A stretch of 64,000 nt of DNA, taken from Nitrososphaerota archaeon (GTDB lineage Archaea > Thermoproteota > Nitrososphaeria > Nitrososphaerales > JACQRY01). Position 1 is the first letter of the stretch. Each line of letters starts with the position of its first letter. Below, piece by piece: positions 1 to 64,000 of the stretch. The notes below the pieces were generated by a model. It searched no databases. It was not told the origin of the DNA and saw only the letters and a list, made by a program, of their open reading frames with translations. The position numbers and the translations under genes are program-made. The stretch covers positions 1 through 64,000 of the forward strand of contig JACPCU010000012.1 of assembly GCA_016184315.1 (NCBI GenBank), read 5' to 3'.

Positions 1-944
1 TAGGATTGAAAGCAGACAAAGCAGTTCAAGGGGTTCTCCGCTTCTGGAGTTTCAATAGAACTATAGTAGGATTGAAAGTAGCAGCACAGTGTCCCGAAGC
101 CTGAGACTACTCCGCGTTTCAATAGAACTATAGTAGGATTGAAAGGAAGATCCTCGACCACAGGCTTCAGAGCGACGGCTCGTTTCAATAGAACTATAGT
201 AGGATTGAAAGGATAGTCTCCAGTGGCGGCGTGGTCAAGGCTCCAGTGTTTCAATAGAACTATAGTAGGATTGAAAGTGCTGCTGAGCAGCCAGCTAGGG
301 ATGCCTACGAGGCAGGTTTCAATAGAACTATAGTAGGATTGAAAGCGCTGCCCCCGAAACGGCGTCACAGAGGTGTTAAAAGTTTCAATAGAACTATAGT
401 AGGATTGAAAGTTGGCACGCATGGTACTGGATCTACAGGTCACTGACCGTTTCAATAGAACTATAGTAGGATTGAAAGGGCTTCCGCCCTGCTTGTTCAG
501 GTACACTACTCTGAGTTTCAATAGAACTATAGTAGGATTGAAAGGTCAATGATCGGCGTAGCACTGTGCAGTGCCGCTACAGTTTCAATAGAACTATAGT
601 AGGATTGAAAGTCAGCAACGAACGTTAATGTTGGGTTAGGTGTTTACGGTTTCAATAGAACTATAGTAGGATTGAAAGAAAATTTATATTATGTTGACAC
701 GGATTGTATTAATGGTTTCAATAGAACTATAGTAGGATTGAAAGCCGCCTCCACCTCCACCACTCGCCTTTACGATTTCGGTTTCAATAGAACTATAGTA
801 GGATTGAAAGAAGGCATACGCTTCTTTTCCTACTGCGCCATTTGTGCGGTTTCAATAGAACTATAGTAGGATTGAAAGTTGATCGAAGAGGAGGGTCGAG
901 GAATGAATTGTAGTGTTTCAATAGAACTATAGTAGGATTGATGG
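1..944 (+). CRISPR. CRISPR array (partial, leader side off the left edge); repeat GTTTCAATAGAACTATAGTAGGATTGAAAG, spacers about 36-38 nt
   Basis: Truncated repeat at 1-12, then 30-nt repeats starting at 49,116,182,248,316,382,449,515,582,649,715,781,849,915. The last repeat (915-944) has a degenerate 3' end (ATGG instead of AAAG). ATTGAAAG resembles the archaeal crRNA 5' handle, so direction is +. Confidence 0.98.
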
Positions 945-1031
945 AAGATGCTTCCAAGTGGTCTGCCTTGGCTTTTGCTAGGTTGCGAATTTCGACGAGC
1001 TATAGTTGGTCTTTAGGCGTGCTTCTTTATC

Positions 1032-1469
1032 TTAGATCTTCAGGTCCGCTATGTGAGTTGCCCCGATTACCTGCTTGGCTTTTCTTACGAGTTCTTGGTC
1101 TGCTGAGACTAGTGTAGACCTTGTCTTCTTGGCTGTGACGATATACAACGCGTCGTAGTACGTCAGGTTGAGGACATAGGAAGTGTTCAAAGCTTCTTGG
1201 AGGTCGTCGCTGTCCAGGTGAGTCGTCCGGAGGGGGAGGGCCAATAGATGGCGGTAAGCTTGCTTGGTGTATTCTTGATCTACTTGCTTAAGTTTGGAGG
1301 ATAGGATCCACAGGGCATTGCCGGTTTCATAGTGTATGATGGGTGGAGCGTTGAGGTCTGCTGTTCCGTCCCTGAATGCTTGAAGTAGTTGAAGAGCTTT
1401 TTCGCTATAGTCTTCTTGGATGAACCATTTTAGAGCGACATTGGCGTCAACTGTTAGTTTCTTTTCCAA
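1032..1469 (-). CDS. vapC: VapC-like PIN-domain toxin
   Basis: ORF 145 aa, TVDANVALKWFIQED...; PIN-domain acidic residues; overlaps the upstream antitoxin ORF. Confidence 0.85.
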   Translation of the reverse strand: MEKKLTVDANVALKWFIQEDYSEKALQLLQAFRDGTADLNAPPIIHYETGNALWILSSKLKQVDQEYTKQAYRHLLALPLRTTHLDSDDLQEALNTSYVLNLTYYDALYIVTAKKTRSTLVSADQELVRKAKQVIGATHIADLKI

Positions 1470-1693
1470 GTCCGTCTAGTCTCTTTCACTAGTTTTACCG
1501 TGGTTCCAGGCTCTGTTCTTGGAGCCTTTTCAGCGAGCTTGAGAATTGCGTTAACAGCTTTTTCCCTCTCTGTCCTCTGTAATTCCTGTTCTATAGCTTG
1601 TCGTAGGATTTCTCCCCATTTGACTTTTAGGCGGGTCATTTTCTCCTTTACTTCCTTCTTGACCTTCACTGATACGGTGACGTATTCACTCAT
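1454..1693 (-). CDS. vapB: VapB-like antitoxin
   Basis: 79 aa, YVTVSVKVKKEVKEKMTRLKVKWGEILRQAI, ribbon-helix-helix-like; overlaps vapC start by 16 nt. Confidence 0.8.
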   Translation of the reverse strand: MSEYVTVSVKVKKEVKEKMTRLKVKWGEILRQAIEQELQRTEREKAVNAILKLAEKAPRTEPGTTVKLVKETRRTWKRN

Positions 1694-1996
1694 TCCTATC
1701 TGAAGTGTAGTAGATATTGGTAGGCATAAAAGGTTTACCTAAATAGTTGACAGTGTTCTGATGACTTCTCGGGGTATGACGCAGTTCTCTCTTTTTTCAT
1801 CTGCATTATGACATCTTCGTGCCCAGCAAACTTATCATAACCCAATCGGGTTAACGCACTATCGCATGAATTCCCGAATTCATTTTCTACACTCTATCTT
1901 AGCCATAACAACAGGTTCTCACCTTCAGATCATGCTTCTAATACCGCGCCTCCAAGCACTCTTCGAGTCTCCTGAGGATCCGCCGACAGCTACTGA

Positions 1997-2026
1997 GTTT
2001 CAATAGAACTATAGTAGAATTGAAAG
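1997..2026 (+). repeat. Solitary CRISPR repeat outside the array (1 mismatch in 30)
   Basis: GTTTCAATAGAACTATAGTAGAATTGAAAG versus the array consensus; same orientation, about 1.05 kb from the array end. Confidence 0.95.
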
Positions 2027-2092
2027 AATCGCTCAGACCCAGAGTACCCCCCAAAAACCGAGGCGGTTCGCCGAAAACTCAAATACACATAC

Positions 2093-2347
2093 ATGCACAT
2101 AAAACCTGCCTTGGCTCATAGGACGATTACCATATCAGAGGAGGCCCACCGATCCCTAGCAAAGCTGAAGAAGGATAAAGAGTCCTTCACAGAAGTGATC
2201 CTGCGCTTGGCCTCTGCAAGGGGCAGCGCAACTCATCTACTGAAGTATCTCGAACAGATGCAGCCCAGCGAAGACCTTGCCGAAAGCATCGACGCCGCAA
2301 CGAGAAGAACGCGAAGAGCCAAGTTGCGAAAACCAATATTGGCGTAG
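2093..2347 (+). CDS. Orphan VapB-family antitoxin-like protein
   Basis: 84 aa, HRTITISEEAHRSLAKLKKDKESFTEVILRL typical of archaeal VapB/DUF217 antitoxins; no intact VapC downstream. Confidence 0.7.
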   Translation: MHIKPALAHRTITISEEAHRSLAKLKKDKESFTEVILRLASARGSATHLLKYLEQMQPSEDLAESIDAATRRTRRAKLRKPILA

Positions 2348-2431
2348 GTTCTAGGAACGAAAAGTCCTTGGTCTGTCCAGACACGTCTGTCATGGTGGCT
2401 ACTAAGTGCAACTTTCCCTGAAGCCGACCAT

Positions 2432-2625
2432 GCTGAATTTCTAAAGGCCGTGTCCCGAAGACGCACCAGAATCTCAAAGAGGTAGGCCATATCTACCTGA
2501 CCGATCAGGGTAGGAAACACAAAGTTACCGTGCCAAGACATGATCCCATAAGGACGCGGACACTATTGTCGATAGTTGAACAGACAGGGCTGACAAGAAA
2601 CGAGTTCATTGATCTGCTAAAGTGA
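2432..2625 (+). pseudogene. HicA-like toxin remnant (frameshifted)
   Basis: Frame 2 reads AEFLKAVSRRRTRISKR then stop. Frame 1 continues VGHIYLTDQGRKHKVTVPRHDPIRTRTLLSIVEQTGLTRNEFIDLLK*, matching the HicA pattern GSH..VTVPxH..L..GTLxSIxxQxGLxxxEFxxLL. Confidence 0.65.
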
Positions 2626-2663
2626 ATTGTCAAACAACCCTAGAGACTCATACAACAAAAAAC

Positions 2664-2693
2664 CCTTCAATAGAACCACATCAGGAACGAAAG
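2664..2693 (+). repeat. Degenerate CRISPR repeat relic
   Basis: CCTTCAATAGAACCACATCAGGAACGAAAG matches 22/30 ungapped positions of the array repeat; same orientation. Confidence 0.65.
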
Positions 2694-2937
2694 CAGAGAT
2701 CAAGGAAAAACCAACAGCCAAACCACCATCAAACAACCCGAAACACCCATCAAACAAACCAAAACAACAAGAAACAACCCCCAACCCTACTTAAACCCCC
2801 CCTAGTCCCCCCACCCCCAAACACGAGCACCACCCACCCCCCGCCAAAGACACCCAAGCAAGAAAAGACAACCCAACAACCTCCACCCAGGGCAAAAAGC
2901 GTATAGCCACCACCAATTCCGCTACACTTGCAGCCCC

Positions 2938-5811
2938 TTGACAGAACACCGCAAAGACATCTTTTCATCCTTCACCAAACCCATTCAAAGAGCCCTAAAA
3001 GAACGAGGCTTCACCACCCCAACACAACCCCAAACAGCAGCCATACCCCACATAACCCAAAACAAAAACATCCTCCTAATCGCACCCACAGGAACAGGCA
3101 AAACCGAAGCAGCCATCCTTCCCGTACTAAACGCCCTACAAACCATGACCGACAAACCCAGAGGCATCAAAGTCCTCTACATAACCCCACTAAGAGCCCT
3201 GAACAGAGACCTCCTCGAAAGACTGCAATGGTGGTGCAAAATCCTCGACATAAGACTAGCAGTAAGACACGGCGACACCGAAACAGCCGAAAGAGGCAAG
3301 CAGGCCCTCGCACCACCAGACATCCTGATCACCACCCCTGAAACACTGCAAGCCATCCTTCCCGGCAAAGTAATGAAGAAACATCTCAGCGAAGTAAGAT
3401 GGATCGTAGTCGACGAAGTCCACGAACTAGCAGGCGAAAAGAGGGGCAGCCAACTCTCCCTAGCCTTAGAGCGCCTCCGCCTACTAACACAAAGAGAGTT
3501 TCAAATCATAGGGCTGTCAGCCACCATAGGCACGCCTGAAAGAGTAGCCAGCTTCCTCGTAGGCGAAGGTAGACCATGCGAAGTCATCGATGTCGCAGTC
3601 CACAGACAGGTCGAACTAGAAGTTGTATACCCAAGGGCTTCCGTAGAAGACCTCGAGCTAGCTTCAAAGCTTTACACTCACCCTGAAGCCGCTGCAAGGC
3701 TGAACCTCATCAAGAAGACGGTAGAAAACCATAGATCTAGCTTAGTCTTCACCAACACCAGGTCTGAAGCTGAGATCTTAGCCAACCGGTTCCGCCTTCT
3801 AGACATGAATTATCCGCTCGGGATTCACCACGGCTCTCTATCCAAGACCTCCCGCATCGCCACTGAAAGAGGCTTAAAAGAAGGCAGACTGTCAAGCATC
3901 ATCTGCACCAGCAGCCTTGAACTAGGCATAGACATCGGTCAACTGGATCTTGTGATACAGTATAATTCACCTAGACAGGTGACCCGCCTACTCCAACGCG
4001 TGGGCAGAAGCGGCCATAAGATCGGCGGAGTCTCAAAGGGCGTCATCATCACCCAAGACTCGGATGACGCTTTGGAGTCGATGGTTATCGGGCGCAGAGC
4101 CTTAGTGGGGCTCCTAGAACCCGTTGACATGCCTGATAAGCCCTACGAGCCTTTGGTGCACCAGATGGTAGGTCTGCTTCTCCAAAAGGCCCGTTGGTAT
4201 GTTGAAGAGGCGTTGGAGTTGTTCGCAAAGGCGTATCCGTATCGCAGCCTTGTGGAGGAGGATTTGGAGAAGGTTTTGAAGTATATGCATGAGCGTTACC
4301 CTCGGCTATCATGGTATTCCTCCAAGGACAGTATCTTCACTAGGCCTCAGAATATTTCAGCATTCTACGACTATTATTTCGGGAATCTCAGTATGATTCC
4401 AGATGAGAAACAGTTCGTTGTCCTAGCTGAGGATAATGTGCCTGTAGGCGTCTTGGATGAAGCGTTCGTAGCTGAGCACGGGGAAATCGGCACCAAGTTT
4501 GTGGAAGCAGGCTTGGTCTGGGGAGTGAAACAGATCTATAACGACAGGATATACGTGAAGAGAGAAGAAGACCCAGTAGGAGCGATTCCCACTTGGGTTG
4601 GGGAAGAAATACCAGTCCCCCTCGAAGTTGCCATGGAAGTAGGCTCCATCAGGAGGATTGCGGAAGAACGGTTGAAACAAGGCGCCCCTCTAGAGGAAGT
4701 TGCAGCCGAGCTGTCGAAGCAATATCCTGCGTCAGCAGAGACCGCCGCAAGAGCGCTCTCGGAGGTTAAGGAGCATGTTGAGAAAGGAATACCTGTGGCT
4801 ACGGATAGGCGTGCGACCATAGAGCAGTGGCGAGACTACACCATAATCAGCTGCTACTTCGGCCACCTCGTCAACAGAACTTTGTCGAGGCTTCTTGGCC
4901 ATATGCTCTCAGAGAAGAAGGGTGAGGCTGTAGGCGTGCATCAGGACCAGTACAGGGTGATGTTGAACATCGTTGAACCTGTCGAGGAGATCAGAGGCTT
5001 GTTGGCCAAGCTTGCTAAGGAAAACCTCAGCGAAGCTATGGTTCCCTCGATGGCCAACACAGGCATGTTCAGACGGCGATTCCTCCACGTTGCAAAGAAG
5101 TTCGGGGTCATCGAAAAGGACGCTGACCTAAGTAGCTCTAGACTGAGCGACTTGATCAAGAGTCTCAGAGACACAGCTGTGTTCGAAGAAGCTGTGAAGA
5201 CGACGCTACTTAGAGATGTTGACATGCAGGGCACCAAGAAGGTTCTTGACAGCATAGCTTCAGGCGAAATCCAAATAGAGCTCTTACGAAGATCTGAAGA
5301 ACTGTCACCTATTGCCCGCGTCGGCATGGAGGAGCTCGGACGAAAAGCGGACCTTGTTCCCCCTGAGAAAATGAAAAGGATCCTAGTGCAGTCTGCCAAG
5401 GCTAGACTACTCAACGAGTCCAAGACCTTCGTCTGCGTGGGTTGTTGGAACTACTTGGAGAACAAGAGGGTTGCTTCTTTCCAAGATCCTATGTGCCCTC
5501 TATGTAGCTCTCGGAGAATCGGATTTGTTGACGAAGCTGAGGAAACAATATGGAGACTATGTGATGCCGTGAAGAGCAATAAGGGACAAGAGTTAGCTAA
5601 GCGTTACAGAAGGCTTCACAGAAGACTTTTGAGGACAGCTGAACTGGTTGAGAAGAATGGGTTCGCAGCTGTTGTGGCACTTGTCGGAAGAGGAATAACT
5701 CCATCCGAAGCCGCTTCGTTTCTGGGTGGTGACAAGCAGTTGAGCGACGAACTAGTTGAACGAGTGTTGGAGACTGAGAAAAAGATCTTGAGGAGGCGTT
5801 ACTTCGCCTGA
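2938..5811 (+). CDS. lhr: Lhr-family DEAD/DEAH-box superfamily 2 helicase
   Basis: 957 aa (TTG start); LLIAPTGTGKTEAAILP, VVDEVHELAGEKRG, QRVGRSGHK; C-terminal CVGCW...CPLC zinc-binding motif. Confidence 0.93.
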   Translation: MTEHRKDIFSSFTKPIQRALKERGFTTPTQPQTAAIPHITQNKNILLIAPTGTGKTEAAILPVLNALQTMTDKPRGIKVLYITPLRALNRDLLERLQWWCKILDIRLAVRHGDTETAERGKQALAPPDILITTPETLQAILPGKVMKKHLSEVRWIVVDEVHELAGEKRGSQLSLALERLRLLTQREFQIIGLSATIGTPERVASFLVGEGRPCEVIDVAVHRQVELEVVYPRASVEDLELASKLYTHPEAAARLNLIKKTVENHRSSLVFTNTRSEAEILANRFRLLDMNYPLGIHHGSLSKTSRIATERGLKEGRLSSIICTSSLELGIDIGQLDLVIQYNSPRQVTRLLQRVGRSGHKIGGVSKGVIITQDSDDALESMVIGRRALVGLLEPVDMPDKPYEPLVHQMVGLLLQKARWYVEEALELFAKAYPYRSLVEEDLEKVLKYMHERYPRLSWYSSKDSIFTRPQNISAFYDYYFGNLSMIPDEKQFVVLAEDNVPVGVLDEAFVAEHGEIGTKFVEAGLVWGVKQIYNDRIYVKREEDPVGAIPTWVGEEIPVPLEVAMEVGSIRRIAEERLKQGAPLEEVAAELSKQYPASAETAARALSEVKEHVEKGIPVATDRRATIEQWRDYTIISCYFGHLVNRTLSRLLGHMLSEKKGEAVGVHQDQYRVMLNIVEPVEEIRGLLAKLAKENLSEAMVPSMANTGMFRRRFLHVAKKFGVIEKDADLSSSRLSDLIKSLRDTAVFEEAVKTTLLRDVDMQGTKKVLDSIASGEIQIELLRRSEELSPIARVGMEELGRKADLVPPEKMKRILVQSAKARLLNESKTFVCVGCWNYLENKRVASFQDPMCPLCSSRRIGFVDEAEETIWRLCDAVKSNKGQELAKRYRRLHRRLLRTAELVEKNGFAAVVALVGRGITPSEAASFLGGDKQLSDELVERVLETEKKILRRRYFA

Positions 5812-6395
5812 GCCTCTTCCTGTTGCTGCCCAGTAGACGTAGAGAGCAGTACAGTCATCAACGCTTTCTGATCTATTTCCGCTCTGGTTCTCCAGCCTAT
5901 TGAGAGCACATCTTCTCCGCTCTGGATCAAGTAGCCAAGCCTGATGAATCTGTCCAGTGTCAGATCAATCCGCCATTTAGGAAACTTGTCTTTCAGAATC
6001 TGCTCGACATCTTTTCTCGAAACTTTGCCATGTCTGGAAACCGTATATGCCACTGTAGCCGCCAGAATCGACAAATCATCTATCCTCCAACCACCGTTCA
6101 ACAGTTCTGCCACAGGAGGGGGATACCTCATGACGACGAAGAACCTTGCCTTATCATAATCATCAGAGGACTCTCCTTCCTCTCCAACGATCTTAACATC
6201 CAAGTCAAGCCTATCCAGCTCCTGTTTCAACAAGTCAACGATCCTCACATAGTCTTTACCAAGGCTCTTCTTCAACTCCCATCCCTTCACTCCAGGTGAA
6301 CGGGGTCTCTGCAAAAGCAGTAGCTGCGCAGCCCTGCGAACCTTTCTCTGAACTTCTGCCTCCTCCGCCAAGCCTACTTCAACCTCTTCCTCCAC
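5799..6395 (-). CDS. Putative KITE (tandem winged-helix SMC partner; ScpB/Nse3-MAGE-like)
   Basis: 198 aa, two wHTH-like segments (RAAQLLLLQRPRSPGVKGWELKKSL...; ILAATVAYTVSRHGKVSRKDVEQILKDKF...DRFIRLGYLIQSGED); in an overlapping operon with SMC and a kleisin-like gene. Confidence 0.55.
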   Translation of the reverse strand: MEEEVEVGLAEEAEVQRKVRRAAQLLLLQRPRSPGVKGWELKKSLGKDYVRIVDLLKQELDRLDLDVKIVGEEGESSDDYDKARFFVVMRYPPPVAELLNGGWRIDDLSILAATVAYTVSRHGKVSRKDVEQILKDKFPKWRIDLTLDRFIRLGYLIQSGEDVLSIGWRTRAEIDQKALMTVLLSTSTGQQQEEAQAK

Positions 6396-7159
6396 TCATC
6401 GTAGCTGAGACGCGTCGCCACAGAGCGAGGCTGACCAACTCCCACACCGCTCCTTAGCACCGTCAGCCAAGTCCTCTCCTCTAAGGAATCCACGTGCAGA
6501 GCTAATCTACCCTCTGAAACCAAGAAACTTGTAACATAAGCTCTGATAACAGTGTCAGCAAAACTGTCCACGCAAATGAAGTCCCAGTAATCAATCTTGC
6601 CCTCCCCAGCTGTTCTGACTCTGGCTTCCTCTAACAGTTCTTGCAGCTTGGCTTCAAACTCCTGTTCCGCCAAGACTTGAAGCTTCAACAGGTCTTTGAG
6701 AGTCAAGGCTCCACCGGGAGCAGCTTCAGGAACTCCTAGGTCAACTTGCCTCTGGCTTAGAGGGAGAAGCCCGTTCCAATAATCTACAGCCTGCTTTAGC
6801 CCATCCGGGAAGATCTGGTTTAGATGCACTATAGGATGGATGCTCTCCGCAAGGTCATTAGCTAAGTCATCGACGCTGCTCAACCTGATCTTGAGCTCCA
6901 CCAGTACAGGGTCTATGTAGAGAGCTGACGCTCGGCGCTTCAACCATTCGCCTTGAAGCCTAACGATGCTTGAAAGAGCGTTAAGAGCCTCCGAGTCGAG
7001 GAGTAACTCATCCAGCAGCTTCCAGTCAGGTAGATGAGTCTTCAAAGTGTTGAGGGATGCCTCAATATCAACTTGGAAAGGATCTACTCCTCTTGCTCCA
7101 ACAACTCTGCATAGATCTATGACGCGCATCAGCTCATCTAGAGCTATTTTACTTGGCAC
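6374..7159 (-). CDS. Putative kleisin (ScpA/Nse4-like)
   Basis: 261 aa; N-terminal GVDPFQVDIEASLNTL...LLDSEALNALSSIVRLQGEWLKRRA resembles ScpA 'DPWDIDI...LLxAAxLLxLKS'; overlaps both neighbours. Confidence 0.5.
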   Translation of the reverse strand: MPSKIALDELMRVIDLCRVVGARGVDPFQVDIEASLNTLKTHLPDWKLLDELLLDSEALNALSSIVRLQGEWLKRRASALYIDPVLVELKIRLSSVDDLANDLAESIHPIVHLNQIFPDGLKQAVDYWNGLLPLSQRQVDLGVPEAAPGGALTLKDLLKLQVLAEQEFEAKLQELLEEARVRTAGEGKIDYWDFICVDSFADTVIRAYVTSFLVSEGRLALHVDSLEERTWLTVLRSGVGVGQPRSVATRLSYDEWRKRLK

Positions 7160-9191
7160 TCTTCACACCTTCAACTTGCGAGATACTCTGCGTGTTCTGC
7201 ACGAAGATCAGGTTGACATCTTTCTCTAGAACTGTGAGCTGGCTGGGAGTAATCACGACGTACTGGCCTGTGCCTTCCTTAGCCATCTCGGAGAACAGGA
7301 TCTTGAGCATGGATTCACGGTTCCTAGGATCCATATGCACATCAAACTCGTCTATGGCTCTGAATGGTGAAAGGATCCTGTTCTGAAGAGACAGTAGGAA
7401 TGCCATTATGGAGACGCTTCTCTCTCCTCCGCTCTGAGTGTAAGCATCTAGCACAGTAGGAACAGCACCTCTGAACCCCATGAGAAGCTCCAGCCCCGCT
7501 TCCTCAACATCCTCCATGTCTGTGAGCCTGACTGTGCCTGTAGCTGAGACCTCTGAAAGGATTCTTTGGTAGACTGGTGTAACTTCTTCCACTAAGATTC
7601 TCAGAGTCTCCTTCCAAATCCTCTTTCTTTCCTCCACCTCCTTCAGGACTAGCGCCTTATTTTCTCTGACCAGTTTCAGCTTCTCCTCTAGCTCCTTATG
7701 CAGGTTGGAGTAGTTGGTGTAAATGGTTTCAGCCTCTTTAGGTACATCACCCAAGCTGCCAAGCTGTACATTCACGATCTTCAAATCGTCCGCGACTTCA
7801 GTAGGAGCTCTCTCAGTTTCAGCCCGTTCTCCGTCGGGCTTCTGCTGCAACAACTGTCTGCGCTCTTCTTCGGTGTCGCTGATGCTCTTCTTGACCTCTG
7901 AGACCTCCCGTTCAAGATTCCGTTTCTGATAGTTGAGGAGAGCCTCACTCACCTTCAAGTCGACATGCTTTCCTATTAAGCGCGTCAAATCTTCCTCAAC
8001 TTTGCCTATCTCACTGTGAACATCCTTGACCTCTTTTGCCAAGTCCTTGGATTTCCGTTGACCCTCCTCAGCTTTGGAAGAGTAGTCTTTCACCATGTAG
8101 CGCAGAGTGTCAAGATGTTCCCTCAACTGGAGTGCGTCTGGGCTCCTGCCTTCACCTATCTTCGAAAGTAATCCTTCGACCTTGGTGAGCCGCTCTTCAA
8201 CCGCATGGGAGACGCCTGACAAAGTCTTCTGAGACACTTCTCCCTCAGCAATTCCTTTCTCAAGCCTAGCCAAAGTGAAGTAGAATTTTCTGAGCTCCGT
8301 TCTACTGGCAGAGAGCTGACTCCAAGCGTCCTCAACACTTTGGGAAGTCTTCTTCAGCCTCTCAACAGTGTTCTGCAACACCTGCTCCCTAGACTGAAGC
8401 TTCTCCTTGCTTGCCTCCAGATTTTTTTCGAGGCGAGCGACTTGACTCCAGAAGAGCTCTTTTTCAAGCAGATGTTTCCTCTCTAGTAGGTTCTTCTTCT
8501 GGAGAAACCTGTTGTAGACGCCCTGCCAGTACTCGAGGGTCTGACTCGCACTCTCCATCAACTGGAGAGTGGAGGTTTCCTCACCCACCAATCCTTCAAG
8601 TCTTCGCTGGGCCTCCATCAGATTCTCCCGGTACCTGCTGAAGCCCACTGACTCTTCGACCATGACCAGCTTTTCTTGTGGTGTGGTAACGCTGAACTCC
8701 TCAACCATTCCCTGATGCATGATGATCAGCGGGTTATCCGGGTTGAGTCCTAGCTGATCAAGCAGTCTACCGACCTCCGTCTTGCTGATCTCCTTGAAGT
8801 CTCCTTCATACCAGTAGGAACCGTCCTTCTTCAAGTAGCGCGAGAGCATGAATGTGTCAGACCGGCTGAAGGGCACAGGTTTCCTGCCTCCTTCCCGAGG
8901 AGAATTATCGAAGACTAGGGAGACCCTGGCCAGATCCTTCCCTCGCCTAATCAAGTCACTGAGTTTCCTTGAGCGCTCGGTGTAGGTTTGCCCCAAAGCT
9001 ACCGAGATCGCTAGTAGAATAGAGGACTTACCGGCGCCGTTAGGTCCACAGATCACGTTGAGCCCTGACTCCAAAGGGATACGGCTATACTCGTGGCTCA
9101 TGAAGTTCTCTAGAATCATTTCTTTTACTACGGATTGTTTCACGGCTCCGCCTTTGACACTGTGGGCAGATGCCTTCTCTAAGCCGCTCAA
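7149..9191 (-). CDS. Short SMC-family ATPase with Smc5/6-like head
   Basis: 680 aa; LENFMSHEYSRIPLESGLNVICGPNGAGKSSIL (Walker A), LIIMHQG (Q-loop region), TQSGGERSVSIMAFLLSLQ (signature), SPFRAIDEFDVHMDPRNRESML (Walker B); long heptad region between. Confidence 0.88.
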   Translation of the reverse strand: MSGLEKASAHSVKGGAVKQSVVKEMILENFMSHEYSRIPLESGLNVICGPNGAGKSSILLAISVALGQTYTERSRKLSDLIRRGKDLARVSLVFDNSPREGGRKPVPFSRSDTFMLSRYLKKDGSYWYEGDFKEISKTEVGRLLDQLGLNPDNPLIIMHQGMVEEFSVTTPQEKLVMVEESVGFSRYRENLMEAQRRLEGLVGEETSTLQLMESASQTLEYWQGVYNRFLQKKNLLERKHLLEKELFWSQVARLEKNLEASKEKLQSREQVLQNTVERLKKTSQSVEDAWSQLSASRTELRKFYFTLARLEKGIAEGEVSQKTLSGVSHAVEERLTKVEGLLSKIGEGRSPDALQLREHLDTLRYMVKDYSSKAEEGQRKSKDLAKEVKDVHSEIGKVEEDLTRLIGKHVDLKVSEALLNYQKRNLEREVSEVKKSISDTEEERRQLLQQKPDGERAETERAPTEVADDLKIVNVQLGSLGDVPKEAETIYTNYSNLHKELEEKLKLVRENKALVLKEVEERKRIWKETLRILVEEVTPVYQRILSEVSATGTVRLTDMEDVEEAGLELLMGFRGAVPTVLDAYTQSGGERSVSIMAFLLSLQNRILSPFRAIDEFDVHMDPRNRESMLKILFSEMAKEGTGQYVVITPSQLTVLEKDVNLIFVQNTQSISQVEGVKSAK

Positions 9192-9288
9192 ACTTGCTAG
9201 CCGTTGGCGGCAAGACTCCTAGGTTAAAGGGTTTGCCAACGCCTTCTGCAAAGCTTTACTATCAACCCAAAGGTAGCCTCCAGAAGCC

Positions 9289-10684
9289 ATGGAGCCCTCG
9301 CTAGACCGCCTCCAGAAAACCTTGGACAAAGCTCCCAGCGCCGCATACATCGAGATCAGGCATCACCACAGACAGAGAAGTAAGGGTAGTCAAAGGAGAA
9401 GTCGAAGAAGTGAAGACAAACATCTACAGCGGAGTGGGAATACGGGTCCTCATCGACGGAGCGTGGGGCTTCAGCAGCACCAACAACCATACCTCAAAGG
9501 AACTACTAAACACTTTGAACGACGCAGCATCTCTTGCAAGAGTCTCATCCACAGGAAAAACCCGCAAAGCAAAGCTAAGCGAAGCAAGGCTTGCAGAAGG
9601 ACGATTCAAACCGAATGTCAACGACCCCATGTCTAACCACAGCATCGAAGAACAGATCAGATTAGTCAGAGAAGTAGAGAAGCAAACCCGGAGCTTATCG
9701 CCGATCAAGTCGGCTTCATGCAGCCTCAGAACACTGCTAGACCACAAGATCATTCTTTCATCCGATGGTGCCAACGCAGAGACCTATGACTCTAAACCCG
9801 AGTTCAGAGTCTCAGCAATAGCCTCACAAGGAGGGGAAACGGTGAGTGCCTCCGAAACGGTAGGAGTAACAGGAGGGTGGAAGGATCTCTTCGCCAAGAA
9901 GACACCCGAAGAAATGTCAAAGAGAGCGGTTGAAATCGCGTCCAAGCTTCTATCAGCGAAACAGCCCCGTGGAGAAAGAGCAACAGTCATCCTAGATCCA
10001 GGGATGGTGGGGTTGCTATGCCACGAAGCCATTGGACATACTGTGGAGGCGGATTTTGTCCAGTCAGGTTCAGTTGTGAAAGATAAGATAGGTCAGCAAG
10101 TAGCCAGCGGCCTTGTGACGCTGGTGGATAGTGGATCATCTGAGATCAAGCAGGGTGCAGGAGGAACCATCCTTGTGGACGATCAGGGAGTATTGGCTCA
10201 GAGGACTGCGGTGATAGAGGAAGGGGTCTTACGTTCATATCTCCATGACCGGGAGTCTGCAGCTGAGTTCGGAGTGGAGTCAACGGGTAACGCGAGGGCC
10301 TTTGAGTATTCTGATGAACCTTTGATCCGGATGAGGAACACCTACATAGAGCCCGGGGACTACGGTCTGAAGGAGATTCTGGAGGATGTTGACCACGGTT
10401 ATCTGCTGAAGGGGGCTAGGAACGGGCAGGCTGATGCTAACGCTGAATTCATGTTCGGAGCCCAGGAAGCATATCTGATCGAGAAAGGTGAGGTCAAAGA
10501 GCTTTTACGGGGAGTGACTCTGAGCGGACAGGGATTCGAGGTCCTCAAATCGGTGGATGCGTTAGGCAAGGAGTTCGATTATGATATTGGGTCTGGCTAC
10601 TGCGGCAAATGGCAGCTCGCCAAAGTAGACGGTGGAGGACCATATTTGAGATGTAAGGCTATTGTCGGGGGCGTGAGGGGGTAG
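9289..10684 (+). CDS. tldD: TldD/PmbA-family metallopeptidase, N-terminal frameshift
   Basis: Frame 1 MEPSLDRLQKTLDKAPSAAYIEIR joins frame 2 ITTDREVRVVKGEVEEVKTNIYSGVGIRV... if one base near 9361 is skipped; contains HEAIGHTVEAD. Confidence 0.85.
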
Positions 10685-10691
10685 GGAAGAC

Positions 10692-12032
10692 TTGACAGGG
10701 GAACTAGCGGACGCTTGCAGTCGTGCTGTTCGATTAGCCTTGAAAGCGGGGGCTGATGAAGCTGAGGCTTTCACCTCTCTGAGCAGGGAGACTGACATAT
10801 ACATTGAAAGTAATGATGTGAAGATGGGTAAGGCTCATCGGAAAGGAGGCATAGGGATACGTCTATTCAAGAACAAGGCACTGGGATTTGCGTCAGTGAA
10901 CAGCTTCCAGAAGACTAGAGTTGAGGAAGCAGTTGACAAGGCTATTAAGATAGCGTCAAGCAGTGTCAGTGACCCTCATAATCATCTTCCAGAACCTGGG
11001 AAAGCAACAAAGCTACGGGGACTATATGACTGCGAGGCGGAGACCTTCACTGCCAGTGACGCGTTAAACCGCTGCCTCGAAATGCTTCGAGCAGCTAAAT
11101 CCCTTGACCCCAGAGTTACAGTGGACAGTGGCACCTTCACCAGCGCGGTAGAGGAGCATTGTGTCTTCAACTCTCTGGGAGTAAACCTAGAAGAGAAGGT
11201 CAGCGTCTTCGCTTGGACAATTATGGGAATGGCTGTCGACGGAGCAGACGTTTCCAGCTTCGACGTTCAAGTAGGAAGCAGCCATTTCGCCAGTAAGGTG
11301 AGCACGGCTGGAGCTGGTGAATCTTTGGCTAGGAATGTGGTAGCTTCGCTGGGAGCTAAGAAGGTTGAGGGTTTCACTGGGCCCATACTGCTTTCCCCTG
11401 AGGCTGTTCAAGACCTCTTGGTTAGCGCTTTGATACATTCGTCTAACTCTAACAACGTTCAGAAAGGGGTGAGCCGGTTCGCTGGAAAGGCTGGTCAACA
11501 GGTATCTTCCTCTCTGCTCACTTTCTTGGACGACGGCACCTTGGTTGAGGGCTTGGCTGCTGGGAGCTTTGATCGTGAAGGGGTGCCCCATAAGTCTCTT
11601 ACAGTAATCGAGGAAGGCATATTGAAATCATATCTCTACAACACCTATACTGCCTCCAAGGAGGAGCGTGAAAGCACGGGGCACGCTGCAGGAGACACAA
11701 GAGCCTCTCCAACAGTCGGCCCCAGCAACATAATAATTAAGGAAGGAGACAAGAGCACAGCTCAACTATTGGGCGAAATCACCAGGGGGATACTAGTGAC
11801 TAGGTTCTCAGGAAACGTGAATCCAGTGAGCGGAGACTTCTCAGGAGTAGTCAAGGGAGGCCGGCTAATAACCAGTGGAGAATTAAGGAGCCCAGTTAAA
11901 GAGACCCTTATAGCTGGCAACCTGTATCAGGCCCTCAACAAGATTTCTGGAGTCTCAAAGGAGAGAAAGATGATCTTCAACTATCTTCTCCCCTACATGA
12001 GGGTTGAAGATGTGTCTGTGACCAGCAGCTAA
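10692..12032 (+). CDS. tldE: TldE/PmbA-family protein (TldD partner)
   Basis: 446 aa, GGIGIRLFKNKALGFASVNS...; adjacent to tldD. Confidence 0.85.
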   Translation: MTGELADACSRAVRLALKAGADEAEAFTSLSRETDIYIESNDVKMGKAHRKGGIGIRLFKNKALGFASVNSFQKTRVEEAVDKAIKIASSSVSDPHNHLPEPGKATKLRGLYDCEAETFTASDALNRCLEMLRAAKSLDPRVTVDSGTFTSAVEEHCVFNSLGVNLEEKVSVFAWTIMGMAVDGADVSSFDVQVGSSHFASKVSTAGAGESLARNVVASLGAKKVEGFTGPILLSPEAVQDLLVSALIHSSNSNNVQKGVSRFAGKAGQQVSSSLLTFLDDGTLVEGLAAGSFDREGVPHKSLTVIEEGILKSYLYNTYTASKEERESTGHAAGDTRASPTVGPSNIIIKEGDKSTAQLLGEITRGILVTRFSGNVNPVSGDFSGVVKGGRLITSGELRSPVKETLIAGNLYQALNKISGVSKERKMIFNYLLPYMRVEDVSVTSS

Positions 12033-12084
12033 TTCTTCCCTGCTCGATTCACCTTATTTAGGTGTGATCTGAGCAGCTGACAGC

Positions 12085-12600
12085 ATGGATCAGAAGCCTC
12101 AGATCCTAGTCATAGGCTACAATGAAAATGCGTGTACACCCAAGGTGTATGACTTGGCGTATAGAGTAGGAAAGAGAGTAGCCGAGAAAGGTGCGCTACT
12201 GATCACTGGTGGACTGGGAGGTGTCATGGAGGCCGCTTCTAAGGGTTGCAGCGAAGCAGGAGGACTATGTATCGGAATAATTCCTTTTGATGATAGAGTC
12301 AAGGCTAACCCCTACAACAGCGTCGTGATCTGCACTGGTATAGGTTATGCTAGGAATTTCGCTACGGCCTATTCTGCGGATGCGATTGTTGTGGTGGGTG
12401 GAGGGGCGGGGACTCTCTCTGAGATGGCTGCTGCTTACTTGAAGGCTACACCCATGATATCTGTTGCTGGCAGTGGTGGGGTAGCCGAGCGGTATGCTGG
12501 TAAACCGTTGGATGAAAGAAACCTTGTTGTGGTGCAGGCTGCGAAAGACCCTGAAGAAGCTGTGGATCAGGCAGTAGCTGCAGCCCTGACGCGAAAATAG
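12085..12600 (+). CDS. LOG/TIGR00725-like Rossmann-fold nucleotide-binding protein
   Basis: 171 aa, LLITGGLGGVMEAASKG..., VVVGGGAGTLSEMA. Confidence 0.8.
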   Translation: MDQKPQILVIGYNENACTPKVYDLAYRVGKRVAEKGALLITGGLGGVMEAASKGCSEAGGLCIGIIPFDDRVKANPYNSVVICTGIGYARNFATAYSADAIVVVGGGAGTLSEMAAAYLKATPMISVAGSGGVAERYAGKPLDERNLVVVQAAKDPEEAVDQAVAAALTRK

Positions 12601-12796
12601 ATGTTCACCGCAAGAATCGCCAACAGACCCATACCCAGTTCTTCAGGGTATGGATTATCTTCTCTGTGGGTCTTCAGGAACCCACTTCCTGTATAAGCCG
12701 TCAGCCAAGACCCTGTTCACCAGCCCCCAGAGTTACCAGAGATTCGCGTAGGGAAACCTATTTACCTCTTCCCTGCTCCACAAGGAGCGATCTGCA

Positions 12797-13657
12797 TTGG
12801 AGGTTAGGAAGATAGCTGTTCTCGGCGCTGGTTTGATGGGGCATGGCATAGCTCAGGTGGCTGCTCAAGCTGAGTTTCAAGTGAATCTTGCTGATGTGGA
12901 TCAGAGGTTTCTGGACAATGGTCTCAAGATGATCCGAGGAAGCCTAGGGAAATTCGCTGAGAAGGGCATTTTCTCGAAAGAAGAGGCTGAACAAACCTTT
13001 TCAAGAATCCACCCTACCTTGGAGCTCAGCCAAGCCGTAGGCGACGCGGATCTTGTGATAGAAGCAGCTCCTGAGAATGTTGATGTGAAGAAAGAGCTCT
13101 GGCGGAGAGTCGATCAAAACGCGCCGAGCAAAGCATTCTTCGCCTCTAACACTTCTTCCATCAGTATCTCTGAGCTAGCATCTGCCACAAAGAGGCCTGA
13201 AAAATTCTGTGGGATGCACTTCTTTAATCCTCCACAGTTGATGAGGCTTATTGAGATTGTTCGAGGAGCCCGCACAACGGATGAAACTATGTCGTTTGCT
13301 GTGCAGGTGTGTAAATCCTTGGGCAAGGAGCCTGTGGTTGTGAAGAGAGACGTAGCGGGCTTCGTGGTGAATAGGATCCTGATCCCTGCCCTCAACGAGG
13401 CTCTCTTTCTGATTGAGGAGGGCATCGCTGATCCAGAGGATATCGATAAAGCTATACAGCTGGGGTTGAATTGGCCTATGGGGCCCATAAGGCTTGCTGA
13501 TTATGTTGGTCTTGACACAACTTTGGCGGTTGCTGAGGTTTTGCAGAAGGAGCTTGGAGACCCGAAGTTCAGGCCCAGTCCTCTGCTCAGGCAGATGGTT
13601 AGAGGAGGTTTGCTGGGTAGGAAGACTGGTAAGGGATTCTATGACTGGTCCCGCTGA
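12797..13657 (+). CDS. 3-hydroxyacyl-CoA (3-hydroxybutyryl-CoA) dehydrogenase
   Basis: 286 aa, [50 protein letters not shown]. Confidence 0.95.
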
Positions 13658-13716
13658 TCCCTCGTTGCTCTAGGTGAAAAACGGATAAGTGTCCCGTTGG
13701 GGGTATGCCTGTGGGA

Positions 13717-13840
13717 GCCGGGGTACCCAAGCTCGGTTACGGGGTCAGCCTCGAGTTCCACCCTTCAAAGGGTGCACTGGCATTGGGCTAGATAGCTGAT
13801 GACCCTTCGGGTCGCGTGGGTTCAAATCCCACCCCCGGCG
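13717..13840 (+). tRNA. tRNA-Ser(CGA), probable 37/38 intron of about 38 nt
   Basis: Acceptor GCCGGGG/CCCCGGC, T-arm GTGGG-TTCAAAT-CCCAC, long variable arm GACCC-TTC-GGGTC, anticodon stem TCAGC/GCTGA with loop CTCGAG|intron|A. Confidence 0.85.
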
Positions 13841-13988
13841 CTCCCGTCGACTCTACCTGTCTGAAGACTGTCTCATTGGGTTATGATCGGTGCTTATAGT
13901 CGTGCAAGTTATCGAAGCAATGTCTTGTGTCTACATTGTAGGTAGGACACGCAGCCCATACCTTGAAAGTTATTAGAACTCAGGTTCA

Positions 13989-14999
13989 TCAGAGGGTTGG
14001 TGCAACTTCACTCATGAACTTCTTTATGAATCCAGGTATGTCAGCAAACCCGTAGGTAGCGAAGGAAATCTGGTTCAACCCGGTCTTCTCAACGATCTCC
14101 TTGATTCTCGATCGGCAGTACTCTGGAGGTCCAGCAATGACAAGGTCCTTCACGATCCTCTCGGTCACGAAATCTGTGTGCTTTGCCTCCCTTTTTTCAT
14201 GCTCATAGTAGTTATAATGCGCCGCCAAGTCGTCAATATCCTTCAATAACTCCTTTGAGAGCCGCCTCCTGAAAGACTCGTTCTTCGCATACCTAGCTAG
14301 ACCATTGGCCTTAGTCGCAGCAGAACCCTTCACCACCGCAGTTGCTTTGGCCACATCTTCATGAGGGAAGCAGGTTGCCCGAACCCAAATGTCGAGGTCT
14401 TTCAGGCTTCTGCCAGTCCGCCGAGTCCCCTCTTCAAGGTGCTCTAGGGCCCATCCAATTAGGTCGGGATGGGCGCCAACATTCACTATCACGCCATCTC
14501 CCACTTCACCTGCAAGTCTAAGGGAAGCTGGGCCTGTAGACGCTATGTAAATCGGCACATGTTTCTTGGACCATGGAAGTCTTATCTTCTTCCCGTCAGA
14601 ATCTACCTCTCTACCACCTATCAATGCCCTGATGGTCAAAGCAGCCTCTCTTAGCTCTTTCAGGCTTGCAGGAGGTCTGTAAAGGGTGTGCACGGCACTG
14701 TCTCCGACACCCATTCCTAGAACAACCCGACCGGGGGCTAATTCGTCAAGAGTTGCTATGACACCGGCAGTGACTGTCGGATCTCTTGTCACAGGGTTGG
14801 TCACACCCGTCCCAACACGGATCTTGCTCGTCTTCTGCAATGCCAAGGTGAAACAGACGTACACGTCCCTCCAGATGAGCTGAGAGTCGGTAAGGAGGGC
14901 TAGTCCCCTGAACCCCTCCTTCTCAGCCATCGAAACGTATCCAGCCACCTTCTGGGCTGATTCAGCCAGATTGAAACTTATGCCTGGAACCAGTTTCAT
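13989..14999 (-). CDS. LLM-class (F420-dependent type) oxidoreductase
   Basis: 336 aa; RIRVGTGVTNPVTRDPTVTAGVIATLDELAPGRVVLGMGVGD. Confidence 0.88.
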   Translation of the reverse strand: MKLVPGISFNLAESAQKVAGYVSMAEKEGFRGLALLTDSQLIWRDVYVCFTLALQKTSKIRVGTGVTNPVTRDPTVTAGVIATLDELAPGRVVLGMGVGDSAVHTLYRPPASLKELREAALTIRALIGGREVDSDGKKIRLPWSKKHVPIYIASTGPASLRLAGEVGDGVIVNVGAHPDLIGWALEHLEEGTRRTGRSLKDLDIWVRATCFPHEDVAKATAVVKGSAATKANGLARYAKNESFRRRLSKELLKDIDDLAAHYNYYEHEKREAKHTDFVTERIVKDLVIAGPPEYCRSRIKEIVEKTGLNQISFATYGFADIPGFIKKFMSEVAPTL

Positions 15000-15200
15000 A
15001 CCAGAATAATGTGCTATGCTAGATGCCTTTAAACATATTCAGATCAAGTCTAAGGTCTTCCAGCAAATCTTGCATCTGCGACCCTAACCCAATGTACGCA
15101 TATCATAGACAGCTACGTCAATGCCCATGAATTATGGGCCCTTACGGAAGGAGTGATATAGATGACTGCTGAAGGAGTTGCAGTGGCAGAGCGATAGTTT

Positions 15201-16367
15201 TTGGTCAACTTCTCCCTCAGCGTAGAAGAAACCGCAATACGTGAAATGGCTCATGCCTTTGCCGAAAAGGAGATTCGCCCCATCGTAGCAAAGAGAGAGT
15301 GGATTCATGATGCAGCGCAAAGATTTCCTTGGGATATTGTTGAAAAGGGCTCGAATCAAGGCTTCAGGACCATGACAGTGCCCCGAGAATTCGGCGGACC
15401 AGAAGCTTCAATGATCACTGTAGCTCTTGTGCTGGAAGAGCTAGCATGGGGGGATCTCGGTGTTGCAACGATTTTTCACTCGACTATGAATAAGGTTAGG
15501 CGAATGGCTCGACTTGCATCTGAGGAACAGAAGAGATGGTTCTTTCCCAGACTCATGCAAGAAAATAGATATCTGCTGGCTGGAGCTGTCAGCGAGCCTG
15601 CGCACGGCTCTGATTTCTTTATCGCACCTGAGAAGGTTAGGTTCGACACCACTGCAAAGAGAGATGGGAAAGAATGGGTTTTGAATGGAACCAAACACTT
15701 CATCACTAATGGAAGCGTGGCATCACTCTACCTAGTAACGGCAACTGATACTGCATCACCACAGAATAGTCGAGTAATCATCCTGGTTCCGAAGGACACT
15801 CATGGAGTCAGGGTTGAAAGGGTTAACGAAAAGATTTCACAAAGATTTTCAGACAACGCTGAAATCTCCTTCATCGACTGCCGGGTTCCGGTTGAGAATG
15901 AGCTGGGAACACCCGCCAGCCGCAGATCTGAAGTTGCTCAATTCACCATGGAGACCAGCACTATGGCTGCAGCCATGATGCTAGGAGTTGCCAGAGCTGC
16001 CTACGAATCTGCTCTAAGCTTCGCCAAAGAGAAGACGCAGAGCGGCAAGAGGATTATCGAGCATCAAGCGGTAGGCATGATGCTGGCCGAAATGGCGACA
16101 AATATCGAATCCATGAGGACAATGGTACTGCGGTCTGCTTGGGAAGCGGATCAACAGTCGCCCAACTTCACGATAGGCGCTATGACGAAGTATCATGTAG
16201 CTGAAAGCTCGTTCAAAGTCTGCACGAAGGCACTCGAAACTTTCGGCGGCTCAGGAATCATGTTGGAGCTTCCCATACAAAAGTATCTACGAGATTCGCT
16301 CAGCGCCTTCCACTTCGATGGCACTCAGCAGGCTACTCTCCTTAGAATCACGAACGCTCTGATCTAA
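15201..16367 (+). CDS. Acyl-CoA dehydrogenase
   Basis: 388 aa; ITVALVLEELAWGDLGVA, AVSEPAHGSDF, HQAVGMMLAEMATNIESMR, ETFGGSGIMLELPIQKYLRD. Confidence 0.93.
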   Translation: MVNFSLSVEETAIREMAHAFAEKEIRPIVAKREWIHDAAQRFPWDIVEKGSNQGFRTMTVPREFGGPEASMITVALVLEELAWGDLGVATIFHSTMNKVRRMARLASEEQKRWFFPRLMQENRYLLAGAVSEPAHGSDFFIAPEKVRFDTTAKRDGKEWVLNGTKHFITNGSVASLYLVTATDTASPQNSRVIILVPKDTHGVRVERVNEKISQRFSDNAEISFIDCRVPVENELGTPASRRSEVAQFTMETSTMAAAMMLGVARAAYESALSFAKEKTQSGKRIIEHQAVGMMLAEMATNIESMRTMVLRSAWEADQQSPNFTIGAMTKYHVAESSFKVCTKALETFGGSGIMLELPIQKYLRDSLSAFHFDGTQQATLLRITNALI

Positions 16368-18564
16368 GAGTTGTTATTGCCTTCAACACCCTTTCAGGCG
16401 TCATCGGGATTTCTCTGAGTCGGGCTCCAGTCGCGTTGAACACGGCGTTGGCTATGGCTGGTGCAACGGGGGTTAGAGGAACCTCTGCTAAGGTTTTAGG
16501 GCCGTAAGGATCCTCAGTCTCTACAAAGATGACTTCTGTCTTGGGGATATCGAGCTGCGTAGGCACACGATAAGTATACAGACTGGGATTATCTATCCAC
16601 CCCTGCTCCCTGTTCACTATCAGCTCTTCCAGAAGTGATGCTCCTATCCCCATCACCACCGCTCCCTGCACCTGACTTTCAGCAGTCAACCTGTTCACTA
16701 TGGGCCCCGAATCATGAACTGCCACGTAACGGGAGACATCTACTACACCGGTTTCCAGATCAACAAAGACTTCAACGAAATGAGCTGCAAACGACGCTCT
16801 GTATTCACCTTTCGGTAGGCTGGGATTAATGGAAGCACTGGCGATGATACCGTCAGACATAGTTTCAGCAACCTTGGCAAGAGATATACTGCGCTCAGAC
16901 TGATCCTTGACAAAGATGACCTTGCCATCCATACTTAACTGATCAGGATTGGCGTCCAAGATCTTCGCAGCCAACCCGAAGAGCTGCCTCTTGGCGTCTT
17001 CAGCAGCAGCCTTAACAGCCATACCGGTGAACGTGGTGGTTCTGCTGCCAGATTCACCGATGGAAAAGGGGCAGGAATCTGTGTCTCCCCATACGACCTT
17101 GACATCGCTGAGATCCACACCTAATGCTTCTGCAGCAATTATCCCCATAGTGGACTTTGCTCCGGTACCAATGTCAGTCACACCGACAGCAAGGTTCACT
17201 GTACCATCCTGATTGACCTTGATGATTGCAGCCCCCTGCCCCATGGAAGAATGATAATTGCACATGGCCATACCCAGACCATGATGTTTCCCATTCACGA
17301 TAGTGCCCTGTCCAGATGGATGCCACTTCTTCTTCCAGCGGATGGTTTCTGCACCGATCTTGATGCATTTGTCAAGCCCATAGCTGGTGTACTTATCTTC
17401 GAAGTGTGTTGTACCTTTGTTTCTCAGTCTGAACTCTACGGGGTCTATCCCCAAATCGTAGGACATCTCGTCCATCATGGATTCGGCGGAAAAGGTGGCT
17501 GGCAGAGCTTCTGGAGACCTCATGTTACCTGTGGCCGAGGTGTTGGTGTACACCGCGTAGATCTCGCTTCTTACATTATCGCAGTCATAGTAGCCGAGCG
17601 AAGCTTCGTTATACCTTGTTGGGTGCCTACTGTAGGCACCTACGTCGCAATAGACCTTCTGGGAAAACGCAGTTAATTTATTATCTTCGTTGACCCCTGC
17701 TTTCAGGTGTTGCTCGGTAGCCCATCTACCGTGTACGTTGATGAAATCCTCTCTCCTACTATACTCAAGCATCACTGGCTTTCCCGTAGCCTTTGCTAAC
17801 AGGGCTGCTAGCAGATCGTAGTTCATGTTCCTGTTCTTGTTGCCGAATCCGCCTCCCTTGTAGAGGGCTATCACTCTGACCTTGTTCAGCGGCAACCCTA
17901 GGTCTTTCGCTAGGCCTTGCCGGCAGGTGGTTATGGCTTGGGTTCCAGCTACCACTGTCAGCTCGTCGCCGCTCCACCAAGCAAGAGAAGCAGCAGGTTC
18001 TAAGGGTGTGTTGTGAACTCTATTAGTGCGGTACGATGCTTCAAAGGTTTGCTTGCATCTTCTCAAGGCTTCGCTGAAGTTGCCTTTGTTGAACTCTATC
18101 TTTCGGTGCAGGTTGCCTGAATCCCAGATCTTCGGTGCTTCTCCTCGGAGGGCTTCCTCTACTTCGAGAACGGTGGGCAGCTGCGCGTATTCAACTTTGA
18201 CTAGTTCAGCTGCGTCTTCAGCAATCTTCCTGCTCTTAGCTGCTATGACAGCTATTACATCGCCTACGAACCTCACCTTATCGGTTATCACATAGCGCGT
18301 ATTCACCATGTCGCCCGGAGACCACTTAACTTTAGCATCTTCGAAGGTTAACACTGCTTCAACGCCTAAGAGTTTCAATGCCTTGCTGGTGTCCACCTTG
18401 ATCACTTTGGCGTGCGGTACTTCGCTCAGTACCACTTTGCTGTACAACATGTTTGCAAGCCTCCAGTCTGCGGCGTACTTTGCTCGTCCGGTGACGCGCG
18501 CTGAGCCATCGATTCGAGGCGTGCTCCTACCTAACAGTCTAGGCGTAGACCTTTCCTGACTCAC
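16348..18564 (-). CDS. Xanthine dehydrogenase/aldehyde oxidase-family molybdopterin-binding subunit
   Basis: 738 aa; GRSTPRIDGSARVTGRAKYAAD..., GGFGNKN, GESGSRTT. Confidence 0.92.
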   Translation of the reverse strand: MSQERSTPRLLGRSTPRIDGSARVTGRAKYAADWRLANMLYSKVVLSEVPHAKVIKVDTSKALKLLGVEAVLTFEDAKVKWSPGDMVNTRYVITDKVRFVGDVIAVIAAKSRKIAEDAAELVKVEYAQLPTVLEVEEALRGEAPKIWDSGNLHRKIEFNKGNFSEALRRCKQTFEASYRTNRVHNTPLEPAASLAWWSGDELTVVAGTQAITTCRQGLAKDLGLPLNKVRVIALYKGGGFGNKNRNMNYDLLAALLAKATGKPVMLEYSRREDFINVHGRWATEQHLKAGVNEDNKLTAFSQKVYCDVGAYSRHPTRYNEASLGYYDCDNVRSEIYAVYTNTSATGNMRSPEALPATFSAESMMDEMSYDLGIDPVEFRLRNKGTTHFEDKYTSYGLDKCIKIGAETIRWKKKWHPSGQGTIVNGKHHGLGMAMCNYHSSMGQGAAIIKVNQDGTVNLAVGVTDIGTGAKSTMGIIAAEALGVDLSDVKVVWGDTDSCPFSIGESGSRTTTFTGMAVKAAAEDAKRQLFGLAAKILDANPDQLSMDGKVIFVKDQSERSISLAKVAETMSDGIIASASINPSLPKGEYRASFAAHFVEVFVDLETGVVDVSRYVAVHDSGPIVNRLTAESQVQGAVVMGIGASLLEELIVNREQGWIDNPSLYTYRVPTQLDIPKTEVIFVETEDPYGPKTLAEVPLTPVAPAIANAVFNATGARLREIPMTPERVLKAITTLRSERS

Positions 18565-18730
18565 ACTGATTCCATGAGCCTAAAGGAATTCAGGCATATA
18601 ACTCTGGGTCATCAAGCTTCTATTGCGTTGTTCCGGGATAAGTTCAAACCTAAATCAGGTGAAACTGGAACCGTGCAGCGAATCGACCAAAGAGCTATTT
18701 AGGATGCCGTGATAAAATATCCTATCTGGA

Positions 18731-19894
18731 ATGGCGCAGGAACCGTCGGTAGCACTACTATACGAGATAGGTCTCCTAATAGTGGTCTCCTCCATAGCGT
18801 CAGAGCTCTTCAAACGCGTAAGGCTCCCCGGGCTTATCGGTGCCATCATAGCCGGACTTTTCATCGGAGGTCCCGGGGGATTCGGGCTGATTACGGATTT
18901 GACTGTCGTCAACATTTTGGCGGTCATCGGCTCAGCGTTAATCTTATTCATGGCTGGGTTGGAGTTCGAGGTATCTGCCTTCTGGACAGCTGGAAGAAGA
19001 GCCTTTCTTATCACTACTTTTGGTGTAGTTGCGTCAGTCTTGGCTGGGTATGGAGCGGGTAGGTTCTTAGGCTGGTCTGATCAAGCGTCGTTGCTGCTCG
19101 GTGTGGTTCTTGCTCCAAGCGGAACAAGCGTGATCACCGTTGGCTTGAGCTCTGCAGGGAAGCTTGGAACTGTGGCTGGATCTACTCTCATGACAGCCTG
19201 CGTGATCGATGACGTTGAAAGCGTTCTTCTCCTCTCGATTGCGCTTGGATCTGTTGCTAGAAGCTCCTTCGGAACAGTTGAGCTTATTTGGACAGGAGTG
19301 ATTGCAGCTCTCTTCATAATCACTTCGATTTACATCGGGGGGAAATTCATGCCTCTGATCATAGTGAAGTATGGGCGGCTGCTTTCAGATGAAGTGCTCT
19401 TCGCAACTCTTCTAGGCCTCGGACTCATGTTATCCTTCGTGTCGTCTCAAGTAGGTTTAGCCGCTATCACAGGCGCCTTCATAATGGGCGCCATAATCCC
19501 GAGCCAAAAGATCGGTGAAAGAATCGTTCACAGGCTTTTCATTATGAAGGAGATCTTTGCAGCCATATTCTTCACCAGCGTAGGCCTCAGCATAAATCCC
19601 TTCACCATACCCGGCGTCCTATCCACCGTTATTCTGGTGCTCGCCCTAGCCGTAGGAGCACGTTTCCTCGGCGGAGCTTTGGGAGGAACACTTGTAGGAC
19701 TAAAAGGAAGAGTCCTTACAGCCATGGCCATAGCCTTGGCCGCTAGAGGAGAGATGTCCCTACTAATCGCTCGTGAAGGGGTTACAGCAGGAATAGTGGG
19801 ACCAGAGTTTCTCACCGCCACCGCAGCCGTAGTCATAGGTTCAATGATCCTAGCCATACCTATCTTCACAAGGCTCATCAAGTCAATACAGTAA
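18731..19894 (+). CDS. CPA2-type cation:proton antiporter (Kef-like)
   Basis: 387 aa, multi-TM; FKRVRLPGLIGAIIAGLFIGG, SQVGLAAITGAFIMGAI. Confidence 0.88.
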   Translation: MAQEPSVALLYEIGLLIVVSSIASELFKRVRLPGLIGAIIAGLFIGGPGGFGLITDLTVVNILAVIGSALILFMAGLEFEVSAFWTAGRRAFLITTFGVVASVLAGYGAGRFLGWSDQASLLLGVVLAPSGTSVITVGLSSAGKLGTVAGSTLMTACVIDDVESVLLLSIALGSVARSSFGTVELIWTGVIAALFIITSIYIGGKFMPLIIVKYGRLLSDEVLFATLLGLGLMLSFVSSQVGLAAITGAFIMGAIIPSQKIGERIVHRLFIMKEIFAAIFFTSVGLSINPFTIPGVLSTVILVLALAVGARFLGGALGGTLVGLKGRVLTAMAIALAARGEMSLLIAREGVTAGIVGPEFLTATAAVVIGSMILAIPIFTRLIKSIQ

Positions 19895-19967
19895 AGGAGA
19901 ACTTGGTCTAACAAAGAGCATTCTTCGGGAAGATAAGTATAAACACCCTCTGCACGGTGACACCTCT

Positions 19968-20231
19968 ATGCCCAGCTATCTAGTTCTGAGCAAGCTAGTC
20001 GTAACACCGGAAGAAGCAGTCAAACACAGAGAGGGCCACGTAACACACCTTGCATCCCTAAAGAAGCAAGGCAGGCTCGAAGCAGGCTACAGATACACCA
20101 ACGGAACAGGAGGATTCTATATCCTCAACGCTTCAAGCATGGAGGAAGCCAAGAAACTAGCAGACGGAGATCCTTACCACAGCAGCAAAGCGAGAGAATA
20201 CATTATCACAGAAGCTGAAAAAAGATTGTAA
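19968..20231 (+). CDS. YciI-family protein
   Basis: 87 aa; HREGHVTHLASLKKQGRLEAGY...ADGDPYHSSKAREYIITE. Confidence 0.8.
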   Translation: MPSYLVLSKLVVTPEEAVKHREGHVTHLASLKKQGRLEAGYRYTNGTGGFYILNASSMEEAKKLADGDPYHSSKAREYIITEAEKRL

Positions 20232-20613
20232 CCTACCCACCAAAGACCAAACAATTCTTCGACATCCCCTTTGACCTGTCTATACACATAACGCGTTATC
20301 CTGAATCAGCAATACATATCCGTCTTATAGAAACATTAGAGGGACAGAGTTCAGCAAACATCGCCTCCATATTCACCGCTATTGCACATATATGACCCAT
20401 ATTCGTCTTTGCTTTCCTACCTGCTCTTAGAGAATCAGAGATCTTGTAAACACCAAGAGGAGAGGCCGCCAAATCAAAATGATTGGCAATTCCTCTCCCC
20501 ACTGGTAAACGGGTTCTGGGTTCCTAGTCTAATGGATCTGGTGTTGGAACATCTGTTTACGATCTATACTATATGCAGGTAGTGGATATTTGCACAAGTG
20601 TGTATCAAACAAA

Positions 20614-20631
20614 TGAACAGTTTGTTGTTCA
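20614..20631. promoter_or_regulatory. Inverted repeat TGAACA-N6-TGTTCA upstream of the TrmB-like gene (candidate operator)
   Basis: TGAACAGTTTGTTGTTCA; perfect 6-bp arms, about 50 bp upstream of the start and upstream of a CTATATA box-like element. Confidence 0.4.
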
Positions 20632-20683
20632 AAGTGAACGGACAATCTAACAGCCTATATACAGAATCTCCAATAGGGTTAGC

Positions 20684-22375
20684 GTGATCGAAGACAATAT
20701 TGTGAGCCAGCTGACTACATACGGCCTCAGCGAAGAGGAAGCCAGAGTCTACGTGGACCTAGCCAAGATCGGCTCAAGCAAAGCCAGCACCATCGCCAGC
20801 CGCCTGCGCTATGACCGAGTGAAGACCTACCGCATACTAAACAAGTTACGTGACAAGAATATTGTTGAGTCTTCTCTAAGCAAACCCATCCGCTACACTG
20901 CGGCTCCTCTTGAAAGGACCATTGAAACCCTTGTTCAAGGTGTGAAAGACACTCTTCGGAACATGGAGGGGGGGAAAGAAGCCTTGTTCGCCGACTGGAC
21001 GAAGATGCCGACTGTTAGCGGACGAGCAGAGGGGCCTAGATTCAAGATCCATCAGGGTAGAGTAAGGATCTACTCTGAGCTGGTCAGAATGCTCAACGGA
21101 GCTAAGAGAGAAGTGCTCTTTGTAACTACTCGCAACGACCTGTTGCGGATGTTCCACGCCGATGTATACGACGCCGTGGTAAAGGTGAATAGTGCAGGTG
21201 TAGAGGTGAGAGTCTTGACAGAGATTGACAAGTTAGGGATTGAAGCGGCGACCGAATACAGTAGGATCGCTAGAGTGCGCCACAAGGATATGCCTGGACT
21301 CGCCCGGTTCTTCATTGTTGACGACTCGGAGATACTTATCTCCGCTGTGTCTGAAGATTCAATGAGACTTGACGAAGCAAGTGACGTCAGCCTATGGACT
21401 GATGCCAGTGATTTCGTGCGAGTAATCAAGGTCTTCTTTGAGGAGACATGGGAGACATCTGTTGACGCGGATGCCCGGATAAGAAGTCTCACAACAGGTA
21501 TGCCTGTGGAAGAGCTCAGAGTGGTAAGTCAGGGAGAAGACTATACGACAATACTTAGCAGGATGCTCGCATCAGCTAAGACGGAGATCATTCTGATTGT
21601 CAATATACCTAGCCCCGGCATCTTCCCTGAAAACCTGTGGCAGCTTCTACCAGGCCTTGCGATGAGGACAGTTAAGGTCAAGATTTTGACCACTGTGACT
21701 CCTGATAGTCTTGAGACGGTCAAGCATCTCATGGGGTTCGCAGAGGTGAGGCATGCTAGGAGCCTTTTGGGTTTGCAGATCATGTTGGCGGATAGAAGGG
21801 AAGTCTTGTTGTCCTCTTCCTCATCGGTGGAGACTCCTGGTGTAAACATCTGGTCAGATATCAAGGCTCATGTGGGTCTAATGGTTCAGCTAGTAGAACA
21901 GCTCTGGACTGGCGGCTCTCCGATCGATCCTTTGGTCAAGAAGCTGGAAGGTGTAGCTGAGCTCAAGAAGGTCATACCGATCCTGCAGGAAGAATTGAGT
22001 GCATCGGGGTGGGGGATGGAAGCTCCGGGTCTGATACAAGGTATCAGCAGTGTTCAACACACCTTTGACATTGTTGCTAGAAGCCTAAAGAACCCTGGCG
22101 AGATCATAGCTGCGGACTTCAACTTCGAAAGGAAGCCCATTGACCAGCTGCAAATCGTTTCTCTACACACCAAGAATTTTGACGCGAAGCTGTCTAGATT
22201 GTTCTTGTTGGCATTGGCTGTGCCCACAGGGGAAGGCGTCGAGTTGTTGAAGAACTATGGGATAGAATTAGTCACGGGTTCAAGTGTTGAGGATGTTGCG
22301 AGAAAATTCCTGACAATAGTTCAGCAGTGGCAGCGCCCTTCTTCTGCCGACCTCTTCACCGAAGCTGAACAGTAA
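20684..22375 (+). CDS. TrmB-family HTH transcriptional regulator (tandem PLD-like effector domains)
   Basis: 563 aa; LTTYGLSEEEARVYVDLAKIGSSKASTIASRLRYDRVKTYRILNKL. Confidence 0.85.
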   Translation: MIEDNIVSQLTTYGLSEEEARVYVDLAKIGSSKASTIASRLRYDRVKTYRILNKLRDKNIVESSLSKPIRYTAAPLERTIETLVQGVKDTLRNMEGGKEALFADWTKMPTVSGRAEGPRFKIHQGRVRIYSELVRMLNGAKREVLFVTTRNDLLRMFHADVYDAVVKVNSAGVEVRVLTEIDKLGIEAATEYSRIARVRHKDMPGLARFFIVDDSEILISAVSEDSMRLDEASDVSLWTDASDFVRVIKVFFEETWETSVDADARIRSLTTGMPVEELRVVSQGEDYTTILSRMLASAKTEIILIVNIPSPGIFPENLWQLLPGLAMRTVKVKILTTVTPDSLETVKHLMGFAEVRHARSLLGLQIMLADRREVLLSSSSSVETPGVNIWSDIKAHVGLMVQLVEQLWTGGSPIDPLVKKLEGVAELKKVIPILQEELSASGWGMEAPGLIQGISSVQHTFDIVARSLKNPGEIIAADFNFERKPIDQLQIVSLHTKNFDAKLSRLFLLALAVPTGEGVELLKNYGIELVTGSSVEDVARKFLTIVQQWQRPSSADLFTEAEQ

Positions 22376-22473
22376 GATCTTCCTGTCTCAACCTGTCTTC
22401 TAGCAGCAGATAGATGTGAAGAATCAGCTTTGCCTGCAGAATTGTTGGCTTCTGGTTACATTATGACCATATC

Positions 22474-23517
22474 ATGCACAGACATACGCAGAGCGGGCAA
22501 ATGTTAAGAAAAACCATACTCCAGCCAACAAACATGCCAATAGTAGAGACCCAGCGCCTCAGAAGAGAATTCCAAGCTAAGAAAAAGGTAATCACGGCTC
22601 TCGAAGACATAGATCTTCAAGTCGAAGAAAGCGTTGTCTTCGGCCTACTCGGACCCAACGGCGCAGGAAAAACCACCCTGATCAGAATCTTGTCAACGCT
22701 TCTTCTTCCTACATCAGGAAAAGCCACAGTCGCAGGCTTCGACGTCGCAAAAGAACCTGAGAAGATCAGGCCTCTGATAAACATGGCCAGCGGAGCCGAA
22801 AGAGCAGGCTACGACTTCATAACTGCTAGAGGAAATCTCTGGTTCTTCTCCCAGCTCTACGGAGTAGACTCAAGTGTAGCAAACCGAAGCATAGAAACGT
22901 TGTCAGCCGCTCTGCGGCTGGAAAACTACTTGGACAGCAAACTCTACACGTTATCCACAGGCTACCGACAGAGACTGACCATAGCTAGAAGCCTGATCAA
23001 CGACCCCAGAGTAGTTTTCCTTGACGAGCCTACTATAGGCTTGGATGTCATGACAGCCAAGAGTATAAGGGAGTTCCTAGTCTCACAAGCCAAAGACCAG
23101 AAGAGAACCATATTCATAGCGACCCACAACATGGCTGAAACTGAAGCTATCTGCGACAGAGTCGCGATAATAGACAGCGGCAGAATAGTGGCCTGCGACT
23201 CACCGGCATCCCTTAAGAAAAATTTCGGGGCACCGGCAACTGTTATGGAAGTGTCACCACCACTCCAATCCCTGCAAGCGATTTCTTCGGTTAGAGGAGT
23301 GAAAGGGGCTACGTCGGCTATTGACGCGGATAGAGGGGTGGCGAGACTGAAGCTTATTGTTGACGATGAAGGAGCAGTGAAGGCTGTCGGAGCGATTGTA
23401 GAGTCTTCTGGCAGCAAAGTTTTGCAATCATGGATGCAAGAGCCTAGCTTGGAAGAAGTCTTCATCAGCCTGATCGGAAGAGGCTTCGCTGAGAGGGAGA
23501 GCGAAGATGCAAACTAG
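22474..23517 (+). CDS. ABC-2 type exporter ATP-binding protein (DrrA-like); true start possibly 22534
   Basis: LLGPNGAGKTTLIRILSTLLLPTSG, LSTGYRQRLTIARSLINDPRVVFLDEPTIGLD. Confidence 0.93.
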   Translation: MHRHTQSGQMLRKTILQPTNMPIVETQRLRREFQAKKKVITALEDIDLQVEESVVFGLLGPNGAGKTTLIRILSTLLLPTSGKATVAGFDVAKEPEKIRPLINMASGAERAGYDFITARGNLWFFSQLYGVDSSVANRSIETLSAALRLENYLDSKLYTLSTGYRQRLTIARSLINDPRVVFLDEPTIGLDVMTAKSIREFLVSQAKDQKRTIFIATHNMAETEAICDRVAIIDSGRIVACDSPASLKKNFGAPATVMEVSPPLQSLQAISSVRGVKGATSAIDADRGVARLKLIVDDEGAVKAVGAIVESSGSKVLQSWMQEPSLEEVFISLIGRGFAERESEDAN

Positions 23518-24316
23518 GATGTGGTTTAGGACTATGTATGCTAGGGCATGGGTCAGGGTGAAGAGTGTTTACGATGAGCCACTATGGTTGTTGGTGAACA
23601 TAGGTTTTCCTCTTTTCACGTCTACTGGAATGGCTCTCCTCTACAGAAGCGCTGGCTTGGCATCCTTCTCCGGGTTCGCCATTCTCGGCGGGATTATGAT
23701 GGCCTTCTGGGGTAATGTCTTGTGGGGCATGGCGAGCCAATTCTACTGGGATAAGCAGGTCGGCATCTTCGACATTTACCTTGTATCTCCTGCGTCCATC
23801 ACAGCCATCTTGGTCGGCATGTCGATAGGCGGCATATTTTCAACAGCCCCCTCTGCAGTAATCACAGCTATCCTCGGATGGCTCCTCTTCACTCCACCCA
23901 TAGCTCCGTCTTGGCTTGCCGTCATACTTGTCTTCACCATTACTCTAATATCTCTCTACGCAGTGGGTATGTTGCTATCCTCGCTCTACTTGGCTTACGG
24001 GAGAGAGGGTGAAGCGGTCAATGAGGCTCTAAGTGAACCTGTCACCATGCTTTCTGGCCTATATTTCCCCACACTGGGTAGCACGTCTCCTTTCCCTCTT
24101 GCCCTGCAAGCGGTGATCTCGCTCATACCTCTCACGATAGGGATGGATGCTTTGAGGAGAACGGTCTTCTATTCAGAGGACCTTGGAAGCATCGCTTCCA
24201 GCCTTGCCGTCCTGACAGCCATGACGCTTGTATTGATCTTCTCAGCCTCAAGAGCCCTTAAGATCCTCGAGGAGAGAGGTAGAAAGGAAGGAACGTTGTC
24301 GGTGAGATTGAGGTGA
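23507..24316 (+). CDS. ABC-2 type transporter permease
   Basis: 269 aa hydrophobic; overlaps the ATPase gene; FWGNVLWGMASQFYWDKQVGIFDIYLVSPAS. Confidence 0.85.
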   Translation: MQTRMWFRTMYARAWVRVKSVYDEPLWLLVNIGFPLFTSTGMALLYRSAGLASFSGFAILGGIMMAFWGNVLWGMASQFYWDKQVGIFDIYLVSPASITAILVGMSIGGIFSTAPSAVITAILGWLLFTPPIAPSWLAVILVFTITLISLYAVGMLLSSLYLAYGREGEAVNEALSEPVTMLSGLYFPTLGSTSPFPLALQAVISLIPLTIGMDALRRTVFYSEDLGSIASSLAVLTAMTLVLIFSASRALKILEERGRKEGTLSVRLR

Positions 24317-25152
24317 AGACTCTCAGAGCGATAGTGGCCTCGGCGTGGGTAGGCTGGGAGAGAGAAATAGGTTGGACTAATCCTGTTGCCGGCATACTGG
24401 TTAGAACTGCACCGATAACGGCCGCGGTGCTTACCGCCGCTATGGTCTACTGGTTCGGCTCCTCGCGAGTCGGCGTCTTCAGTCCAGAGCGACTGGCCTT
24501 TGTGATTGTAGGGTCTTCCTTGTATGCTCATGTGGGTGCATATGCTTGGCTTCCTACTTCAGCCATAGCTGAAGGGAAATGGTCGAATGTTTTCACTCAT
24601 GTGTACATAACGTCAACATCGTCGATACCTTATCTTTTTGGAAGAGGCGTAGCTGCTTTCCTGAGCTCGGTGCCCATGGCAGTCTTCTCTTTGGTTGCAG
24701 CCTACTTCTTCGCCCAAGGCCTGTTAGGCTCAGCCCCGGCGATGACGGCTTCTCCTGCGTCGATCCTGATGCTTCTGGGTGCGCTGATCGTTGACTTCCC
24801 TGCAGCCATGGGGCTGGGGTTCATTTTGGCGTCCCACGCCATAATTGTGGGCAAGTTTGAGTGGGCTCTGCCAACCTATATCGCTGGAGTCTTGATGATC
24901 TTCTCCGAAGCCCTGTTTCCGGCGTCAGTGTTGCCGTGGCCACTGTCTCTTATCGCGGAGGCTTTGCCTTTCACGTATTTCATAAGGGCGTCTAGGGCAG
25001 CATTGATCTATGGGTCATGGGATCTTTATGTGTCAGCAATGGTGTATGCGCTGCCGAGTAGCTTGGTGTTGCTCTTCTTGGGGTTAATGGTCTTCAAATG
25101 GGGTGAGAAGAAGGGGAGACAGAAGGGTTTGATCGACAGGAAAGTAGGTTGA
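24313..25152 (+). CDS. ABC-2 type transporter permease (second)
   Basis: 279 aa hydrophobic; 4-nt overlap with the preceding permease. Confidence 0.8.
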   Translation: MKTLRAIVASAWVGWEREIGWTNPVAGILVRTAPITAAVLTAAMVYWFGSSRVGVFSPERLAFVIVGSSLYAHVGAYAWLPTSAIAEGKWSNVFTHVYITSTSSIPYLFGRGVAAFLSSVPMAVFSLVAAYFFAQGLLGSAPAMTASPASILMLLGALIVDFPAAMGLGFILASHAIIVGKFEWALPTYIAGVLMIFSEALFPASVLPWPLSLIAEALPFTYFIRASRAALIYGSWDLYVSAMVYALPSSLVLLFLGLMVFKWGEKKGRQKGLIDRKVG

Positions 25153-25222
25153 GGCATTCTTCTTATTCATAGGTTTATGCGGATATGTAATTCTGTGTCG
25201 GCTGCATGCCAACTGTTTTGAC

Positions 25223-26191
25223 TTAGCCTTTGATGCTGAGGGTGTTGGGGGCGAACATTGATTCCAAAGGCACTTCTTTGTCGACTAAGCCTTGCTCGAA
25301 CATGTATTGCAGCAATGCTTTGAGGACATGCCTGTTCTCTTCGATGGAGTATGGGTAAGGATCATCACCCATGAGCCGTTTCTCTTCTTCTAGAGCAGCT
25401 AGAGCCCAAGGGTAGCTCTCCTTTCCTTGCACAGGGTCGAGTCTAGCTGTGTAGCATGCCTTCTTAGCTTCTGTGAATGCTTTGTGGAGGCTTACGGCGA
25501 CCCATGGATTCGCGTCGTAGACGTCTCTGCGGATCACCACTGTGTGCATGATGGGGAATATGCGGGTCTTCCTGTAATACTCTATCTCCACTGTCTTGTA
25601 GTCTGGGAAGAGTCGTTTCACTTTGGTTGAGCCTCTTAGATATGAAGGCAGTAGGTGGGCCTCTGTTATGGCGTCGAGTTCCCCGGATTCTAGTAGCTGG
25701 TCTAGGGTGGTTGATTCAGGTATCATTTCGAGCTTGACGTTCATTCTCTGGGAGGTTATCTTCTCGGGTCTTTCGGTGAACCATCTGATCTTTTCTAGGG
25801 GGATGTCGTATTCGTGTTGGAGTATTCCTCTTATCCATATGGGTGCAGTCATGTGGTATCTTGGTGTGCCGACTTTCTTGCCGATTAGGTCTCTGGGCTC
25901 CTTGATGTTTGAGTCGGCGTTCACAAAGATGTAGGACTGTCTGAACAGTCTTGAGGGGAATACGGGTATGGCTATGAAAGGAGGGTTTTGGGCCGCTGCG
26001 GTGTAGTAGGATGATAGGCTTAGCTCTGACGCTTGAAACTCGTGGTGCTTCAGCATTCTGACAAAGATGTCGCTGGGATTCTCTATTGCAAGGTAGTTCA
26101 GCTCTACTCCCTCGGGTTTTACGGTTCCATCGATCAATGCGCGTGTCCGGTCATAGGTCATGGATGCGATGGTCAGGTTCATCTTAGACAT
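25223..26191 (-). CDS. 4,5-dihydroxyphthalate decarboxylase/NMT1-like substrate-binding protein
   Basis: MSKMNLTIASMTYDRTRALIDGTVKPEGVELNYL...; the track ORF starts upstream at 26371 but the homologous part begins at about 26191. Confidence 0.75.
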   Translation of the reverse strand: MSKMNLTIASMTYDRTRALIDGTVKPEGVELNYLAIENPSDIFVRMLKHHEFQASELSLSSYYTAAAQNPPFIAIPVFPSRLFRQSYIFVNADSNIKEPRDLIGKKVGTPRYHMTAPIWIRGILQHEYDIPLEKIRWFTERPEKITSQRMNVKLEMIPESTTLDQLLESGELDAITEAHLLPSYLRGSTKVKRLFPDYKTVEIEYYRKTRIFPIMHTVVIRRDVYDANPWVAVSLHKAFTEAKKACYTARLDPVQGKESYPWALAALEEEKRLMGDDPYPYSIEENRHVLKALLQYMFEQGLVDKEVPLESMFAPNTLSIKG

Positions 26192-26857
26192 GTTTCGGCG
26201 GATACGGTTAGCTAAAATAAAGTTAGCTGCAGGGCTGCTGTTCTCCGCTGCAGGTGTGTAGACTCCCTTCAAATATAAACTCAAATTTCTATGGTGTTGT
26301 TCAGTCATGGGACTTGCCATCCAGTGCGCTGGTGTGGGAATGGTCTGGGGGTTGCGCCTGCACGCACACACAATAGACCTCAGGGGGGATTTTAAAAAGA
26401 ATTGAAATGTGTTGATTTAATGAGATGGTGTCATCAAGGGATTGTCAGTTTCTGTGTGGGGTTGTTAGAGTGATGAAGGATTCTTGTGGTGGCGGTGAAT
26501 CTTTTTCTGGGGGCTCTATCGGTGTTGAAATATGTTGGGTGTGTGGGTTCTGACGACAGAATTGGGTATATCTGTTTAGACTACTGTCATTCCATAGTAT
26601 CATACCCGTTTATGTTATCATAACCGATGCGTGGGCTCCTGCGCGCGGTAGGTCTAGGGGGGTTATATAAAGCGGGTAAAGTGTCCATGTCCCGAAGTTT
26701 GAACAGAAGCTTTCATTGGCAAGTATGAAATCAGGATAGCAGCAAGGGCGGTTAGGACAAAAGTGCCGTATTAAGCTTAATCGTCAAATTACCAACGTAA
26801 GGCAAGCTGCGTGCTGCTTGCATGAGCTTTTAACTTGGTAGTTTTCTCTCGCTGACG

Positions 26858-28252
26858 ATGAGTCTGGTTGAGGCTTTGGCCGAGATTTTGAGTTCCAACC
26901 AAGTGGATGTTGACAGTGCGACGCTTACACGTTATTCCTATGATGCTAGTGAGTGTCCCGCTGCGAAGCCGGATTTGGTTGTGCTCCCAGTTACGGTGCA
27001 AGATGTTGTCTCAGTGGTTCGGCTAGCCAATAGGTTTAGAGTGCCGATTACGCCGGTGGTTTCAGGGACAAACGGGTGGGGTCTGCATATTCCTTTGCGT
27101 CGAGGGATAGTCATGGATCTTTCACGTATGAAAAAAGTCGTGGAGATCAATGAGGAGATGCGTTACATGGTGGTTGAACCCGGAACTACTGTTCAAACAG
27201 TTCAAGGGGTATTAGCTCAACGTGGATTATACACGAGTATTCCTAAGTCTTGTCCTGCTCAAGCCTCGATGCTCGCCAATCTCCTCATACAGGGAATGGG
27301 TGCTTCTCCTCTTAGGTTTGGCCCTCAGTCGGATATGATAAATGGTTTGGAGGCTGTTCTAGGTGGTGGAGAAGTTGTTCGATGCGGTTCCTGCGGATGC
27401 AGCCCATATTGGTTTGCGAGAACACCGTTGCCTGAGCTGGTGGGCCTGTTTTCAGGCTGGTACGGTTCAACCGGAATAGTGACGAAGATTAGCTTTCCAA
27501 TCTACAAGAAGCCAGCCTACATCGAGGTTGTATGCTTGGGAATAGAGAGACCTTTTGGCAAAGATTTAGGCTCACTGATTTCTTCCCTCGTAGATCTGGA
27601 CGTAGCCGAGGACATCTCCTGTTACACGCCTGGAGTGAAGTTCGTTGGAGACGATGTGAAACGTAGCAATAGTGAAATCGGTCTCTATCTTTACGCTACA
27701 GTGTCTGGTGTCTCGCAGATTCTGATTAAAGCGAAGCGGAGAGCACTAGTAGATCTAGCTGATAAATCATCAGTCGGTGGAAGACCAGTCAGAATCATGA
27801 GTTTGTCTAAGGAGGATCGAAGTAAGTATCTGAAGCTGCCGAGTCTCATCGACTTTGATGTTGAACGTTTCGGAGGATCTACCAATCCGTGCTGCCATAT
27901 CCCGTTCTCCAAGTGGGCAACCACTATGACTCAGGTTCAGCGAGCATGCCATTCCCTCGGGCGAAAACCTGAGTTTAGGTTGGAGGCTTTCAGTGGATCT
28001 CACTACGGTTCCATGATGACCTATCTGCGATTCAACAAAGATGACAAGAAAGACGTAGAAACGATCAGGCGACTCGTACGCCGCGTCGTCGAGATCTACG
28101 TTGATAATGGAGGTCTAGTGTGGAAGGCTCCACCATGGGCTTGGAAGATCCAGATGAACAAGAGCTCAGCTGGCTTCACTAAGCTCTTGACCAAAGTCAA
28201 GAAGACATTGGATCCCAATGGAATTATGAGTCCAAGTAGAATTATTGGTTGA
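26858..28252 (+). CDS. FAD-binding oxidase (GlcD/vanillyl-alcohol-oxidase-like)
   Basis: 464 aa; RVPITPVVSGTNGWGLHIPLRRGIVMDLSRMKKV...LDPNGIMSPSRIIG. Confidence 0.88.
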   Translation: MSLVEALAEILSSNQVDVDSATLTRYSYDASECPAAKPDLVVLPVTVQDVVSVVRLANRFRVPITPVVSGTNGWGLHIPLRRGIVMDLSRMKKVVEINEEMRYMVVEPGTTVQTVQGVLAQRGLYTSIPKSCPAQASMLANLLIQGMGASPLRFGPQSDMINGLEAVLGGGEVVRCGSCGCSPYWFARTPLPELVGLFSGWYGSTGIVTKISFPIYKKPAYIEVVCLGIERPFGKDLGSLISSLVDLDVAEDISCYTPGVKFVGDDVKRSNSEIGLYLYATVSGVSQILIKAKRRALVDLADKSSVGGRPVRIMSLSKEDRSKYLKLPSLIDFDVERFGGSTNPCCHIPFSKWATTMTQVQRACHSLGRKPEFRLEAFSGSHYGSMMTYLRFNKDDKKDVETIRRLVRRVVEIYVDNGGLVWKAPPWAWKIQMNKSSAGFTKLLTKVKKTLDPNGIMSPSRIIG

Positions 28253-28350
28253 AGGAGTATTGACAAAAACTGATTATAAGAGGAACGTTAAGAGTTATTC
28301 TGCTGAGGGTTGGATAACGGCCGACATCGTACAAGAATTTCTAGATCGTG

Positions 28351-28679
28351 GTGAAGAATTTGAGTGAAAGAATATCACTTGTTATTCCGAAACGAACCAA
28401 GGAAACCATAAAGGAACTATAGGATCTCCTAGGCGAAGACCCAGTCGAGTCTCCTAAGAAAGCTGGTCGACAAAGGTCTAGCTGAAGTGAAAAATGGACA
28501 TAGCCATAGACAATTACATTAGAGGGAAGACTTCCTTGGAGCAGTCATCTAAGATTGCTGGAGTAACCATCTGGAATCTACTTGAGGAGCTAAGAAAGAG
28601 AAAGGCAGCTCTGAAATACTCTATCGTCGACGCCGACGAGGAAATTCAGAGAATAATCAATAAGAAAAGGTCAAAGTAA
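28351..28679 (+). pseudogene. UPF0175-family antitoxin-like gene, disrupted (internal stop and frameshift)
   Basis: GTG-start MKNLSERISLVIPKRTKETIKEL* then DLLGEDPVE; another frame gives the C-terminal 61-aa ORF MDIAIDNYIRGKTSLEQSSKIAGVTIWNLLEELRKRKAALKYSIVDADEEI. Confidence 0.6.
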
Positions 28680-28822
28680 AACAAACGGGGACCTCTGAAT
28701 GTCTGTTTATCATGCTTCCGAGGGCCTGTCTTGCAGACAAAACAGCCATAACCTCGTAGACGCGGCTAGATACTACTTCAACCTGAAACTGTTTTATCAA
28801 ACCACTATGGGCAGGATTTCCT

Positions 28823-29650
28823 GTGCCTAAAGTCAACATAAACGGTTTTGGAATGCATTATGAGCTGGAAGGAAACGGCCCTCCTCTCGTCTTGATACCT
28901 GGGACAGGTACTCACTGCCATACATGGAAGATATACCAAGTGCCCTTCTTCAGCAAGCATTTCCAAGTCCTCATCTTTGATCACCGCGGAATAGGCTACT
29001 CAGACAAACCTGATGTCAAATACTCTACACGCCTATTCGCTGATGATCTTAACGAGCTGCTCAACCACCTGCGTATTGACAAAGCCCATGTGCTCGGTCA
29101 CTCCATGGGGGGCAGAGTCGCCCAGTGGCTGGCTTTGGAGCATCCCGAGAAGGTTAAGAGCCTTGTGCTGGCAGCGACTGGCCCCGGAAAATATAGGCCT
29201 GAAATGGAATATCCACGTGGGGTTCCCCTTAGCACAGCTTTGAAGCTGGTAGACTGCAGGTTTGAAGATTTCATCAAAGACCATTTCTCAAGTGGCTTCT
29301 GGTTTAACCCTGAATTCAAGGAGAAGAATCCTGAGGAGTTCGAGAAGATCCAGCGGGTGTTCCTAGAAGTGATGCCTGAGCCCAAGCCCTATCTGCGCCA
29401 CGTAGTAGCTAGGCAGGAACATGAGTTGACAGATCGAGTAGACAAGATAAAACAGCCTACGCTTGTGATTGTAGGTGAAAACGACAGGGTTCTGGGGAAC
29501 GGCACAGACCATGTTGAATCATCCAGATTCATGGCTGGAAAGATCCTTGGCGCCCAGCTGGTAACTATTGGCAAGGTTAGACATGGGCTTTTCTGGGAAG
29601 CACACGAGGAGACTAACAGTCGCATATTGGACTTTCTGCGCTCCCACTAA
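28823..29650 (+). CDS. Alpha/beta hydrolase
   Basis: 275 aa; GHSMGGRVAQWLA nucleophile elbow; C-terminal VRHGLFWEAHEE. Confidence 0.93.
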   Translation: MPKVNINGFGMHYELEGNGPPLVLIPGTGTHCHTWKIYQVPFFSKHFQVLIFDHRGIGYSDKPDVKYSTRLFADDLNELLNHLRIDKAHVLGHSMGGRVAQWLALEHPEKVKSLVLAATGPGKYRPEMEYPRGVPLSTALKLVDCRFEDFIKDHFSSGFWFNPEFKEKNPEEFEKIQRVFLEVMPEPKPYLRHVVARQEHELTDRVDKIKQPTLVIVGENDRVLGNGTDHVESSRFMAGKILGAQLVTIGKVRHGLFWEAHEETNSRILDFLRSH

Positions 29651-29954
29651 GAGATCTAAAAGACTTATGTGCCATTTGAGAGCAGAAAGAAAAGCTCGGT
29701 CATTAGGTCTATGCTGGCCTATTCCAAACTAACCGAGAACCGGGAAGGCTTTTAGCCGATTCCAATTTTCTTTAACCCTGATCTGACTATAGCTACCTCA
29801 GAAAAAAGAGTAGGGCTTTCAATTGTTTAACCAGAATGATGTGATTCGAGAAGTGAGAGCAAGTACGCATCATTTTCCGCGGCTCACACCTAACAGACTC
29901 TTCCAAACATGCCTTCGATATTATTCTTAAATAACGGGACAGTCACTCATCAGA

Positions 29955-32462
29955 ATGTTGCAGTCCACCGATGAGCCCATCGTAGTCAGGTCAACATGCT
30001 CTCTTTGCCAGAACTATTGCGGATTATTGGCCCACAGGATAGGCCAGAAGGTGGTGAAGCTGGAAGGTGACCCCGACAATCCGAGGAATCACGGTCACCT
30101 TTGCGCTAAGGGGCTATCCGGTTTCCTGACGCTTTACTCTTCCCAGAGAATTAAGAAACCGCTCAAGCGGACAAATTCGCAGAAAGGTCTTGGTGTTGAT
30201 CCCAAGTGGACGGAGATCAGCTGGGAGGAAGCTATCGATACCGTAGCGGAGCGACTCGCAAAGGTGCTTAAAGAGAACCCACGCCGAATCGCGATAAATA
30301 CCTTCGATCATCCTGCTATGTACGGAGGAGTCCAAAGTGCTTGGGCAACCGCCATCTCAGCTTCAAGAATCGGGGCAGGAGGATTTCTCTGCGGAACAGG
30401 GGTTCACCCAATAATCTTTCTTAACACTGCCACTTTTGAGCATACTCCTGACACTGAGTACGCGAAGTTCCTCCTTCTCTTGGGTGCGCAGGCTGGCTCG
30501 ATAATCCACTACGATACGATGAATGCTGCTCGGAACATCGCCGAGAAGCGACCAGGGGGCGTGAAGGTAGTCTCCGTAGATCCCTTGGCCTCTTACGCTG
30601 GTTCAAAGGCTGAGGAATGGATACCGATTCGCCCGGGGACTGACGCTGCCTTTGTTCTCTCTATCGCCAATCTCTTGGTCAACGAGTACGGGATCTACGA
30701 CGCTAGTTTTCTCAAGGAGAAGACAAACGCTCCTTACTTGATTAGACCTAATGGCCGTTACGCAAAGAATCCTGAAACCAGCAAACCATTGGTGTGGGAT
30801 GCTGTGGAAGGACGGGCAAAGACCTACGATGCTGATGTAACGGATTTTGCCCTTGAAGGAAGTTACATGGTCAACGACGAGGAGTGCAAGCCGAGTTTTC
30901 AGCAGGTAAAGGATCACCTGAAGAAGTACACACCAGAGTACGCATCACAAATCACTACGATCCCCCCTGAGGTGATACGCCGAGTGGCCAAAGAAATGGG
31001 AGAAGCCGCGTCAATAGGTCAAACCATCACCATAGACGGGGTAGAATTGCCGTACCGTCCTGTATCGGTAGTCTGGTATCGCGGCATAAGCTCGCACAAG
31101 AACAGTTTCCTTACAAGCTGCTCCGCCATGATGCTTTGCGTCCTCCTTGGAGCGGTGCAGGTACCCGGAGCTATTCGCGGGCATCCCCCAATGGATGAGT
31201 ACGTAACCAGTGAAGGTCTGATGGCGCCCAGCAGTCCTCCTACGCACACTATGCGGACAATGCCATATCCAGTGAGACCGGTTAAGAAGCCTTCGAGCAT
31301 CGACGCCATCGAACTTTTCCCCGTAGCCCACGGCACACACGGAGTATACAACTATGTGGTGTCTAACCCTGAGCGGTTCGGTTACAAGCCAGCTGAGTAC
31401 CCGTACCCAGAAATCTTATTCATTTTCAGAGCAAACAACGTGGAGAACACAGTTTCACCCCAAATGGTAGCTAATGTATTCGCCAAGATCCCCTTCGTCG
31501 TAGCGTTTGCCGTAGAACCTGACGCATCCGTCAACCTTGCGGACATAGTTTTCCCGGACCTGCACCATCTTGAAAGGCTCGCTGAAACCGTGTACAACCG
31601 TGTTGATGAACCTGGGTATTGGTATGCAGCCAAACCCGTCGTAGGACCGCCGTTCGATCCGCCGTACGACAAGATTGTCAACAACGCGGAGATTTTCTTG
31701 GCCATAGCGGAAAAGGCTAAGTTCCTTAGCGAGGTCTACAGGACATTAAACAGGATGTGGCGTCTCGAAGGTACGCAATACGAGCTCAACCCCAACGGGA
31801 AATACACCTATCAGGAATTGGCCGATAGGTACCTGAAGAAGAATCTAGGTTCAGATAAGGGCCTCGACTGGCTCCTCAGCCCGAACGGAGGATTAATCGT
31901 CTTCAGCAACTCTCATCTTGAAGATTACAAGGGAGCGTTCCGAAAAGGAAGGATACACCTCTACTACGAGTTCCTCCTCCCGGCTGGCGAAGAGGTCAAA
32001 AGGGTCACAAAAGAGCTTGGTTTGCCTTGGGACACTTCGGACTATCAGCCCATCCCCGACTGGAAACCCTGCTCGTCATACCTGAAACGCAACGACGAGT
32101 TCGACCTATTCATCACCAACTATAAAGTACCCATTCTGCCCCACGGCCACAGAACCAACCCATTGTTAAGGAGCCTAGTAGCCTCCCACCGCTTGGATGG
32201 GGTCCTGATTAATCCTGCAACAGCGGCAAAGAAAGGCATCAAGGAAGGGGATGAGATATGGATTGAGACTCAGAGAGGATACAAGGCCAAAGCTGTTGCC
32301 ATGCTCACTGAGCGAGTCCACCCAGATGTGTTAGCTACGCTTCAGCATCGTATCTCCAAAGGCGTCGAACTTCAAGAAACCCTCAAGATGGACGACGATC
32401 TAATAGGTTTCGTCAACGCCTCAGTCGACACATGTCAGCTAGCAAAGATCCAAAAGGCATAG
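29955..32462 (+). CDS. DMSO-reductase-family molybdopterin oxidoreductase (paralog A)
   Basis: 835 aa; CSLCQNYCGLLAHRI...CAKGLSGF Fe-S motif; molybdopterin dinucleotide-binding C-terminus. Confidence 0.92.
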   Translation: MLQSTDEPIVVRSTCSLCQNYCGLLAHRIGQKVVKLEGDPDNPRNHGHLCAKGLSGFLTLYSSQRIKKPLKRTNSQKGLGVDPKWTEISWEEAIDTVAERLAKVLKENPRRIAINTFDHPAMYGGVQSAWATAISASRIGAGGFLCGTGVHPIIFLNTATFEHTPDTEYAKFLLLLGAQAGSIIHYDTMNAARNIAEKRPGGVKVVSVDPLASYAGSKAEEWIPIRPGTDAAFVLSIANLLVNEYGIYDASFLKEKTNAPYLIRPNGRYAKNPETSKPLVWDAVEGRAKTYDADVTDFALEGSYMVNDEECKPSFQQVKDHLKKYTPEYASQITTIPPEVIRRVAKEMGEAASIGQTITIDGVELPYRPVSVVWYRGISSHKNSFLTSCSAMMLCVLLGAVQVPGAIRGHPPMDEYVTSEGLMAPSSPPTHTMRTMPYPVRPVKKPSSIDAIELFPVAHGTHGVYNYVVSNPERFGYKPAEYPYPEILFIFRANNVENTVSPQMVANVFAKIPFVVAFAVEPDASVNLADIVFPDLHHLERLAETVYNRVDEPGYWYAAKPVVGPPFDPPYDKIVNNAEIFLAIAEKAKFLSEVYRTLNRMWRLEGTQYELNPNGKYTYQELADRYLKKNLGSDKGLDWLLSPNGGLIVFSNSHLEDYKGAFRKGRIHLYYEFLLPAGEEVKRVTKELGLPWDTSDYQPIPDWKPCSSYLKRNDEFDLFITNYKVPILPHGHRTNPLLRSLVASHRLDGVLINPATAAKKGIKEGDEIWIETQRGYKAKAVAMLTERVHPDVLATLQHRISKGVELQETLKMDDDLIGFVNASVDTCQLAKIQKA

Positions 32463-32588
32463 ATATCCTAACGTTCAAAAGCCCAGACGTGCTTGAGCAA
32501 AACAGACATTGCTAAGTGGCGCAATCTAGAAGGACTGCAGATTTAGTTATTTTGGACTAGTTGTTTTCCGGAATGCAGAGCTAGAGTG

Positions 32589-32723
32589 TCAAATGTATTT
32601 GCTTGGATTCTTCTTGAAGATATTCATGCACCCGTCACAGCAGAAGTAGTATGTTTTGCCTTCATGGACCAATTCCACCGCTTCATCTTCTTCAACTTCC
32701 ATTTCGCAGACAGGATCCTGCAT
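32589..32723 (-). CDS. YHS-domain small protein (44 aa)
   Basis: Reading the minus strand: MQDPVCEMEVEEDEAVELVHEGKTYYFCCDGCMNIFKKNPSKYI*; directly downstream of copA; below the ORF-track size cutoff. Confidence 0.85.
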   Translation of the reverse strand: MQDPVCEMEVEEDEAVELVHEGKTYYFCCDGCMNIFKKNPSKYI

Positions 32724-32750
32724 AGTTCTTACCTCCTTCCTCTCCCATAT

Positions 32751-35165
32751 CTAAGCTTTGACAGGAGGCTTCCACCTCTTCATCATCAGAGAGCTTCCAG
32801 TCACTGAGACCGAGCTCATAGCCATAGCAAGCCCTGCCAGTGTAGGATAGAGCAAGCCAGATGCAGCCATCGGAATCAGGAGAATGTTGTAGAAGAAAGC
32901 CCAAAAGAGGTTCTGCTTAATCTTGCTCATCGTCTTTCTTCCTGTTTGTAGGGCAGCGACTACGTCCCGTAGGTCGTCGCGAACCAACACCACACTGCCA
33001 GATTCTATCGCGATGTCAGTCCCACTGCCTATGGCTAGTCCCACATCAGCTTGGCTCAAGGCTGGCGCGTCGTTCACACCGTCACCGACCATGGCTACCA
33101 CCTTTCCCTGTTCTTGCAGCTCCTTTACCTTGGATGCCTTCTCTCCTGGCAACACGTTGGCCAACACCCGATCCACCTTCAGCATCTTGGCGATTGCTTG
33201 AGCTGTTCGCTCGTTGTCTCCAGTGATCATGACTATCTCTATTCCCATCTTCTTCAGTAACTCAATGGCTTTCGACGCTTCCGGCTTAGGAGTGTCCATC
33301 AGCCCCACAGCGCCTGCCAGCTTCCCATCGTACGCCACTAGTATCGTGGTGCGGCCGTTAGCCTGCATATTCGATAAGGATTCTTGAGCGGTTGAGATGT
33401 CGACATGCTTATCCTCAGTCAAGCGCATGCTCCCGACTAGCAGTTCCTTGCCTCCGTAGACCGCCCTGACGCCTCGACCAGGCAAGGCTTTGAAGCTTTG
33501 AGGTTCATCTACGTTTAGGCCGAGCTCTTGGGCCTTGTTTACGACTGCACGAGCCAAAGGATGCTCCGAATTCCTTTCAGCCACAGCTGCAAGCCTAATG
33601 ACTTCCTGCTCTGCGACACTATTCAGACTGACCACATCGGTCACCTTAGGCTTTCCCTCGGTCAGTGTCCCGGTCTTGTCGAAGACTACTACGCTCACCT
33701 TTTTAGTTCGCTCTAGGGCTTCGCCGCTCTTGAATATGACTCCGTACTGAGCGCCCTTACCCATACCCATGGACACGGCGGTGGGCGTGGCGAGGCCTAG
33801 GGCGCAGGGGCAGGCTACCACAAGAACAGCTACAGCGGGGATAAGAGCTCTAGCCGCGTGCCCCGGTGCTATTCCGAAGTACCATATGGAAAAAGTGGCG
33901 AGTGCGATAGCGATAACCATGAAGGCGAAATATCCGGCGAACTTGTCCACTAGGCGCTGGACTGGGGGCTTTCTCCCCATGGCTTCCTCAACGAGCCCCA
34001 CCACTTGCGCCAGGAAGGTTTCGCCACCGATCTTCGCAGCCTTGACCTTGAGGGCTCCTTCTCGGTTCACTGTTCCTCCTATGACTCCGTCTCCCGGTTT
34101 CTTTTCAACGGGCACGGACTCGCCGCTCACCATCGACTCGTCCACGGCTGAGAATCCTTCGGCTACCACACCGTCAGTAGGAACTTTTTCTCCTGGTCGG
34201 ATTAGAAGTAGGTCTCCGACCTGAATTGTTTCAACAGGAACCTCTACTTCCTGCCCGTCCCGCAGGAGTCTAGCCCGCTTCGGCTGGAGCTCGAGGAGCT
34301 TCTTGATTGCTGCCGAGGTCTTGCCTTTTGTTTTGTTCTCCAAATATTTTCCGAGGAGAACCAAGGTGATTACCACGGCTGCAGCGTCGTAGTAGATATT
34401 GTCCCACACTGGCCAGGGAAATGTATTGAACACGCTGTACACATATGCCGCTGTAGTGCCAAGAACCACCAAGGTATCCATGTTAGCCGACTTCATCTTG
34501 GCTGTCTTCCACGCGCCGATGTAGAAGCGGCTTCCCACAAGGAATTGAACGACGGTGGCGGAGGCGAATGCTATGACTGCGCTGATCGGAGTGAGGGCTA
34601 GTGGTATCCACATGAATATGTGGGCGAGCATCGTCCACAACAGCACTGGGGCGGTAAAGACCGCTCCGATGATCACGAGCTGCTTTAATCGCTGGGCTTC
34701 AAGCTCCTCTTCACCGGCGGCCAGCTCCTCGCTGAGCACCTCATATCCAAGCTTGGACACCGTTGTCCGCAAATCCATCAGTGATACTAGAGCAGAATTA
34801 TACTCGACAAGAACTCCTTGTGTCCCGTAATTGACAAGGGCATCTTTTACTCCTTCAATCCGTTTTAGCTCACGCTCTATGAGAGCGGCGTCAGACGTGT
34901 CACTCATTCCACGAATCTTGAACGAGACTTTCTCGTATGCGACCCTGTAACCAACCTCTTCGACAGCTTTCTCGATGGTTTGCAGGCTCACCTTGCCTGG
35001 GTCAAAGACGATGGTGGCCCGGGTAGAAGCATAGCTAACGTCAACGTTGGCTATCCCTGCCACATCTGAAAGATACTTCTGTATTGAGACTGCACAGCCA
35101 GCGCAGTGCATCCCACCTATCTTTAGGACTAGGCGCTTTTGCTCTTGCTGAACGGCTTGGCCCAT
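32751..35165 (-). CDS. copA: Copper-translocating P1B-type ATPase
   Basis: 804 aa; HMA motif GMHCAGCAV, ACPCALGLATP, DKTGTLTEGKP, GDGVNDAPAL. Confidence 0.96.
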   Translation of the reverse strand: MGQAVQQEQKRLVLKIGGMHCAGCAVSIQKYLSDVAGIANVDVSYASTRATIVFDPGKVSLQTIEKAVEEVGYRVAYEKVSFKIRGMSDTSDAALIERELKRIEGVKDALVNYGTQGVLVEYNSALVSLMDLRTTVSKLGYEVLSEELAAGEEELEAQRLKQLVIIGAVFTAPVLLWTMLAHIFMWIPLALTPISAVIAFASATVVQFLVGSRFYIGAWKTAKMKSANMDTLVVLGTTAAYVYSVFNTFPWPVWDNIYYDAAAVVITLVLLGKYLENKTKGKTSAAIKKLLELQPKRARLLRDGQEVEVPVETIQVGDLLLIRPGEKVPTDGVVAEGFSAVDESMVSGESVPVEKKPGDGVIGGTVNREGALKVKAAKIGGETFLAQVVGLVEEAMGRKPPVQRLVDKFAGYFAFMVIAIALATFSIWYFGIAPGHAARALIPAVAVLVVACPCALGLATPTAVSMGMGKGAQYGVIFKSGEALERTKKVSVVVFDKTGTLTEGKPKVTDVVSLNSVAEQEVIRLAAVAERNSEHPLARAVVNKAQELGLNVDEPQSFKALPGRGVRAVYGGKELLVGSMRLTEDKHVDISTAQESLSNMQANGRTTILVAYDGKLAGAVGLMDTPKPEASKAIELLKKMGIEIVMITGDNERTAQAIAKMLKVDRVLANVLPGEKASKVKELQEQGKVVAMVGDGVNDAPALSQADVGLAIGSGTDIAIESGSVVLVRDDLRDVVAALQTGRKTMSKIKQNLFWAFFYNILLIPMAASGLLYPTLAGLAMAMSSVSVTGSSLMMKRWKPPVKA

Positions 35166-35341
35166 CTTCTAACAAATTCTTGAATTGATAGCTTAAATAG
35201 GTATGGCTTTACATTTGCAAAGGCGTCCCCCCAGACCCGCCATTGGATCCGACAGCAACATTGCTTTCCGAAGGCGCCCGAAGAAATCTAAGCACTAGTT
35301 CCGCAAGGCTTAAAACCGTTATCCCCTCGACACGATGTCCT

Positions 35342-35773
35342 ATGTCATCAGCCTCGACAAAGAGCAGCCTACCCTTAAAACTCATTGCAGCCGCCGGCAT
35401 AGTCTTCGTAGGAGCATTAGTGGGCGGCTTGCTCGCTCAACAATACTTCCTTCAAGTCATTCCAAAAGCTGAGATCACTCTTTTCGCCACAGAAAAGAAT
35501 CAAAATGACAAGCCCTATGGCTACAACGGAACCAACTCTGCCTTCACGGTCAGGACAGGCACCTTGGTGCAGGTCACGCTCTTCAACACCGGCGTCGTCA
35601 TGCACGACTTCGTCATTGATGACTTAGCTGTGCACTTGTTACCTGACGTTGAGCCCTCGCATAGTGGGACGGTGACCTTCTTAGCTTCAAGAGCGGGGAC
35701 ATACACCTATTTCTGTAGCATCCCTGGTCACAAGGAGCTGGGGATGCAGGGACAGCTGACCATCCTCGGTTGA
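35342..35773 (+). CDS. Membrane-anchored cupredoxin-domain protein
   Basis: N-terminal TM, then ...MHDFVIDDL...GTYTYFCSIPGHKELGMQGQLTI (blue-copper ligands H, C, H, M). Confidence 0.88.
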   Translation: MSSASTKSSLPLKLIAAAGIVFVGALVGGLLAQQYFLQVIPKAEITLFATEKNQNDKPYGYNGTNSAFTVRTGTLVQVTLFNTGVVMHDFVIDDLAVHLLPDVEPSHSGTVTFLASRAGTYTYFCSIPGHKELGMQGQLTILG

Positions 35774-35852
35774 CGCATGTCCCCAAAAACTGTCTTTTGT
35801 AGCTGGATTCCAGATTGCCAGAGCTCATTTCTCGCGGCCTAAGCGCGATCAC

Positions 35853-36623
35853 TCAGGTTTCGGTAGAAGACCCTTTGTTTCTTATCTCATCTAACTGAAT
35901 TCTACTCTTTTTGATTGCTGCTACCGGGTCCACGCCTTTTGGACACACAGCTGTGCACCCCTCTACCAGACTACATTCAGGGAGCCCACGCATTCCCGAG
36001 AGGACACGAAGTCTCTGCACCATGCCCGTATCTCTAGAGTCGTTGTTATATCTGTACGCCAACGCTATGGCAGCTGGACCGATGAATTTCCTATCCTCAC
36101 CGTAAACCGGACATGCAGAGTAACACAGCGCGCAGTTTATGCACATGCTGGTCTTCGAATACTTCGCTTGCTCGCCGGGAGTCTGCGGATACTCGCCCTC
36201 TTCGAGAGACCGCTCCTTGTCGACCATGAGCCAAGCTGACACCTTCCTCAATTTGTCCACGAAATCGCGAATATCGACGACAAGGTCCTTAATGACGGGG
36301 AAGTTTTCGAGCGGCTCTATGATCACCTCTTCGGATCTGAGGTCCTTAACGAAGGTCGAACAGGTCAGTTTCGGGGTTCCATTTACCATGGCTCCACAGC
36401 TTCCGCAGACACCCATCCTGCACGACCATCTGAATGCAAGCGAACCGTCCAGCTTGTCATTGATGTGGTTCAAATAGTCGAGAAGCACTTTGTCCTTGTT
36501 GAACGGAAGACGATACTCTTGATACCGACGTGTTCCCTCTTCAGGGGAGTATCGCCTTATTCTAAGCAGGAGAGTTCTTTGTTCTTCAGACATTCTCAGT
36601 ATTCCCTCTTTTCGGGTTTCCAC
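35853..36623 (-). CDS. sdhB: Succinate dehydrogenase/fumarate reductase iron-sulfur subunit
   Basis: CRMGVCGSCGAMVNG, CINCALCYSACPVY, CTAVCPKGVDP. Confidence 0.93.
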   Translation of the reverse strand: METRKEGILRMSEEQRTLLLRIRRYSPEEGTRRYQEYRLPFNKDKVLLDYLNHINDKLDGSLAFRWSCRMGVCGSCGAMVNGTPKLTCSTFVKDLRSEEVIIEPLENFPVIKDLVVDIRDFVDKLRKVSAWLMVDKERSLEEGEYPQTPGEQAKYSKTSMCINCALCYSACPVYGEDRKFIGPAAIALAYRYNNDSRDTGMVQRLRVLSGMRGLPECSLVEGCTAVCPKGVDPVAAIKKSRIQLDEIRNKGSSTET

Positions 36624-38302
36624 TTGGTGGTTGTAACTGGCGCATATTTCACTACTGGGTTTTCGAGGTGCCTGCGGATCAGGGTGTGGCTCAAGTATGC
36701 TGAATCACCTCTCTCTTGGTAGTCGAGCCTATGATGAGAGCCTCTCGACTCCTTGCGGTTTAACGCTGAATAGCAAACCGATTCAGCTACGTCTAGCATG
36801 AACGAAAGCTGCAGAGCCCGGATTAGATCCGTGTTGAACACCTTCCCACTATCGTCGAGCTTTACTTTTCCAAATCTTTCCTTCAGCTCTGTTACCTTTG
36901 CGCAGGCAGTGGTCAGCCCTTTCTCCTCCCTGAATATCCCTACATGCGTCTCCATTGTCTTCTGGAGCTCTTCCCTTAGGTCAGCCATCCTTTCTCGTCC
37001 GTCTTCATTTCTCAAGATTCCGTCAAAGACTCGTTTCTCCTCGGCCAGGGCGAGCTGAGTAACAGAGGTAGTGGGTGAGTCTCCATAATGCTCGGCCAAA
37101 CTCGCCGCGTTCCTTCCTGCTTGAGCTCCGAAGACAAGGCATTCAGGTAAAGAGTTTGATCCTAGTCTATTTGCGCCATTTATGCTTACGCATGCAGCTT
37201 CACCTGCGGCGAAGAGACCCTGAATTTCTGTTTCACTTCTCATGTTGGTGTTGACTCCGCCCATAAAATAGTGAACCCCAGGCCTTACAGGGATAGGGGT
37301 CTTCGATGGATCTATCCCTCCGAACTTGAGTGCAAGTTCTTTGATGAACGGAAGCTTTTGATCGATCACTTCACCGCCCAGATGAGTAAGGTCGAGAAGC
37401 ACATGCGGACCATATCTGCCATCAATCCCTCTACCTGCCCCTATCTCCTTCATTATGGCGCGCGATACCATATCTCTGGGACCAAGTTCCATTTTTTGCG
37501 GCAGGTAACTTCTCAGAAACCTCTCACCATCTTTGTTCAAAAGATAGCCACCCTCGCCTCTTGCCGCCTCAGTCATCAGGATTCCTGAGCCTGGGAGGAG
37601 AGTCGGATGGTATTGGACGAACTCCATATCCTTCAAAGATACTCCCGCCCTATAAGCCAAGGCCATCCCATCCCCCGTGTTGACGACGCCGTTCGTTGTG
37701 AACTCGTATATCCTCCCTGCCCCTCCTGTCGCGATTATCGCAGCGTTGCATGAGATGATCCCCATGTTCCCTGATGTCAGGTCAATAGCTGTGACGCCGA
37801 CGAGCCTTCCTTGTTCAACTAGGAGAGAGGTTACGAACCATTCGTCAAGTCTGTTGATATTATCATACTTCATGCTTGTTTGAAACAGAGTGTGCAGGAG
37901 GTGGAAACCTGTCTTATCTGCTGCAAAGATAGTTCTTTTCACACTCATGCCGCCGAATGATCTTACTGCTAGCTTACCATCTGATTCCCGACTCCAAGGG
38001 CACCCCCAATGCTCTGTCTGGACTGCTTCCTTGGCTGCCTCTCTTACAAAGAATTCCACCGCATCCTGATCGGCTAGGAAGTCGCTTCCTTTGACAGTGT
38101 CATACGCATGTAGGTCAAGTGTATCTCCTCCTTTGATAGCAGCCGCCATCCCTCCTTCTGCAGATACGGTGTGGCTTCGCATCGGATAGACCTTGGAGAT
38201 AACAGTCACCTGAAGCTTCCCGCTCTTGGCTGCCTCTATGGCAGCCCTCAGCCCAGCTGCTCCTCCACCTATGATAAGAACATCAGAATGGAATGTTTCT
38301 AT
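36596..38302 (-). CDS. sdhA: Succinate dehydrogenase/fumarate reductase flavoprotein subunit (start codon unclear)
   Basis: The track ORF begins at 38209, but the in-frame upstream sequence reads IETFHSDVLIIGGGAAGLRAAIEAAKSGKLQ (FAD-binding motif). No ATG/GTG/TTG lies between the upstream stop and this motif. Confidence 0.88.
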   Translation of the reverse strand: METFHSDVLIIGGGAAGLRAAIEAAKSGKLQVTVISKVYPMRSHTVSAEGGMAAAIKGGDTLDLHAYDTVKGSDFLADQDAVEFFVREAAKEAVQTEHWGCPWSRESDGKLAVRSFGGMSVKRTIFAADKTGFHLLHTLFQTSMKYDNINRLDEWFVTSLLVEQGRLVGVTAIDLTSGNMGIISCNAAIIATGGAGRIYEFTTNGVVNTGDGMALAYRAGVSLKDMEFVQYHPTLLPGSGILMTEAARGEGGYLLNKDGERFLRSYLPQKMELGPRDMVSRAIMKEIGAGRGIDGRYGPHVLLDLTHLGGEVIDQKLPFIKELALKFGGIDPSKTPIPVRPGVHYFMGGVNTNMRSETEIQGLFAAGEAACVSINGANRLGSNSLPECLVFGAQAGRNAASLAEHYGDSPTTSVTQLALAEEKRVFDGILRNEDGRERMADLREELQKTMETHVGIFREEKGLTTACAKVTELKERFGKVKLDDSGKVFNTDLIRALQLSFMLDVAESVCYSALNRKESRGSHHRLDYQERGDSAYLSHTLIRRHLENPVVKYAPVTTTKWKPEKREY

Positions 38303-38612
38303 TAGAAGTCGCCTCCCTTATAGTGATTACTTGAAGGTAGTAGATCGTTTGATTTTCATATAAAAGTGAAATAATGAACCTGTTCTCACCATGATCTTAA
38401 TAACTGGAATCATTTCCTTCTACACTATTGCATCAAATTGACGTGGTTGATATTTATTTCGCCAACTTTGATTTGACGATGTCGTCACCGGGTCAAGTTG
38501 ACCATCGCCAGATGAGTAAAAGTTTTGTAAATCTTTTGGTGACTTGGGGCAAGATATTGAATAACGGAACTTTAGAAAGACATAAATATTTTTCAGGTAG
38601 ACTGGGCTTTCT

Positions 38613-39005
38613 ATGTCTTCATCAACATCATTGGAAGATATGGGAAAAAATCTAGAGAGTCTCAAAGAAGAACTAGCAATACATACGGCATACACTTCGG
38701 CTGTCGCCATAGACAGCGCAGGACTTCACGACCTTTCCGAGGCCCTTGGACAGGGAAGGGAAGTTCCCCATGGCCTGGATAGAATCAAGAGAGTCAATAA
38801 GATTGTGAACCTGACTACATGGCCAGAGGATCTGAAAAGCAGGTCTCTTGAATTGAAGAACATCCTATCTGACATGATCGCTGCCTTTGACGAAGAGAAG
38901 AAAGAAAAGATCAGGGAGTTAGCACCGATGCTACATTCTTCATACCATCGGCTTTGCAACGGGTTCTACGACTGGCTGTTAAAGAGAAACACTGGAAAAT
39001 CATAA
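38613..39005 (+). CDS. Conserved hypothetical helical protein (130 aa)
   Basis: Intact ORF in otherwise open intergenic space; no recognised domain. Confidence 0.5.
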   Translation: MSSSTSLEDMGKNLESLKEELAIHTAYTSAVAIDSAGLHDLSEALGQGREVPHGLDRIKRVNKIVNLTTWPEDLKSRSLELKNILSDMIAAFDEEKKEKIRELAPMLHSSYHRLCNGFYDWLLKRNTGKS

Positions 39006-39122
39006 GCGTCGCGCAGACTCCGTGAAGAAATACTGTCAAGCCTTAGTGACACACCCAGTTAGTGAATACTTCGCATCGGGGGGAACCAAGTTATCTATTA
39101 CATATGCAAATGACTGAGCTAA

Positions 39123-40121
39123 TCAATCTTCGATCAGATAGTCACCCAATACGTCAGTCATAGCGAGGAGCGTCTGAGACGGACTGGAACCCATCGGCAT
39201 AATCACCAGCTGATCGACACCGATTTCCGCAAATTCGTCGATTCTCTTCCTGCAATACTTTGGCGTGCCCGCCACAGCAAATTCGTCGATCAAACGGTCT
39301 AGCAAATCCGGAAAGGCGGACGCGAGCTGTTGTTTCTTCACGGCTTCAGTCGCTTCTGCAACATCTTCTGGATCTATTCCGCTAGCTTCCGCTATGATCT
39401 TGAAGTAAGGCTGGGCAAGGAAGGTCGTAAGCCATTTCTTGCATTTTTCTTTCGCTTGACGCGAATCTTCAGAGGCAGAAAGGAGAACAAATGACGTTGT
39501 CTTAACATCCTTGACGTCTCTTCCCGCTTTGATCGCGCCCTCTCGGAGCCAGTTCATGGCTTCTTTCACGTAGCTGACGGAGCCTCCAGCCGTAGTTACC
39601 AGCCCGTCGCAAAGCTCGCCCGCCATGCGTACCATTGTATGGCCAATACCGCCCAAGTAGATTGGAACCCTTGTTCCTCCGTCAAAACCCAGTTTGAGCT
39701 TATCTACATGGATGGTTTTCCCTTTGTACGTTAATTCTTCACCGGAAAGAATCTTACGAACCACGAAAATCAATTCTCTAAGACGCGTTACATTATCTCC
39801 GAGAGGTCCGCCGAGAAGAGACACCTGAGGTCGGACAGCAGCGCCCAATCCGAGGATGAACCTATCGCCTGCCAATTCACGGAGTGTAGCAAGGCTCATC
39901 GCGTAAGTGGCTGCATGACGCGTGTAAGCATTTGCTGTGCCCGCAGCCACCTTAATCTTCCTAGTCGACATTGAGACAGCAGTCATGCAAACAACAAGCT
40001 CCCTAAGACAATAATGATCAGCTAACCATACAGATCTTAATCCCTTCCTCTCCGCTATCTTCGCGCATTCCAACAACTCGACAATGGAGGCGTCACCAGT
40101 ATAACCAACCCCGAGCTCCAT
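39123..40121 (-). CDS. LLM-class (F420-dependent type) oxidoreductase
   Basis: 332 aa; MELGVGYTGDASIVELLECAKIAERKGLRSVWLADHY. Confidence 0.88.
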   Translation of the reverse strand: MELGVGYTGDASIVELLECAKIAERKGLRSVWLADHYCLRELVVCMTAVSMSTRKIKVAAGTANAYTRHAATYAMSLATLRELAGDRFILGLGAAVRPQVSLLGGPLGDNVTRLRELIFVVRKILSGEELTYKGKTIHVDKLKLGFDGGTRVPIYLGGIGHTMVRMAGELCDGLVTTAGGSVSYVKEAMNWLREGAIKAGRDVKDVKTTSFVLLSASEDSRQAKEKCKKWLTTFLAQPYFKIIAEASGIDPEDVAEATEAVKKQQLASAFPDLLDRLIDEFAVAGTPKYCRKRIDEFAEIGVDQLVIMPMGSSPSQTLLAMTDVLGDYLIED

Positions 40122-40294
40122 GTTTGAAGCTAGATCCCTAGATCAAATAACTATTGTTACATGGTTGCACCGCTGTCTTTTTTCTTCACAGTCAAAGAGA
40201 CATGATCGCCACACAGCCGCCACGGCTCGCCTAGAATCTTCGCGCCTAACATCACGTTAAACTCTTAAGCCTTAGCCTACAATAAACCGGTTCA

Positions 40295-41416
40295 ATGGAT
40301 CTCACAGTCTTACGGCAACGCCTCTCGAATGTGCGAAAGGAAATTCGCCACAGAAAACTGGACGCTGCTATAATCACATCATGGGAGAGCGTCTATTATC
40401 TGACCGGAGTTCGACCAATACAATACTTCACCCGGAGTTATGACCCTATGCCACTAGTAGTCCCAGCCGAAGAAGACTTGGAACCAGTCTTTTTCCCTTC
40501 TGCAATGTTCGGGATGGCAGCCAAGCTTGAGCACACGCATCTTCAAGACATAAGACCTCTCAACACCCTAGAACTTTGGGTACGCGTTTGCGAACTCCTT
40601 TCTGAATGGAAATGTAAGCGTCTGGGGATCGAATCAAGATGTTTGTCGCAGTACCATGTTGAGTCGGTAAAGATGCGTCTGAGCAATCTCAGTCTAGTTG
40701 ACGTAACAGACATTGTGGAATGCTTAAGAATGGTCAAGACAGCTGATGAGCTGGACAACCTTAGAAAAGCCTCGGATATCACGAACTCAACAGCCAAGGC
40801 GGTAGTAGACTATCTCAGGCCCGGCGAAACGGAGATGGATGTAGCTCGACGGATCATCCAGCTTGTCGCCGAGTTTGGCGGGGAGGACGTCAGCTTTCAT
40901 CCCCAAGTGTTCTCTGGAAGAAGGGGATACTTGTTGAACATATCCTCATCAGAAACAAAAAGGCTTGAGAAAGGCGAAATCGTTCTTCTTGACTACGGAG
41001 CTGTCTACAGAGGATACAGGACGGATATTACGAGGGCGTATGTCTTAGGGCCTCCCAGCTCCAAGCATATTGAAGTCAGCAAGAAGGTGGTGAAGATAGT
41101 GCAAGACACTGTCAACTACGTGCGGCCGGGTCTCAAAGCTTCAGACATTCATGCATTCGCACTGCAAAAATTCAGGGAAGTCGGATATGGGGATTACTGC
41201 AAACATTACACAGGACACGGATTGGGACTAGCCTTGGAGAAACCCATCCTCATCGAGTCCGACAACACGCAGATCAGAGAAAACATGGTTCTGGCTATTG
41301 AGCAAGGCATCTACTTCCCAGACTTCGGTATTAGGTACGAAGACAACATAATAGTTGGAAGAGACCAAGTCGAAAACATGAACAGCATTCCGCTGGAACT
41401 GGTTCAAATAGGCTAA
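40295..41416 (+). CDS. M24-family aminopeptidase (Xaa-Pro dipeptidase-like)
   Basis: 373 aa; KGEIVLLDYGAVYRGYRTDITRAYVLG, YTGHGLGLALEKP, EDNIIV. Confidence 0.92.
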   Translation: MDLTVLRQRLSNVRKEIRHRKLDAAIITSWESVYYLTGVRPIQYFTRSYDPMPLVVPAEEDLEPVFFPSAMFGMAAKLEHTHLQDIRPLNTLELWVRVCELLSEWKCKRLGIESRCLSQYHVESVKMRLSNLSLVDVTDIVECLRMVKTADELDNLRKASDITNSTAKAVVDYLRPGETEMDVARRIIQLVAEFGGEDVSFHPQVFSGRRGYLLNISSSETKRLEKGEIVLLDYGAVYRGYRTDITRAYVLGPPSSKHIEVSKKVVKIVQDTVNYVRPGLKASDIHAFALQKFREVGYGDYCKHYTGHGLGLALEKPILIESDNTQIRENMVLAIEQGIYFPDFGIRYEDNIIVGRDQVENMNSIPLELVQIG

Positions 41417-41560
41417 TGTTTCAAACAAGGTTTAGAGATAGCTGACCTATAATCGGCGACAACTAATAAGCCCTTATTCACAATGCAAACTTTATTCCGA
41501 CCCTGAGTCTGTACGGATAAGCTCAAAAGCAATGACAAACTCGCTGAGTACTTATCAGAT

Positions 41561-42574
41561 CTATCGTAGAGGCGCCACAACCTCTCTTCCTAGCACCTTT
41601 ATGTACGACGACATGTCAGGGAATTCAAAGGTTGAGAACATGATTTGCGAAAGACCAGTGGTCTTGACGAGATCCTCGAGCTTGGAGACGCAAGAAGACG
41701 GTTGACCTGCTACCACCAGATAATCCATGATATTGTCGCTCACTGAGGCAGCATGCTTGGCGCGTAGTTTCCCATGTTCGTAATAGTCGTACTCCTTTGC
41801 CATCCTGTCTATGTACTCCATAAGATCCTTGGGCAGATGCTTTCTGAACGAGTCGTCCTTGGCATATCTAGCCAGACCGTTGGCCTTAGTCGCGGCGGCA
41901 CCCCGAATCATTTCTCTAGCCTTAGCTTCGTCTCGGTCAGGGTAACAGATTACTCTCAGCCAAACGTCAAGATCTTCCATACTTCTCCCTACGCTCCTAA
42001 CACCTTCTTCAAGCTGTCCCATTGCCCATTCGACAAATTCAGCATGGGCACCGACATTGACAATCACTCCATCGGCAACCTCAGCAGCTAATCTGAGGGA
42101 TCTAGGACCAGTAGAAGCTATGTAGATGGGGATCTTCCGCTTGCACCACGCAAGCTTGATCTTCTTGTTGCCAACCAACACATCCTCCCCTCCCAACAGT
42201 TTCCTAATATTCAGAACTGCGTTCTTGAGTTCTTGAAGGCTGGCGGGAGCCCTGTGAAGAGTGTGTATGGCGCTGTCGCCAACTCCCATTCCAAGCACCA
42301 CTCTCCCCGGCGAAAGTTCATCTAGACTGGCAATGGTGCTAGCTGTGACGCTGATGTCCCTAGTTATTGGGTTGGTCACTCCGGGCCCCAGACGGACAGT
42401 GCGAGTTCTCTCCAACGCTAGAGTAAGGCAAACGTAGACGTCGCGCCATATTAGCTGAGAGTCAGAAAGCCACACAATGCCGTCGAAGCCTTCCTCCTCT
42501 GCAAGTTGCGGATACTTGGCTATTGTTAGCGACTGTTCCCGCGTCTGGAAACCAATACCAGCTTTTAGGTTCAA
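41561..42574 (-). CDS. LLM-class (F420-dependent type) oxidoreductase
   Basis: 337 aa, close paralog of 13989..14999 (shared LGMGVGDSA.HTL.R.PASL). Confidence 0.88.
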   Translation of the reverse strand: MNLKAGIGFQTREQSLTIAKYPQLAEEEGFDGIVWLSDSQLIWRDVYVCLTLALERTRTVRLGPGVTNPITRDISVTASTIASLDELSPGRVVLGMGVGDSAIHTLHRAPASLQELKNAVLNIRKLLGGEDVLVGNKKIKLAWCKRKIPIYIASTGPRSLRLAAEVADGVIVNVGAHAEFVEWAMGQLEEGVRSVGRSMEDLDVWLRVICYPDRDEAKAREMIRGAAATKANGLARYAKDDSFRKHLPKDLMEYIDRMAKEYDYYEHGKLRAKHAASVSDNIMDYLVVAGQPSSCVSKLEDLVKTTGLSQIMFSTFEFPDMSSYIKVLGREVVAPLR

Positions 42575-42673
42575 GGTCTCGACTCCTACACAACACCCCT
42601 ATTTATGCCTAAGCACGATTTTTTATGTTTATACGAAAATATTTTCTATTTTTATTGAATCAAGTTAAGGAAT

Positions 42674-43960
42674 ATGTTATTCTTCACCATTTTACATTTG
42701 ACAATAGGAATTATTAAATATGAGATGCGGTGTTGCTCGTCATCCATGGATCTTAGTAGAATCGGTCTTGGACTGTCCTTACTGGCTCTAGTTTCAGCTG
42801 TCGGGTCTATTGCCTATGTCAACCAAACTCTCGGAGGCATCCCCTCCCAGCTTTCCACGATAGAAAACAATCAAAAACAATCAGAACAAAGACTGGCTGC
42901 AATAGAAGCTGCTCAGAAACAAACCGAACAGAATATTCGGGGAGTAGCAGCAGCGACAGGCGTACCATTGGGCGAAACCGAAGCTCTTCAGCGACAAATC
43001 GACTTCAGAAAACTCATCACGGATGCTGAGCGGGAAGGAAAAGTCGTCTTCTATGCGCTAAGTCAAGACGTCCCACCTGCGCTGGCCAAAGCCTTTCAAA
43101 GCAAATACCCCAAGATCACAGTCGACTACTTAGGCGGGCATGGAGCAACCCTCGCAAAGAAATTCAGGGACGAGACTTCCGCGGGTGTTCCTTCTGCAGA
43201 CGTGATCAACCTCAGCGCCGACATGCCTCCGTTGAAAAAGGACGGTCTCCTTCTGAAGTATTCACCACCTGAAGTGTCCATCTATCCTTCAGAGCTCAAA
43301 GATCCGGATGGATACTATGCCTCTCTCAGACAAACCTTGACAGGAGTGGTGGCATACAACACGAAGGTCATTCCTAAAGATCAAGCTCCCAAGACATGGG
43401 ATGACCTGCTGGATCCAAAGTGGAAGGGCAAGATCGGCATACCTGATGGGAAGCTTGGAGGTGGGAACCTTGTGTGGTTAATGGCACGATACGTGCAACT
43501 TGGTGAAAATGAGGCAACATTCAAAGTGTGGCTTCAGAGGTTTGCTGCCAATCAACCACGAATAGTTTCAGGTGGATCAGGGAACATAGAGCCTCTGCTA
43601 GTTGTAGGAGAATTTCCAATAGCCATAGCTAATCCCCATAATATAGAGCAGTCAAAGCAGCAAGGGGCACCGGTTGACTGGGTTCCTAGTATTCGGGCTG
43701 TTAAGGAGGTCTACTGGATTGGCCTTTCGAAGACAGCATCTCATCCTAACGCAGCAAAGTTATTCCTCAGCTGGGCCCTTGGAGATGAAGGGCAAAGAGT
43801 TTTGGCCGGCATAAACCACATTCCTTCAAGACCTGGGATTCCTCCAGAACTTAAGACCTTGGCTGGAGAAGGATATGCCTTCATATCCTCAGAGTACAGG
43901 GATTCCCATGACGCCCAGTTCAGAAAACTCTTCGAAGACATAGTACTAGGACAAAAATAA
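42674..43960 (+). CDS. Iron(III)-type ABC transporter substrate-binding protein with N-terminal TM and coiled-coil tether; start possibly about 42746
   Basis: GLGLSLLALVSAVGSIAYVNQTLGGI... coiled coil, then EGKVVFYALSQDVPPALAKAFQSKYPKITVDYL. Confidence 0.85.
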   Translation: MLFFTILHLTIGIIKYEMRCCSSSMDLSRIGLGLSLLALVSAVGSIAYVNQTLGGIPSQLSTIENNQKQSEQRLAAIEAAQKQTEQNIRGVAAATGVPLGETEALQRQIDFRKLITDAEREGKVVFYALSQDVPPALAKAFQSKYPKITVDYLGGHGATLAKKFRDETSAGVPSADVINLSADMPPLKKDGLLLKYSPPEVSIYPSELKDPDGYYASLRQTLTGVVAYNTKVIPKDQAPKTWDDLLDPKWKGKIGIPDGKLGGGNLVWLMARYVQLGENEATFKVWLQRFAANQPRIVSGGSGNIEPLLVVGEFPIAIANPHNIEQSKQQGAPVDWVPSIRAVKEVYWIGLSKTASHPNAAKLFLSWALGDEGQRVLAGINHIPSRPGIPPELKTLAGEGYAFISSEYRDSHDAQFRKLFEDIVLGQK

Positions 43961-44094
43961 TGTCATAGTCCCGAGAAGAAAATCCTCTTCGCGGGGGAGG
44001 AGCGAGCTCGCCAAGCCTGGCTATTGACATCAGGGGAGCTGTAGCCCTAATCCTTGTAGCGCTACTGGTTTTCCTAGTCGCGACCCCCATCACC

Positions 44095-45711
44095 ATGTTG
44101 ATTTACGGAAGCCTGAGGGCAAGCTCTCCACTGGATCCCCGCGGAGACCCACGTATCACGGCAGACAATTACATTAGAGTATTCACCGATCCAACCACTC
44201 TGTCCCTGCTGCAGAACACACTGGTGTACGCAGTGGCATCCACTCTAACCTCGCTGTTAGTTGGTACCTCTCTTGCGTGGCTCTTCGCTCGTACGAATGT
44301 GGGATTCAAACGATTCTTCGAGATCATCATTATAGTCCCGATCATGATCCCGCCTCTAGTGGCTGCCTTCTCGTGGATCTTTCTGCTGAGCCCAAACGTG
44401 GGTATCATAAATCATACGTTAAGATTTGTGCTAGGGCTCAAAGAGGCTCCACTGGACATTTTCTCGATCTGGGGAATGGTCTGGGTGTCAGGTCTGTATG
44501 GCGCGTCCTCAACATTTCTCCTAACGTCCGTTGCCTTTAACGCCATGGATCCATCTCTGGAAGAGGCTGCAAAGATCTCGGGCTCTGGAGTTGTATCTGC
44601 AGCCGCAAGAGTGACCTTCCCTATGATGGCTCCAGCAATACTGTCGGCAGCCGTCCTGCAATTCGTTCAGAGTGCAGAGGCCTTTGATGTCCCCGCTATC
44701 TTAGGCGCACCAAGATTTCTCGTCTACTCCACCGCCATACGATTCGCCCTAGAGGGTAAGACTACGCCTGACTACGGTCAAGCTACGGCCTACGCAATCA
44801 ACCTTCTCATTATTACTATCGTCGGGATATTCATCTACCAGCGTCTCACATCTTCCTCGAGAAAATTTGCCACGGTCACTGGGAAGGGGTACAGACCGGG
44901 GCTCATAGATTTGCATCGCTGGAAGTATGTGGTGATGGTGGTCATTATCTGCTATTTGACCCTGACTGTGGTTCTGCCGCTCGCCCTTGTCCTGTTCGCT
45001 TCTCTCCTGCCTTACTATGACGGAGTTAACGTAGAGGCGTTGTCGCGAATCTCTTTGGACCGATATGCAGCACTACTTGTCTATCCAAATTTCGACAGGG
45101 CGTTGAGAAACACCCTTTTCTTGGCTTTCTCGGTAGCCACTGTAACAGCGATACTTTCAGCGGTGATAGCGTACATTGCAGTCAAAACCAAGATTAGGGG
45201 TCGAGGAGCAATCGAAGGCCTCGCCACTGCACCTGTAGCTTTTCCAGCAGTTGTGTTCGGTTTGGCTTTGGTATGGACGTACCTAACGTTCAAGGTGGGG
45301 ATCTACGGGACCATCTGGATACTCTTTATAGCATATGTGACAAGGTTCCTTCCATACGGGGTGAGATTTACCTCTTCCAACATGATTCAGCTACACTCTG
45401 ATCTTGAGGAGGCCGCTCGAACATCAGGTGGATCCTTCGCACAGGTCTTTCTACGGGTAATCTTTCCTCTGACGATCCTTGGCTTCATCGCTGGATGGTT
45501 CTATGTCTTCATCCACTCAACGCGGGAGCTAGGTGCTTCTTTATTCCTTATGACTCATGGAAACGAGGTTCTCTCAACGGTTTTATTCGACTTCTGGTCT
45601 TTTGGAAGACTAACAGATGTTGCGGCCTTATCGGCGCTGCTAATATTTATCGGAGTCATCCCGTTCATATTCCTTCGTTTCGCGGGGAGAAGATTTGGAA
45701 GACTTACCTAA
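44095..45711 (+). CDS. Iron(III)-type ABC transporter permease (fused two-domain FbpB/ThiP-like)
   Basis: 538 aa; two permease modules (AAKISGSG..., EEAARTSGGS EAA-loop motifs); the true N-terminus lies upstream of the first ATG. Confidence 0.88.
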   Translation: MLIYGSLRASSPLDPRGDPRITADNYIRVFTDPTTLSLLQNTLVYAVASTLTSLLVGTSLAWLFARTNVGFKRFFEIIIIVPIMIPPLVAAFSWIFLLSPNVGIINHTLRFVLGLKEAPLDIFSIWGMVWVSGLYGASSTFLLTSVAFNAMDPSLEEAAKISGSGVVSAAARVTFPMMAPAILSAAVLQFVQSAEAFDVPAILGAPRFLVYSTAIRFALEGKTTPDYGQATAYAINLLIITIVGIFIYQRLTSSSRKFATVTGKGYRPGLIDLHRWKYVVMVVIICYLTLTVVLPLALVLFASLLPYYDGVNVEALSRISLDRYAALLVYPNFDRALRNTLFLAFSVATVTAILSAVIAYIAVKTKIRGRGAIEGLATAPVAFPAVVFGLALVWTYLTFKVGIYGTIWILFIAYVTRFLPYGVRFTSSNMIQLHSDLEEAARTSGGSFAQVFLRVIFPLTILGFIAGWFYVFIHSTRELGASLFLMTHGNEVLSTVLFDFWSFGRLTDVAALSALLIFIGVIPFIFLRFAGRRFGRLT

Positions 45712-45863
45712 CTCTAACAGATATCTTCTCCTAACCCAGATCTTCGTATTGCTCAGGAATGACCATAGTAATATCCCAGGAGCTAGTTTTGTTTGTCGAA
45801 AGAACCACATAGGGTTGGCTGAATCAATCTGTTTATTAGCGACTTGAGAAGAAGAGTAGAACC

Positions 45864-46727
45864 ATGTTCAAAGACCAATTAGATTCTGGCAGAATGCTCA
45901 TCTTCTCAGGAATTTGGGACACTCTATCAGCTAGGATCGTTGAGCACGCTGGGTTTGATGGCATTTGGATTGGTTCAATGACGACGACATCAAGCCTCAA
46001 CGCAGCCATGGATATAGGACTCCGATCAATGCGAGAACAGGTCGAGCTGGTGCACAAGATACGTGGTGTGACCAAACTACCCATTGTTGTCGATGGGGAA
46101 CAGGGAGGGGGTGAATCGGTTCAAGCGGCCTACTGGGTCAGGGAGTTTGAAAGAGCCGGGGCGGAAGGGATAATGTTCGAGGACAATCTTGCTACGCTCG
46201 GCAGCATCTATATCGAAGGCTCAAAATCTGAGCTCGAGCCCCTGGAAAGAGCTGTAGCAAAGATCAGAGCAGCCGTCGACGCTCGGTCAAACTCAAATTT
46301 CCAGATAATAGCACGGTCGAGCGCACAAAGCGTGTCGGGAATGGAGGAGCAGATCAAGAGGCTTAAAGCGTATAAGAAGGCCGGCGCCGACATAATCTGG
46401 GCCACTTCCAACAGTGCGGATACTCTAAGAACATACAGGAAGAATATCGAAGGACCTTTGTGGACCACGATTAATCCGGCTCATGCTGAACAGGCGAAGA
46501 TGAGCATCGGGGAGTTCAGAGGATGCGGTATACAAGTTCTCTGCTTTGAATCGTTCCTGTTTCTCGCATCCGTAAAAGCCAGCATGGAGACTGCAAAGGA
46601 ACTTAGGAACAAAGGCTCCGTGGTTCCATTGAAGGACAAGATCATGGATCTGAAGCAGTTCCTCGACTTTATGGGTTACACCAAGGTCAACGCCTTCGTT
46701 AAGAAATACGAATCAATGGACATTTAG
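45864..46727 (+). CDS. Isocitrate lyase/PEP mutase-superfamily protein
   Basis: 287 aa; GIWDTLSARIVEHAGFDGIWIGS, VDGEQGGGESVQAAYWVREFERAGAEGIMFED. Confidence 0.85.
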   Translation: MFKDQLDSGRMLIFSGIWDTLSARIVEHAGFDGIWIGSMTTTSSLNAAMDIGLRSMREQVELVHKIRGVTKLPIVVDGEQGGGESVQAAYWVREFERAGAEGIMFEDNLATLGSIYIEGSKSELEPLERAVAKIRAAVDARSNSNFQIIARSSAQSVSGMEEQIKRLKAYKKAGADIIWATSNSADTLRTYRKNIEGPLWTTINPAHAEQAKMSIGEFRGCGIQVLCFESFLFLASVKASMETAKELRNKGSVVPLKDKIMDLKQFLDFMGYTKVNAFVKKYESMDI

Positions 46728-46774
46728 AAGGATATACAAAATTGCAGCTGGGAAGGAAATTCCATGCTACTTGC

Positions 46775-47989
46775 TCAGCGGTGGCCAAACATTCTTAGTG
46801 CTGAGTAAGCATACACCTTTGAAGCACCCTCCACTTCGAGTAAGGGAACAATTTCTTCATCTGTATGCGCAAACGCCATGTCCCCCGGACCGAACATTAG
46901 GGCTGGTAGACCCATGCGGTTCAGATACCCAGCGTCCAAGGATCCATGTAAGTAGACGTATTCAGGTTTCTTCATGAGGGCTGATCGTACGGCTTCAGCT
47001 ACGAGCTTGCAGATGTGGCTTCCCGTGGAAATCCGCGACGGATACATGCATGGCCCCTTCTCGACTTGTACAGAGAAGCCTTTCAGCTCAAAGCATATCC
47101 TTTGGATGTTCCTAGTGACGAGGTCGGGATCATCGCCTGGTAACAGTCTTCTATCGATGGTGAGAATGCATCTGCCTGGTATGGTATGCGGTGCCTTGGG
47201 TTCAGCATCTATGGCGGTCACAGCCAGCGTGGCTTCGCCTAGGTGCGGTTCGATTCTGCCTTTTACTGATTCCTTGAGTAGATTTAACAGCTGGAAAGCT
47301 CCGTCGATGGCGTTTGCCCCAAGCCATGGCGTGCTGCTGTGGCATGACTTTCCTCTAATCGTGATGAAAATGTCTACTCTTCCCTTGTGAGCAGGGCATA
47401 TTCGATTCGATGTCCCCAATCCAACAATAGCGGCGTCGGCAGTAACTTTGTCTTCTTCTATAACGTATTTGATGCTGTCGTGGCGACCCGTCTCGCCTGC
47501 TGTGCTCGCTACGAAGATTAGTTCCCCATTGAGGCGAACCTCAGCGTCAACGATACACTTTATCGCCCCTATCATAGCTGCCATGACTGCCTTCTGTTCT
47601 GAGACACCTCTTCCTCGCACGCATTGCCCCTCAAGCCCGTATGGTTTGCCGTCAATGATTCTGCCTGAGAATGGATCCTTCATAGTGGCGGCTGGATAGG
47701 TCATCGCATACGCCACGAGCATCAACCTGTTACCTTTCTTCCCACTCGCTAGCCTACAGATCAGGTTGCCGAATCCATCTATTGTTGGGTGAAGTTTCAG
47801 TTTTTGAAGCTCCGGCATGATCGAACCGGAGATGAAGCGCGTTATCTGTGGGTCCTTCTCGTAGAGCTCTGTCTGTGGTGTAGGTGTACGAACGAAGTCG
47901 ACCAATAATTGACGAAGATAATCAGCGTCTACATGTTGATTCACAAGTTTACCTAAAGCATCCACAGTTGAATCTGAAGGGCTACTCAA
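46775..47989 (-). CDS. M20-family peptidase/deacylase (ArgE/DapE-like)
   Basis: 404 aa; C-terminal DAGYLNRMGLPALMFGPGDMAFAHTDEE. Confidence 0.88.
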   Translation of the reverse strand: MSSPSDSTVDALGKLVNQHVDADYLRQLLVDFVRTPTPQTELYEKDPQITRFISGSIMPELQKLKLHPTIDGFGNLICRLASGKKGNRLMLVAYAMTYPAATMKDPFSGRIIDGKPYGLEGQCVRGRGVSEQKAVMAAMIGAIKCIVDAEVRLNGELIFVASTAGETGRHDSIKYVIEEDKVTADAAIVGLGTSNRICPAHKGRVDIFITIRGKSCHSSTPWLGANAIDGAFQLLNLLKESVKGRIEPHLGEATLAVTAIDAEPKAPHTIPGRCILTIDRRLLPGDDPDLVTRNIQRICFELKGFSVQVEKGPCMYPSRISTGSHICKLVAEAVRSALMKKPEYVYLHGSLDAGYLNRMGLPALMFGPGDMAFAHTDEEIVPLLEVEGASKVYAYSALRMFGHR

Positions 47990-48104
47990 TAACGGCTAGA
48001 TAAATGGTCCCGCCAGCAGGGGGAGTACCCAAGTTGTTTCTGTGCGAGACGTATCAGAATAAAGGAGACAAGTTCTATGAGAACAAGCACAACTGATAAC
48101 GCTG

Positions 48105-48464
48105 CTATGCCTTATAGATTTTCGCAAGAAGGCATGTGTCAACTGAGGCGTTCACAAATCCCAAGAGTTGATCGTCTAGCTCGATAATTTCGTTTAGCTC
48201 AGCCCCCTTCTTGATCTTGTGCTGGAGTGTGGCTATGACTTCTGGATGGATCTGTTCGGGGAGGATGGCTGTTACCTTTGTCCTGTACCCTCGCTGAGCT
48301 TCGATCCATATTACATCACCATCGTCTATCCCCTTGCTCTTAGCCGTCGCACTATTGATCATCACTCCATCAAGCCTATGTGAATCAACCAGATTTCTCA
48401 GGATCGGATTACCTTTATGGCCGTAGGAAAGTATCGGAACCTTGTGGTTTATGATGAACATATC
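48105..48464 (-). pseudogene. 5'-truncated fragment of a third molybdopterin oxidoreductase paralog
   Basis: 118-aa ORF MFIINHKVPILSYGHKGNPILRNLV...FVNASVDTCLLAKIYKA matches only the C-terminal about 120 aa of the paralogs at 29955 and 48724; upstream in-frame stop. Confidence 0.85.
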
Positions 48465-48466
48465 TC

Positions 48467-48616
48467 AAGGCTGGTATGGAAGTGGCGAATGAGATCAGAT
48501 CGAAAGGTTCCATCCTCACCGTTTTGGACAGAGTAATGAACGTACAAGAATTCGCTGGTTTCATGGGCTACAAAGATGTACCACCATTGATGAAGAAATA
48601 CAGATCAATAACATAA
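48467..48616 (+). pseudogene. 5'-truncated fragment of an ICL/PEP-mutase paralog
   Basis: KAGMEVANEIRSKGSILTVLDRVMNVQEFAGFMGYKDVPPLMKKYRSIT* aligns with the C-terminus of 45864..46727 (KASMETAKELRNKGSVVPLKDKIMDLKQFLDFMGYTKVNAFVKKYESMDI). Confidence 0.85.
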
Positions 48617-48723
48617 GAGTTTCCACCCGGCAAGTCATGCTCGCGACGTGCCGACGGCTTCATCAAGCGACACATCGCGTTTTCCAAAATACTATTAAGC
48701 ATGGCAGACTCTTTGGTATCTAA

Positions 48724-51264
48724 TTGACGGCAGAGTTATGGAAATCCATTAGTAGCGAGGAAAATATTGTAAGAAGTGCATGTAGTCTTTGCCAAAACTT
48801 TTGCGGTCTCCTTGCTCATAAGGTCGACGGGAGAGTTGTCAAGTTAGAAGGCGACCCCGACAACCCTAGAAACAATGGTCATCTTTGCGCCAAGGGCCTG
48901 TCAGGCTTTCTCTCCCTGAATTCACCAAGAAGAGTAACTTCACCCATGATACGGACTAGCCCGGCAAAAGGAATTGGAGTGGATCCAAAGTGGAAGAAGA
49001 TAGGCTGGGATGAAGCCATAGATATGGTTGTGGAGAGGCTAAAGAAGATCAGGTCCAATCCGAAAGGATATCTGCATAAGGTCCTCTTCGTCACCTTCGA
49101 CCACTGGTCGTCGCAGTTCGGCGCGCTGACCGGATGGCTCAACGCTATGCAAGCTTTCCACGGCGCCTTGGGTGCGCCCTGTTTCTGCGGCAATGCTGTT
49201 CACCCACCATCATATCTCAACACCGCGACTTTCGAGATTACACCTGACGCTGAATACGCAAGATATATGTTACTCATCGGGGCCCAAGCAGGCTCTATCA
49301 TTCACTATGATACGATGAACGTGGCTAGAAACATAGCGCAGAAGCGGCCAAATGAAGTCAAGGTTGTTGTAGTTGACCCTGTCTGTTCACATGCAGCCTC
49401 CAGAGCCGAGGAGTGGATACCCATACGGCCAGGAACTGACGCTGCGTTCATACTGTCAATCGTTAACCTGTTAATCAACGAACACGGTGTCTATGACGCT
49501 GACTTCCTGAAGCGCAGAACAAATGCGCCCTACTTGATAGGCAAGGACAAGCTTTACACAAGGGATAGAGCAACCAACAAGCCTCTCGTATGGGATACCA
49601 CTGATAGACGAGCTAAACCATTTGACGACCCCGCGGTCAAAGACTTTGCCCTTGAGGGCGACTACGTAGTAGATGATGAGCCTTGCAGACCAGCCTTTCA
49701 GATCGTAAAAGACTACGTGAAAAACTATTCACCGGAAAAGGTTTCGGAAATAACCACCATACCGGCAGAAACGACGAGAAGAATCTCAAAAGAGCTGGCG
49801 GAGGCCGCGTGCATAGGGCAGACCATAACCATACAAGGGAAAAAACTGCCGTACAGGCCCGTCTCAGTCGTGTGGTACAGAGGTCTAAGCGCCCATAAGC
49901 ATTCATTCCTATCTGGCCTAGCAGCCATGATGATCCCGACATTGCTAGGCGCAATTCAAGTGCCTGGTGGCATCAAAGGGCATCCTCACGCAGCCGAGTA
50001 CGTCACTGAAGACGGGTTGATGGCTGCCAAGATTCCCAGCAGCAGACTCTCAACATCGGGGCCACCTTACCCACCCCGACCTGTCACAAAACCCAAGCGG
50101 ATGGATTTGTTCGAACTCTTCCCTGTTGCCGTCTACTCCAGACCCCTTGTCATACCGGTGTTGCTGGATCCCAAACGTTTCGGGGTCGATGAAGACGTGA
50201 GACCAGACTTGGCGTTCATCTGGAGAGACAATGCTATGGTTAACACCTACTCACCTGAGCTGGTTCTAGAAGCCTTCAAGAAGATACCTTTCATAGTTGC
50301 CTTCGCTGTTGAGCCAGATGAAACTACTAATCTGGCCGACTTGGTGTTCCCAGATCTGCATCAATTGGAAAGGCTCGCGGAAAGCATGTATTTCAGGGTC
50401 GATGAACCAGGATATTGGTACGCGGCGAAGCCAGTAGTCAGACCCCCCTTCGACCCACCATATGACAAGCTTCTCAGCATTGACCACCTACTTTTCGAGG
50501 TCGCTAAAAAGAGCGGTTTCGTTTCTGACTGTTACAGATCACTTAACAAGATGTGGAAGCTCGAGGGAACACCGTATGAACTCGACCCTAATAGAGAGTA
50601 TCCATATGAAGAGCTCATAGACATCCGTCTAAGGTCTTTGCTAGGCCAAACAAAGGGTTTACACTGGTTGCTTAGGGATGAAGGCGGCTTGCTTGTCTGG
50701 CAGGCCAAGCCTGAGGAACTGTACAAAGGCGCTTACAGAGAAGGCAGACTGCATCTTTACTACGAGTTCATGATAACAGCAGGGCGAGAGGTCGACAAGA
50801 TAACCAGAGAATCAGGGTTGAAATGGGATACGTCAGATTATCAGGCGATACCTGATTGGAAGCCGTGCTCATCCTACCTTAAGAAGAGCGGAGAATACGA
50901 CCTGTTCGTCACCAACTTCAAGGTCCCCATGCAAGCTCATGGAGTGGGAAGGTTCAACCCGCTTCTAAGGAATCTGGTCGACTATCATGGGTATGACTTC
51001 GTTCTAATGAACCCTATAACTGCGGCCAAGAAGAGAATCAGGCATGGAGACAAAATAATCATCGAGTCACTCAAAGGTAGGAAAGTCGAGGCAATAGTAA
51101 ACCTGTCCGATAGAGTGCATCCTGAGGTAATCGCAACTATGCAGCACAAGCTATCCAAGGGAGCAGACTTCAATACACTTCTAACTCTAGATGAAGAAAC
51201 AATGGATTTCGTAGGATGCGCAGTCGATTCCTGCGTATTGGCCAGAGTCCAAAAGTCGAATTGA
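48724..51264 (+). CDS. DMSO-reductase-family molybdopterin oxidoreductase (paralog B)
   Basis: 846 aa; CSLCQNFCGLLAHKV...GHLCAKGLSGF; closely similar to 29955..32462 along its length. Confidence 0.92.
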   Translation: MTAELWKSISSEENIVRSACSLCQNFCGLLAHKVDGRVVKLEGDPDNPRNNGHLCAKGLSGFLSLNSPRRVTSPMIRTSPAKGIGVDPKWKKIGWDEAIDMVVERLKKIRSNPKGYLHKVLFVTFDHWSSQFGALTGWLNAMQAFHGALGAPCFCGNAVHPPSYLNTATFEITPDAEYARYMLLIGAQAGSIIHYDTMNVARNIAQKRPNEVKVVVVDPVCSHAASRAEEWIPIRPGTDAAFILSIVNLLINEHGVYDADFLKRRTNAPYLIGKDKLYTRDRATNKPLVWDTTDRRAKPFDDPAVKDFALEGDYVVDDEPCRPAFQIVKDYVKNYSPEKVSEITTIPAETTRRISKELAEAACIGQTITIQGKKLPYRPVSVVWYRGLSAHKHSFLSGLAAMMIPTLLGAIQVPGGIKGHPHAAEYVTEDGLMAAKIPSSRLSTSGPPYPPRPVTKPKRMDLFELFPVAVYSRPLVIPVLLDPKRFGVDEDVRPDLAFIWRDNAMVNTYSPELVLEAFKKIPFIVAFAVEPDETTNLADLVFPDLHQLERLAESMYFRVDEPGYWYAAKPVVRPPFDPPYDKLLSIDHLLFEVAKKSGFVSDCYRSLNKMWKLEGTPYELDPNREYPYEELIDIRLRSLLGQTKGLHWLLRDEGGLLVWQAKPEELYKGAYREGRLHLYYEFMITAGREVDKITRESGLKWDTSDYQAIPDWKPCSSYLKKSGEYDLFVTNFKVPMQAHGVGRFNPLLRNLVDYHGYDFVLMNPITAAKKRIRHGDKIIIESLKGRKVEAIVNLSDRVHPEVIATMQHKLSKGADFNTLLTLDEETMDFVGCAVDSCVLARVQKSN

Positions 51265-51344
51265 TGGGCCAACCAGCAAAGTACAATATTGGAAAACATA
51301 ACGCTTAGGTCGCGATTCAAAAAGGATTTCTAGAGCATCATGTT

Positions 51345-53165
51345 TTGACCAGCTCAAGAATGCCAAAACCAACTACTGGAACGTCAGACGAGTCCTCCGC
51401 TAAATCGACAAGAAAGCCAGAGTACGTTTCTGACATGCTTGTAGATTTGATGAAGGCCTATGATGTTGAGTATGTGGCGTTAAACCCCGGAGCTACGGTG
51501 CGCGCCCTGCATGACTCAATAGTAAACTATGGTGGAAACGAAAGACCTGAAATGATCCTGTGTTGCCATGAGCACATAGCGCTCTGCATGGCCCAGGGTT
51601 ATGCTAGAGTCACGGGTAAACCCATGGTAACAATGGTTCATAATGTGGCAGGACTCCTGAACGCGATGAACGCTATCTTCCACGGTTACTGCAGCAAGGT
51701 CCCCTTGATGATTTTGGGTGGCACTGGTCCAATGGACGTGTCAAAACGCAGACCTTGGATTGACTGGATTCACACGGCGCTAGTCCAAGGGAACGTGGTG
51801 AGAGACATTGTCAAGTGGGATGACCAGCCTGAAGGCGCCCTTAGTGCAGCTGAATCCTTTATCAGAGGATACAGAGTTGCCACGACAGAGCCTAATGGGC
51901 CTGTCTACCTGTGCTTCGACGTAGAGTTGCAGGAGAGCAGTCTCCCGAGCGACTTCAACATGCCTGACGTTAAGAATTACCCTGGCCACACACCTATTTC
52001 CGGCGATATTGAGTCTCTCAGAAAAGTTGCGCAACGTCTTGTGGAATCTGAAAACCCTGTCATTTTGACGGATCTTCTGGGACGCAACCCTAGTTGCGTT
52101 GATAGACTCGTCCAATTAGCCGAGATGCTTGCGATCCCCGTTGTGGACTTGGGCTCAAGATTCAACTTTCCGAATACTCATCCACTTGATCTCACTGGCG
52201 CAAGAACAGAGGTTTTGAAGAACGCGGATTTGGTCTTGGCTCTAGATGTTGAAGACCTCTACGGTGACCTAACCATGTCCGAAGACGATTTTTCGCACAA
52301 GATGAGCTACGTGATCTCTGACAAAACGCGCGTAATCCAAATCGGGCTCCTAGATCTCTGGATACGAAGTTGGTCTGAGAATTATCAAAGGCTTCAGTCT
52401 GTGGACATTTCGATTCCTGCAGACACTTCTGCAGCTTTACCGTATCTAGTAGAGTTCTGTAGAGACGCTATCAGACATGGTAAGCGTGAATCAGAGGTCT
52501 TTGGCGAACGTAGCCAGAAGTGGAAAGAAAGACACGATGCGTTAAGAACGAAGTGGCAGGATGATGCTAAGAAGACTTGGGATCAGAAACCTATCTCCAC
52601 AGCTAGGCTTGCTGCTGAAGTATGGGATGTCATAAAAGACGAAGACTGGGTACTTGCGAACGGCACCTTAAGCGGCTGGGCTAGGAAACTTTGGACATGG
52701 AGTCAACCGTATCAATATGTTGGAAAGAGCGGTGCAGGCAGCGCTGGTTACGGTTTCAGCTCAGCTTTAGGCGCAGCACTCGCCTACAAACATTCCCGTA
52801 AGCTATGCGTTGACCTGCAGCCTGACGGTGATCTCCTTTACTTCTCCAGTGCCCTGTGGACAGCCGCAAGCAGCAAGATTCCTATGATGGTAGTGATGTT
52901 CAACAACCGTTCTTACTACAATGACGAGGAACACCAGGAACACCTAGCCGTGGTTAGAAAAAGACCGGTGGAAAACAAGGGTATCGGAATAAGGATTGAC
53001 AATCCTCCACCGAACTTTGCCAAGCTGGCCCAATCCTTCGGGCTACATGGTGAAGGACCTATTGAAGATCCCAGCGAGGTCAAAGAAGCGTTAATGGATG
53101 CCAAGAGGATAGTCAAGGAAAAAAGAAGTCTAGCCTTGGTTGACATAGTCGTGCAGCCGAGGTAG
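51345..53165 (+). CDS. Thiamine-pyrophosphate-dependent enzyme (acetolactate synthase-like)
   Basis: 606 aa; CCHEHIALCMAQGYARVTGKPMV, YGFSSALGAALAYKHSRKLCVDLQPDGDLLY. Confidence 0.9.
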   Translation: MTSSRMPKPTTGTSDESSAKSTRKPEYVSDMLVDLMKAYDVEYVALNPGATVRALHDSIVNYGGNERPEMILCCHEHIALCMAQGYARVTGKPMVTMVHNVAGLLNAMNAIFHGYCSKVPLMILGGTGPMDVSKRRPWIDWIHTALVQGNVVRDIVKWDDQPEGALSAAESFIRGYRVATTEPNGPVYLCFDVELQESSLPSDFNMPDVKNYPGHTPISGDIESLRKVAQRLVESENPVILTDLLGRNPSCVDRLVQLAEMLAIPVVDLGSRFNFPNTHPLDLTGARTEVLKNADLVLALDVEDLYGDLTMSEDDFSHKMSYVISDKTRVIQIGLLDLWIRSWSENYQRLQSVDISIPADTSAALPYLVEFCRDAIRHGKRESEVFGERSQKWKERHDALRTKWQDDAKKTWDQKPISTARLAAEVWDVIKDEDWVLANGTLSGWARKLWTWSQPYQYVGKSGAGSAGYGFSSALGAALAYKHSRKLCVDLQPDGDLLYFSSALWTAASSKIPMMVVMFNNRSYYNDEEHQEHLAVVRKRPVENKGIGIRIDNPPPNFAKLAQSFGLHGEGPIEDPSEVKEALMDAKRIVKEKRSLALVDIVVQPR

Positions 53166-53237
53166 CCTGAATAAATGGGGGGTTGCCACTCCCTTGAAGG
53201 AGAGTGGCATAATACTTGATGACTGTATTCTTGTTCT

Positions 53238-54560
53238 CTAGCCTAGGTATGACTTCATTAGGTTCTGCCACTTGGCGTTGTCTCTGATTACTTCGTCATT
53301 GAACGGTAGGGTTCCGAGGCCTTGTGGGAACACCTTTGAGAGCGCTGTGGGGGCGTCCAGTGTGGGGAGTGCGGGGATTCGTTTGGTTTCTGAGAGTGCT
53401 TTTTGGCCTGCGGGGCTTAGGAACCATTGTGTGAAGAGTTTGGCGAAGTTGGGGTTGGTGGCTTTCTTGCTTATTCCTATCATCGATCCTGGCTGGACGG
53501 TCATGGCTTTCGGTTCTTCCTTGGGCCAAGCGATGGCTACTGGTGTGCCTGGCTTCTGGGCTAATACGCTGTTGATGAGTCCTACTGCTGCGTGGACTTC
53601 TCCTGCTATTACCTTGGTGTAGGCTTCGCTGGCGCTTCCTGTTAGAATAGGCTTGTTTGCAGCAAGTCCCTTCATGAACTGGTCCCATCTGGCTTGTCCC
53701 AGTGCGGGTAGCAGATCAGCTAAGACTTGCACATTGGAGCCTAGGCGTATGGCGTCCTGCATGGCAATATTGTTCTTCCACTTGGGGTTGGCTAAGTCAA
53801 GCCAGCCTGTTGGAGCTTCCTGTTCCTTGAGGATGTTGGTGTTGTACACTATTACTGGGATGTTTATATTGGCGTAGAACTCTTGAGGATTATTTCTGCT
53901 CGGGTAGATAGCGTAGTCAGGGTAGAGGGACATGTACTTCATGTCTGGGTAGGGTGCCATGTATTCTAGCAGTTGGCCTCTCATTGGTGCTACTTGCTCG
54001 ATCAACACGTCTGCTGACGGAGTGCCTGCTTGGTATTCGGAGAGGAATCGGTTGATCAGCGGTGCGAATCCCTCGACGTATCTTGGTTCGGCTGGTGCCC
54101 ATGGGTAGGCTTCTCTGAACCGGGGCCAGATTATGTTGAGGAAGTCTGGGGCGTCCATTGTGGCGTAGATTATCGGCGCCTTTTCTTTCTTTGCTGCTTC
54201 TTCAAGGGCTCTTTCTGCTTGTAGTGCCTGGAGTTCTGCTTGTGATTGCTGGGCTGCTTTCTCTGCTTGGGCTAGGCGTGTCTGGGCTTCCTGAAGGGAT
54301 TTTTCTAGTCCTCCGATTCTTTGTTCGACTAGGTTTCTGATCGCTGTCTGTTCCTGTTTTACCGAGCCAACGGAGCTTTCAAGGGGTGAAATCTTTGAGT
54401 TTACTTGGGTTGCTTGACTGGAGACTTGACCTACTAGATCTCTTTTGGCTTGATCTATTTGTCCTGAGATGCCTCCAATGGTGCTGTTTGAGTAGGCTAT
54501 GCTTGCAGCGCTGATGAGTATGGCTACGATAGCTACGGATAAAGATACCTTTTCAACCAT
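53238..54560 (-). CDS. Extracellular solute-binding protein with N-terminal TM and long coiled-coil tether
   Basis: MVEKVSLSVAIVAILISAASIAYSNSTIGGISGQI..., heptad-rich region, then KKEKAPIIYATMDAPDFLNIIWPRFREAYPW. Confidence 0.85.
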   Translation of the reverse strand: MVEKVSLSVAIVAILISAASIAYSNSTIGGISGQIDQAKRDLVGQVSSQATQVNSKISPLESSVGSVKQEQTAIRNLVEQRIGGLEKSLQEAQTRLAQAEKAAQQSQAELQALQAERALEEAAKKEKAPIIYATMDAPDFLNIIWPRFREAYPWAPAEPRYVEGFAPLINRFLSEYQAGTPSADVLIEQVAPMRGQLLEYMAPYPDMKYMSLYPDYAIYPSRNNPQEFYANINIPVIVYNTNILKEQEAPTGWLDLANPKWKNNIAMQDAIRLGSNVQVLADLLPALGQARWDQFMKGLAANKPILTGSASEAYTKVIAGEVHAAVGLINSVLAQKPGTPVAIAWPKEEPKAMTVQPGSMIGISKKATNPNFAKLFTQWFLSPAGQKALSETKRIPALPTLDAPTALSKVFPQGLGTLPFNDEVIRDNAKWQNLMKSYLG

Positions 54561-54674
54561 GAAGCTTTCGGGATTTTTTCTTTTATAAAAATGTTGTTTG
54601 AAGGTTTTCTCCACAATAGTTAATGTTTCTCACTAGATAGTGAAAATACTCATGTATAGTGAGTAGTTCTGTGG

Positions 54675-57404
54675 TTAACGCGGATCTTCCGCTTTACCCC
54701 GATGTTGTGCAGGACGGTAAGAGGAGTCTGACCCTGACCTGCGTTTCCTGATCATGATGATGCCTGCTACAACAACTGCTAAGACTATGATTGGACCAAG
54801 TATCTGAATGTCCAACGTTTGTGGCAGAGTCTGGCTTTGTCTTGGGCTGACCTCTGCAGGGCTTTCCTGCGGAGTTGGGGGCAGTGATGGTTCCGCTACT
54901 CCGATGCTTGGGTCATGGATAAGCACCAGTCCATTGAAATTCGGGTAGATGAAGTCGACATCTAGCTCGTTGGCTTCTTTGTTGACTGCATGCCCGATCC
55001 CGATGTTGACTATCCGTTGAACGCCGTCAGGTTCCTGAATGATCGCTTTAGGTATCCACTTCACCTTGACAAGTACTCCTCCAGAGTCGACTATCAATCT
55101 TTGTTCGTCGTCACTGACTTTCTCGACTCTGACGCCGTCTTTTACATCAGCCTCAGTCTTCATTCTTAATGCCAAGGACGATGAGTTGGATTTCCAAGGC
55201 CATTTCGTCACCATGATATCAAACTTGACTTCCCTTGCGCCTCCGTCCACGCTGTACACTACTGTCTTCTCATCGTTCTTGAAGAATTCAATGCTTGACT
55301 GCTCGTACACTTTCAGGATTAGCGATACGTCGTATCGCTCACTGTAGGCACGATACGTCACGATCACCATGTTTCCTTCCGTCTTCTCCTCGGCCTCCCA
55401 CTTCGCATCGCCGAAGCTTAGTCTCTGGAGAACTTCCTCGTTTTGAATAAGGCCGTCTCCGTTATTGTCGTTGAACTCGGCCAACGAATGTATCTTTGAT
55501 TGGAACTCCACTGTTTTTTCACCTTGTCTGACTGCATACTGAATCCTTGGAGTCTCAAGGTTAAGCTTCACGCGATTTCTTTCGGAGTCTACTTGGATAG
55601 TCTTGTTGCCGCTTCTCTCAACGCGGAGCTTGTCGTCTTTTTCTGTGGTTTTGCGCTCAGACTTTGCTACTTCGGTTTTCTTGGCATGTTCGGCTAAGAG
55701 GTCGATTAGTCTGGATGCATCGACTATTAGTTTCTCGGTGACTTTCAAGAGGGCTTGGCCTGCAGTGGTCTGCCCTGAACTGAGAAATTCTTCTGCCCTT
55801 GCCTGAATGTTTGACGCGGCGTCTAATACGTTCTGTATGGGGACAACGTTTATCCCGTTAGCTTTCGCCTTCTCCATCTTCTGGAGAACTTCGTCTCTAG
55901 CATTCTTTATACGTTGAACTGTTGATTCCAATTCGCGCTGGTCAATTCTCCGTTCTTCTTTCTTCGCCTGTTCCTTGAATTCTTCAAACGCTTTTTCGAG
56001 ATTTCGTTGGACTTCTACTGCTATGGAGTGGGCTATGGTTGCGTTCCCGTTCTTCAACTCGTCGTAGGCGCGTCTTAAATCGACTGCAGCCTGTTTGAGG
56101 GCCTCCTGTATTCTTGAAGTGTTGAGGTTGGTTTGCTTCATCTCTGCCAGGGCTTTCTCAGCGTGAGTGATCTTCTCATGGGCCTGTCTTAGCTCTTTTG
56201 CAGCTAGCTCCGCTCTATCAGGAAGCTTCTCAATCAGCTTCAGAATCTTTGTGGCTGCTTCAAAGGTTTCTTTGGCGATGGCGAATGCTCTGTCCTTGTT
56301 GCCTGCTTTGAAGGCTTGGACAGATCTTTCTAATCCGTCGATTATCTCTCCGAGTTTCTTCTGGACTTCTCTTGAAGCTTCGTCACCGGCTCGCTGGGAG
56401 CTTAATGTCCTCTTGACCTCTTCAATTATTCGCCTGGTCTTTGCGAGTAGCTCCTCAAATCTATGCTCTTCAGATCTTTTCGCTTCCAGTGACGCGGAGG
56501 CGGTTCTTAGGAGAGCCTCTGTTTCGCCTAGGAGCCCTGAAACCTTTGCAGACAGATCATGGTATGCCTTATCGTCATGACTGTGGATGGCTTCCTCAAG
56601 CTCGTTTATCATCTTGATTGCTTGTTCAAGACGAGCTTGGGCTTTTTCCGTGTCTACTCCATGTTTCTCCGCTTCAGTGATAAGGGCTCTAATCTTCTCC
56701 AGTCTTTCACGGACTTGTCTCAGAATATTCTCCGGGTTCAAATCGGTTTGAGTATTTGATGTGAGGAGGTTCTTCGCCTTCCCCACGAGTTCAAATGCGA
56801 CTACGGCTAGTTCGAGAGCCCTCTCATAGTTCTTTTCGGCAAAGACTTTCTTCGACACTCCCATGGTTTCTTCGGCTTCGTGCAGGATAGGCTTGACTCT
56901 TGAAGCGTTCACGCCTTTCTTTTCGGCTTCGTTTACTATTGTGGAGAGTTCGGCCAAGGCTTTGCTGGAGATGCCGATCTGTCTTTCAGTCTTGGTTCTT
57001 AGTTCAAGTGTCCTCTTGTAGGCCTCTTGGGCTTGCCTGTTTGCCGCGGAGGCGTTTTCGATGGCTTGTTTCGCCAGGAGTAGGGCAGCTTCATAGTTGC
57101 CCTTCTCGTGAGCGGCTCTGGCTTCCTGCAGACCGCTATGTGCGAGTTCGAACAATGCTTCGACTCTCGTCATATTCGCGCCTATTTCTTTCGCCTTGTG
57201 TATTGCGTTCTCAGCTTCTCCGAGGGATTTCTCCGCCTTTGAAATCGCTTCGCTGGCAGTTCCTTTTTGATCAGCTGCTGTTTCGTTAGCATAGACTCGA
57301 GTGAACGGGATGGCTACGCTGGATAACAACAACAGAATAAGGAGGCAGCTGACTGCAGTCCTCGTCATAATCGGAGTTTGACAGTAGATGCGATATGTAG
57401 TCAT
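54675..57404 (-). CDS. Large secreted coiled-coil repeat protein with C-terminal TM anchor
   Basis: 909 aa; signal-like N-terminus, about six helical repeats of 85-90 aa, EF-hand-like DNNGDGLIQNEE, C-terminal ILGPIIVLAVVVAGIIMIRKRR. Confidence 0.85.
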   Translation of the reverse strand: MTTYRIYCQTPIMTRTAVSCLLILLLLSSVAIPFTRVYANETAADQKGTASEAISKAEKSLGEAENAIHKAKEIGANMTRVEALFELAHSGLQEARAAHEKGNYEAALLLAKQAIENASAANRQAQEAYKRTLELRTKTERQIGISSKALAELSTIVNEAEKKGVNASRVKPILHEAEETMGVSKKVFAEKNYERALELAVVAFELVGKAKNLLTSNTQTDLNPENILRQVRERLEKIRALITEAEKHGVDTEKAQARLEQAIKMINELEEAIHSHDDKAYHDLSAKVSGLLGETEALLRTASASLEAKRSEEHRFEELLAKTRRIIEEVKRTLSSQRAGDEASREVQKKLGEIIDGLERSVQAFKAGNKDRAFAIAKETFEAATKILKLIEKLPDRAELAAKELRQAHEKITHAEKALAEMKQTNLNTSRIQEALKQAAVDLRRAYDELKNGNATIAHSIAVEVQRNLEKAFEEFKEQAKKEERRIDQRELESTVQRIKNARDEVLQKMEKAKANGINVVPIQNVLDAASNIQARAEEFLSSGQTTAGQALLKVTEKLIVDASRLIDLLAEHAKKTEVAKSERKTTEKDDKLRVERSGNKTIQVDSERNRVKLNLETPRIQYAVRQGEKTVEFQSKIHSLAEFNDNNGDGLIQNEEVLQRLSFGDAKWEAEEKTEGNMVIVTYRAYSERYDVSLILKVYEQSSIEFFKNDEKTVVYSVDGGAREVKFDIMVTKWPWKSNSSSLALRMKTEADVKDGVRVEKVSDDEQRLIVDSGGVLVKVKWIPKAIIQEPDGVQRIVNIGIGHAVNKEANELDVDFIYPNFNGLVLIHDPSIGVAEPSLPPTPQESPAEVSPRQSQTLPQTLDIQILGPIIVLAVVVAGIIMIRKRRSGSDSSYRPAQHRGKAEDPR

Positions 57405-57576
57405 TATGAAGCTTGGATACAGTTCCCAAATCTGTATGCCTATCTACAATACGCCGCAATATTTGCGGTAAAATAATGATGAAGACGGGGGCTACTGTTA
57501 ACTGTCAGCATCCTTCCTAGCCGCTCGGTAGCTCTTAGCTCTGAAATCCGTCATCTTAGGTTATTCTTTGATCAGG

Positions 57577-58122
57577 TCAGCTGTGTTCATGTGTGCCTAG
57601 CTTTTCTTCCCCGTGGCCGTTACCGCTTCTCATTGTTGTGTATAGATTGTGGGTGTGGATGACGAATCCTAGCATGGCGTGGATATATTCTCTTGCCGCA
57701 TGGATATCGTTCACATCATAGTCTTTCTTCGCCATAATGTGTTCAAATCTTTCATGAAGGTCCTCGTGAAGGATGTGTGTAAGGAACTCGATGATTTGCT
57801 TTGGATTACCTGTCTCCACGGCCAAGTCAGCCTTGGGTACTACTGGACCTATGTCTAGCCCAGCAGGTTTGAGGCCAGTGAATGGCGCGCCTTCGCCTTC
57901 GCGGTGTAGGCGTACAGCAGTTTCGTAGAACCAGTAGTCAGCTAGGTCCGCGGCTTCTTTACCCGTCTTTCTGACGCGGAGGGTTCTCTCAAAAGCTGCC
58001 TTCAGCTCGGATTCGGCTTCTTTCGAGGCGTAGGGTAGTATAAGATTGACATTGCTAGTTTCAAGGGCTCTTTTAGCTGCTTTCACTACAGGTCCATCCA
58101 TCGTATCACAATGGGGTGGCAT
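57577..58122 (-). CDS. DUF6448-like protein
   Basis: 181 aa; MPPHCDTMDGPVVKAAKRALETSNVNLILPYASKEAESELKAAFE. Confidence 0.65.
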   Translation of the reverse strand: MPPHCDTMDGPVVKAAKRALETSNVNLILPYASKEAESELKAAFERTLRVRKTGKEAADLADYWFYETAVRLHREGEGAPFTGLKPAGLDIGPVVPKADLAVETGNPKQIIEFLTHILHEDLHERFEHIMAKKDYDVNDIHAAREYIHAMLGFVIHTHNLYTTMRSGNGHGEEKLGTHEHS

Positions 58123-58252
58123 ACTTTGCTCTCGTTCCAGATGCGGTCTACGAATTCTATTAAATGGAGATGGTGATTATCAAGAATGATAAACAGGGCG
58201 CTTTTGATTTCTATGAGAAATGCACGGTGGGCGAGTTATGGTAAATGTCAGG

Positions 58253-59287
58253 CTATGAGACAGGTTCGTAGATTATTCCCAGTTCACTAGCATACTCATA
58301 TGCTGTAGCTATTTCCTCGACTGTCGGTCTTCTTGCTATGTCTGCATACTTTTCCGGATCAGATAGAACCTGATAGTCTGGGCGATACTGATCCATGATG
58401 TTGACCAAGGCGTGAGGACAGTTCTCCGCGATCCAACGCAGCACAGGTTTCGTGCAGCACTTTATATGATTGGGTAACACTAGGTGTCGTATGATCATAT
58501 CTCCGTTCTCATGAGCTATGCTGTGGTTCCGCGCAGCTGTCTGGAAGTATCTGGGGACCTTGGAGAGTCTGAGAGCGCATTTGTCGTTTCCATACTTGAA
58601 GTCAGGAAGCCAAATGTCGATTACGTCTGCAAGGATCTTCATGGCTGGAACGCTTGCGTACATGTCGCTGTTCCAAAGCATCGCGATGTTGTCTTCTAGG
58701 TACCTCATCCCGTCTAGAATAGTGTGTAGATTAGGTGTCGGTTCGCCGCCCACGAGATTGATGTTATGGGCACCTTCCTCTTTCAGTGAGCTCATTATGA
58801 GAGCTAGTCTTCTTCCGTCAGCAGGCACGCCGTTCAGAGGGTATTGGGATATGTCCCAGTTCTGGCAGAAGGCGCATCTGAACATGCATCCTGCGAAGAA
58901 GATTGTTCCTGACCCAGATGTTCCGACCAAGGGTGCTTCTTCACCGAAGTGTCTGAACCATGTTGCGAGCCGTGTGGTAGCATCCATGTGGCATGCTCCT
59001 TTACGAAGACCTTTAACCCTGTCAACTTTGCAGTTCCATTCGCAGAAGTTGCAGTGAGTCAGCATCCGGTTCAGGAGAGCAACTTTGAGGTCAAGGAAAC
59101 TGCGCGTTGAGTGTGTTCTCTCTGTGAGTTTGATTTCTCCATCTGATATTCTTGTGCGTAGGTCTTTGAATATGGGTGAAAGTCTTTCATGTTCAAGCCA
59201 GAGGTCTTCCTCGCTGGCAGAAGTCAAGTTTATGTTGCAGGGGATATGTTTGCATATCAAAAATTTTGCTGGCTTTTGGTTGCGCAT
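58253..59287 (-). CDS. PflA-like radical SAM protein (COG1313-like)
   Basis: CNFCEWNCKVDRVKGLRKGAC, GTIFFAGCMFRCAFCQN, NLVGGEPTP. Confidence 0.88.
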   Translation of the reverse strand: MRNQKPAKFLICKHIPCNINLTSASEEDLWLEHERLSPIFKDLRTRISDGEIKLTERTHSTRSFLDLKVALLNRMLTHCNFCEWNCKVDRVKGLRKGACHMDATTRLATWFRHFGEEAPLVGTSGSGTIFFAGCMFRCAFCQNWDISQYPLNGVPADGRRLALIMSSLKEEGAHNINLVGGEPTPNLHTILDGMRYLEDNIAMLWNSDMYASVPAMKILADVIDIWLPDFKYGNDKCALRLSKVPRYFQTAARNHSIAHENGDMIIRHLVLPNHIKCCTKPVLRWIAENCPHALVNIMDQYRPDYQVLSDPEKYADIARRPTVEEIATAYEYASELGIIYEPVS

Positions 59288-59443
59288 GACTGCATGATAC
59301 CAGCTCAGCCTGCTTCGAACAATTTCGTTTTGCCACACTAGTACGCCATTAGGTCGGAGCATGCAACTATGGATACGATGCGAACGTTGGCTAAAACTGT
59401 TTGCGCAAATCCATAAAACTAGGAAAGAAACTCAAATCGCTTT

Positions 59444-60721
59444 TTGGGGTGGCTTTTTGAATCCTGCCAACGAGTCAGTCTTGATTGGTCCAGCAAATAC
59501 ACAAAGCTAATTCTCGGCAAAGCTTTTTACCCCCCGATCAAGGTTCGTGCCCGATTGAGCATTACCAAAGGGTTTCCTAGGCCCCTCATTTCGATTTTTG
59601 CCATGACCTTTCTCTACGAAATGTCTGAAGGCATCATGACCTTAACTCTGCCTCTCTTTTCGAAGAGCCTTGGGGCATCAGACGCCTTCGTTGGCCTAAT
59701 CGTTGCCGCTGGCCCGTTGCTCGGAGCCTTCTCCGCAGTCCCAATGGGCATGCTGTCTGACAGATATGGAAGAAGGGCTCTTCTAGTATACGCACCTATC
59801 CTGGGCGTCTTATCTAGCATCCTTATTGCTTTCACTTCTCAAGCACCTCTCCTAGTTCCGCTATACGCCCTCTACGGGCTTAGCCACTCGTCGTTCCGAC
59901 CCACCGCGGCAGCATTGGTGGGCGAAGCTTCAAGGCCGGAGCGGATGGCAACATACTTCGGCTGGTTCCTTACCATAGGCTCCAGCGGTCTTCTAATAGG
60001 CCCACCGGTGGCAGGATACTTGATTCTGAACTTCGGTCACGCCTATGCCGCTGCTTTTTCAGGTATTCTCGTGGGCTCATCGTTTATTCTCGGCATGTTG
60101 CACCCGAAGCAGCCAAAGTCATCTCTCCCGAAGAGGAAAGCTCAGATGAAGATTCCGTTTCTGCGAGCTGGCAGAGCTCTGTGGGGTGACTGGCTCTTCG
60201 TTTTCACTGCAGATCTGCTGATAGGAGTGGTCTACGCCTTCTTACCTCTTCAGCTCAGCAGGGCAGGATTGAACCCAGTCGAAATCGGCCTTCTCTTCTC
60301 AGTCCTCCAAACGGCGAGCGGCCTAGCTAGGCTCCCTATGGGGATTCTGATAGACAGAATCAGGAAGACAGGAGCAGCGCTGATGGGCAGCCTGCTGATA
60401 AACGCCGTCTGCATAATTGCTATAGCATTTTCAACTAGCTACGCGTTGCTGTCCGTTCTCATGCTGGGAACCGGTCTATCCAGAGGCGTACTACTCACTG
60501 CCGCTAGAACAGACATAGCCTTCAGAGCGCCTCCGGGAGGACTAGGTTCAGCCATGGGGACCTTCAGCGTGATGAGCATGAGTGGAAGAAGCGCAGGCCC
60601 ACTTATCTTCGGAGCTACAGTGGCGGTCTATGGCATAGGGCAAGCCCTCATCTATGCAGGCGGCGTAGGAGTAGCCGTAGCTGTTGGGGTCAAAGCCGCG
60701 CTGAGGGAACGGCGTCGTTGA
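59444..60721 (+). CDS. MFS transporter (translation start uncertain)
   Basis: GMLSDRYGRRALLVYAP, multiple TM segments. Confidence 0.9.
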   Translation: MGWLFESCQRVSLDWSSKYTKLILGKAFYPPIKVRARLSITKGFPRPLISIFAMTFLYEMSEGIMTLTLPLFSKSLGASDAFVGLIVAAGPLLGAFSAVPMGMLSDRYGRRALLVYAPILGVLSSILIAFTSQAPLLVPLYALYGLSHSSFRPTAAALVGEASRPERMATYFGWFLTIGSSGLLIGPPVAGYLILNFGHAYAAAFSGILVGSSFILGMLHPKQPKSSLPKRKAQMKIPFLRAGRALWGDWLFVFTADLLIGVVYAFLPLQLSRAGLNPVEIGLLFSVLQTASGLARLPMGILIDRIRKTGAALMGSLLINAVCIIAIAFSTSYALLSVLMLGTGLSRGVLLTAARTDIAFRAPPGGLGSAMGTFSVMSMSGRSAGPLIFGATVAVYGIGQALIYAGGVGVAVAVGVKAALRERRR

Positions 60722-60828
60722 GGAAACGGATGCGCCACTTCTTTTCTCCTGGGATGCAGTCTAGGGCTCATTTTGGCATGTGCCTTATCTTTGAAGCTTA
60801 GAATGTCTCGGAGGTCTTCGATGGACGG

Positions 60829-62265
60829 TTAGGATCGTAGGTGTGAGTATCGGTTTGTGAGCTCGGCTGTTAGTTTGTCTGTTACGATGATGAGCTCTTG
60901 GGTATCTCTTGCTACGAAGTCGGAGTAGCCTCTCGCCACATAGGGAATGAGGGCCAGTTCTCTGGCGTCGTCAGATAGCTTGACAAGCTGCTCGATGTAT
61001 GGGAATGATAAGTTGATTATGATGGTGTTGCCGGCTGTTCTTTGAACAGGAGGCTCTTTGGGGCTGAGTTGGTGGCATTCTATGTTAAGCCCGTATGCTA
61101 TTCTCTTAGGCAATTTCTTCTTGACACTCGGCTGAAGGTCGGTGAACTTCACTCTTATTCTCCTGCCTATTGCCTTGCTGGTTCTCTTCACTACTGGAAG
61201 CCTGAATTCTCCTGAACGCCTGCTTCTGCTTAACTCAAGATACCCTGCTGCTTGTCTGGTTTCATTTAACCCGGGTTGAGGAGACAATTCCATTTCCTTG
61301 ACAACATCGAGGAGGATCTTCCCTATGCGCCTAAGGCTCTTCAACAGGCGTTTGCCAGCTGACTCTGGTGACGAGGGAATGGAGTTGAGGAATCTTCCGA
61401 GCTCCTTCTCAAACCTCAGATAAGATTCATCTCTGATGAAGTCGCCTCTATCAGTTCTGACTTGAAGGAAATCCGTGTAGATGTGGCCAGTAAGATGGGG
61501 TCTCTCACTGAGCCGCACTGTCTTTATCAGAACAGGGTTGTAGTGCGCGACTGCTTCTCTATCCTGAGGGTTATCTGGGTCTACGAGATGGAAGTACATT
61601 GTCCCGTTCCTGATCTTCACCTTTCTCGAAAAGACCGTGCCTTTCGGGAGAGGTTTCGCTCTGACCGACTTGCTGTTCACAAAGATCCTGAAAGATTTGT
61701 CCAATAGAAGTCTGAAGGCAAGGGACAGGTATTCCTGAAGCTCTTGCTCCGAGTACATCCTCCTCAGCCCAGTGATCTTAACCATTGTTCCCCGCGGCAG
61801 CTTTCTAATCGTCTTGAAGTCGGTGATAGGCTCGCATCTTACTGTCATCTCCCTTAGAATTGTCTCTTCGTCAAAGATTATTCGGTAGCTCCTTCCACGC
61901 CTGTTCTTGGTCAGTATTTCCGCTCTTGAACCCAAGATGAAGGCGCTCAGATTCCCCAAGCCCTTTTGCCCCACAAGTTTCCGCTTCAGAGTTTTGGAGA
62001 ACCTCAAAACCCGTTTGCTCGGGTCGCCCTTGGTCACGAATTGCTGCGGATCCTCAACACCGTTCCCATCATCTTGAAAGGCTATGCTGTCTTTTTCCAG
62101 GAGTATTCGGACGTTCTTCGCGTCTTCGTCCCACGAATTCGAAACTAGTTCCCGTACAGGGGCGAACCGGTCAGAGTACAACCGAACTGAGAGCTCCCGT
62201 ATCAGCTCTGGGTGGAATTGAATAGGAAGTGAATAAGGCTGAGGCTTCTCTCTAACTATCTGCAC
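60829..62265 (-). CDS. GHKL (HSP90/gyrase-B-like) ATPase-domain protein
   Basis: 478 aa; RELVSNSWDEDAKNV, FQDDGNGV, GQKGLGNLSAF motifs. Confidence 0.82.
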   Translation of the reverse strand: MQIVREKPQPYSLPIQFHPELIRELSVRLYSDRFAPVRELVSNSWDEDAKNVRILLEKDSIAFQDDGNGVEDPQQFVTKGDPSKRVLRFSKTLKRKLVGQKGLGNLSAFILGSRAEILTKNRRGRSYRIIFDEETILREMTVRCEPITDFKTIRKLPRGTMVKITGLRRMYSEQELQEYLSLAFRLLLDKSFRIFVNSKSVRAKPLPKGTVFSRKVKIRNGTMYFHLVDPDNPQDREAVAHYNPVLIKTVRLSERPHLTGHIYTDFLQVRTDRGDFIRDESYLRFEKELGRFLNSIPSSPESAGKRLLKSLRRIGKILLDVVKEMELSPQPGLNETRQAAGYLELSRSRRSGEFRLPVVKRTSKAIGRRIRVKFTDLQPSVKKKLPKRIAYGLNIECHQLSPKEPPVQRTAGNTIIINLSFPYIEQLVKLSDDARELALIPYVARGYSDFVARDTQELIIVTDKLTAELTNRYSHLRS

Positions 62266-62329
62266 TTTCGCTTAGGTATAACTGGAAACACTGAGAAATA
62301 AATGATACGCATGTCTGAAGGGGCCTATG

Positions 62330-62378
62330 TGCAGGGGGTGGGATTTGAATCCGAGAACCCCTGAGAGTGCAAGTCTCG
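62330..62378 (-). other. tRNA-like 3' half (pseudo-tRNA or tRNA fragment)
   Basis: Minus strand GAGA-CTTGCAC-TCTC anticodon-arm-like hairpin followed by GGATTCAAATCCCACCCCCTGCA; no matching 5' acceptor strand upstream. Confidence 0.4.
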
Positions 62379-62469
62379 AAGAATACAAGGTAGGCTGGTG
62401 TGGCAAACCTACCAGATTTCCTTAGATCAGATCGGGGTGTGAAAGCTGATATATCGTCTGCTTCCAAGC

Positions 62470-63459
62470 TTGTATATGAGTCCAGGGTTTAAAGGGATCG
62501 AGTACAGCTCTGCGATGATGCGGGTAAAGGGGGTTCTAGAGATCTCCGCCGCTCTGTCTGAGACAATCCTCTACGACATGTTCGAGTGCAAGTTTGCCAT
62601 GACGATCGAAGGGTCTGACCATCGTACTAAGAAGCAGGTGAGAATGGCTTTCCGCACGGGGAAGGGCGTTCCCGTCCTGAAGCAGTTGGCTGGAGGAGAG
62701 ATCGACTTAGGGTGGACCAACCCGTGTGCTGGGCTGGCAATGGCGGTCCGAGGCACTGGCCCCTTCAACTCACCTCTCCCCCTCAGGGCCATCGCAGTCT
62801 TTCCTTCCTGGGACAGGCTTGTCTTCGCAGTGAACGAGGAGACCGGACTCACGTCACTCGCCGACATCCCAAAGAAGAAGCCTAAGCTACGTATTTCCAC
62901 CTCCGGTGGGATCATGGATTCAATCGTCACTGTAGCCGTGTCTGAGGTAGCCAAGGCCTACGGGTTCTCCATGGATGACATCATCAAGTGGGGAGGGTCT
63001 ATCCATGTCGCTCCAAGACCAGGCCACCCAGACAGAATACAGGCCATAAGAAGCGGCGCCGCCAACGCTGTCTTCGACGAAGGTTTCCCTCTATGGGGTA
63101 AAGAAGCCGTGGCGAAGGGCATGCGCCTTCTGCACGTCGATGAAGAAGTTCTGCGCCACATGGAGTCCCTAGGCTTCAGGCGGGCCCCAGTTCCCAAGTC
63201 TCTGTTCCCAGACCTCCGGGAGGATGTCATGACGGTGGACTACAGCGGCTGGCCCATATCTGTCCACGCTCAGATGCCCGACGAGGTGGCGTACGCTGTT
63301 TGTGAAGCAATAGAGTCGCGTAACACCGTTATTCCAGTCGATCAAGAAAAGTCCCTCTCAATGTCGCAGCTGTGCCAGACAACCGACGCGGCTCCCCTTG
63401 ATTTTCCGCTACACTCCGGGGCTGAGAAGTACTACCGCGAGAAAGGTCACCTGCAGTAA
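62470..63459 (+). CDS. TAXI-family TRAP-type substrate-binding protein
   Basis: 329 aa; LKQLAGGEIDLGWTNPCAGLAMAV...GGIMDSIVTVAVSEVAKAYGFSMDDI. Confidence 0.78.
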   Translation: MYMSPGFKGIEYSSAMMRVKGVLEISAALSETILYDMFECKFAMTIEGSDHRTKKQVRMAFRTGKGVPVLKQLAGGEIDLGWTNPCAGLAMAVRGTGPFNSPLPLRAIAVFPSWDRLVFAVNEETGLTSLADIPKKKPKLRISTSGGIMDSIVTVAVSEVAKAYGFSMDDIIKWGGSIHVAPRPGHPDRIQAIRSGAANAVFDEGFPLWGKEAVAKGMRLLHVDEEVLRHMESLGFRRAPVPKSLFPDLREDVMTVDYSGWPISVHAQMPDEVAYAVCEAIESRNTVIPVDQEKSLSMSQLCQTTDAAPLDFPLHSGAEKYYREKGHLQ

Positions 63460-63677
63460 AAGTATTCCCTTGCCCTTCAGTTAACGCCAGCATTAACCTG
63501 CACAACGAGCATTTGATAACCAGATGCGTATCACATCCAACGGGTGCCGGTGGTGAGCCCCATACGATCTGTGCGATGCTCCCCCTAATCTTGTTAGCGG
63601 ATTTCATAGGTTTCGCCTGCTCGCAGACTGTCCAATATTCTCCGAACACCTAAACTCTTCTTGAGAGGGCTCGTCCT

Positions 63678-64000
63678 TCAAACATGAAAGAGCGTTATTG
63701 CCACTCCCGCCACCCCACAGGCCATAACGACCAGAGGAATTGATGCTTTGAACTTGGCTAGAGCTATTAAGCTAACAGCCGCTATAGCAATAGTCCAAAC
63801 ATCTATCAGGGCCGTCTCGCCAAGCGAGACAGCAACGGCCAGTATGGCTCCCACAGCACCAGGCCTCACTCCTTTGAGAAAACCTTGGAGAACTTCGTTC
63901 GACTTCATCCTCCTAAAGACAGGGGCAAGAAGAGTAACGATCACGAAGGGCGGGAGAAACACCCCCAAAGTGGCCACCCCAGCCCCCAGAACCCCTCCGA
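63678..64000 (-). CDS. Chromate transporter (ChrA-like), partial at window edge
   Basis: GVATLGVFLPPFVIVTLLAPVFRRMKSNEVLQGFLKGVRPGAVGAILAVAVSL; open to the right edge on the minus strand. Confidence 0.82.
   Translation of the reverse strand, partial: GGVLGAGVATLGVFLPPFVIVTLLAPVFRRMKSNEVLQGFLKGVRPGAVGAILAVAVSLGETALIDVWTIAIAAVSLIALAKFKASIPLVVMACGVAGVAITLFHV

Follow-up and report, generated by a model that had tools for sequence, protein, structure and literature searches.

An archaeal SMC-kleisin-KITE operon with a hinge-less ATPase and probable common ancestry with the eukaryotic Smc5/6 core

Of the three eukaryotic SMC complexes, Smc5/6 is the one understood least, and in the literature searched its archaeal record consists of an ATPase relative only. 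Does an archaeal operon in which an SMC-family ATPase stands beside two small genes encode a relative of the Smc5/6 core as a whole? The window analysed here, a stretch of 64,000 nt, comes from contig JACPCU010000012.1 of a Nitrososphaerota archaeon (GCA_016184315.1; genome 92% complete). According to the ORF list it harbours three overlapping genes on the minus strand at positions 5799-9191: a gene for a 680-aa SMC-family ATPase (7149..9191), a gene for a 261-aa protein (6374..7159), which shares 11 nt with the ATPase gene, and a gene for a 198-aa protein (5799..6395), which shares 22 nt with the second. An earlier note on this DNA had read them as a candidate minimal Smc5/6-like complex, and its coordinates, strand and overlaps agree with the ORF list. 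These are not chance ORFs, since family members align over their full length with 19-60% identity and share invariant motifs. Scanning the operon with promoter and terminator models of the bacterial type yielded nothing usable.

The likeness of the ATPase to Smc6, which the earlier note had based on the motifs at the C-terminus, proved to be far beyond chance. The quoted motifs are present, and DEFDVHMD was found in 56 of 57 aligned family members, the remaining one having DEYDVHMD. In a single-sequence phmmer search of the PDB, yeast Smc5 was the top match (E 4e-34). Human Smc5 and yeast Smc6 came next, and the heads of archaeal and bacterial SMC, Smc1-3 and Rad50 ranked below. A profile built from the 57 members gave the same picture, with 230 bits for Smc6, 221 for Smc5, 192 for an archaeal SMC head, 166 for Smc2, 139 for Smc3, 116 for Smc4 and 51 for Rad50. 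As a specificity control we used the N-terminal half of the canonical hinged SMC of the same genome (L003). It retrieved archaeal and bacterial SMC proteins and Smc1-4, and no Smc5/6 match at E<=1e-5. The switch position after the D-loop reads T-P in all 57 members as well as in the four Smc5/6 proteins examined (4/4), while Smc2 and canonical SMC show SL, SH or TF and the Rad50-like proteins, where readable, TH or SH.

For the head tree (36 taxa, 352 columns), the ATPase family was combined with head sequences taken from PDB chains (yeast and human Smc5 and Smc6, and two Smc2) as well as with eight archaeal SMCs of the canonical kind and seven proteins resembling Rad50. The split between the group of ATPase family, Smc5 and Smc6 and the group of canonical SMC, Smc2 and Rad50 received an SH-aLRT of 99.2 and a UFBoot of 100. 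The AU test rejected the grouping of the ATPase with canonical SMC (p 0.009) and with Rad50 (p 0.011), in line with the clustering of the heads with Smc5/6 that the earlier note had named as support; the SH test alone did not reject these alternatives (p 0.09-0.10). Within the Smc5/6 group, the positions as sister to Smc5+Smc6 (AU 0.59), joined to Smc6 (0.49) and joined to Smc5 (0.34) were not told apart. The tree contains few eukaryotic sequences (those of yeast and human Smc5/6 and the two Smc2) and long branches. The heads of this ATPase thus group with the Smc5/6 clade. At E<=1e-30 just one member of the ATPase family was found in the genome of origin (92% complete), and thus no second SMC of the Smc5/6 type.

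The first reading of the sequence had not included one feature of the ATPase, its missing hinge. Members of the family have 572-683 aa, about half the length of a canonical SMC. In the AlphaFold2 model (mean pLDDT 85), the N-terminal half of the head (residues 22-182; 8646..9128, minus strand) is followed by a coiled-coil hairpin (residues 185-546; 7554..8639, minus strand), in which a helix of residues 185-345 leads into a turn of five residues (346-350; ~8142-8156, minus strand) and the return helix starts at residue 351; model and alignment place the C-terminal half of the head at residues 550-676 (7164..7544, minus strand). The Walker A motif GPNGAGKS lies in the invariant G49-S56 region (~9024-9047), and the ABC signature SGGE (7422-7433), the Walker B/D-loop DEFDVHMD (7329-7352) and the switch TP (7245-7250) follow in the C-terminal half, all on the minus strand. 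The two termini are thus predicted to form a complete head of the ABC type. At the apex of the arms, in contrast, no hinge dimerisation domain was found. The Pfam model SMC_hinge matched the canonical SMC of the same genome, and it matched neither the ATPase of the window nor two short relatives. The alignment columns near the apex are occupied to about 20% and unconserved among the 57 members, none of which (0/57) carries the CxxC of a zinc hook. The arms comprise ~135-195 residues, corresponding to ~20-29 nm. It is in this hinge-less build that the family departs most strongly from all SMC-kleisin complexes known to us.

A longer relative of the ATPase, with 1067 aa, long arms and a CxxC in mid-protein (RCDKCG) resembling a zinc hook, was seen in a genome labelled Bathyarchaeota (L085, 1657-4860). 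The tree places it within the family, though weakly supported, and kleisin and KITE genes are absent beside it. We considered it as an exception to the operon rule and rejected this, since the same genome holds the usual short ATPase side by side with a kleisin; the long protein is therefore a second copy.

Searches of the PDB with the single sequences of the two smaller proteins gave nothing significant, and for this reason family profiles were used for both. The profile of the 261-aa protein found yeast Nse4 first (1.9e-5) and human EID3, a member of the Nse4 family, next (7e-5), and after these the N- and C-terminal domains of ScpA (E 0.03-0.04). Pfam Nse4_C matched 30 of the 57 family members (best E 5.6e-9), and the Pfam models of ScpA and Rad21 were not among the matches of the 57. 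In the protein of the window, the Nse4_C-like part, a C-terminal winged helix of the cap-binding kind, covers residues 189-229 (6473..6595, minus strand; PF08743, 1.7e-4), and an N-terminal helical part of the neck-binding kind is suggested for residues ~4-75 (6935..7150, minus strand) by a weak profile match to the N-terminal domain of ScpA (6ivh, E 0.028). The assignment as a kleisin made in the earlier note thus stands, while its ScpA type does not: the protein is nearer to Nse4. We regard it as a putative Nse4-type kleisin, in which the C-terminal winged helix is Nse4-like and the N-terminal part is more weakly supported.

The third protein had been taken for a tandem winged-helix KITE, and the modelling bears this out. 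The AlphaFold2 model (pLDDT 90) shows two winged helices, and Foldseek against the PDB placed Nse1 and Nse3 structures at all of the ranks 1-4 (E 1e-5 to 4e-5), with MukE, JetB and ScpB among those ranking below. The matches of the family profile were weak, and the top three all belonged to KITE-family proteins of Smc5/6 (MAGE/Nse3 0.06; Nse1 0.15 and 0.18). A RING domain was not detected by Pfam in this 198-aa protein, and in the model helices alone follow the second winged helix. The protein is therefore predicted to have the tandem winged-helix fold of the Nse1/Nse3 type.

The three genes are genetically linked. Related loci were collected with exact-peptide seeds, which may miss distant members, and the best 80 of 126 loci were evaluated, none of them labelled Asgard. 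ATPase, kleisin and KITE genes were found together in 69 of these 80, so that the operon is conserved, and nine of the 11 loci without the full trio end at a contig end. In one of the others (L038), no kleisin or KITE gene lies beside the ATPase gene, and a kleisin is encoded on another contig of the same genome; the remaining one is the locus of the long second copy (L085). When 400 genomes of the phylum were searched, kleisin and ATPase were each found in 159 and both in 156, with three genomes having the kleisin alone and three the ATPase alone, so that 156 of the 162 positive genomes have both. In one family of the same order, kleisin and ATPase are both absent from 20 of the 20 listed genomes, all of them 99% complete. 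There are also a few families with kleisin and KITE genes apart from the ATPase gene, all three still being present. The distribution is broad, comprising about half of the genera sampled and loci labelled Thermofilaceae and Thermoproteales. Outside the phylum, the kleisin was found in 22/28 genomes from the phylum that includes a record labelled Hadesarchaea, and in 2/99 from the phylum of one labelled Halobacteriales.

Downstream of the operon, an Lhr-type DEAD-box helicase (2938..5811, plus strand; Pfam DEAD, DEAD_assoc and WH_Lhr) is convergent with the KITE gene, with an overlap of 13 nt. It is a neighbour and not a subunit. Among the loci from the best 80 of 126, 57 extend at least 2 kb beyond the KITE gene, and 31 of these have such a helicase there, directly convergent in 16; a eukaryote-type topoisomerase IB lies upstream and divergent from the operon in 11 (e.g. 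L025, 4188-5726); and a conserved protein of ~230 aa without Pfam match, usually divergent upstream, was found in 24 (e.g. L035, 1318-2007). Housekeeping genes are also among the recurrent neighbours in this set, and no recurrent nuclease was seen there. Several of the topoisomerase IB loci are labelled Methanomethylicota or relatives.

All three subunits are homologous to components of the Smc5/6 core (Smc5, Smc6, Nse4, Nse1 and Nse3) and are encoded by linked genes. Since each of them finds its Smc5/6 counterpart first, and since the genes are linked and co-occur, we consider it highly probable, from sequences and structure models, that the operon encodes an ancient archaeal SMC-kleisin-KITE complex of common ancestry with the Smc5-Smc6-Nse4-Nse1/Nse3 core. 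What is common to both is the sequence of the head with its motifs, the Nse4-like C-terminus of the kleisin and the Nse1/Nse3-like KITE. In contrast to Smc5/6, the archaeal operon has one ATPase gene instead of two and one KITE gene instead of two, the arms are far shorter, the hinge is absent and so is the RING on the KITE. The designation as a minimal Smc5/6-like complex in the earlier note is thus justified in respect of homology to the core, but the features that define Smc5/6 are not all present, with one SMC gene, no hinge and no RING. We place the operon among the SMC-kleisin-KITE systems, as a hinge-less variant from archaea and not as a full Smc5/6 complex. A search of the genome of origin with PF11789 (Nse2/Mms21 SP-RING) gave no match, and no control gave one either.

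Could the resemblance to Smc5/6 be an artefact of long branches or of convergence, so that the operon would represent an independent archaeal SMC-kleisin-KITE lineage? Smc5/6 and the ATPase family are both divergent and on long branches, and the SH test left the alternative grouping at p 0.09. An artefact of this kind, which we think improbable, would have to account for the first rank of an Smc5/6 counterpart with each of three unrelated subunits and for the motif states common to the ATPase family and Smc5/6; moreover, a larger published analysis joined an archaeal SMC5/6-related clade with Smc5/6 at a bootstrap of 100 (PMC9389158). It is even less credible that the ATPase is a Rad50- or RecN-like repair protein with two unrelated neighbours. 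Rad50 models do match the head weakly and the short, hinge-less arms are reminiscent of RecN-type proteins, but the AU test rejected the grouping with Rad50 (p 0.011), the profile scored Rad50 at ~51 bits versus 230 for Smc6, and the near-perfect co-occurrence of kleisin and KITE with the ATPase argues against unrelated neighbours.

Two further alternatives accept the trio and assign it differently. One is a role in defence, as in Wadjet (JetABCD) or Lamassu systems, since JetABC likewise consists of SMC, kleisin and KITE, the PADLOC profiles LmuB, mad3 and JetC match the ATPase, and the operon has PIN-type genes and a CRISPR array at a distance of less than 9 kb. We judge this unlikely. The PADLOC matches concern the generic ATPase alone, with none for kleisin and KITE, Nse1/Nse3 rank above JetB in Foldseek, the recurrent neighbours in the ~80 loci (best 80 of 126) are the Lhr helicase, topoisomerase IB and housekeeping genes rather than a dedicated nuclease, and presence in about half of the genera sampled is unlike that of a defence island. 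There is also hardly any reason to believe that the canonical hinged SMC, and not the adjacent ATPase, is the partner of kleisin and KITE. The genome of origin (92% complete; G000, L114) encodes such an SMC (contig C30), which lacks a recognised kleisin because no ScpA match was found in this genome. Yet seven of 25 genomes possess kleisin and operon ATPase without a match to a hinge SMC, and four of the 25 a hinge SMC without the kleisin; we therefore assign kleisin and KITE to the operon ATPase.

Other known systems differ from the operon in composition or build. The SMC-kleisin(-KITE) layout is common to Smc-ScpA(B) of bacteria and archaea, whose canonical SMC, unlike the operon ATPase, has ~1200 aa and a hinge. 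A survey of 2020 concluded that a KITE is absent from archaeal Smc complexes, and smc, scpA and scpB from Crenarchaeota (PMC7055376); the operon, in contrast, includes a KITE and occurs in the loci labelled Thermofilaceae and Thermoproteales, and thus it qualifies the general view of that survey. MukBEF, MksBEFG and Wadjet JetABCD agree with it in their SMC-kleisin-KITE composition, but its kleisin and KITE match Nse4 and Nse1/3 before MukF and MukE, and a JetD-like nuclease was not seen. The compact archaeal SMC-related ATPases ASRP/coalescin (ClsN) and arcadin-4 are similar in size to the operon ATPase. According to PMC9389158, ASRPs carry a zinc hook, whereas the 57 operon ATPases have no CxxC, and the match to the ASRP model reached 46 bits versus a cut-off of 300.

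The operon ATPase most likely belongs to the archaeal SMC clade, described as SMC5/6-related, that groups with Smc5/6 in the larger analysis (Yoshinaga et al. 2022, PMC9389158), which cites Yoshinaga and Inagaki 2021 for it; in the 2022 paper the word kleisin does not occur, and its main text gives no architecture for the clade. The novelty seen in the earlier note in the Smc5/6-like signature thus falls away, the clade being described already, and that of the combination with the partners holds; therefore the novelty lies in the partners and in the hinge-less build. In the literature searched, with preprints and most subscription papers outside its range, neither Nse4- nor Nse1/3-like partners from archaea, nor the architecture of this ATPase, were found to be described.

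For the predicted SMC-kleisin-KITE complex, we infer physical assembly, a clamp mechanism and a biological role. Two identical ATPases would engage their heads on ATP, and a single kleisin could bridge them asymmetrically, with the N-terminal helices bound to one neck and the C-terminal winged helix to the opposite cap. KITE subunits on the middle of the kleisin may press DNA onto the engaged heads, as in the clamp of Smc5/6, and ATP hydrolysis would drive repeated capture and release of DNA, serving chromosome maintenance or repair. The function would then be DNA clamping or loop capture. Because neither hinge nor zinc hook was found and the arms have ~135-195 residues, a ring could not be closed at the far end in a known way. 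Instead, we expect DNA to be clamped by heads, kleisin and KITE, with the arms paired laterally or through a minimal contact at the apex, rather than to be enclosed in a long hinge-closed ring. It is tempting to speculate, at somewhat less than even chances, that a pre-eukaryotic Smc5/6 core exists across Thermoproteota, is the sole SMC-kleisin complex in some lineages and acts as a hinge-free clamp close to the heads, its far end being open or arm-paired.

If so, a hinge-closed ring would not be needed for all SMC-kleisin functions, and eukaryotic Smc5/6 would gain a direct archaeal counterpart. That an archaeal relative stands in a conserved operon next to a kleisin like Nse4 and a KITE like Nse1/3 suggests a core assembly older than the eukaryotes. 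Archaea could now be used to study where Smc5/6 comes from and how it works, and the three-gene, hinge-less version offers a small system in which to find out what parts an SMC machine requires to capture DNA or extrude loops.

The window contains further elements on the far side of the Lhr helicase gene. Low-complexity ORFs, rich in proline/threonine or glycine, overlap each other at 2622-2968 just upstream of this gene. At 1032-1693 and 2093-2347, a PIN-domain-like ORF is preceded by an antitoxin-like ORF, which by eye resembles a VapBC arrangement, and another antitoxin-like ORF lies close by. The first kilobase is occupied by a CRISPR array (49-954) with 14 copies of the 30-nt repeat GTTTCAATAGAACTATAGTAGGATTGAAAG at a spacing of 66-68 nt, the last copy being degenerate.
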